This document shows, piece by piece, positions 1 through 35,825 of a stretch of DNA of 35,825 bases (positions are counted from its first letter, which is position 1; every line of letters begins with the position of its first letter). This DNA is from Crocinitomicaceae bacterium (GTDB lineage: Bacteria > Bacteroidota > Bacteroidia > Flavobacteriales_D > CAJJDF01): contig JAHEIE010000021.1 in NCBI GenBank assembly GCA_024639505.1, positions 1 to 35,825 on the forward strand, in the 5' to 3' direction. Made by a program: the position numbers and the translations under genes. The notes under the pieces were generated by a model. The model worked only from the letters and a program-made list of their open reading frames with translations, was not told the DNA's origin and did no database searches.

Positions 1-444
1 TCCGATGATAAAAGAATGAATAATATTCACTTCTTTGTTGGTAGTTTTTGCTTTGTCGGCAACAAACAAAAGTGCTCCAGTTACCAAAAGCATAAAGCCA
101 ACTAACATTATTTTTCCAGCGAAAAATGATTCGATAAAATCATCATAGAGAATACCTACTAAAGCAGCAGGAATCATAGAAAGAATAATTTTTAGAGAAA
201 ATTGAAACTCGGTGTTGTTTTTGAATTGAAATAATCCTTTGATTATTTGAGAAATGTCCTTTCGAAAAATGACACATGTACTAAGAGCTGTTGCAAAATG
301 GAGGACAACCGTCATGGTCATACTTTCTTGAATCTCCCGATTAAAAATAGCTTTTACTAACTCAATGTGACCACTGCTGCTCACTGGCAAAAACTCAGTT
401 AATCCTTGAACTATTCCAAGAATGATTGCTTCTATTAAACCCAT
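1..444 (-). CDS. uppP: Undecaprenyl-diphosphate phosphatase (partial, C-terminus off window)
   Basis: This membrane enzyme removes one phosphate from undecaprenyl diphosphate to recycle the lipid carrier for peptidoglycan and O-antigen synthesis. The visible 148 residues start at an ATG (444) and contain the hallmark first active-site region, with Q13 and E17 in the (E/Q)xxxE pattern, followed by PVSSSGH at residues 20-26. Several hydrophobic segments follow. The second family motif (PGxSRxxxT) would lie beyond the left edge, so only about the first half is here. It is the last visible gene of the leftward ftsX–DUF3098–uppP group, 22 bases after the DUF3098 gene, an order common in Bacteroidota. 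Identification is firm; only completeness is unknown. Confidence 0.93.
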   Translation of the reverse strand, partial: MGLIEAIILGIVQGLTEFLPVSSSGHIELVKAIFNREIQESMTMTVVLHFATALSTCVIFRKDISQIIKGLFQFKNNTEFQFSLKIILSMIPAALVGILYDDFIESFFAGKIMLVGFMLLVTGALLFVADKAKTTNKEVNIIHSFIIG

Positions 445-466
445 AAAAAGTGAAAGTTACTTTGGG

Positions 467-733
467 TTATTTTTTAGTTGGAGTTTCAGTTTCTTCAGAA
501 GTAATTTCTGGCTTGAAATTTTTAATAATTCCAAACAATACTATCACATAACCAGCAATTACGATAAAAGGAGCAAGAGTTATTCTTCTGAAATTAAAGA
601 TCTCGTCACTGTAATCACTCGGGTCTTCTGGATTTCCTCCCGACATGATGATGTAACCCAATACAAATACAACGATTCCAGCAAGAATCATGAAGTAATT
701 TTTTTTCGTAAAATAAATATTTTCGTTTTCCAT
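467..733 (-). CDS. DUF3098 family small membrane protein
   Basis: An 88-residue protein with two hydrophobic segments (about residues 13-32 and 53-72) separated by a polar loop containing GGNPEDPSDY, and a short charged C-terminal tail. The length, the two-helix layout, the loop and the position between ftsX and uppP fit the DUF3098 family of Bacteroidota. No biochemical function is known to me. The gap to ftsX is only 6 bases, so it is almost certainly cotranscribed. An accessory role in division or cell-wall synthesis is a guess from context alone. Confidence 0.85.
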   Translation of the reverse strand: MENENIYFTKKNYFMILAGIVVFVLGYIIMSGGNPEDPSDYSDEIFNFRRITLAPFIVIAGYVIVLFGIIKNFKPEITSEETETPTKK

Positions 734-739
734 AAGGTA

Positions 740-1630
740 TTATTGTTTGTATAGTTTGTCTTGACTCAGTTTCAAGTACTTGTTCATAGAGAAATAAGTA
801 GAGCCAAAGCTAACTAAAATTCCGATTGCGATAATTATTCCAAATATAATAAGGTTGGAATTTATGTTTTCAGCATTAAAAACCAACTCTCCAATGATAG
901 AGTTGTAATTTTCTAACACTAAACTCAGTAAGATGTATAGGATAATTGCCAATAAAGCTGAGGTAATTCCTTGAATAATAGAGTTCAGTAAAAATGGTTT
1001 TTTAATAAAGCTGTGTTTCGCCCCCACAAATTGCATTGTTCTGATAAGAAATCGTTTTGAGAATATTGCCAGTCTAATCGTGTTGTTTATCAAAATTACA
1101 GCAATGATTAGCAAAATACTGCTAAGTCCCAGTGCGTACCAAAGTCCTTTGTAAAAAGTATCGTTAATAGTTTGAAATTGTGCTTTGCTGTATGAAATTT
1201 CGCTAACATAATCTTCGTATTTCTCTAATACATTTTGTTCAAAAAGCTGCACACTATCTAGTTGAGCATAGTTTTTTTTCAAGGTGAGATTGATACTGTT
1301 GTAAAGAGGATTTCCGCCCAAAAACTCTTCAAGAAACTCTTCGCCCATTCCTTCAATCATGAATTCAACAGCTTTCTCTTTTGGGATATAAGTCGTAGAA
1401 TTCACTCTGTGATCGAGACTTATTTCTTTCTCAATTTGTTGCATTTTAGCCATTTTGGCGTTTTCACGGAAAAACACATCTACTTCTATCTTTTCTTTTT
1501 GTTCTCCATATATTTTATCGAGCCTCAAGATTGCCATTCCAAAAAAGAGCAACAAAAAGAGGATAAAACCCATGCTTATCGTTACATAAAACGAAGTTGT
1601 TTTGTATCTATTTTTTTTTGCCTTGGACAT
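740..1630 (-). CDS. ftsX: Cell division permease-like protein FtsX
   Basis: FtsX forms the membrane part of the FtsEX complex, which signals from the divisome to wall-hydrolase activators in the periplasm. The 296-residue product has a short basic cytoplasmic start, one membrane segment (about 12-34), a periplasmic domain of some 130 residues, and three more membrane segments in the C-terminal half. That is the standard FtsX topology and length. I chose the ATG at 1630: the frame is open upstream to a TTG at 1699, but the extra residues look non-native and a good promoter lies just before 1630. FtsE is not in this window. An EnvC-like protein, the usual FtsX partner, is encoded at 20204-21424. 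Confidence 0.9.
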   Translation of the reverse strand: MSKAKKNRYKTTSFYVTISMGFILFLLLFFGMAILRLDKIYGEQKEKIEVDVFFRENAKMAKMQQIEKEISLDHRVNSTTYIPKEKAVEFMIEGMGEEFLEEFLGGNPLYNSINLTLKKNYAQLDSVQLFEQNVLEKYEDYVSEISYSKAQFQTINDTFYKGLWYALGLSSILLIIAVILINNTIRLAIFSKRFLIRTMQFVGAKHSFIKKPFLLNSIIQGITSALLAIILYILLSLVLENYNSIIGELVFNAENINSNLIIFGIIIAIGILVSFGSTYFSMNKYLKLSQDKLYKQ

Positions 1631-1633
1631 ATA

Positions 1634-1665
1634 CAAATGTAGAAAATATCCAAAGTCTTCAGCAA
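1634..1665 (-). promoter_or_regulatory. Bacteroidota-type promoter for ftsX, probably leaderless
   Basis: Reading leftward, TTG (1665-1663) is followed after 21 bases by TACATTTG (1641-1634). This matches the flavobacterial pattern TTG-N17-23-TAnnTTTG. Only three bases separate the box from the ftsX ATG, so transcription should begin at or within a base or two of the start codon. The match is read directly; promoter activity is inferred. Confidence 0.6.
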
Positions 1666-1721
1666 AATTGTCCTCCTTTTTTTCTATTATTAAGAACAAT
1701 TAACACCACATTTACCCGAGA

Positions 1722-2231
1722 ATGAAAGAGTTGCTGGCAAAAAAGGCTTCTAGAGCCAATAGTTTTAAGGTGGTTTCGCTTGTGGCTAATGACCCCGAAC
1801 GATACAAAGAGCTGGTAGAAATTATAAAAGAAAATCAAAGCCCTTTCAGTGAAAAAGCTGCTTGGGCAATGAACCATTGTTTTGATGATGGAACTGGTTT
1901 TTTTGATGATTACTTCGAAGATTTTGCCCAAATATTAGCCAATGATTTGTACTCAGATTCAGTAAAAAGAAATATTGTTCGGGTATTTCAATTTAAGAAA
2001 ATTCCAGAAAATCTTCAGGGTTCTATTATTAATTCTTGTTTTGGATTGGCACAGAAAAGGGACACAGCAATTGCTGTAAAGGCATTTTCGCTTGGGGTTT
2101 TAGAAAACATGGCGAAATTATATCCCGAATTAACGAATGAATTGGTGGCGTGTATTGAAGAATTGTTGCCTACCGCTTCGTCCGGTCTCAAAAATCGAGG
2201 ACAACATATTTTGAAGAGATTGAATAAGTAA
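1722..2231 (+). CDS. Hypothetical all-helical (HEAT-like) protein
   Basis: A 169-residue soluble protein with no signal peptide or membrane segment. It reads as consecutive amphipathic helices, with helix pairs of the HEAT/armadillo type around residues 20-160, including a short aromatic-acidic stretch (FFDDYFEDFAQ). Small proteins of this kind occur in Bacteroidota genomes, and some carry an 'adenylosuccinate lyase' label by propagation. I see none of that enzyme's signature motifs here, so I would not use the name. It is divergent from ftsX (gap 91 bases) and 80 bases upstream of gldC. Function unknown; a binding scaffold is possible. Confidence 0.75.
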   Translation: MKELLAKKASRANSFKVVSLVANDPERYKELVEIIKENQSPFSEKAAWAMNHCFDDGTGFFDDYFEDFAQILANDLYSDSVKRNIVRVFQFKKIPENLQGSIINSCFGLAQKRDTAIAVKAFSLGVLENMAKLYPELTNELVACIEELLPTASSGLKNRGQHILKRLNK

Positions 2232-2311
2232 GAGCGAAATTGATACTTTTTAAAAGAATCCCTACTATTAATTATAATTTTTAGACCTTTGTTTTTTTAA
2301 ATAAGTAAACC

Positions 2312-2653
2312 ATGTCAAAGGAAAAAACTTCACAGATAAATATAGCTGTAAAAACGGACGAGCACAATGTGCCAGAAGCAATGAATTGGACTGCGACTGA
2401 TGCAAATATTTCTAACAAGGAATGCAAAGCGATGATTTTGTCAGTGTGGGATAAGGAAGATAAAGCTGCACTCAGAATGGATTTGTGGACCAAAGAAATG
2501 ATGGTGGATGAAATGAAAATGTTTTTTTATCAAACTTTGGTAACCATGGCAGATAATTTTCAAAAAGCTACAGGCGAAGACGAAATAGTAGAAGATTTAA
2601 GAGATTACTGTGCTCATTTTGCAGACAAAATGAAATTGGATCAAATGAGATAA
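2312..2653 (+). CDS. gldC: Gliding motility protein GldC
   Basis: A 113-residue soluble protein with the GldC pattern: a conserved N-terminal strand region ending in NWTATDA, then AMILSVWD, LRMDLWTKEMMVDEM and FFYQTLVTMADNF, covering nearly the whole length as in flavobacterial GldC. In Flavobacterium, GldC assists gliding but is less critical than the GldB lipoprotein usually encoded beside it. Here no gldB neighbour is present; the upstream gene is the helical protein at 1722. GldC-like proteins also occur in non-gliding Bacteroidota, so the gene supports the taxon more than it proves motility. Confidence 0.88.
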   Translation: MSKEKTSQINIAVKTDEHNVPEAMNWTATDANISNKECKAMILSVWDKEDKAALRMDLWTKEMMVDEMKMFFYQTLVTMADNFQKATGEDEIVEDLRDYCAHFADKMKLDQMR

Positions 2654-2706
2654 ACCTTTTGATGTTTGTGTAGTGACAATCAAAACTTTCTTTACCTTTA
2701 TTCTTC

Positions 2707-4437
2707 ATGAATTGGCGGAATAGAAATGTTAGTACATCTAGAAGTGCGTTGTGGATTGTTTCAATCACATCACTAATTTTGGTTCTGTTCTCTGTGTTAC
2801 AGCAAGGAGGGAGGTATTCTGTAATCTCAAGCGATGGAATCGGTTATTATTCTTATCTCACCCATATTTTTGAGACAAACAGTTTTTCCCAGCAAGTTCC
2901 AGACAATCGATTCGTATTTGATTTTAAAGGAAAAGGTGTAAACAAATATTATGTAGGCACAGCCATTTCGATGTCGCCTTTTTATGCTTTGGGCAAGCTT
3001 TTTTCTTCTGAAGGAAGCACGAGTTCTTCTTTTTCTTATCAATTTGCAATTTCTCTTTCGGGAATATTTTATTTGATACTTGGACTGATTTTTACTCAAA
3101 AATTATTGAAATTATTTCATTTCTCTGAAAAGATCATTTCTATAACTCTACTTCTCTTTTTTTTTGGAACAAACTTGTTGGTATATTCTGTATTTCAGCC
3201 CTCTATGTCGCATGTTTATTCATTTTGTTGGGTGGCTGCGTTTTTATTTTTCACAAAAAAATATGCTTTATCGGTCAAGAGTGAATATTTGTATGCTTCA
3301 ATAGCATGTTTGGCTTTGCTAGTTTTGGTTAGACCAATAAACGGAATTGTTGTGTTTTTAATACCTTTTTTGGTTGGTTCATGGCAAGGAACTATGTTTT
3401 ATTTTTGGTCTATTTTTTCCAAAAAAAGATTGGTTTTTTCGGTTCTTATTTTTTTATTAATCTCTGGAATTCAGCCTTTGATGTGGTATTTACAATCAGG
3501 AAATTGGTGGATTTGGAGCTACGCGCAAGAAGGGTTTTATTTTTCTTCTCCGCATCTTTTCGACTTTTTATTCAGTTTCAGAAAAGGAGTGTTCATTTAC
3601 ACCCCTATGTTACTTTTTTCATTCCTTGGAGGTATATTGTGGTTAAGCAAAAATAGATTTCAAGGAATAGGAGTACTTTTGTTTTTTGTTGGAGTAGTTT
3701 ATTTATTGAGCTCATGGTGGAATTGGTATTACGGCCCTTCTTTTGGGCAGCGGCCTTTGGTTGATTTCTATTCAATTTCTGCTGTTCTATTGGCTCTTTC
3801 GGTAAAGCAATTCTTGGGAAGTCGCCAGCAATATATAGCTCTGTTTTTAGGAGTTATATTTGTCCTTTTGAACTTGTTTCAAACGTATCAATTTCAAAAC
3901 GGAATTATTTCCTCTTGGGATATGAATTGGAAGAAATATCAGTATAGTTTTCTGAAGATTAGCTCTACGCATCAAAACACGCTTGGCGGAAACAATGACA
4001 TTATGCTGTATAATGCCAAAACTACTAATCTTGTTCAAGTAAACTATGAATTTGATTCTAAGGATACTGAATCCTTGGATTACACCAACAAGGAATTTGG
4101 TTGGGAGCATTTGTTCCTTGCAGACAGTAATTTTATTACCTTAAGAGGAATTTACCTCAAAGTTGATTTAGAATTGTTTGATTCGAACATATCGAATCAA
4201 AATGGCGCATTGTTTGTGGTCGATTTACAAGATTCCAATGGTCAGAATTACCACTATTACACATTTCCAATTCGAGATGTTCCACCAAATAAATTAGGCT
4301 GGAAAAAAGAACAATATCAAATAGAATTACCCAAAATTAGAAGGAGTGGAGACAGATTGAAACTCTATATTTGGAACAAAGAAAACGAATCCTTTCTTTT
4401 GGATAATTTAAAGGTAAATGTGATTGGTATTAATTAA
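2707..4437 (+). CDS. Polytopic GT-C-like membrane protein with C-terminal soluble domain
   Basis: A 576-residue protein with about ten to twelve hydrophobic segments over residues 12-400, then a soluble, strand-rich domain (about 430-576). An acidic residue soon after the first membrane helix (SSDGIGYYSY, near residue 41) and an SSWWNWYYGPSFGQRPLVD segment near residue 340 resemble GT-C membrane glycosyltransferases that use polyprenyl-phosphate sugars. The C-terminal domain looks like a beta-sandwich, possibly carbohydrate-binding. Donor and acceptor cannot be told from sequence. It ends by overlapping the convergent lipoprotein gene by 8 bases. Confidence is high for a membrane protein and moderate for the enzyme class. 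Confidence 0.72.
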   Translation: MNWRNRNVSTSRSALWIVSITSLILVLFSVLQQGGRYSVISSDGIGYYSYLTHIFETNSFSQQVPDNRFVFDFKGKGVNKYYVGTAISMSPFYALGKLFSSEGSTSSSFSYQFAISLSGIFYLILGLIFTQKLLKLFHFSEKIISITLLLFFFGTNLLVYSVFQPSMSHVYSFCWVAAFLFFTKKYALSVKSEYLYASIACLALLVLVRPINGIVVFLIPFLVGSWQGTMFYFWSIFSKKRLVFSVLIFLLISGIQPLMWYLQSGNWWIWSYAQEGFYFSSPHLFDFLFSFRKGVFIYTPMLLFSFLGGILWLSKNRFQGIGVLLFFVGVVYLLSSWWNWYYGPSFGQRPLVDFYSISAVLLALSVKQFLGSRQQYIALFLGVIFVLLNLFQTYQFQNGIISSWDMNWKKYQYSFLKISSTHQNTLGGNNDIMLYNAKTTNLVQVNYEFDSKDTESLDYTNKEFGWEHLFLADSNFITLRGIYLKVDLELFDSNISNQNGALFVVDLQDSNGQNYHYYTFPIRDVPPNKLGWKKEQYQIELPKIRRSGDRLKLYIWNKENESFLLDNLKVNVIGIN

Positions 4438-4981
4438 GAGTCAGTGAATTAATAATACTTACAAATTCTTCCTGGTATTCATCAAATGTGTTTTGCAGGG
4501 CAGAGCAGTTGATGATAAAAGATTTGCTTCCTTTTGTTGTAACGTACAGTTGTGCTGTTAAAGGCAGACCTTCAAACAAATAATTGTACCTTACTTTTTT
4601 GAATTGCACCCCATTTATTTCCTTATAATTTGGCTCTCCGGTTTGCTCAAGTTCCTCAAACATACCTTGAATCATTTTTAGATTTCCATCAAAAAAGGTG
4701 TCTAAATCTTTGCCGTTGGTTCCTCCTACTACAATATTCACCATTTCCTGAAAAAAGTCTTGCTCGCTAGTTGGCGACAAAACATGAATCATGTTGAGGT
4801 TGGTGTCGGTCATTATTTCCCATTTAGCAGGAAAGCTAAGCGAAACAGGAAAAAACTCTGAAACAAACATGTTTTTATTCAATTGATCTTCGGAGCTAAC
4901 GTTTATTGGTTCTGAGTTAGTTTCGTTTTCACATGAAACTAAGACTAAAACGATAAGAACGAATGGAAATATTTTTTTCAT
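4430..4981 (-). CDS. Small lipoprotein, PsbP-like fold suspected
   Basis: A 183-residue protein with a typical Bacteroidota lipoprotein signal (lipid-attachment Cys17 after VLVS). The mature part begins with a strand pattern around FPVSLSFPAKWE and ends with a helix (FDEYQEEFVSIINSLTL). This resembles the PsbP/Mog1-like domain found in many bacterial lipoproteins, where the last helix follows 'sf..s.'-type strands. No enzymatic residues are apparent. It converges on the GT-C-like gene and shares its last 8 bases: both stop codons lie in a TTAATTAA palindrome. Function unknown. Confidence 0.75.
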   Translation of the reverse strand: MKKIFPFVLIVLVLVSCENETNSEPINVSSEDQLNKNMFVSEFFPVSLSFPAKWEIMTDTNLNMIHVLSPTSEQDFFQEMVNIVVGGTNGKDLDTFFDGNLKMIQGMFEELEQTGEPNYKEINGVQFKKVRYNYLFEGLPLTAQLYVTTKGSKSFIINCSALQNTFDEYQEEFVSIINSLTLN

Positions 4982-5157
4982 GCTATAAAGATACAGCCTA
5001 TTATTGAATTGGGTAAGGTACTAATCAAGATTTTATTTTTAGATGGCAAAGAGCTCGATCACATTATTTTAGTTAGTTTTAATAAAAGTTTAAAAAAAGA
5101 AAGGATTTAAATTTAATCCTCGTCAAAGAGAAAATGGTATTGAATTAAAACAGAAAT

Positions 5158-5886
5158 ATGAGTATGAAAAAAGCACTAATGACAGGTTTGTTGTCGATTA
5201 CATTTGTCATAGGTTTTTCACAGCAAGGTCAGTGGATAGAAGTTCGAGATATGGAAACTTGGTCATCTGTGGGATTTGAATTGGACTTGAATAAAAAATG
5301 GAGTTTTTCCTTGGAAGAACAGCTAAGGTTGAAGTCGAACTCTACAGAAGTGGACTCTTATTTTACCGAGTTTGGATTACTTTACAAAGGGTTCGAACAT
5401 TTTGAATTTGGCGGGAATTTACGGTATCAAAGTATAAATGACAACAAAGGAAAAATTCAGGGATACGAAACTCACTTTCGGTACAATTTGGACTTAGCTT
5501 ATTTTCATAAAATTGACAGATTCAAACTGAAATATAGAATCAGGTATCAGAACAGAAATGAGGTGGGAGTAGATGAATTGGCTGGAGATTATGCAATAAG
5601 TAAATGGAGACTAAAAGCAAGTGTGAGTTATAACATCAAGAAATGGAAATTGGACCCAACATTTTCGGCAGAATTATTCAGAAGGTCACAGGAGACAACC
5701 GTAACTGAGTTCGACAGAGTGAGAATGACTTTGGGAACAAAGTATGATTTGAAAAAATTCGGTGAAATCAAGGGGTTTTATCGCATCGAGAAAGAATTGA
5801 ATACTACTTATCCAAAAACCACTCACATTTGGGGATTAGCATACGTTTATACATTAAAAATAAAAACAAAAACAAATGGGAATTAA
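5158..5886 (+). CDS. DUF2490 family outer-membrane beta-barrel protein
   Basis: A 242-residue exported protein with a signal peptide ending near residue 22 (IGFSQQ). After it, alternating polar and aromatic residues form about ten to twelve amphipathic strands, e.g. around WSFSLEEQLRL and YFTEFGLLYKG, the pattern of DUF2490 small barrels. Two starts are possible, ATG at 5158 or at 5164; the second gives the more usual MKK beginning. The end overlaps the start of the first cotH gene by 11 bases, so the two are almost certainly cotranscribed and translationally coupled. A role in anchoring or exporting the CotH proteins or their product is inference. Confidence 0.8.
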   Translation: MSMKKALMTGLLSITFVIGFSQQGQWIEVRDMETWSSVGFELDLNKKWSFSLEEQLRLKSNSTEVDSYFTEFGLLYKGFEHFEFGGNLRYQSINDNKGKIQGYETHFRYNLDLAYFHKIDRFKLKYRIRYQNRNEVGVDELAGDYAISKWRLKASVSYNIKKWKLDPTFSAELFRRSQETTVTEFDRVRMTLGTKYDLKKFGEIKGFYRIEKELNTTYPKTTHIWGLAYVYTLKIKTKTNGN

Positions 5887-7231
5887 GAAAATATCATTGA
5901 TTGTTACGACAGCGATCGTAATTTTTGTCTCTTGTAAAAAAGAAATTTTCATTGAAAATGGTTCAGGATTAGAGGATTGGACAACAGAAACGCATTCCAA
6001 TGATGTTGCGCCAAATTACGGTGTTGTATTCAATCAAAATAAGGTTAATAAAATCCACCTTGTATTTACGGCAGAAGAATGGTCTGCGATGCAAGCAGAT
6101 TTAGCTGACGTAACTGGTGGTTCTGGTGGCGGACCTGGAGGTCCTGGCGGAACTTTTTCGGATCAAACTCCTTTATATTTTGCTGCTGATTTTTATTTCA
6201 ATGGGATTCAATGGTATAATGTAGGAGTGAGGTACAAAGGAAATTCTAGCTTGAGAGCAAATAGCGGAAAATTACCGTTGAGGTTTCAATTTGATGAGTT
6301 TGAAGACGATTATCCAGAAATTAGGAACCAACGTTTCTACGGATTCAAGGAACTTTCTATGAGTAGTAATTTTAATGATAAATCATTGATGAGAGAGAAA
6401 TCTGCTTGTGATGTGTTCAGAAATTTTGGTGTACCTGCTGTTCGAACTGCTTTTTATGAAATTTACATCGATAAAGGAACTGGGACTTATCAATATTATG
6501 GTGTTTACACAATGTGTGAAGTAGTATTTGATACTTTTTTGACTAATTATTTTGGATCAGAATCTGGGAATTGCTACAAACCAGATGGCGATGGAGCTAA
6601 GTTTTCAACGTCAGGATTTGATTTGGAAGATTTTGAAAAGAAAACAAACAAAACAACCGGAAGATCAGACATTCAGGCGATGTATAATGCCTTGCACGCT
6701 AGCACAAGAACGAGTAACCCAACTGCTTGGAAAGCTGGATTGGAGGCCACTTTTGATGTAGATGGTTTTCTTAAATATTTAGCAGCAAATAATACCCTAC
6801 AAAACTGGGATACTTACGGAATTATGACTCACAATTACTATTTGTACAATGACCCAAACATGGGAAAATTGAGATGGATTGTGTGGGATAACAATGAAGC
6901 ATTTCAATCTGGAAATGGGCGAAAATCTCCAATTCCATTTGCTATGAATACAACAACGACTGATTGGCCACTTATCAATTTCTTAATCAATAACTCTGAT
7001 TACGAAGCCACTTACAAAGCTTATGTGAAGAGTTTTGCTAACTCATCTTTTGCCACGAGCAGAATGAGCGGAATATTTTCTGTTCAACAGAGTTTGTTGA
7101 CTACTTCTGCCGTAAACGAACAAACAGGATACACATATTTGTCAGGGATTGGAAGTTTCAATTCTGCTGTAAGCGATTTGATTTCGCATAACTCAAGTAG
7201 AGTAGCCGCGGCAAATGTTTACGCTCCTTAA
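5876..7231 (+). CDS. CotH-type kinase family lipoprotein (copy 1)
   Basis: CotH proteins are atypical secreted protein kinases, known from Bacillus spore coats and bacterial and fungal surface proteins. This 451-residue copy has a lipoprotein signal with Cys20. The family start is at residues 118-125 (VRYKGNSS), followed by NFNDKSLMREK (165-175), GNCYKPDG (231-238), HNYYLYND (319-326) and WIVWDNN (334-340). In described CotH kinases, acidic residues in the last two regions bind metal and catalyse phosphotransfer; D312 and D338 are the candidates here. A glycine-rich insert (81-92, GGSGGGPGGPGG) is absent from copy 2. The gene overlaps the DUF2490 gene and lies 24 bases before copy 2. The substrate is unknown. 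Confidence 0.87.
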   Translation: MGIKKISLIVTTAIVIFVSCKKEIFIENGSGLEDWTTETHSNDVAPNYGVVFNQNKVNKIHLVFTAEEWSAMQADLADVTGGSGGGPGGPGGTFSDQTPLYFAADFYFNGIQWYNVGVRYKGNSSLRANSGKLPLRFQFDEFEDDYPEIRNQRFYGFKELSMSSNFNDKSLMREKSACDVFRNFGVPAVRTAFYEIYIDKGTGTYQYYGVYTMCEVVFDTFLTNYFGSESGNCYKPDGDGAKFSTSGFDLEDFEKKTNKTTGRSDIQAMYNALHASTRTSNPTAWKAGLEATFDVDGFLKYLAANNTLQNWDTYGIMTHNYYLYNDPNMGKLRWIVWDNNEAFQSGNGRKSPIPFAMNTTTTDWPLINFLINNSDYEATYKAYVKSFANSSFATSRMSGIFSVQQSLLTTSAVNEQTGYTYLSGIGSFNSAVSDLISHNSSRVAAANVYAP

Positions 7232-7255
7232 TTACTCATAAAACTCCTCACTCGA

Positions 7256-8584
7256 ATGAAAAAAGCCTCAGTATTATTTTTGATGTTTGCAGTGATATTT
7301 TCTTGCAAGAAAGAAATATTTGTGCCAAACGAAAAAGATTCGAGTCGGCCTGAAGGTTGGGAAACAGAATCTCATTCGAACAATGTTTATCCTAACTATG
7401 GTATAGTTTTTAACCAAACCAAAGTAAACAAGATTCATATTGTGTTTACTTCTCAAGAATGGGCTGACATGCAAACAGACTTAGTAACGGTCAAGGCGGG
7501 AGGCTATGCAGTTGAGCCTGCTTATTCACCTGTAGATTTTTATTTCAATGGCGTAAAATGGAATCATGTTGGGATTCGATACAAAGGGAATTCAAGTTTG
7601 AAAGGGGCTGGAAACGGAAAACTTCCTTTTAAGTTCAATTTTGACTATTTCGAAGATACATATCCAGAGATTAATAACCAACGGTTTTATGGGTTCAAAA
7701 AATTAGCAATGGGAAGTGGATTTAAAGATGAATCTTTGATGAGAGACAAAACAGCTTCCGATGTATTCAGGGATTTTGGAGTACCTGCCACAAGATCCGC
7801 TTTTTATGAGATATACATTGATAAAGGTGATGGAACGTACCAATATTTTGGTTCTTACACCATGAATGAAGTTGTGGAAGATACATTTTTGAAAAATTAT
7901 TTCGGAACAGAGTCTGGGAATTGTTACAAACCGGATGGAAGTGGAGCTACTTTCAGAAATAATGGTTTTATAGCTTCAAGCTTTCCTAATAAAACAAATG
8001 AAACTGCAGACCATAGCGATATTCAAGACTTATTTTCTACGTTACATTCGCCTACTCGAATATCAAATCCTTCTGCTTGGAAATCGGCTCTTGAAGAGGT
8101 GTTTGATGTAGATGGGTTTTTGAAATACTTGGCCGCAATGAATACGATTCAGAATTGGGATTGTTACGGAAGAGCTCCACACAACTATTATTTATACAAT
8201 GATCCAGTAATGGGCAAGCTAAGATGGATAGTTTGGGATTGTAATTTGTCTTTCTCTCCAGGAAGTGGAACGAGAACTTCTTTAAGTTTTGAAATGAGTG
8301 AAGTAGACGCAAGATGGCCACTTATAAATTATGTGATAGCTGACGCAGGATACAAAGCCACTTATAAAAACTATGTAAAGGATTTTTACACTACAACTTT
8401 CACATCTTCCAGAATGAATTCGATAATTTCTAATCAGCAGGCTCTACTCATGAATTCGGCTGTTATCGAAGAACCAAACTACACTTTTTTAACCGGTGGA
8501 ATTGGGAGTTTCAATGCTGCTGTTAGCGATTTAACTAATCATTGTGCAACCAGAGTTTCTGCCGCATCTACTTATGCGCCTTGA
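7256..8584 (+). CDS. CotH-type kinase family lipoprotein (copy 2)
   Basis: A 442-residue paralogue of the preceding gene, colinear over its full length (shared blocks include NQRFYGFK, AFYEIYIDKG, ESGNCYKPDG and HNYYLYND). Its lipoprotein Cys is residue 17. The candidate catalytic region reads WDCN where copy 1 has WDNN, and the Gly-rich insert is replaced by a shorter segment. Both keep the aspartates, so both could be active. The pair arose by tandem duplication long enough ago for many substitutions. It is the last gene of the group, followed by a repeat hairpin and convergent uvrA. No lysine/serine-rich CotG-like substrate gene is visible nearby. Confidence 0.87.
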   Translation: MKKASVLFLMFAVIFSCKKEIFVPNEKDSSRPEGWETESHSNNVYPNYGIVFNQTKVNKIHIVFTSQEWADMQTDLVTVKAGGYAVEPAYSPVDFYFNGVKWNHVGIRYKGNSSLKGAGNGKLPFKFNFDYFEDTYPEINNQRFYGFKKLAMGSGFKDESLMRDKTASDVFRDFGVPATRSAFYEIYIDKGDGTYQYFGSYTMNEVVEDTFLKNYFGTESGNCYKPDGSGATFRNNGFIASSFPNKTNETADHSDIQDLFSTLHSPTRISNPSAWKSALEEVFDVDGFLKYLAAMNTIQNWDCYGRAPHNYYLYNDPVMGKLRWIVWDCNLSFSPGSGTRTSLSFEMSEVDARWPLINYVIADAGYKATYKNYVKDFYTTTFTSSRMNSIISNQQALLMNSAVIEEPNYTFLTGGIGSFNAAVSDLTNHCATRVSAASTYAP

Positions 8585-8608
8585 TAAAATAATTGAATAG
8601 AAAAGCAT

Positions 8609-8638
8609 CGTCATTCCTTCGAAGGCAGGAATCTTTTT
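8609..8638. repeat. REP-like palindromic half-repeat with T-run, probable terminator
   Basis: Between convergent cotH copy 2 and uvrA lies CGTCATTCC-TTCGAAGG-CAGGAAT, which folds as ATTCCT/AGGAAT around TCGAAGGC, followed by five Ts. It is the same family as the longer element at 30338-30417. The 114-base gap holds no gene. Terminator function is inferred from the hairpin plus T-run. Confidence 0.6.
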
Positions 8639-8698
8639 CATCAGGCTGATTCTAACTTACAGCTTTCGCATAGAAATTCTCTATAAATAATGATGAGA

Positions 8699-11485
8699 TT
8701 AATTCAACTTTTCTTTTAGGTAAATACTTGTCACAGAATCACTGTTCTTGGAGATAGTTTCTGGAGTTCCTTCAGCTACAATTTTGCCTCCTTTTTCTCC
8801 ACCTTCTGGTCCCAAATCAATAACCCAGTCTGCACATTTTATTACATCTAAGTTGTGTTCAATTACGAGTAAAGAATTTCCTTTATCAATCAAAGCATAA
8901 AAAGCCGTAAGGAGTTTTTGTATGTCTTCAAAGTGAAGTCCTGTTGTAGGTTCATCGAAAATAAATAAGGTTCTTTTCGAGGATTTTTCTTTCACCAGAA
9001 ACGAAGCTAATTTTATTCTCTGTGCTTCACCACCCGATAAAGTATTGGATGACTGACCTAGTTTTAAATAGCCAAGCCCTACATTTTCTAACGGTGTAAG
9101 TTTTGCAACTATCTTTTTCCCATATTTATCGCCCGCTTCATTAAAAAATTCGATAGCATCAGAAATTGTCATTTCTAGGATATCAAAAATCGAGTGTTCC
9201 TTGTATTTGATTTCAAGTACTTCTTGTTTGAATCTCTTTCCTTTGCATTCGTCACACACCAAAGAAATATCAGCCATAAACTGCATATTTACTTTTAGTT
9301 CTCCGTCACCGCTGCAACTTTCACATCTTCCTCCTTCCGTATTAAAAGAGAAATGTTTGGGTTTAAACCCATTTACTTGAGCGTGTTTCAGGCTCGAAAA
9401 TAGAGCTCTAATGTCATCATACGCTTTTACGTAGGTTGCAGGATTTGATCTGGATGATTTTCCAATCGGGTTTTGATCTATGAATTCTACATCGTCAATG
9501 TGGTCAATATCGCCAATCATTTTGGTAAACTCTCCCGTTTTGTTCGCAACACCTCCTTTCACTTTTTTAAGGGCAGGGTAAATAATTTGCTTAATTAAAG
9601 AAGATTTCCCACTTCCACTTACTCCGGTTATAGCAGAAAATATATTCAAGGGAATTGTAACATCTATTCCTTGTAAATTGTTTTCTCTACACCCCAAAAA
9701 CTCTATTTTTCTTGAACTAGTTTTTCTAGTTTCGGGGATTGGTATTACTTTTCTTAATGTAAGATATTGGGCAGTTAAACTATCGTCTGATGAAATGAGT
9801 TTAGCATGATTTCCTTGAAAAATAACTTCTCCGCCATGCGTTCCTGCCAAAGGTCCCATATCAATAATTTCGTCTGCAATTTTCATGATGTCTTCGTCAT
9901 GTTCTACCACGATTACTGTGTTTCCAATATCTCTCAAAGATTGCAAAACTCTAATTAATCGTTCGGTATCGCGCGAATGCAATCCAATACTGGGTTCATC
10001 CAAAATGTACATCGATCCTACTAAACTACTTCCTAGCGAAGTGGCCAAATTAATTCGCTGCGATTCTCCACCCGATAAAGTAGAAGACAAACGATTAAGA
10101 GTAAGGTAACCCAGTCCAACATCGAGCAAAAATTGAATACGCAGTGTAATTTCTTTCAAAATTCTTTTAGAAACTTGTTCGTCATGTTCGCTCAAAGAGA
10201 GGTTTTCAAAAAAATCAGCACATTTTTCAAGGGAAATATCCACCAAATCAGTGATGTTTTTTCCATTTATTTGGATGTAACTTGCTTCTGGTTTCAATCG
10301 TTTTCCATCGCACGAATCGCAAGTAGTTTTTCCTCTATACCTACTCAACATTATTCTGTACTGGATTTTATAGGACTGACTTTCTACAAACGAAAAGAAT
10401 TCATTTATTCCTTTGAAATATTTATTTCCAGTCCATAATACCTTTTTTTGTGCTGGAGTTAAATCGTAGTAGGGCTTATGAATAGGAAAGTCGAAATGAT
10501 GGGCATTGTTGAATAAGTCGTATGCCCATTGGCTCATTTTTTCACCTTTCCAGCACACTACAGCTTCTTCGTAAATCGATAAATTTTTGTTTGGGATAAC
10601 TAAATCTTCGTCTATTCCTATTATTTTTCCATAGCCCTCGCAACTTGTACAAGCACCTAGTGGATTATTGAAGCTAAATAAATATTCGTTTGGTTCTGAA
10701 AACTCTATTCCGTCCAGTTCAAATTTATTTGAGAAAAAACGAGATTCATTTTCTTTTGCCAATTGTATTTCGCAAGTTCCATTGCTTTGCTGAAAAGCTG
10801 TTTCTGCCGAATCATAAATTCGAGCATTATTTTCTTCGCTATCCTGATTCACAGAGATCCTATCGATTACAATTTTTACGGAATCAAATTTTGCAGGAGG
10901 ATTATCAATTATATCTTCTATTAATTGATTCTCGCCATCCACCTGAATCCTGTTAAAACCCTCGGTTTGAACATTCTGTAGGTAAAGCGGCAGTTTGTCT
11001 TTTTCTCTAATAACTAATTCTGAAAGTATAAGAGCTTTTGTTCCTTTTTCAAGATTATTTATATAAACAAGAACATCTTCGCTGGTATCCTTTTTTACTT
11101 CATTTCCCGAGATAGGGGAAATGGTTTTGCCTATTCGAGCAAATAATAATTTAAGATAATCGTAAACCTCTGTTGAGGTTCCAACTGTGGATCTTGGGTT
11201 TCTTGAGTTTACTTTTTGTTCAATTGCAATTGCTGGTGCAATTCCTTTTATGAAATCTACCTGTGGTTTTTCAAGCTTCCCTAAAAATTGTCGAGCATAA
11301 GACGAGAGACTTTCAATATACCGCCTTTGTCCTTCGGCATACAATGTATCAAAAGCCAAAGAAGACTTCCCCGAACCAGACAATCCAGTGATAACTGTCA
11401 GCTTGTTTTTAGCAATTTTTAGTTCAATATCTTTTAAGTTATGCACTTTGGCACCTTTGATATGTATGTGTTCTGATTTATTCAA
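8699..11485 (-). CDS. uvrA: Excinuclease ABC subunit A
   Basis: UvrA recognises distorted DNA in nucleotide excision repair and loads UvrB. The 928-residue protein has the full layout: first Walker A GLSGSGKSS at 34-42; zinc module with CTSC near 277 and CDSC near 388; signature LSGGESQRI near 470 and ILDEPSIGLH; second Walker A GVSGSGKSS near 625; second zinc module CESC near 718 and CDEC near 745; signature LSGGEAQRI near 815 and FDEPTTGLH. The N-terminus (IKGAKVHNLKDI) fits the family only if translation starts at the TTG at 11485; no ATG is available there. All key residues are present. uvrB is not in the window. Confidence 0.97.
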   Translation of the reverse strand: MNKSEHIHIKGAKVHNLKDIELKIAKNKLTVITGLSGSGKSSLAFDTLYAEGQRRYIESLSSYARQFLGKLEKPQVDFIKGIAPAIAIEQKVNSRNPRSTVGTSTEVYDYLKLLFARIGKTISPISGNEVKKDTSEDVLVYINNLEKGTKALILSELVIREKDKLPLYLQNVQTEGFNRIQVDGENQLIEDIIDNPPAKFDSVKIVIDRISVNQDSEENNARIYDSAETAFQQSNGTCEIQLAKENESRFFSNKFELDGIEFSEPNEYLFSFNNPLGACTSCEGYGKIIGIDEDLVIPNKNLSIYEEAVVCWKGEKMSQWAYDLFNNAHHFDFPIHKPYYDLTPAQKKVLWTGNKYFKGINEFFSFVESQSYKIQYRIMLSRYRGKTTCDSCDGKRLKPEASYIQINGKNITDLVDISLEKCADFFENLSLSEHDEQVSKRILKEITLRIQFLLDVGLGYLTLNRLSSTLSGGESQRINLATSLGSSLVGSMYILDEPSIGLHSRDTERLIRVLQSLRDIGNTVIVVEHDEDIMKIADEIIDMGPLAGTHGGEVIFQGNHAKLISSDDSLTAQYLTLRKVIPIPETRKTSSRKIEFLGCRENNLQGIDVTIPLNIFSAITGVSGSGKSSLIKQIIYPALKKVKGGVANKTGEFTKMIGDIDHIDDVEFIDQNPIGKSSRSNPATYVKAYDDIRALFSSLKHAQVNGFKPKHFSFNTEGGRCESCSGDGELKVNMQFMADISLVCDECKGKRFKQEVLEIKYKEHSIFDILEMTISDAIEFFNEAGDKYGKKIVAKLTPLENVGLGYLKLGQSSNTLSGGEAQRIKLASFLVKEKSSKRTLFIFDEPTTGLHFEDIQKLLTAFYALIDKGNSLLVIEHNLDVIKCADWVIDLGPEGGEKGGKIVAEGTPETISKNSDSVTSIYLKEKLN

Positions 11486-11537
11486 GGTATAGAAATTGAA
11501 TGAAAAGGATGGTTTTCGATTAGTTTTTTTACGACCT

Positions 11538-11545
11538 CAAAGGTA
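11538..11545 (-). promoter_or_regulatory. -7 box for uvrA
   Basis: Reading leftward, TACCTTTG matches TAnnTTTG and would place the transcript start roughly 45 bases before the uvrA start. No TTG lies at the expected upstream spacing, so the -33 element is missing or weak. Confidence 0.4.
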
Positions 11546-11590
11546 TAGAATCTTACCTAAAGAATGTGAGATAGAAGTGAATAATCTGAT

Positions 11591-11598
11591 TAAATTTG
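11591..11598 (+). promoter_or_regulatory. -7 box for the sixA-like gene
   Basis: TAAATTTG matches TAnnTTTG and lies 18 bases before the ATG at 11617, implying a leader of about a dozen bases. No clear -33 TTG is seen. Together with the box at 11538-11545 it makes a compact divergent promoter region. Confidence 0.4.
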
Positions 11599-11616
11599 CA
11601 ACAAAATAGGTCAATA

Positions 11617-12114
11617 ATGAAAACACTGTATATTGTTCGTCATGCGAAATCAAGTTGGAATCAAAACAATGTGATGGATTACGATCGTTCTCTGAATGAA
11701 AGAGGAAGAAATGATGTAAAATTGATGGCCAAAAGATTAAAAAAAAGAAAAATTGAAGTGGGTAAAATTTTGGCAAGTGCATCCAAGCGAACTACTGCAA
11801 CAACTTTTGGATTGAACAAGGCATTTGAGTTAGATTCTAATCAGATTGAATTTCGCTCGGATTTGTATCATTCAGGTGTTCAGGTTTTGCTTCATCAAGT
11901 ATGTCAAACAGCAGATGATTGCAATGAATTGATGGTTGTGTCTCACAATCCAGGTGTGTCAGAGTTTTGTGATTACTTGACTGATGTAGAATTTTATTTC
12001 CCTACTTTGGCTATTGCCAAAATAACTTTTGAGGCAGAAAGTTGGAGAGAAATTTCGAAGGGAACTGGGACGGTTGAATGGTATGATTTCCCAAAAAACA
12101 CTTTGATTTCTTAA
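11617..12114 (+). CDS. SixA-type phosphohistidine phosphatase (histidine phosphatase superfamily)
   Basis: A 165-residue cytosolic protein of the branch-1 histidine phosphatase superfamily. LYIVRHAKSSW holds the RHA core (R8, H9), where H9 would be the phospho-accepting nucleophile. SASKRTTAT carries the expected second arginine (R58), and VVSHNPG holds the second catalytic histidine (H110). The length and the RHAKSSW variant fit the SixA subgroup, whose E. coli member dephosphorylates histidines in phosphotransfer proteins. I start at the ATG at 11617; an upstream in-frame TTG at 11596 falls inside the promoter. The actual substrate here is not known. Confidence 0.88.
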   Translation: MKTLYIVRHAKSSWNQNNVMDYDRSLNERGRNDVKLMAKRLKKRKIEVGKILASASKRTTATTFGLNKAFELDSNQIEFRSDLYHSGVQVLLHQVCQTADDCNELMVVSHNPGVSEFCDYLTDVEFYFPTLAIAKITFEAESWREISKGTGTVEWYDFPKNTLIS

Positions 12115-12189
12115 AGTATTGTTATTAAAAACTTTGAATCATTATTTAGATTCAACTTTTTTACTATATTGGGGCAAATTATAGAACAA

Positions 12190-12576
12190 ATGCCAGAAAA
12201 AATAATGTTTCAAACAGAAATACCTATCAAAACATCGGTAGGAATCCTTTATGATATGATGACAACACCAAGCGGTTTGTCGGATTGGTTTTGTGACGAT
12301 GTAAATATCGATGGTAAAGTTTACAGTTTTTTTTGGGATGGAGAGGCGGAAAGAGCTGAGCTTTTGAGAATGAGTAAAAATGAATTTGTTCGATTCAAAT
12401 GGCTAGAAGATGAAGAAGAAAGTACTTATTTTGAATTGAGAATAAAAATAGACGGAATCACAAAAGACGTGGCTCTAGTGGTTACAGATTTTGCAGATAA
12501 CCAAGAGGAAGTAGAAGAAAACACATTGCTTTGGGAGAGCCAAATTAATGACCTAAAAAGAGTTATTGGAGCCTAA
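12190..12576 (+). CDS. START-like (SRPBCC/AHSA1-type) domain protein
   Basis: A 128-residue soluble protein made of one helix-grip domain. The N-terminal strand is FQTEIPI, followed by a helix and the typical TTPSGLSDWFCDDV turn, then antiparallel strands (YSFFWDG, AELLRMS, FVRFKW, YFELRIKID, DVALVVTDFAD) and a long C-terminal helix with WESQINDLKRVIG. This fits the Bacteroidota single-domain START-like family; such domains bind hydrophobic ligands. The start is set at the ATG at 12190, since the upstream TTG adds residues outside the fold. The ligand is unknown. It lies 34 bases before the LptF/LptG gene, but that may not imply a shared function. Confidence 0.85.
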   Translation: MPEKIMFQTEIPIKTSVGILYDMMTTPSGLSDWFCDDVNIDGKVYSFFWDGEAERAELLRMSKNEFVRFKWLEDEEESTYFELRIKIDGITKDVALVVTDFADNQEEVEENTLLWESQINDLKRVIGA

Positions 12577-12610
12577 GCAATAATTCGAAAAATTAAATGT
12601 TTATCGATTT

Positions 12611-14056
12611 ATGTTGAAGAAATTAGATTGGTTCATCATAAAATCATACATCGTGCCGTTCGTTGTCACCTTTTTTATTGCCGAATTTGTTCTAATTCTG
12701 CAGTTTGTGTTCATTTACCTGGATGATTTTGTGGGAAAAGGGGTAGGAGTAAATTTATACTCCGAACTGGTTTTCTATGCTTTTTTGGAAGTAGTTCCAA
12801 TGGCGCTTCCTTTGGCGATATTGTTATCGTCCATTATGGCAATGGGAAATTTGGGCGAAAAAAACGAACTAACCGCAATGAAAGCTGCGGGAGTTTCCCT
12901 TCTCAGAATCATGAGGCCGTTATTTTTTATCATGATTTTATTGGCAGGAATTTCTTTTTATTTTTCCAATTATGTTTGGGGAGAAGCGTACCTCAAAAAG
13001 AAAATATTGATTTCGGATATGACCAACAAAAAGCTTTCATTGGTTCTCAAAGAAGGTGTTTTTTTTAATGAAATTGATAACTATAGCATCAGGGCCAATA
13101 AAGTAAATAAGGAAACAAATGAATTGAAAGACGTCCTTATTTATCAACACAATCCTACTTTTAAATTTAGAAAAGTAATTCGGGCAGAAAGAGGTGAGAT
13201 GAACAAATCAGCGGAAGGCTCTTTTCTTATACTTACCTTGCACAATGGTGAAATAAATGAAGTAATGAATCCGGTGGGTAACCCTATGGAAGAAAAAAGT
13301 ACACTGCCTCACCAAAAAATTGAATTCACAAAAACCACTCAGAAAATTGACATTTCATCCCTAAGTTTAAGTCGAACTTCGGAAGAAGATTATGCAAGAC
13401 AACCTAGTCTTCTCCCTGTTTTGGAGCTGACAAAAGTAGTGGATTCTATGCAAGCCGATTATGATACTGTAATGCGAACTTTGCTTCCTTATTACGAAAA
13501 TACTTATTCTATAAATCAAGAAGTGAAAGCTGTAACTATGGATACCATTCTTTCGGCTTATTTTCATTTGGATTCTCTTCTTCCGCAAGAAAGAAAAGTT
13601 GTTCTTCAAAATGCAGCAAACAGACTAGAAAACTCGGTCAATTACCTCGATAATAGATCGATAGATATCGTAAATAGAGCTAAGGCTAAAGCCAAGGTAG
13701 AAACAGAGTGGCACCGTAAATTTACGCTTTCTTTTGCTTGTATAGTTTTGTTTTTGGTAGGTGCTCCACTAGGTGCAATAGTAAAAAAAGGTGGCTTAGG
13801 AATACCTATTGCAATTGCAATAGTGTTATTCATTGTTTATTACATCATTTCCATTACAGGTCAAAGATTGGGTAGAGGTCTTGCACTTCCGCCATACATT
13901 GGCATGTGGTTGAGTACTATTGTTTTACTTCCTCTTGGTTTAGTTCTTACTTATCAAGCTGCTACAGAATCAAAAATAATCGATTTTGAAGTAATAGGAA
14001 ATAAACTAAGACCAATGATTTCTTGGATAAAAAAACATCTAAAGAAAAAAGTTTAA
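12611..14056 (+). CDS. LptF/LptG family LPS export permease
   Basis: A 481-residue inner-membrane subunit of the type that, with LptB2, extracts lipopolysaccharide from the inner membrane and passes it to LptC/LptA. The order is YjgP/YjgQ-like: about three N-terminal membrane helices (15-45, 60-85, 100-122, with MAMGNLGEKNELTAMKAAG on the cytoplasmic side), a periplasmic beta domain from about 130, then three C-terminal helices after residue 375. A mostly helical insert (about 255-365) makes it longer than the enterobacterial proteins, as is usual for Bacteroidota. LptF and LptG cannot be told apart here; only one permease gene is in the window. It converges on the ligase gene with 4 bases between. 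Confidence 0.92.
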   Translation: MLKKLDWFIIKSYIVPFVVTFFIAEFVLILQFVFIYLDDFVGKGVGVNLYSELVFYAFLEVVPMALPLAILLSSIMAMGNLGEKNELTAMKAAGVSLLRIMRPLFFIMILLAGISFYFSNYVWGEAYLKKKILISDMTNKKLSLVLKEGVFFNEIDNYSIRANKVNKETNELKDVLIYQHNPTFKFRKVIRAERGEMNKSAEGSFLILTLHNGEINEVMNPVGNPMEEKSTLPHQKIEFTKTTQKIDISSLSLSRTSEEDYARQPSLLPVLELTKVVDSMQADYDTVMRTLLPYYENTYSINQEVKAVTMDTILSAYFHLDSLLPQERKVVLQNAANRLENSVNYLDNRSIDIVNRAKAKAKVETEWHRKFTLSFACIVLFLVGAPLGAIVKKGGLGIPIAIAIVLFIVYYIISITGQRLGRGLALPPYIGMWLSTIVLLPLGLVLTYQAATESKIIDFEVIGNKLRPMISWIKKHLKKKV

Positions 14057-14060
14057 GAGA

Positions 14061-15515
14061 TTAAACCGAAATTTTTTCTGAGTTGGTCGCTGTATTTTTT
14101 GAGTGGTAAATGTCAATTGCTACAATGATAGCGAAACAAGTCCAAACAGGTACCGAAGCTTTGTCTGTATCCAAATAATTATTTAATACACCATGAACAA
14201 AATAGGATACCAATGCCAGTAATACCGACAGGAGTAGTGTTTTTAATTCTTTGTCTTCCAGCTTTATGTAAAGCAAACTTCCTTTGTAGAATACAAAAAA
14301 CAACATCAGTAGAAAAGAGAATAACCCAAGAACTCCCATTTCTGAAAGTGCTCCTAAATACTCGCTGTGGGCATTTCCTTTGTTTCCAAAATTTGTGCTA
14401 ATCACAGTAATTTCGTCAGAGTGCTGAAAAGGCGCGTACTCAAAAGCGTAAGTTCCTGGTCCCCAACCAAAAACCGGTCTTTCTTCAAACATTCTGATTG
14501 CGCAATTCCATCTATTTATTCGTTCCAGATTGGAAGCATCGGTAGATACATTAGAAATGGATTCAATGTGTTTGCTTAGGTTTTCGGACGAGTCTGTTTT
14601 GTTTTTGCTCAAAGCAATAGAAATATCGGTGTAGTACTGAAAACCAACAAAAGCACCAAATAGTCCTAAAATCGCTACATATTTGATGTTAATTTTTAGT
14701 TTAAATAGCGCCCAAACTCCCAGAGCTGCAACCAAACTTACCCAAGCTGCGCGGGTATAGGAATACAGCAATCCAACACTCAATATCACAAGAAAAAGAA
14801 TTAGTATGTATTGAATTATTGCTGAGTTTTTTTTGCGATAAAGCAATCCTATTGCCAACGGAATGTAAAAAGCAACAATAGCTCCATAGGAAGTGTGATC
14901 TTTGTAGAAAGGCGACATAATCCAGTGAGCCGCTTTTTGATCAAATCCCCAGCCATAGTGACGAATGAGCGTAATAAAAACAACTGCAGCTAAAGAGATG
15001 AGGTAGAGCCATACCACTCGATACATGTTTTCTTTTTGTCGGAAAACTACAATCAAATAAAAGAACAAGGGAATAACAAACCACAATTTTGCGATTAAGA
15101 ATTTGACCGATACAAGAATGTTGGAGCTAGTAAGCACAGTTATTGCCATCCATGCTAGGTAAAATAATACGGAAATGGTAATGGGGTGATTTAGTAATTT
15201 CTTGTCGTAAGTTCCGCGCATCAATGCTCTAATACTCAACAATATCATTAACCCAAAAAGTATAGGTTCGGTGGGCAAATAAAACCCAACATTTCCCAGA
15301 GCCAACTGCTCGAGATTTAGTGAAAAAGGAGTGCAAAGAATTACAAAAAATAAAAGCTCTTTCGTTTTGTAAAAACTAAAATATACAACGCTAATTGCTA
15401 TAGGTAAAAACGAAAAAAAGTAATTTCCTCGGAACAGAAAATACCCGTTGACCCCAATAAAAAGAATACTGAGGAAAAGTAAGAAAAGGTGATATCGTGA
15501 AGCTGCCTTTGGCAA
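14061..15515 (-). CDS. O-antigen ligase/polymerase family membrane protein (WaaL/Wzy type)
   Basis: A 484-residue protein with about 11-12 membrane segments and the Wzy_C-type large periplasmic loop, including RPVFGWGPGTYAFEYAPF and a following GNAHSEYLGALSEMGVLG segment. The (R)xxxGxGxGT and H-xxx-L patterns are shared by O-antigen ligases and polymerases, so the exact reaction, ligation to lipid A-core or chain polymerisation, cannot be decided. It begins one base after the wzz stop codon, apparently with TTG, which implies translational coupling. The pairing with a chain-length regulator slightly favours a polymerase role. No glycosyltransferase cluster surrounds it. Confidence 0.85.
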   Translation of the reverse strand: MPKAASRYHLFLLFLSILFIGVNGYFLFRGNYFFSFLPIAISVVYFSFYKTKELLFFVILCTPFSLNLEQLALGNVGFYLPTEPILFGLMILLSIRALMRGTYDKKLLNHPITISVLFYLAWMAITVLTSSNILVSVKFLIAKLWFVIPLFFYLIVVFRQKENMYRVVWLYLISLAAVVFITLIRHYGWGFDQKAAHWIMSPFYKDHTSYGAIVAFYIPLAIGLLYRKKNSAIIQYILILFLVILSVGLLYSYTRAAWVSLVAALGVWALFKLKINIKYVAILGLFGAFVGFQYYTDISIALSKNKTDSSENLSKHIESISNVSTDASNLERINRWNCAIRMFEERPVFGWGPGTYAFEYAPFQHSDEITVISTNFGNKGNAHSEYLGALSEMGVLGLFSFLLMLFFVFYKGSLLYIKLEDKELKTLLLSVLLALVSYFVHGVLNNYLDTDKASVPVWTCFAIIVAIDIYHSKNTATNSEKISV

Positions 15516-15516
15516 A

Positions 15517-16506
15517 CTACGATTCTTTTCTTTTTAGTTCTTTGACTTTTTCAAAAACCAATAACAACACGATTGCGAAAAGGAAAGCGGAAAGAGTAGA
15601 AACAACAACAATTAACCAGCGAATTGGATATGCTTTTTTCTCCGAAGCTGAGGCTGTTTCAACCGTAAATTTATGAGAAAATTTAGAATTTGCATCCGAT
15701 TTTAGTTGCTCATAAACTGCGTCTTTGGTCGAAAGTCTAATGTTCATCCACTCCAATTTGTTTTCGTAGTTCGAGTAAATACTTCCGAACTTATCGGTTG
15801 CTTTTATTTTCGCTTCAATAAGCTGTTTTGTACTTCCATCTTTTGCGTTTGCAAGTGCAGTAATTAGAGTTGGTCTAGTTTCCTTATCTACCACTCCTAG
15901 TTGGTTTAGCTTTGCCAGTGTGTCTACAATTGCTTCAATGTTTTCTTTTAATTTGTTTCTTTCAGATTCTGCCACTTCAAGCGCTTCTGAGGAACGCTCG
16001 TTAATCATTCTGTTTTTAGCATTGTCAAAAAGACTGGCAATATCATTTGCCATATCTGCCGCCATTTGCGGATTTTTATCCATTACTTCTATCAAAACAG
16101 AACCGTATTTTGTTCTAGAAAACGACACATTTTCCTCGTAAGTTTTGTTCAAAGCCGTAAATTTAATTTTACTTGTTGTGTCAATTTCGTAATGATTCAT
16201 CAAATCATATTTGCCAATAATTACGTTTCTAATTTCGGCAGATTGCAACACTTGAATCATTTGCTCGGCTTGTTCTTCTTCACCAAATTGCGCAGCACTT
16301 TGTTCTGGATGAACTTCGTCAGTAAAAGCAACAGTATTGGACATTGCGGGATACAAAGTAACCACCGATTTGAATTTCTCTTCAATCATTAAAGAATAAA
16401 CAATAGCTGCAACAGCTGCAATTGCAGTAATCAAAACAAGAAGTCCTTTTTTGTTCCAAATAAATTGAATTAGGTCTTCGGCTTGGTTGTTTTCTTTTTG
16501 TGTCAT
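15517..16506 (-). CDS. Wzz-type chain-length determinant protein
   Basis: A 329-residue polysaccharide co-polymerase of the inner membrane. It has an N-terminal cytoplasmic stretch, a membrane helix at about 21-41, a long periplasmic region rich in helices (about 140-260, coiled-coil-like, e.g. MINERSSEALEVAESERNK), and a second membrane helix at about 295-317, then a basic tail. There is no cytoplasmic kinase domain, so it is the Wzz/PCP-1-like form rather than a Wzc tyrosine kinase. Such proteins set the length of chains made by the polymerase, here the next gene. It is transcribed away from the nucleotidyltransferase gene. Confidence 0.87.
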   Translation of the reverse strand: MTQKENNQAEDLIQFIWNKKGLLVLITAIAAVAAIVYSLMIEEKFKSVVTLYPAMSNTVAFTDEVHPEQSAAQFGEEEQAEQMIQVLQSAEIRNVIIGKYDLMNHYEIDTTSKIKFTALNKTYEENVSFSRTKYGSVLIEVMDKNPQMAADMANDIASLFDNAKNRMINERSSEALEVAESERNKLKENIEAIVDTLAKLNQLGVVDKETRPTLITALANAKDGSTKQLIEAKIKATDKFGSIYSNYENKLEWMNIRLSTKDAVYEQLKSDANSKFSHKFTVETASASEKKAYPIRWLIVVVSTLSAFLFAIVLLLVFEKVKELKRKES

Positions 16507-16760
16507 GCTTAATTGGGGTTAAAAATAAAGGGGCTAAATTACTAATATCTTCCTCATTTCAGAAATTATTTAGCCATAACGGACTTATTATTGATTTATT
16601 CGTTTTCTTCTATTTTTATTCTGGTTTACTTAAGACGAATACACAATCTTTCTTCTTTTGACCTAAAATTCAGAATAGAAACACATTATTACCCATAAGA
16701 TACCTGATAAAAGTGATGAAATTCATATCTTCGTTGGGTAATCAAATACAAAAATAAGAG
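16507..16760. other. Divergent intergenic region (wzz / nucleotidyltransferase)
   Basis: A 254-base AT-rich gap between genes facing away from each other, so it must hold promoters for both operons. The only near match is TATCTTCG around 16731, one base off TAnnTTTG, without a matching -33 TTG. I see no open frame of note, repeat or structured RNA. Confidence 0.4.
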
Positions 16761-17759
16761 ATGAAAATTATCGTACCAATGGCGGGTAGAGGCTCGCGTT
16801 TAAGACCACATACTTTAACCGTCCCAAAACCATTAATGCCTGTAGCTGGAAAGCCTATTGTACAAAGATTGGTAGAAGATATTGCTGCGGTGAGTGATGA
16901 ACCTATTGATGAAATTGCGTTTATCATAGGTGATTTTGGAAGCGAAACAGAAGAGCAACTCAAAGGAATTGCTGAGAGTTTAGGCGCCAAAGGAAGTGTG
17001 TTTCATCAAGAAGAAGCATTGGGAACAGCTCACGCTATTTTGTGTGCGCAGGAATCTTTGAAGGGGAATGTAGTGGTCGCATTTGCGGATACTTTGTTCA
17101 GGGCAGATTTTAAACTAAATACTCAAGATGATGGAATTATTTGGGTGAATCAAATTGATAATCCAAGTGCATTTGGTGTAGTGAAATTAGATTCTGAAGG
17201 TACAATAACTGATTTTGTTGAGAAGCCGAAAGAATTTGTCTCGGACCTTGCAATCATCGGGATTTATTACTTTAAAGACGGAGAATATTTAAAAAATGAA
17301 TTGCAATACTTAATTGACAATAATATCCGTGAGAACGGAGAATACCAAATCACCAATGCTCTTGAAAACATGAAGCAAAAGGGTGCCAAATTCAAAACGG
17401 GTAAAGTAAATGCTTGGATGGATTGTGGAAACAAAAATGTAACAGTAGAAACGAACCAACGAGTTTTGGATTTTGTAGGAGAAAGCATTATCGAAGGAAA
17501 TTACGAGTCTATCAATTCGGTAATAATAGAGCCATGTTTTATTGGCGAAAATGTTACTTTGATTAATTCGGTAGTTGGACCTCATGTTTCGGTGGGGAAC
17601 AATACGAAGATTGAAAACTCAGTTATACAGAATTCAATAATACAGAATGAATCGGTTATTTCGAACGGAAATATGACGAATTCTATGATTGGAAATAAGG
17701 TAAATTACCAAGGAAAGTCATTAGATTTAAGTATTGGTGATTATACTGAGATAAAATAA
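16761..17759 (+). CDS. Sugar-phosphate nucleotidyltransferase with left-handed beta-helix tail
   Basis: A 332-residue cytosolic enzyme joining a nucleotide to a sugar 1-phosphate. The N-terminal domain has the pyrophosphorylase loop MAGRGSRLRPHT (7-18) with PKPLMPVAGKP just after, a VVVAFADT metal-site segment near 109, and DFVEKP near 155, as in RmlA/GlmU-type enzymes. Residues from about 240 are isoleucine-rich hexapeptide-like turns (NSVIIEPCFIGENVTLINSV), a left-handed beta-helix. The tail has no clear acetyltransferase catalytic residues, so a GlmU-like second activity is unproven. It opens a four-gene operon with spacings of 4, -11 and 3 bases. The sugar and base specificity cannot be read from sequence. 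Confidence 0.88.
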   Translation: MKIIVPMAGRGSRLRPHTLTVPKPLMPVAGKPIVQRLVEDIAAVSDEPIDEIAFIIGDFGSETEEQLKGIAESLGAKGSVFHQEEALGTAHAILCAQESLKGNVVVAFADTLFRADFKLNTQDDGIIWVNQIDNPSAFGVVKLDSEGTITDFVEKPKEFVSDLAIIGIYYFKDGEYLKNELQYLIDNNIRENGEYQITNALENMKQKGAKFKTGKVNAWMDCGNKNVTVETNQRVLDFVGESIIEGNYESINSVIIEPCFIGENVTLINSVVGPHVSVGNNTKIENSVIQNSIIQNESVISNGNMTNSMIGNKVNYQGKSLDLSIGDYTEIK

Positions 17760-17763
17760 CACA

Positions 17764-19386
17764 ATGAAAAGAACTTCGGTCATATTGTTTTCTTTGTTTT
17801 TGGGTGTGTCTTGCGCTCCCAAAAAACAGATAGTTGCTCCTTCGGCTCCTACAGAGATTGAAATGAACCACAAGAAGTTCATGAGTTTGTTTATAAAAGC
17901 AACCAATGAAGCTCAAATAGAAAATGACGACAAAGCCATTGAAATATATGAGCAATGCAAGAAATTAAACCCGAAAGAATCGGCTGTTTATTTTGAATTG
18001 TCTAGGTTGTATGCGAAGCAAAGAAATGCCCAAATGGCATACGAAAATGCAAATAAAGCAAACGAGCTGAGTCCCAAAAACAAATGGTATTTGTTGCAAA
18101 AAGCACAAGTGCTGAACAGAACGGGACAACAGGAAAAGGCAATTGATGCTTTTGAGGAATTGATTTCTATTGAGTCTAATAACTTGGGTGCGCTTTATGA
18201 GTTGGCCGAGCTATATCAGAGATCCGAAAAACCACTAGAAGCTGTAAAAACAATAGAAAGAATAGAAGTAATTACAGGTAAAAACCCACAAATGAGCTAT
18301 CAAAAATATTTGTTGTTGCTTGAGGGAGGAAAGGAAAATGAAGCGTTAAAAGAAATAGAAGAATTGCTACAGCTTGAGCCCGAAAATGGGATGGGGAATT
18401 TAGCTATGGCCCAGCACTTTACAAAAATTGGGGAAGAACAAAAAGTATACAAAAAGCTTGTTTTTGTATTTGAAGACCCGCAAATAAGAACTGATACAAA
18501 ATTATCTATTCTTGAGGATTACATAAAAAAAATGAAAACTAGTTCGGAGGCCGAAAAAGAAGCCGAAAGCTTGGTGATGATTATGTTGAAAACACATCCT
18601 TCTGATGTTAAATCTTATGCTGCCGCAGGCGATTTGTATTCAAATTTAAATGACTTGAATAAAGCAAATACCTACTACGAAAAAGCTCTGGTTTATGCCA
18701 CTCAGTCTTATCCTATTTACATGCAATTAATGGATAACTCGTTTAATTTGAAAGATTTTGATCAAGTTACGACTTATGCAACTCAAGCTCTGGAATCTTA
18801 TCCAACTCAGCCTGTGTTGTATTTGTACAAAGGGATGGGGCACAAAGAATTGAAACAAAATGAATTGGCAGTTAAGGCTTTTAAATCAGGACAGGGAATT
18901 GTTGTAGATAACGAAAAGCTTGAATATGAATTTTGGTCTAAATTGGGAGAGACTTATCACGAGCTCAAAGAGTTTAAATTATCGGACGAATCGTTTGATA
19001 AAGCAATGAAAATAAATGGACTGGATGCTTATTTACTTAATAATTACAGTTACTACCTTTCGTTGAGAAAAGTAAAGCTTGAAAAAGCAGCCGAAATGGC
19101 AAAAACCGCCAATGATTTATTTCCTAATAATGCCTCATTCAATGACACTTACGGATGGATTTTGTATCAGCAAGGAAATTTTGTAGAGGCCGAAAAATGG
19201 ATAAAAAAATCGCTAAGTAATGGAGGTGAAACTTCTGGCACTGTTTTGGAGCATTACGGAGATGTATTGTACAAACTGAATAGCCAAGATTCCAAAGCGC
19301 TGGAATACTGGAACAAGGCCAAATTGGCAGGAGATTATTCCGATTCATTGGATAAAAAAATAAAAGAGGGAAAGAATGAAGAATAA
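17764..19386 (+). CDS. TPR-repeat lipoprotein
   Basis: A 540-residue lipoprotein (Cys17 after LGVS) made almost wholly of tetratricopeptide repeats. Clear units include the ones around ALEEYNNLGALYELAELYQ-like stretches near residues 135-160, ANTYYEKALVYATQSYPIY near 300 and SDESFDKAMKINGLDAYLL near 405, giving roughly a dozen helix pairs. It probably sits on the periplasmic face of the outer membrane and acts as a scaffold. It starts 4 bases after the nucleotidyltransferase gene and overlaps the next gene by 11 bases. This cluster, with DUF4292 and EnvC-like genes, is recurrent in Flavobacteriia, which suggests an envelope-assembly job. Partners are unknown. Confidence 0.86.
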   Translation: MKRTSVILFSLFLGVSCAPKKQIVAPSAPTEIEMNHKKFMSLFIKATNEAQIENDDKAIEIYEQCKKLNPKESAVYFELSRLYAKQRNAQMAYENANKANELSPKNKWYLLQKAQVLNRTGQQEKAIDAFEELISIESNNLGALYELAELYQRSEKPLEAVKTIERIEVITGKNPQMSYQKYLLLLEGGKENEALKEIEELLQLEPENGMGNLAMAQHFTKIGEEQKVYKKLVFVFEDPQIRTDTKLSILEDYIKKMKTSSEAEKEAESLVMIMLKTHPSDVKSYAAAGDLYSNLNDLNKANTYYEKALVYATQSYPIYMQLMDNSFNLKDFDQVTTYATQALESYPTQPVLYLYKGMGHKELKQNELAVKAFKSGQGIVVDNEKLEYEFWSKLGETYHELKEFKLSDESFDKAMKINGLDAYLLNNYSYYLSLRKVKLEKAAEMAKTANDLFPNNASFNDTYGWILYQQGNFVEAEKWIKKSLSNGGETSGTVLEHYGDVLYKLNSQDSKALEYWNKAKLAGDYSDSLDKKIKEGKNEE

Positions 19387-20200
19387 GCTTGCGTTCTATC
19401 TAGCGATTGTATTTGTTCCATTGTTGCTTTGGCAATGTAGGGCGAAAAAACCGTTGATTGTTGAAAGCCCAAATCAGGAATTATTATCGAAGCAAAAAGC
19501 AGACACGGTCGTAAGACAGGTGCTGTCTAATAATTTTGAATTTGTAGACTTGAAAGCGAAAGTAAAAACAAAATTTAGGAGCAGAGAAAAACAGAATATC
19601 ACACTAGGAACATTTGTAAAAATAATCAAAGATTCTGTGATTCATGCTACAATTTCGAAAGCAACATTCCCGGTTGTAATTGCAATTATCACACCTGATT
19701 CATTGAAATTTATCAATAAAATAGATCAAAAGTATTTTGTTGGGGATTTTAATTTTATTCAAGGAATACTCAAAACGGAGATTGATTTTTATGAAATACA
19801 AGATTTGCTAGTCGGAAATCCTGTAAAATTGAAACAAACTGACTCCCATTATCTTATCGAAGAAGAAAACCAAGTGTTTTTGAGTTCGAAAAGTAAAAGT
19901 GCTCTTCAAAAATTGAAGCAAAGCAGGGAACCAGGCGCAGAGTGGTTAGTGAAATATTGGGTAAATGAGCTTTATAAAACGGGTCGAACTTTAGTTGAAA
20001 ATGATTCTGCACAAACCTCAATTGAAATAATCCAGGCAGATTACAACAAAGTAGACGGCCAGTTATTTCCTAACAGAACTCAAGCCCAAATTGTGACACC
20101 CAAGGATTCTATTTCTATTCAATTGAACTACCAACGCGTAAAAATCAATTCAGGTGTAGACTTTGAATTTTCTATTCCTGATCATTATAAATCGTATTAA
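19376..20200 (+). CDS. DUF4292 family lipoprotein (LolA/LolB-like fold suspected)
   Basis: A 274-residue lipoprotein with an unusual but acceptable lipobox, LLLWQC (Cys21). The mature part has the DUF4292 pattern: NFEFVDLKAKVKTKF, then a strand-turn set (SVIHATISKATFPVVIAIITPDSLKFINKIDQKYF) and DFYEIQDLLVGNP, resembling the half-barrel of LolA/LolB lipoprotein carriers. In this position, between a TPR lipoprotein and an EnvC-like gene, it is conserved in Flavobacteriia. A role in carrying lipid or lipoprotein through the periplasm is inferred only from fold likeness. Its start lies within the last 11 bases of the TPR gene, indicating coupled translation. Confidence 0.83.
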   Translation: MKNKLAFYLAIVFVPLLLWQCRAKKPLIVESPNQELLSKQKADTVVRQVLSNNFEFVDLKAKVKTKFRSREKQNITLGTFVKIIKDSVIHATISKATFPVVIAIITPDSLKFINKIDQKYFVGDFNFIQGILKTEIDFYEIQDLLVGNPVKLKQTDSHYLIEEENQVFLSSKSKSALQKLKQSREPGAEWLVKYWVNELYKTGRTLVENDSAQTSIEIIQADYNKVDGQLFPNRTQAQIVTPKDSISIQLNYQRVKINSGVDFEFSIPDHYKSY

Positions 20201-20203
20201 ATC

Positions 20204-21424
20204 ATGAGTAAAACTACCTACATAAAAAGTATTCTTATTCTCGTGATGATTGTGATGATTGGTGGAAATTCCTTTTCACAAAAATCGAAAACTCAGCAAC
20301 TAAAAGCGAAAGAGGAGATGCTGAAAAAACAGCTTTCTCAAACCCAAGAATTGTTGAATGCAACCAGAAGTTCTCAGCAAACAACCCTGAGTGAACTGCA
20401 AATAATCAATAAGCAAATTGCATACAAAGAGGAGTTGCTAATGAATATGAAAAGCCAAATCAGAGAAACAGAAAGGCAGATCAATAAAAATAAGGAAGAA
20501 ATAAAAGTTCTGGAGGAAGACTTAGCCAGGTTGAAGAAGGAATTTGTGGAGATGGTGCGATTTGCATATAAAAACAGAAAAAAAGAATACAACGCGATGT
20601 ATTTATTCTCCTCTGATAGTTATTCACAGGCTTATCGCAGAATGAAGTACATTGAACAATACACGGCAAATCGAACACGAAAAGCTAAAGAAATTACTTT
20701 GATGCAAGAAGATTTGAATGAGCAAAACCTTGTATTGGTTGCTAATATTGAATCTAAAAAAGAATTGGTTGCTAGTTTTGATAAAGAAAAACAACAGTTT
20801 TTGGAGGTGAAAAAAGAACAACAAGAAATTCTGACAAAAATAAAGGCGAACAAAGAATCGCTGCAACAGAAACTAGCCGAACAAAAAGCAGAACAGGAGA
20901 GAATAGCTGTGGCTATCAGAGCAGAAATTGAAAAGGAACTAGCTAGAGCCAATAAAAACAATGTATTTCAACTCAGCCCAGAAGCAAAGTTGGCCTCAAG
21001 TAGTTTTGAAAAGAATAGAGGAAGTTTGCCTTGGCCGGTAGCTCGAGGAACTATTACCAAGCGATTTGGAAAACAAAGACATAGCCAAGTTGCAACTGCT
21101 TATGTTCAAAACAATGGGATAGATATTAGTACACTGAAAGGCGCTAATGTACGTGTAGTTTTTGACGGAACAGTAACCAGTATTTTTACAATCCCTGGAA
21201 GCGGACAAACGGTGATTGTAAGTCATGGAGCATACAGAACTGTGTATTCTAACTTGAAAATAGTTGAGGTAAAATTGAATCAAAAATTGAAAACCAAACA
21301 AACTTTAGGTTCTTTGTTGCCCGACAACTCAGGTAGCATCTCTGAATCACATTTCGAGATATGGAAAATTTCTAGCTCGGGAATGAATCCTCAGAATCCA
21401 GCTATTTGGCTATACAGAAATTAG
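20204..21424 (+). CDS. EnvC-like murein hydrolase activator (degenerate M23/LytM)
   Basis: A 406-residue periplasmic protein: signal peptide (1-26, ending GGNSFSQ), a long coiled coil (about 28-250, rich in K, E, Q), and a C-terminal LytM domain (about 275-406). Active M23 peptidases bind zinc through HxxxD and HxH. Here the first site reads NNGID (N303 in place of His, D307 kept) and the last reads ESH (E381 in place of the first His, H383 kept). Loss of two ligands argues against peptidase activity and for an EnvC-type activator of amidases, as in E. coli, where EnvC is controlled by FtsEX. It ends the four-gene operon. A matching ftsX lies at 740-1630. Confidence 0.88.
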   Translation: MSKTTYIKSILILVMIVMIGGNSFSQKSKTQQLKAKEEMLKKQLSQTQELLNATRSSQQTTLSELQIINKQIAYKEELLMNMKSQIRETERQINKNKEEIKVLEEDLARLKKEFVEMVRFAYKNRKKEYNAMYLFSSDSYSQAYRRMKYIEQYTANRTRKAKEITLMQEDLNEQNLVLVANIESKKELVASFDKEKQQFLEVKKEQQEILTKIKANKESLQQKLAEQKAEQERIAVAIRAEIEKELARANKNNVFQLSPEAKLASSSFEKNRGSLPWPVARGTITKRFGKQRHSQVATAYVQNNGIDISTLKGANVRVVFDGTVTSIFTIPGSGQTVIVSHGAYRTVYSNLKIVEVKLNQKLKTKQTLGSLLPDNSGSISESHFEIWKISSSGMNPQNPAIWLYRN

Positions 21425-21481
21425 AAGTTGGGCTTCGAGATATTTTGAACGACTTCAAAACCCTTAGCCCTCAGAATACTG

Positions 21482-21691
21482 CTAATCCGAAAACTCAGAA
21501 ATCAAATACACAATCGCTATGATAATCAACAAAAAGAAAAAGTACTTTGGATCTTTGTAAATCGGTTTTTTAGGCCGTTTGGTAAAGTTCTCATAGTTAT
21601 GAAAAAGCTTTCCAAAGTCCTTTTGTTTCTCCATCGCTTCCTTCGATGGCAAACTCGGTTTTTTGTCTTTATTTAATCTGTACTTTTTCAT
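21482..21691 (-). CDS. Small single-pass membrane protein coupled to the sigma factor
   Basis: A 69-residue protein with a basic cytoplasmic part (rich in Lys to about residue 48) and one C-terminal membrane helix (FFFLLIIIAIVYLI). Its start overlaps the stop of the sigma-factor gene by 4 bases (ATGA), which usually signals translational coupling. Genes directly behind ECF-type sigma factors often encode anti-sigma factors, but this protein is shorter than known zinc-binding or FecR-type anti-sigmas and has no Cys/His motif. I do not recognise the family; an anti-sigma-like tether is a hypothesis. Confidence 0.7.
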   Translation of the reverse strand: MKKYRLNKDKKPSLPSKEAMEKQKDFGKLFHNYENFTKRPKKPIYKDPKYFFFLLIIIAIVYLISEFSD

Positions 21692-22242
21692 TTTTTTGTT
21701 CCTTTCAGTAAGGATTTTTTAATCGATTCTATTATGCGATAAACTTTCATTTTGGCACTTGCTTCGGATATAGCAAATATACTTGCAATTTCTTTAAAAG
21801 AAAGCTCTTCAAAAAACCGCAGCTCAATCAAAGCACTCTTTTCTGGTGGCAATTCCTCCATCGCTCTCAATATTCTTTCAAGCTGCTTTTCATCTTCCTC
21901 TATCTCCAGTTCGCTGGCAATAGATGCTACAGAGTTTTCGTCTACTTTTACCCAGATGTTCTTTTTTTGTGACCTAAAAAACTGATTTACTTCGTTGCTC
22001 GCAATTCGATACAACCAAGATGAAAATGGAAATCCACGATCTTCGTATTTATCAATATGAGTAATTGCTTTCAAAAAGATGCGTGAACATACTTCTCCAC
22101 ACACAGATTCGTCTTGAATTTTTTTGTAAATAAAGACAAAGATTTGCTCGTAATATTTTTCATACAAATAGCTAAAGAACTTACGGTCCTTCTGCGATTT
22201 CTGGATGTATTCCAATTCAATATGTTTCTCTTTTTCAGTCAA
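21688..22242 (-). CDS. Sigma-70 family RNA polymerase sigma factor (ECF-like)
   Basis: A 184-residue two-domain sigma factor. Region 2 spans about residues 20-95, with FFSYLYEKYYEQIFVFIYKK and the DNA-contact stretch SSWLYRIASNEVNQFFRSQ. Region 4 spans about 128-178 (ALIELRFFEELSFKEIA followed by a helix-turn-helix and SEASAKMKVYRI). No region 1.1 or 3 is present, so it is ECF-like and directs RNA polymerase to a small regulon. Translation appears to start at TTG (22242), since no ATG is near. The downstream overlapping small membrane protein may regulate it. Target promoters are not identifiable here. Confidence 0.9.
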   Translation of the reverse strand: MTEKEKHIELEYIQKSQKDRKFFSYLYEKYYEQIFVFIYKKIQDESVCGEVCSRIFLKAITHIDKYEDRGFPFSSWLYRIASNEVNQFFRSQKKNIWVKVDENSVASIASELEIEEDEKQLERILRAMEELPPEKSALIELRFFEELSFKEIASIFAISEASAKMKVYRIIESIKKSLLKGTKK

Positions 22243-22305
22243 AAACAGTCTTTTTCTTTCTTCTATAACTTCATTTTATTAGAAAGTAACAGGATTTGGC
22301 TCTTT

Positions 22306-22614
22306 TTATTCTTGAATGAACTCGAATACAAATTTTTTGTGGGACTGCGTAACTTTTACTTTGGCACAATGCGAAATGTGATTTACCTCAAATTCCTGTT
22401 CGGTATCAAAAGCAGTTGAAGCTTCTGTCAGTTGAAATACTCTGTCGCAATCCATAATTCCTTGCGGAGTAAATCTTTGAATTCTAAAATTTGATTTTTC
22501 AGACTGAATATAGAACCATGCTCCACCTCCTTCGCCAGAAAGCCATTGGGCTTTTGCGGGTGTGTCTCCAGTTTTTTTTGGCGCAGTAAGTCGACCTGTC
22601 ATGTCCATATTCAC
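22306..22614 (-). CDS. DUF6695-like C-terminal domain protein (split part 2)
   Basis: A 102-residue soluble protein with WLSGEGGGAWFYI (about 25-37), FRIQRFTPQGIMDCDRVF and a closing strand KVTQSHKKFVFEFIQE. I recall this kind of sequence as the C-terminal part of one longer DUF6695 protein in other Flavobacteriia. Here it has its own start, GTG at 22614 or ATG at 22608, overlapping the upstream stop as GTGA. A -1 shift at 22620-22626 would join it to the upstream product. The function is unknown. The main uncertainty is whether it is made alone, fused, or is the product of a recent frame break. Confidence 0.7.
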   Translation of the reverse strand: MNMDMTGRLTAPKKTGDTPAKAQWLSGEGGGAWFYIQSEKSNFRIQRFTPQGIMDCDRVFQLTEASTAFDTEQEFEVNHISHCAKVKVTQSHKKFVFEFIQE

Positions 22615-23276
22615 TTCTTTTTTAAAGGATACAAAATATTCAATCGCTTGGTTAATTCACCATTTTTCAACTCGTAATAAAACCGATTGTCATTAATCAG
22701 TTTTACGTTGGTAATTGTGGTGTGAGTCACCGTGTAAGGAATCCGAATCAATAAATTTTTAACCCAACCAAGGTTACTTGCTTTGGCTGATTGCGCCACA
22801 AATCTAGAGCAATTTGTTCCGTTCAAATTCATGGGACCATAAATTATAGCCTCTTTATTTTGCATTGCTTTCGCTTTCGAAAAAGCTTTGTCTATATCAT
22901 TTACAAAAATGGTGGAAGCAATTAACCGGCCTTCGCCATGCGTTGCTTCTAGTGCCGCTAGTTCACTTAACAGCTCTTTGATATTTTCAATTTTATTGTC
23001 CTTGATAATTGGCTTTGTGTACAAAATTAAATCAGGATCAGTGTAGCTGTCTCTTACTCGTCCATGTTTTTTTGGTGTTTGATACCTGCCAAAATCAAAA
23101 TAATAGAACTCTTCTGCTTCATGATTTACTAAAATTAATGCAGCATGCCCAGCTTTATAAAAACCATTTTTTAAAAACCCCAATGTTCGCATAATCCCAT
23201 CGTACCATTTCCCTTCCTGAATCACCGGAGTGTCTGGCCAAGCAAGAGGTATTATGGTTCCTTTTGTAGATTTCAT
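22611..23276 (-). CDS. DUF6695-like N-terminal domain protein (split part 1)
   Basis: A 221-residue soluble protein. Features include IPLAWPDTPV at the start, GHAALILVNHE with a His (about 43-53), YYFDFGRYQTPKKHGR, an EATHGEGRL segment (His near 114) and GTNCSRFVAQSA with a Cys near 155. The His and Cys spacing recalls papain-like/NlpC-P60-type folds, and DUF6695 members share these blocks, but I cannot prove catalysis. The stop lies within a GTGA overlap with the downstream part, after PLKKK. It starts 3 bases after the flippase stop, so it belongs to the same leftward operon. Confidence 0.72.
   Translation of the reverse strand: MKSTKGTIIPLAWPDTPVIQEGKWYDGIMRTLGFLKNGFYKAGHAALILVNHEAEEFYYFDFGRYQTPKKHGRVRDSYTDPDLILYTKPIIKDNKIENIKELLSELAALEATHGEGRLIASTIFVNDIDKAFSKAKAMQNKEAIIYGPMNLNGTNCSRFVAQSAKASNLGWVKNLLIRIPYTVTHTTITNVKLINDNRFYYELKNGELTKRLNILYPLKKK
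22620..22626 (-). other. T-TTA-AAA slippery heptamer at the end of the DUF6695 N-part
   Basis: Read leftward, the coding frame runs CCT TTA AAA AAG AAG TGA. The heptamer T TTA AAA fits the X-XXY-YYZ rule for -1 ribosomal slippage, and a -1 shift places the ribosome exactly in the frame of the downstream part, with no stop between. An A6 run lies within it, so a recent indel or a base-calling error is equally possible. Confidence 0.5.
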
Positions 23277-23279
23277 GTA

Positions 23280-24746
23280 TTAAATATATGAGTTCTTTTC
23301 AGGTTTTTGAAACAACTTTTTTACGTTTTTTATTTCGATCAATTGAAAAACGAATAAAAATATTGTTCCAGAGCCGAATAGAATAAAAACAGAAAAAAAC
23401 CATGGAACAAATTCAAAGTAGGAGGAAGAGAGTATAAGACCTAAAGAAATGGTGAGAAGTGTGAACAACACCCCGCGCACGAGCAGAGAATAGTTTATGT
23501 TCAATTTGAAATAAGATTTACACAGAATGATTTGTGCAACTGCAGTTATTCCTTGTGTAACTAAACTTGCCAAAGCGGCTCCATAAGCCTTGTAAGTTGG
23601 AATCAAGATTAAATTTAAAACGATATTAAGAATAACACCAGCAAAAGCAATTTTATTGAGAGTTTTTAGATTTCCGTTGGCAGTAAGCAAAGTTCCAAAT
23701 ATATAGGTAGAAGCAATAAAAACAAAGCAAATCATGAGCAAACTAAACACTGCACCAGATTGAAATGTACTGTTAAGATAACGAGCACCAATGAGTTCAT
23801 GGCTATAAAATACGCAGGTAATTGCAACCAGAATTGCTCCAGGTATTAGGATGCTTCCCGATAATTTTACGAGTGGCGCAACAGACATTTTCTTTTTTAA
23901 AAGATTAGCGAACAGCGGTAAAAGAAGTGACGCAAACAAAAAAGCGATGTTGTTGGCTGCTTCAAAAAAACGGAATCCATTGGCATAAATTCCTGCTTGT
24001 GATTTCCCATCAATGAGCATTCGTTCGAGCATTACACTATCTGCTCGGTAGTAAAAAGTCATAAGTAAAATGAGCAAAGCATAAGGTGCGCTTTGCCTGA
24101 TTATTGCCAACGAAAACAGTTTGTCCCAGTTTATTTTGGAAAGGGTTTGTTTGCTCATTAAAAACAAGAAGGCAGATATTGCCGAAACTGCATACGCGAA
24201 TGTTTGAGCATAAACAAACCAATAAATTTGAAAAGGTTCTGTTGTGAGATTACCCCAAAGTAAAATGGAGCAAATAATAATCAGCAAAAACCTGTCTATA
24301 ACGGAAACTATGCTGTCGTATTTGAACAAAAGAAGTCCGGCTAAATTGGATCTAAAATAGAGCGTGAATGCAGCTAGAACTTGATTTGCAATGAGCCAAA
24401 TCAGGAGATAAATCTCAGATTGATTATAGCCAATTATAGCTCCCAGTACAATTATAAAAACTGCGTAGACAAGCGCGAGTAGAACTCTCAATGAAACAAT
24501 TTTTGAAAAATATTTCTGAATCAAAAAAGGTTGTTGAGAAATAGTACGAGTATTGAAATTTACGATACCAACATCCAAAAATATATTGAATATGAATGTG
24601 AATCCCAGCAGAGAAAAATATAGTCCATATTCTTCGGCACCCACTCTATTCTGTATTTCGGCATCAATTCCAAAAATATAGAATGGCTTCACCAAAAAAT
24701 TAAGGAGCAGCAAAAAAATAAGATTGGTTGCAAATTTTCTATTCAT
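23280..24746 (-). CDS. Wzx-type oligosaccharide flippase (polysaccharide biosynthesis protein)
   Basis: A 488-residue protein with about 14 membrane helices and the MOP-superfamily layout. GAEEYGLYFSLLGFTFIFNIFLD near residues 36-57 and AYGAALASLVTQGI near 390 are the typical family blocks. Such flippases move lipid-linked sugar units across the inner membrane, which pairs naturally with the wzz and ligase/polymerase genes at 14061-16506, though those are elsewhere. Gap to the next gene is 3 bases; 42 bases separate it from the upstream solute-binding lipoprotein. The substrate is unknown. Confidence 0.86.
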   Translation of the reverse strand: MNRKFATNLIFLLLLNFLVKPFYIFGIDAEIQNRVGAEEYGLYFSLLGFTFIFNIFLDVGIVNFNTRTISQQPFLIQKYFSKIVSLRVLLALVYAVFIIVLGAIIGYNQSEIYLLIWLIANQVLAAFTLYFRSNLAGLLLFKYDSIVSVIDRFLLIIICSILLWGNLTTEPFQIYWFVYAQTFAYAVSAISAFLFLMSKQTLSKINWDKLFSLAIIRQSAPYALLILLMTFYYRADSVMLERMLIDGKSQAGIYANGFRFFEAANNIAFLFASLLLPLFANLLKKKMSVAPLVKLSGSILIPGAILVAITCVFYSHELIGARYLNSTFQSGAVFSLLMICFVFIASTYIFGTLLTANGNLKTLNKIAFAGVILNIVLNLILIPTYKAYGAALASLVTQGITAVAQIILCKSYFKLNINYSLLVRGVLFTLLTISLGLILSSSYFEFVPWFFSVFILFGSGTIFLFVFQLIEIKNVKKLFQKPEKNSYI

Positions 24747-24788
24747 CTGTGGTAAATATAAGGAGAAGTTTCAATCTTCGAAACTTTC

Positions 24789-25550
24789 TTAATCTAACCT
24801 TGTTAGAAGTTTTTCAAACTCACCAGATTCTTTCATTTGTTCCATTGCTTGGTTCAGTTTAGAAACCAAATCAGGACGTGATTGTATAACTCCAATCCCT
24901 ATGCTTTCTTCTGTAAATTTACGGCTCATAACTTCTAATTTAGGGTTTTGTTGAGCGATTTCATTTAAGAAACTCTTGTCCAAAACGTAGGCGTCAATTT
25001 CATTTTTAAGTAACAGGCCCTCAGGCTTTACAAAAGCTGTATCAAACTTTTCGTAAGTCAACAAAGTACTTTGGTTTAGGTTTGTTCGCACCCAACCGTG
25101 AGCAGAAGTAAATTCTAAAGTGTATACCCTTTTTCCATTCAAATCTGTAAGAGTGTGAAGGGAATCTGATTTACGGACCAGTGCAGAAAGTCCATCAAAA
25201 TAATAAGGATTGGTAAACAAAATTTGTTTTTTTCGGTCTTCATTAATGGAAAGTGCTCTAATACAAATGTCTGCTTTTTCCTTTACCAAAGCTTCAATTC
25301 TTGGGTCACCCTCTCCCGAAAACTCAAAATCCGTTACGTATGTATAATCCAAATCTGCAATCTCAAGTAAGCGCTCTACAAATGCTGGCTCAATTCCTGT
25401 TGGTTTCATTTCTCCTCTTTTCCATGAGTAATGAGGCAGCCCTTCTCCGCCAGGCCAAGAAACAAAAATCCGAACCTCTTCTTTTTTGTTGCAAGAAAAA
25501 AGTAATGAGATTAATACTATAATCGTCATTGCTTTGGTTAAATTTTTCAT
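24789..25550 (-). CDS. Periplasmic solute-binding lipoprotein, family 3 (orphan)
   Basis: A 253-residue lipoprotein (Cys20 in LLFSC) with the SBP_bac_3 domain. It shows VFSWP-like strand starts, PAFVERLLEIADLDYTYV, the family block ADICIRALSINEDRKKQILF followed by TNPYYF, and DLNGKRV near residue 130. This type binds amino acids or other small molecules. I start at the ATG at 25550; an upstream ATG at 25565 lacks a sensible signal peptide. No ABC permease or ATPase is nearby, so it may feed a distant transporter or act as a sensor-type lipoprotein. It heads the leftward group that includes the flippase and DUF6695 genes. Confidence 0.82.
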   Translation of the reverse strand: MKNLTKAMTIIVLISLLFSCNKKEEVRIFVSWPGGEGLPHYSWKRGEMKPTGIEPAFVERLLEIADLDYTYVTDFEFSGEGDPRIEALVKEKADICIRALSINEDRKKQILFTNPYYFDGLSALVRKSDSLHTLTDLNGKRVYTLEFTSAHGWVRTNLNQSTLLTYEKFDTAFVKPEGLLLKNEIDAYVLDKSFLNEIAQQNPKLEVMSRKFTEESIGIGVIQSRPDLVSKLNQAMEQMKESGEFEKLLTRLD

Positions 25551-25567
25551 TTTGTATATTTTCATAA

Positions 25568-25595
25568 GTCACCCTGAACTTATTTCAGGAACTCA
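25568..25595. repeat. Short palindromic repeat of the CACCCTGAA...TTCAGG type
   Basis: TCACCCTGAACTTATTTCAGG forms a CCTGAA/TTCAGG hairpin with loop CTTAT. I recall this as a widespread interspersed palindrome in bacterial genomes. It sits between the secA 3' end and the solute-binding gene. The 114-base gap holds no gene. Confidence 0.5.
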
Positions 25596-25679
25596 TAGAG
25601 AATCAATAGTAGAACTCGTAACCCAACTCGACTTTCAAAAAAGCTAAAAGGAATTTGTGCATCCAGCTCCTCTCAAAAA

Positions 25680-28600
25680 TTATTTCTGAGCCATTTGCCA
25701 CGAACCTTCATTGATCAATGGCTCGGCTTGTTTGTATTTCACCTCTTTGGTTTCACCGCTTCTCAAATTCACAATTGTTACTTTGTCGTTACGTCCAATT
25801 TTTACTTCATTCACAACAGGTTGTTGTTTTATTCTTTCCCCATTTTGTTGCTGATTAGCTACTTGTTGGTTGGCTTGTGTTGCTTGGTTTATGTCAGTTC
25901 TACCAGTTTGCAATTTAGGTTGAGACCTTTGTTGTATCTTTTCGTTGTTGGTTTGTTCTACACCTTGGTTTTGCGGCAAATTAGCTCTCATCAAGAACGA
26001 AATGATTTCTTTGTTTACCTTGCTCACCATTTGTTTAAATAGTTCGTAAGACTCCAATTTATAAATCAATAAAGGATCTTTTTGTTCGTATTGTGCACCT
26101 CTCACAGATTGTCTCAAGTCATCCATTTCACGCAAGTGTTCTTTCCATTCGTTGTCAATTACACCTAGTGTAATATTTCTTTCAAGAAGTTTAGAAATGT
26201 TTTTCCCTTTTGCTTCGTACGAATCTTTTAGGTTAGCTAGTATTTGTGTGCTTTTGCTTCCATCGGTTACAGGAATAATGATGTTTTCGTAAGAATTTGA
26301 CTCATTTTGGTAGACATTTGCAATCACAGGGTAAGTCATACTTGCCATCAGCTCAACTTTTCTGCTGTAAGCTTCTTTGGCTTTTTGGTACACAGTTTCT
26401 ACCAACTGGTGCTCGTTAGTTTTCAAGAATTCTTCTTGTGTAATAGGCGATTGTATAGACATGATTCGAATTAATTCTAGTTCAAACTCTTCGAAATCTT
26501 CTGTGTCTTTTGCAGTAAACACGACATTTTCGGCAATTTCGTACAGCGTGTTTGCAATATCAAGATCTAGTTTGTCACCGTAAAGAGCATTCTTTCTTTT
26601 GGCATAAATAGAGTTACGTTGAGCATTCATTACATCATCATATTCTAGCAAGTGCTTACGAATTCCAAAGTTGTTTTCTTCTACTTTTTTCTGAGCTCTT
26701 TCAATTGATTTAGAAATCATTTTGTGTTGAATCACTTCCCCTTCTTTGAAGCCCATTCTGTCCATCATTTTTCCAATTCGTTCCGAACCAAATAGTCTCA
26801 TTAAGTTATCTTCCAAAGAGATAAAAAACTGAGAAGATCCTGGGTCTCCTTGTCTTCCTGCTCTACCTCTCAATTGTCTATCAACCCTTCTTGAATCGTG
26901 TCGTTCTGTTCCAATAATAGCAAGTCCTCCCGCTTCTTTTACACCTGCTTGTAGCTTAATATCGGTTCCCCTTCCTGCCATGTTAGTTGCGATGGTTACT
27001 GCTCCGGCTTTTCCTGCTTCCGCTACAATATCGGCTTCTTGTTGGTGTTTCTTTGCATTCAGTACATTGTGCTTTATTCCTTTTGAGTTTAATAAACTAC
27101 TCAAGTATTCAGAAATTTCAACGGAAGTTGTACCCACCAATACAGGTCTGTTTTCTCCTACCAATCTCACAATTTCTTCACTCACTGCCAAGTATTTTTC
27201 TCTTGCAGTTTTGTACACCAAATCCTCTCTATCGTCTCTGGCAATAGGTTTGTTTGTAGGAATCACAACTACATCCAATTTGTAAATATCCCAGAATTCT
27301 CCAGCTTCAGTTTCTGCTGTTCCTGTCATACCGGCAAGCTTGTGGTACATTCTGAAATAATTCTGTAAGGTAATGGTTGCGTATGTTTGTGTAGATGCTT
27401 CTATTTTCACATCTTCTTTTGCCTCAATGGCCTGATGGAGTCCGTCAGAGTATCGTCTTCCTTCCATAATACGACCAGTTTGTTCGTCTACAATTTTCAC
27501 TTTTCCATCCATCAACACATATTCCGTGTCTTTTTCAAAAAGTGTGTAAGCTTTTAGCAATTGATTGATAGAATGAATCCTTTCGGCTTTCACAGTATAA
27601 TCTCTAATCACCTCATCTTTCTTAGCGATGGTTTGGTCCGATGGTAAGTTCTGATTCTCAACATCTGCAAACAATCCTCCTAAGTCTGGTAGGATGTAAA
27701 AATCAGGTTCTTCAACCCCTGAGATTAAGTCAATTCCTTTTTCAGTTAAATCTACTTGATTGTTTTTTTCTTCGATTACAAAATATAATTCGCGATCTAC
27801 TTTGTGCATTTCCTTGCTCTGATCTTGCATGTAGAAATTCTCTACCTTTTGCAATTGAACTTTTATACCTGGTTCACTCAAGTATTTAATCAAGTCAGGG
27901 TTTTTTGGCATTCCTCTGTGCGAGCGCAGTAAAGCCATCTGACCTACTTTTGTATGTTCGACTCTTGCTTTTTTATCCAGTGTTTCGTCCTCGGCTTTAG
28001 CTAAGTTTTCTTTGGCAATTACCAAGTTTTCTTTGGCAAGTTTTCTTTGTGCACCAACCAGTTTTTCTACTTTAGGTTTCAGTGTCGTAAATTCTTGTTC
28101 ATCGCCTTTAGGAGTTGGTCCAGAAATAATAAGTGGAGTTCTTGCATCATCAATCAATACAGAATCTACCTCATCAATAATAGCGAAATGGTGTTTTCTT
28201 TGAACCAAAGAATCTACTTCGCTACTCATGTTGTCTCTCAAATAATCGAAACCAAACTCATTGTTTGTTCCAAAAGTAATGTCGGCATTGTAGGCTTTTC
28301 TACGAGCGTCAGAGTTGGGTTGGTGCTTGTCAATACAATCCACAGACATCCCGTGAAATTCGTACAAAGTTCCCATCCATTCGCTATCTCTTTTTGCCAA
28401 GTAATCGTTCACGGTAATCATGTGAACTCCTTTTCCAGCAAGTGCATTTAAGTAAACAGGAAGAGTTGCAACTAATGTTTTTCCTTCCCCAGTTTGCATC
28501 TCGGCAATTTTACCTGTGTGCAAAGCAACACCACCTATCAATTGTACATCGTAATGCACCATTCCCCAAGTAACTTGAGTTCCTCCAGCTGTCCATGAAT

Positions 28601-29069
28601 TAAACCAAATTGCTTTGTCGCCTTCAATTTCTACCGCATCTTTTTGTGTTGCAACAATTTTATCAAACTCCGAAGCGGTTACTTCAATTTCTTCATTTTC
28701 TGTGAATCTTCGAGCAGTTTCTTTTACTACAGCAAAGGCTTCAGGTAAAATCTCCAACAATACTTCCTCTAATTGGGAATTTGATTCGAGCTCTAATTTT
28801 TCAATCTCCTGAAAAATTTCATCTTTTGCATCCACATCGGTATTTTCGTCCTGAGTTTGTGCCTTCAGTTCGTTTATTTTTCCGTCTATTTCGGCAGTGT
28901 AAGCTTTTATTTTGGCTTTAAATTTTTGAGTTTTGGCTCTTAATTCATCGTTAGAAATGGAATTAAGCTTAGCAAATTCTTCTTTGGCTTGGTCTACCAA
29001 AGGGTTTATATCTTTAAAGACATTTTTTGTATTGTCTCCTAATATTTTTTTGAGGATATTTTGAATCAT
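25680..29069 (-). CDS. secA: Preprotein translocase ATPase SecA
   Basis: SecA drives protein export through SecYEG. The 1129-residue protein has the helicase-type motor: [13 protein letters not shown] near 190, [16 protein letters not shown] near 295-310, [11 protein letters not shown] near 695, and [14 protein letters not shown] in the second half, plus the family inserts and a long scaffold helix. It is larger than E. coli SecA owing to inserts, one near residues 340-450 including [16 protein letters not shown], as is usual for Bacteroidota. The C-terminal 100 residues are Gln/Asn-rich and end in a [17 protein letters not shown] tail with no Cys, so the CxC-type zinc motif is missing. It is divergent from mltG. 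Confidence 0.97.
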
Positions 29070-29234
29070 CAGTTACTTGTTTTTGACTTTTAGATGTCAA
29101 TGTTTTTACAATAATTGTGCTTACTTCAATTGCAAGTCAATTTGGCTGATAAAAATAAGAAAAAACGACTAACTAGCGTTGTAAATTGGTTAAAATACAA
29201 GAATTGGCAGTGATTTTTAAATGAGATAGAAATA

Positions 29235-29261
29235 TTGAGAAAGATTCTTTTACTAACTTTG
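29235..29261 (+). promoter_or_regulatory. Promoter for mltG
   Basis: TTG (29235-29237) and, 16 bases later, TAACTTTG (29254-29261) approximate TTG-N17-23-TAnnTTTG; the -7 box is exact and the spacing one base short. The ATG follows 15 bases downstream, implying a short leader. Activity is inferred. Confidence 0.5.
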
Positions 29262-29276
29262 TATAATTTTATTACG

Positions 29277-30317
29277 ATGAAAAAAACACGATTATTTTTT
29301 TACTTGATCATTCTGTCAATGCTTGGTGTTGGCTATTATTTTTATCCAAAAATAGAACAGTATTTGTATGGAATAAATGAGGTAAAAAACCATAAAAACG
29401 TTGAGTTTTATATCCCTACCGGAAGTACCTTGGATGCTTTGTGCGATTCGCTATTTGCCAATAATGTGATTGATAAACCATTGAAATTTAAGAAGTATGC
29501 AGAGTTTAGAAACCTAAAAAACAGAACTGTCGAGCCAGGGAAATATAATATTGCTGTGAAATCTACTTTGCATGAATTGGTAAATGATTTGAGAAAAGGA
29601 AATGGAGAAAAAGAAGTACGAATTACGCTCAATAATACACGGACACTCGAGGACATTGCGAATAAAATCACGGAGAATATTGAGGTTTCCTCTTATGATT
29701 TCTTGAAACTCTTGAACAAAAGAGAGACTCAAACCAAGTATGGTTTTGATTCCGAAACGATACGAACTCTTTTTATTCCAAATACTTACAATGTTTGGTG
29801 GGATGTTTCTAAAGAGGAATTGCTTTCGAGAATGGCAAAGGAATACAAGCGATTTTGGAATGCGGAGAGAATTGCCAAAGCAAAGCAAGTCGGGTTGTCT
29901 CAATCGGAGGTTTCTACTTTAGCATCTATTGTGTATTCCGAAACAAAAAAAGCAGATGAAGCGCCTAAAGTTGCTGGGGTTTATATGAATAGACTGAAAA
30001 AAGGAATGTTGTTGCAAGCAGATCCAACCTTGGTATATGCGCTTGGAGATTATAGTATTCGTAGGGTTTTAAATAAACACAAGGAAATTGTTTCGCCTTA
30101 CAACACATACAAAAATACAGGTTTGCCACCTGGTCCAATCATCACTCCACCAATTAGTTATTTAGATGCGGTTTTAAATTACTCCAAACACGACTATATT
30201 TTCTTTTGCGCCAAACCTGATTACTCGGGATATCATGCTTTTGCCAAAACAAATGCTCAACATAATGCGAATGCAAGAAAGTATTATGCTTTTTTGAATA
30301 AAGAAGGGATAAGGTAA
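29277..30317 (+). CDS. mltG: Endolytic murein transglycosylase MltG (YceG family)
   Basis: MltG cuts nascent glycan strands and is thought to end their elongation. The 346-residue protein has a short basic start, a membrane anchor (about 7-24), a LysM-like region, and the YceG catalytic domain. The key block is ASIVYSETKKADEAPKVAGVYMNRLKKGM, where E222 matches the proposed catalytic glutamate, with LLQADPTLVYALG and GLPPGPI after it. The start is the ATG at 29277 rather than an upstream TTG at 29235, because a -7 box lies between. It is divergent from secA and followed by a strong repeat hairpin. Confidence 0.94.
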   Translation: MKKTRLFFYLIILSMLGVGYYFYPKIEQYLYGINEVKNHKNVEFYIPTGSTLDALCDSLFANNVIDKPLKFKKYAEFRNLKNRTVEPGKYNIAVKSTLHELVNDLRKGNGEKEVRITLNNTRTLEDIANKITENIEVSSYDFLKLLNKRETQTKYGFDSETIRTLFIPNTYNVWWDVSKEELLSRMAKEYKRFWNAERIAKAKQVGLSQSEVSTLASIVYSETKKADEAPKVAGVYMNRLKKGMLLQADPTLVYALGDYSIRRVLNKHKEIVSPYNTYKNTGLPPGPIITPPISYLDAVLNYSKHDYIFFCAKPDYSGYHAFAKTNAQHNANARKYYAFLNKEGIR

Positions 30318-30337
30318 TCATTCAATTTTTTTTCATC

Positions 30338-30417
30338 TGTCATTCTTGCGCAGGCAGGAATCTATGTTGGGTCAATGATTCTCGTGTTATTAGATTCCTG
30401 CCTTCGCAGGAATGACA
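30338..30417. terminator. Long inverted repeat, REP-like; probable bidirectional terminator
   Basis: Two 27-base arms, 30338-30364 and 30391-30417, are complementary with only two mismatches, separated by a 26-base loop. Each arm ends in the GTCATTCYTGC…AGGCAGGAATC unit also seen as a half copy at 8609-8633. The element lies between the converging mltG and hexapeptide-protein genes, where a bidirectional terminator is expected. No protein is encoded here. Confidence 0.7.
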
Positions 30418-30428
30418 ATCATTCATTT

Positions 30429-31013
30429 TTATGAACCCCAAGGATCAAATAAATTTTCTTGTTCTCCTCTTCCCGGTTCTTCTTCGGTAAGTGGTTCGCA
30501 TTCTTTCAATGTATCATGGCAATCTTTGGGTAATTGTTGGTACAATTTAGTCCCTTTTGTTTTCCAAGCGATCATTTCGTCCGATACTTCTTTGATAAGT
30601 TTCGCGGGGTTTCCTGCCATCAAACTTCTTCTTGGAATGATTGATTTTGCTTTCACAAAACTCAACGCTCCCACAATACATTCTTCGCCAATTTCTACTT
30701 CATCCATGATTACGGCATTCATTCCGATAAGGGAATTTTTACCAATAATCCCTCCGTGAATTATCGCTCCGTGACCAATGTGAGCACCTTCGTGCAGAAT
30801 CGTATCTTTACCTGGAAACATGTGCACTGTGCAGTTTTCTTGCACATTACACCCATCTTTTATGATGATTTTCCCCCAATCACCACGCAAGCAACAACCA
30901 GGACCAATATATACATTTTTACCAATAATTACATTGCCAGTTACAGTTGCTTGTGGATGCACAAACGAAGAAGGATGGACCACGGGTTTAAACCCTTTGA
31001 ATTCGTAGATCAT
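30429..31013 (-). CDS. Gamma-carbonic-anhydrase/PaaY-like hexapeptide repeat protein
   Basis: A 194-residue protein of the left-handed beta-helix family, with six-residue turns from residue 14 to about 145 (VTGNVIIGKNVYIGPGCCL, VQENCTVHMF, IIGKNSLIGMNAVIM). Three histidines that bind metal in gamma-class carbonic anhydrases appear to be kept: the first in NCTVH, then GH and the H of AIIHGG (about 70, 94, 99). PaaY, involved in phenylacetate breakdown, is a close subgroup, so a name cannot be fixed. It ends the deoC–aldehyde dehydrogenase operon, 9 bases behind the short dehydrogenase-like gene. Whether it is active and metal-bound is inferred from conserved residues. Confidence 0.78.
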   Translation of the reverse strand: MIYEFKGFKPVVHPSSFVHPQATVTGNVIIGKNVYIGPGCCLRGDWGKIIIKDGCNVQENCTVHMFPGKDTILHEGAHIGHGAIIHGGIIGKNSLIGMNAVIMDEVEIGEECIVGALSFVKAKSIIPRRSLMAGNPAKLIKEVSDEMIAWKTKGTKLYQQLPKDCHDTLKECEPLTEEEPGRGEQENLFDPWGS

Positions 31014-31022
31014 AATTAAAGT

Positions 31023-31907
31023 TTAATATCCAGAACCACTCGCCCCAATCTTTTCAATAGGATGCCAAGTAGTTTTAACCTCGGTAAATTTAGTAATGAA
31101 ATAAGGCGATTCGTTTTCGTCTTTCATCCAATCGATGTCTTTTTTCACTACAATACGTTTCAAGTTAGTTACTGAATTTTCTTTCATTAACTGAATGGCT
31201 TTCTTGTTATTTCCGCAATACAATAGGCTGTTTACATCCATGTGCGTGGAAAAATGAGGAATCAGTTCTAGTGCATTTCCTGTCAAGATATTGATTACTC
31301 CTCCAGGTACATCCGAAGAGTTAATTACCTCGGCAAATGAAATAGAGCACAATGCTTTGCTTTCTGAAGCCAACACAATACAAGAATTTCCTGAAACTAT
31401 AATAGGGGCGATAGTCGAAACTAAGCCAATCAGTCCGTTTTCTTCGGGAGCAATTACTGCAACAACTCCAGTGGGTTCGTGCATCGAAAAATTAAAGAAA
31501 GCTCCAGAAACTGGATTTACCGAACTGCTTATTTGTTGGTATTTATCTGCCCAACCTGCATAGTAAATCAATCTGTCTATTGAAGTAAACACTTCGTTTT
31601 CGGCTTGTTTTTTTGTAGTGCCCATTTGCATCAATTCTTCAATGAATTGAGCTTTTCTTCCTTCCAACATTTCTGCTATTCGGTAGAGTATTTGGCTACG
31701 GTTGTATGCCGTTCTATTTGCCCAAGGTTCTTGCGCTTTTCGGGCTTCCACCACAGTATTTCTAAAATCTTTTCGAGATGCTTTGCACATATTGGCAATA
31801 GGATTTCCCTTGGAGTCCAATTGCGGGTAATGAATCCCAGATTCTGTTCTTGGAAATTTCCCTCCAATGTACATTTTGTATGTTTTTAAAACTTCTATTC
31901 TAGACAT
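31023..31907 (-). CDS. Aldehyde dehydrogenase-like protein lacking the catalytic domain core
   Basis: A 294-residue aldehyde dehydrogenase relative with a normal N-terminal part (YIGGKFPRTESG, then AEMLEGRKAQFIEEL, TSIDRLIYYAGWADKYQQ, MHEPTGVVAVIAPEENGLIG) but no full-length catalytic half. Full enzymes have about 480 residues; here I find neither the GQxC-type nucleophile nor the LGGK glutamate loop. It ends in GASGSGY, near the usual C-terminal motif. It lies 5 bases behind the full-length enzyme gene. The pair resembles ALDH16, in which a second Cys-less domain is fused; here it is separate. A structural partner role is inferred. It is not a truncated gene: its end is at a normal stop. Confidence 0.8.
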   Translation of the reverse strand: MSRIEVLKTYKMYIGGKFPRTESGIHYPQLDSKGNPIANMCKASRKDFRNTVVEARKAQEPWANRTAYNRSQILYRIAEMLEGRKAQFIEELMQMGTTKKQAENEVFTSIDRLIYYAGWADKYQQISSSVNPVSGAFFNFSMHEPTGVVAVIAPEENGLIGLVSTIAPIIVSGNSCIVLASESKALCSISFAEVINSSDVPGGVINILTGNALELIPHFSTHMDVNSLLYCGNNKKAIQLMKENSVTNLKRIVVKKDIDWMKDENESPYFITKFTEVKTTWHPIEKIGASGSGY

Positions 31908-31912
31908 TGTAA

Positions 31913-33379
31913 TTAGTTTTCAAATGATAAATAAGCCTCCAATCCGTGTAATCCTCCTTCTCTTCCAAACCCACTTTCTTTGTATCCTCCAAATGGGGAC
32001 GTTGCATCAAACTTATTGAAAGTATTTGCCCATACAATTCCAGCTCTGAGCTGCGAAGTCATATTGAATATCTTTGAACCTTTATCAGTCCAAACTCCGG
32101 CCGAAAGTCCGTAAGGCGTGTTGTTAGCTTTGGTAATTGCTTCTTCAATCGTGCGGAAAGTTTGGATTGCCAATACAGGCCCAAAAATCTCTTCTTGTAC
32201 AATTCTGTTACTTTGTGCAACTCCAGTAAATAAGGTAGGTTTACACCAATAACCTTTCTTTTCTAGTTTTCCTTCTGGCTGATAAATTTCTGCTCCTTCC
32301 TCTTTCCCTAATTTGATATAATGGTTAATCGTATCCAATTGTTCTTTAGAGTTTATCGCTCCAATGTCTGTATTTTTATCCAAAGGATTTCCTAAGATAA
32401 GGCTTTCCATTCGGTCTTTTAGTTTTCTTAGTACAACCTCATAAACTGACTCTTGAACCAATAATCTTGATCCTGCGCAACAAACGTGACCTTGATTAAA
32501 GAAGATTCCGTTTATAATTCCTTCCACAGCTTGGTCGAGTGGAGCATCTTCAAACACAATATTTGCTGCTTTTCCACCTAATTCTAAAGTTGCTTTTTTA
32601 TCTGTTCCAGCAATTGCTTTTTGGATTATTTTCCCAACTCCCGTAGAACCCGTAAAGGCAATTTTATCAATTCCATCGTGGTTTACAATTTCTGCTCCAG
32701 TATCTCCAGCTCCAGTTACAATGTTTACAACTCCATCAGGCAAACCGGCTTGTTCGCAGATTTCGGCAAGTAGTAGAGTGGTAAGTGAAGTGGTTTCGGC
32801 AGGTTTCAATACTACCGTATTTCCACAAGCTAAGGCTGGTGCTATTTTCCAAGCAGCCATCAATAATGGGAAATTCCAAGGAGTAATTTGTCCTGCAACA
32901 CCCAATGATTTTGGGTTTCTATTTGGAAAAGCGTATTCCAATTTATCTGCCCAACCTGCGTAATAGAAAAAGTGGTTAGCTGCTAAAGGAATATCAATAT
33001 CTCTTGATTCTCTTATTGGTTTTCCACCATCCAAAGTTTCTACCACTGCCAATTCTTTGGCTCTTTCTTGCATAATACGAGCAATTCGGTAAATGTATTT
33101 TCCTCTTTCCTTTCCAGAAAGTTTGCTCCAGGTTGTATCGTATGCTTTTCGAGCAGCTTTCACAGCCAAATCCACATCTTTTGCATTGGCATTAGCAATA
33201 GAAGCCAATTTTTCTTCCGTAGCTGGATTGTTGGTATCAAAATATTTATTCGAAGAAGGTTTTACCCATTTCCCTCCAATAAATAACTCGTATTGTTTTT
33301 TTAGATTGATAAGGCTTGTACTTTCCAATGATGGAGCTAAGTCCCAAGCGCTTTTTAAGTTTATTTTGTTTTCTGACAT
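31913..33379 (-). CDS. NAD(P)-dependent aldehyde dehydrogenase
   Basis: A 488-residue full-length member of the aldehyde dehydrogenase superfamily. Visible motifs are ITPWNFPLL (about 167-175), KPAETTSLT near 193, FTGSTGVGK near 240, LELGGKAANIV (glutamate near 266) and FNQGHVCCAGSR, with the nucleophile at C300; NTPYGLSAG and SPFGGYKESGFGREGG occur near the end. All catalytic residues are present. It follows deoC by 114 bases in the same direction. DeoC releases acetaldehyde, which this enzyme could oxidise to acetate, but its real substrate is unknown. Confidence 0.94.
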   Translation of the reverse strand: MSENKINLKSAWDLAPSLESTSLINLKKQYELFIGGKWVKPSSNKYFDTNNPATEEKLASIANANAKDVDLAVKAARKAYDTTWSKLSGKERGKYIYRIARIMQERAKELAVVETLDGGKPIRESRDIDIPLAANHFFYYAGWADKLEYAFPNRNPKSLGVAGQITPWNFPLLMAAWKIAPALACGNTVVLKPAETTSLTTLLLAEICEQAGLPDGVVNIVTGAGDTGAEIVNHDGIDKIAFTGSTGVGKIIQKAIAGTDKKATLELGGKAANIVFEDAPLDQAVEGIINGIFFNQGHVCCAGSRLLVQESVYEVVLRKLKDRMESLILGNPLDKNTDIGAINSKEQLDTINHYIKLGKEEGAEIYQPEGKLEKKGYWCKPTLFTGVAQSNRIVQEEIFGPVLAIQTFRTIEEAITKANNTPYGLSAGVWTDKGSKIFNMTSQLRAGIVWANTFNKFDATSPFGGYKESGFGREGGLHGLEAYLSFEN

Positions 33380-33446
33380 GATCAGTATTTGTTACTTTAT
33401 TATTGTTATGACTTTTTCGCATTTTGGATTAAGTCGTCAGTCAACT

Positions 33447-33481
33447 GTATTCAGATTTACTTTTGATTTAAGACTGAATAC
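33447..33481. repeat. Hairpin in the deoC–aldehyde dehydrogenase gap
   Basis: GTATTCAG (33447-33454) and CTGAATAC (33474-33481) form an 8-base stem with a 19-base loop. A T-run follows on the plus-strand side only, which is the wrong side for the leftward operon, so it is unlikely to end it. The motif resembles short ACTGAATAC-type repeats seen in Bacteroidota intergenes. The role may be transcript processing or attenuation. Confidence 0.4.
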
Positions 33482-33493
33482 TGCCTATTTTTT

Positions 33494-34414
33494 CTAATCC
33501 TTAGAAAAATAATCTTTACTCTGATAATTTCCAGTTCTTTGTTTTTCCAATTGCATTAAAACATCATTGGCAAGGCTACTCGCTCCAAAACGGAACCATT
33601 CATTTGTTAGCCATTTGTCACCAAGAGTTTCTTTTACCAACATTAAATACTGCAAAGCCAATTTAGCATTAGAAATTCCTCCAGCTGGCTTCATTCCTAT
33701 TTGGATTCCAGTTTCGTAGTAATAATCTTTTATGGCTTCTAGCATCACTAAAGTAACTGGTAAAGTTGCTGCAGGACTTATTTTCCCTGTAGAGGTTTTA
33801 ATAAAATCACTCCCTGCATACATGGCAATATCACTGGCTTTTCGCACATTGTCTAAACTACCCAATTCTCCCGTTTCGAGGATGGTTTTTAGTCGAGCGT
33901 GCTTTCCACACACTTCTTTTATTTTGGCAATTTCATCAAACACATAATTGTATTCTCCTTGGTGAAATTTTCCTCTGGAGATTACCATATCCACTTCATC
34001 TGCTCCGGCATCAATGGCCATTTTGGTATCCGTAATTTTAACTTCAAGCGAAGAATTTCCTGACGGGAAAGCAGTTGCAACCGAAGCCACATTTATTCCA
34101 GAACCTTTTAGTTGTTCTTTGGCTAATCCCACAAAATTAGGATACACACAAATAGCAGCTACAGTTGGTAAATCGCCATAAGAATCGTGCAAATGCATTC
34201 CTTTGTAGCACAATTGCTTCACTTTGTTTACAGTATCTGCCCCTTCCAAAGTAGTCAGGTCAATCATACTCAAAGCCATTTTCAATCCGTAAATTTTAGC
34301 TTCGTTTTTTACACTACGTTTGGTGATACGAGAAACTCTGTCGGAGATTCCGACTTGATCAACTTTTGTAATTGATAATGGATGATTGATAATTGATAAT
34401 TTTTTCGACTCCAT
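33494..34414 (-). CDS. deoC: Deoxyribose-phosphate aldolase
   Basis: DeoC splits 2-deoxyribose 5-phosphate into glyceraldehyde 3-phosphate and acetaldehyde in deoxynucleoside breakdown. The 306-residue protein keeps the family blocks: IDLTTLEGADT, AAICVYPNFV, VATAFPSG, EVDMVISRG, and FIKTSTGK with the Schiff-base lysine K206, then IGMKPAGGI with the second lysine. I start at the ATG at 34414; a TTG at 34450 would add a repeat-derived peptide. Even so, residues 6-16 (LSIINHPLSIT) are encoded by the ATTGATAAT-type repeat (34371-34400). The operon continues with two aldehyde-dehydrogenase-type genes and a hexapeptide protein. Confidence 0.92.
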   Translation of the reverse strand: MESKKLSIINHPLSITKVDQVGISDRVSRITKRSVKNEAKIYGLKMALSMIDLTTLEGADTVNKVKQLCYKGMHLHDSYGDLPTVAAICVYPNFVGLAKEQLKGSGINVASVATAFPSGNSSLEVKITDTKMAIDAGADEVDMVISRGKFHQGEYNYVFDEIAKIKEVCGKHARLKTILETGELGSLDNVRKASDIAMYAGSDFIKTSTGKISPAATLPVTLVMLEAIKDYYYETGIQIGMKPAGGISNAKLALQYLMLVKETLGDKWLTNEWFRFGASSLANDVLMQLEKQRTGNYQSKDYFSKD

Positions 34415-34447
34415 AGTTTTAATTGATAGTTGATAATGGATAATTGA
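34371..34447. repeat. ATTGATAAT-type short tandem repeats
   Basis: Copies of ATTGATAAT occur at 34371-34379, 34385-34393 and 34392-34400, with variants to 34447. The first three lie in the 5' end of deoC, the rest upstream of its ATG. This unit is a recognisable intergenic repeat in Bacteroidota, seen in reverse as the LSIINYQLSI peptide in mis-called genes. Confidence 0.7.
34420..34437 (+). repeat. 18-bp inverted repeat flanking the four-helix-bundle gene (left copy)
   Basis: TAATTGATAGTTGATAAT here is the exact reverse complement of 34875-34892. It sits 6 bases upstream of the deoC start codon on the deoC side. Confidence 0.7.
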
Positions 34448-34485
34448 CAATGATGAATTGGTTATTTTTTGATTCCATTCAGGTT

Positions 34486-34842
34486 TTATTTATTGTTTTG
34501 CTTAGAAGTTTTTATTATACTCGTTAATAGTTTGATTAACTCGATAACTACAACTGATAGCTGTTCAAATTGTTTGTCATCAAGATAATCAGATTTGTGT
34601 AATAATTCAATCCAATACTCAGTTTCGTTTGCTTCTTTTAATTAGATAGATAATTTATGAATGAAATCCGCTTTGCTTTGTCGGTGTTCTGATTCTCGAA
34701 CATTCGCCCCTATTGAAGTCCCACTTCTTAGTAACTGTTTAGACAATACATATTCTTTCTTTTCAGAAGTTAGAAATTTATAACAATTGACAATAATCAA
34801 TGCAAATTCAAAGCTTTTATCTTTTACAATATTCTTTTTCAT
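34486..34842 (-). pseudogene. Four-helix-bundle protein (23S rRNA intervening-sequence type) with in-frame stop
   Basis: Translated leftward from the ATG at 34842, this gives the typical start of the four-helix-bundle family related to the S23/IVP proteins and to DGR accessory protein Avd: KDKSFEFALIIVNCYKFL, QLLRSGTSIGANVRES, DFIHKLSI. Then a TAA (34644-34642) interrupts it. The same frame continues after the stop with LKEANETEYWIELLHKSDYL, further family sequence, and ends LLTSIIKTSKQNNK with a natural stop at 34488-34486. Full length would be 117 residues, as expected. The stop replaces a single residue; TCA to TAA is one change. It is probably a recent pseudogene; readthrough cannot be excluded. 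Confidence 0.85.
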
Positions 34843-34874
34843 AGCCTTTTCATCTTACAAGTTTTCATTTGGCA

Positions 34875-34892
34875 ATTATCAACTATCAATTA
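34875..34892 (+). repeat. 18-bp inverted repeat flanking the four-helix-bundle gene (right copy)
   Basis: ATTATCAACTATCAATTA, reverse complement of 34420-34437. Its last three bases are the stop codon of the M42 peptidase gene, so the element abuts coding sequence. Confidence 0.7.
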
Positions 34893-35825
34893 TTTAAAAT
34901 ATCTAAAATCATGTCCATCCTTAATATTTTGCAACACCTCAATATACAGTTTAATCAAATTCTCTACATCATCTCTGTGAGCAGTTTCTACTGTGGTGTG
35001 CATGTATTTAAGTGGCAAAGAAATTAACGCAGAGGCAACTCCTTCGTTGGAGTATGCAAATGCATCTGTATCGGTTCCAGTTCTGCTACTTAGTGCCATT
35101 CGTTGGAAAGGGATCTTATTTTTTTGCGCTGTTTCAATCAATAATTTCAATAAGTTGTTTTGAACTGCTGGAGCATAAGACAGAACAGGTCCATCACCCG
35201 ATTTAAAATCTCCTTGTTCAATTTTATCAATCATTGGAGTATTCGTATCGTGACACACATCGTTGATTATAGCAACATCGGGCTTTATTCTGGTAGCAAT
35301 CATTTCTGCTCCTCTCAATCCTATTTCTTCTTGTACCGAGTTTACAATGTACAATCCAAATGGCAGTTTAATTTTATCTTCTTTCAGTTTACGAGCTACT
35401 TCCGCAATGATGAATCCTCCCATTCGGTTGTCGAGCGCTCTTCCTGTAAAATACTTTTTGTTTAATACCATAAATTCGTCTGGGTAAGTGATTACGCACC
35501 CAACATGAATTCCCATTTTCTCTACTTCTTCTTTAGAGTTTGCACCACAATCAAGGAATATATTTTCCAGTTTTGGAGTTTTTTCGGTAGCATCTTTTCT
35601 AGTGTGAATTGCAGGCCATCCAAAAATTGCAGGAACAATTCCATTATCTGTATGAATATTTACTCTTTTTGAAGGAGCAATCTGATGATCACTTCCTCCA
35701 TTTCTACGTACGTAGATGTATCCATCTTTATTGATGTAATGTACAAACCAAGAAATTTCATCTGCGTGCGCTTCAATTACTACTTTGTATTTTGCTTTTG
35801 GATTAATTACTGCAACTGCAGTTCC
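34890..35825 (-). CDS. M42 family metallo-aminopeptidase (partial, N-terminus off window)
   Basis: A glutamyl/tetrahedral-aminopeptidase (FrvX, 'cellulase M') family dizinc peptidase. The 311 visible residues are open to the right edge and contain EAHADEISWFV with the first metal-binding His near the start of the visible part, TGRALDNRMGG with the bridging Asp, VQEEIGLRGAE with the catalytic and binding glutamates, and a later TGTDTDAF plus HTTVE with the last His. All active-site residues seen are intact. The start codon is outside the window; an internal methionine at 35516 is not the start, as the homologous HADE region lies before it. The true length is about 350 residues. Confidence 0.92.
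   Translation of the reverse strand, partial: GTAVAVINPKAKYKVVIEAHADEISWFVHYINKDGYIYVRRNGGSDHQIAPSKRVNIHTDNGIVPAIFGWPAIHTRKDATEKTPKLENIFLDCGANSKEEVEKMGIHVGCVITYPDEFMVLNKKYFTGRALDNRMGGFIIAEVARKLKEDKIKLPFGLYIVNSVQEEIGLRGAEMIATRIKPDVAIINDVCHDTNTPMIDKIEQGDFKSGDGPVLSYAPAVQNNLLKLLIETAQKNKIPFQRMALSSRTGTDTDAFAYSNEGVASALISLPLKYMHTTVETAHRDDVENLIKLYIEVLQNIKDGHDFRYFK

Follow-up and report, generated by a model that had tools for sequence, protein, structure and literature searches.

Two leftward genes meet in the window (the whole stretch of 35,825 nucleotides analysed) at a junction carrying slippery heptamers just ahead of the first stop codon, which raises the question of whether the locus represents a single gene joined by programmed frameshifting, a single gene that was broken, or two separate genes. 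The upstream gene (22611..23276, minus strand) encodes a protein of 221 amino acids that ends in LNILYPLKKK before the stop and consists of a TseH-like permuted NlpC/P60 domain. Its placement in PF25218 is borne out by the score (E 2.1e-45; 155.1 bits against a curated cut-off of 27), by the fold, as the AlphaFold model (pLDDT 88.5) matches TseH (PDB 6v98) with an E-value of 6.6e-9 and a TM of 0.72 on the target, and by the His/Cys pair, His44 and Cys156 being invariant among 45 sequences. The downstream gene (22306..22608, minus strand) encodes a DUF6695 C-terminal domain of about 100 amino acids, which belongs to PF20405 by its score (E 1.2e-24; 86.8 bits, curated cut-off 25). It is predicted to form an all-beta domain (AlphaFold, pLDDT 85.5); a fold search of this model against the PDB returned no significant match, and a PDB sequence search with the domain yielded weak cadherin matches and nothing else. 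The pair is flanked by an ECF sigma factor gene (21688..22242) and by a polysaccharide flippase-like gene (PF01943; 23280..24746, minus strand), the latter located 3 nt upstream. No phage relative was found.

The minus-strand junction reads TAT CCT TTA AAA AAG AAG TGA AT ATG GAC ATG ACA GGT. Two overlapping heptamers, T_TTA_AAA (22626..22620) and A_AAA_AAG (22623..22617), lie in the frame of the first gene, within its Lys-Lys-Lys coding end and 4 to 13 nt before its stop codon (TGA, 22613..22611). The first-pass annotation, which had pointed to T TTA AAA AAG just before this stop, was therefore correct in this respect. It had also described a GTGA overlap between the two genes, and this is indeed present at 22614..22611, where a GTG would overlap the TGA by 4 nt, although the second gene more likely begins at ATG 22608, 2 nt past the stop (junction 22606..22614, minus strand); the sole available ATG of the congener locus L037 aligns with this codon. 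GTG 22614 and ATG 22602 are the alternatives. Reading in the −1 frame meets no stop from 43 nt ahead of the TGA through to 22306, so that a −1 slip at the run would give a fusion of about 323 amino acids ending in the DUF6695 C-terminal domain, in agreement with the protein of some 320 residues that had been proposed. At the overlap, the locus thus has both an open −1 frame and an X_XXY_YYZ heptamer that is in frame.

Such heptamers are common in this AT-rich DNA. Counting in-frame X_XXY_YYZ heptamers (Y = A or T) in the 31 longest non-overlapping open reading frames of the window gave 101, with 14 of them among the final 20 codons of their gene, and the 10-mer TTTAAAAAAG occurs 65 times in the 2.16-Mb genome. 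On these counts the heptamer at the junction is ordinary, and its occurrence is no greater than expected by chance. We judge the heptamers at 22617..22626 (minus strand) to be incidental: the slippery A-run most likely reflects the lysine codons at the end of the protein and does not serve to switch frames.

The arrangement was then compared across relatives. Among 399 genomes of the order, a search with PF20405 identified 32 carriers, and a profile scan of named genomes yielded 80 loci, including a few duplicates, nearly all from Bacteroidota and Chlorobiota. Sorting with profile models for both parts, applied to loci possessing the first domain, gave 83 split loci, 21 fused loci and one without the second domain; L072 was dropped from the fused count, which fell from 22 to 21, as a run of N (masked bases) covers its junction. 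The two domains hardly ever occur apart, and some loci fuse them, but the earlier suggestion that relatives in Flavobacteriia carry both parts in a single protein is wrong for most of them, the split state being dominant. The link between the domains is not absolute either, as two genomes (G009 with L038 and G021 with L043) keep the C-terminal domain without the N-terminal one; a TseH-like gene was searched for throughout both genomes and was found in neither. One further locus, L057 (CATLPG010000002.1), is titled Saccharospirillaceae (Pseudomonadota); its TseH-like domain is identical to that of genome G005 from the window's family, and the bin is probably mislabelled.

The relation between the two frames turned out to be highly variable. 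Of 76 distinct split junctions, 42 place the second gene in the −1 frame and 28 in the +1 frame, and at the remaining 6 the frame is unchanged and a stop intervenes. On the tree of the first domain (77 split rows), at least 21 frame changes are required, and at least six changes between the split and the fused state, five of which are forced by starred branches (here L072 was counted as fused); the window is nested in a wholly split, family-level group. The distance between stop and start is far more constant. In 56 of 74 junctions the nearest start lies −8 to +10 nt from the stop, with −4 among the commonest distances, although the choice of the nearest start biases these values toward short distances. 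The other 18 fall outside this range, including a few whose gaps, at 24 to 66 nt, would leave coupling weak, and two further split junctions have no start within 60 nt. Within the window itself, 8 of 19 co-directed gene pairs, the one under study included, are spaced within −8 to +10 nt.

The same picture was obtained at close range, in four genomes of the genus, the window's included, and two of its sister genus. All six genomes of the family are split, with differing junctions. The junctions of the two nearest congeners (82 and 80% identical) read ATA AAA AAA GGA TGA, overlapped by an ATG, and ATA AAA AAA TAA TG, respectively. In the fourth genome of the genus (60% identical), the junction is AAA AAT GAG GCC TAG; the second gene is in the +1 frame, its ATG begins 8 nt before the stop codon, and no frame-joining heptamer is present at this junction. 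The sister genus comprises one species with a −1 and one with a +1 relation. Among the three species with an A-run, the distance from the lysine run to TGRL, a conserved motif of the second protein, varies, as would be expected if stop and start drift independently. The flippase gene stands beside the pair in all six genomes and the ECF sigma factor gene in five of them.

Taken together, this is an old and widely shared gene pair of Bacteroidota in which stop and start are nearly always almost superposed. The split is conserved, the frame relation has shifted repeatedly, and the closeness of stop and start has been kept. The explanation that we consider very probable is that of two co-transcribed genes forming one functional unit with coupled translation, the heptamer being a by-product. 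The products would be an enzyme of the TseH-like permuted NlpC/P60 type and, as a partner with which it may physically interact, a small all-beta DUF6695 protein. As stop and start are almost superposed, the ribosomes making the second protein have probably come straight from completing the first, which suggests that the second gene is translated mainly by termination-reinitiation at the adjacent start. Reinitiation would keep both products in step, while the AAA/AAG-coded lysine end would yield at most a trace of fused protein; the unit appears to have been repeatedly fused or fissioned during evolution. A free frame, a preserved stop-start distance and fusion in some lineages fit two subunits produced by coupled translation. 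In E. coli and Haloferax, reporters have shown that reinitiation requires overlaps or very short gaps, and gene pairs at −8 to +10 nt have been tied to termination-reinitiation and are enriched for subunits of heteromeric complexes (PMC10666635). The pair in the window is on one strand with its start at −4 (GTG) or +2 (ATG), and the arrangement is kept in relatives despite changes of sequence and frame. Among the possibilities raised by the first-pass annotation, gene fission with coupled translation is hence the one that is supported, in the sense of two genes and not one broken gene, with either the split or the fused state possibly ancestral.

Among the other explanations, an effector-immunity pair, in which a TseH-like antibacterial toxin is encoded next to a DUF6695 immunity protein, survives best, although we regard it as improbable. 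Overlapping genes are typical of toxin-immunity pairs, which counts in its favor. For TseH, phospholipase activity has been reported in a liposome assay, and the TseH clade has been associated with both Pfam DUF6695 and conflict contexts (PMC12994826). Against this, 21 loci join both domains in one chain, the two genomes mentioned above keep the C-terminal domain without the N-terminal one, and the neighbors encode TANGO2, a PLP decarboxylase, a methyltransferase or a flippase and not secretion functions. The VipA/TssB model PF05591, the sole T6SS model used, found no match in the window's genome, though a Bacteroidota-type T6SS may escape this model. A family named after a T6SS effector thus sits in conserved, metabolic-looking operons in Bacteroidota.

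Slightly less probable still is that the window's species and its two close congeners use programmed −1 frameshifting, which would yield two products, a short TseH-like protein and its long fused version, by slipping at T_TTA_AAA / A_AAA_AAG or at A_AAA_AAA. A canonical in-frame heptamer and an open −1 frame occur in all three genomes, the fused relatives show that the long form is viable, and with stimulators in place few motifs shift as readily in E. coli as A_AAA_AAG (PMC4066793). However, these three are the only ones of the 76 distinct split junctions with a frame-joining heptamer; the other 73 are unable to use it, and already the fourth genome of the genus has switched to +1. Neither the heptamer nor the −1 relation is therefore conserved among split homologs, and programmed frameshifting as a general mechanism was rejected on the basis of the junction survey. 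The varying spacing between the lysine run and TGRL in the three species and the abundance of heptamers in the AT-rich window likewise speak against it. A downstream stem-loop, one of the stimulators suggested at first, received mixed support: in the window, the 120 nt downstream of the slip site fold better than shuffled sequences (z −2.7), but an 80-nt fold is ordinary (z −0.06), and the corresponding regions of relatives reach only z −1.2, −1.0, −0.4 and −0.7 with differing structures. A stimulatory stem-loop is thus strong at one fold length only and is not common to relatives, and the upstream SD-like stimulator that had also been proposed is not visible in the window sequence. Low-level frameshifting may nevertheless occur in the three A-run species, as slippage on A_AAA_AAG in E. 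coli exceeds 0.1% even when no stimulator is present (PMC4066793).

That one real gene was split by a sequencing or assembly error, or by an indel that recently arose in the A-run, is extremely unlikely: both happen readily in homopolymer runs, the assembly consists of 119 contigs and fused relatives exist, but all sampled genomes of the genus and family are split with differing junction sequences and frames, most relatives in the wider sample are split as well, a sequencing error was rejected on account of the split congeners, and neither event explains 83 split loci in three relative frames.

With two coupled genes as the preferred reading, the gene neighborhood offers a more interesting lead than the heptamer. 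A TANGO2 gene (PF05742) is located directly upstream on the same strand at 26 loci (among them L131, L129, L114, L122, L128, L097, L039, L025, L045, L038 and L043), and this holds for split and fused units as well as for DUF6695 alone. In the order sample, TANGO2 and DUF6695 are adjacent in 12 of the 12 genomes that have both, including the two without the first domain, in which a lone gene for the DUF6695 C-terminal domain (L038 and L043) follows TANGO2. TANGO2 was searched for in the window's own genome and is absent there. The function of TANGO2 is disputed; a role in heme trafficking (PMC10470608) has been challenged (PMC12782551), and acyl-CoA binding has been proposed (PMC11867700). We tentatively put forward, as a rather unlikely idea, that the TseH-like protein and DUF6695 might be no secreted toxin but a two-part housekeeping enzyme, transferring acyl or amide groups in concert with TANGO2. 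If true, the debated function of TANGO2 could be approached genetically through this unit.

Other genes accompany the unit elsewhere. A PLP-dependent decarboxylase gene (PF00282) lies upstream on the same strand at 31 split and fused loci of other lineages (L104, L113, L101, L093, L125 and L130 among them), directly so in all except L111, and within the fetched flanks no locus carries both PF00282 and TANGO2. In one clade of Flavobacteriales, eight loci (L059, L061, L063, L065, L066, L070, L073 and L074) have a methyltransferase-like gene close to the pair, just upstream at the positions read (L061, L065 and L073). A 631-amino-acid protein with weak similarity to glutamine amidotransferases is encoded near the pair at 22 loci of Flavobacteriales (L079, L101, L093 and others), downstream of it where the position was read (L079 and L101).

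Several known systems resemble the locus in part. TseH of Vibrio cholerae (VCA0285, PDB 6v98, PF25218) has the same permuted NlpC/P60 fold with a conserved His and Cys, whereas the Bacteroidota protein precedes or is fused to a DUF6695 domain, no T6SS genes were seen beside the Bacteroidota loci, and the neighbors are metabolic. The dnaX and IS3-type −1 frameshift genes (A_AAA_AAG) likewise possess a canonical in-frame heptamer and an open −1 frame encoding a conserved domain; here, in contrast, heptamer and frame relation vary in homologs, and neither a consistent stimulatory structure nor an upstream SD-like element is visible. A heptamer in an AT-rich genome is thus insufficient for calling frameshifting. 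Closer are the termination-reinitiation pairs of Huber et al. (PMC6728339, PMC10666635), which are also on the same strand, spaced at −8 to +10 nt and kept through sequence change. They often encode subunits of one complex; for the pair described here, coupling and complex formation are deduced from the arrangement, and some relatives have longer gaps. As the frame drifts freely while the closeness of stop and start stays, the pair would be a clear example from nature of selection favoring adjacent genes over fused ones. Finally, the fused TseH-like and DUF6695 proteins of Bacteroidales, Saprospirales and some Flavobacteriales contain the same domains in the same order, as one polypeptide where the window has two genes.
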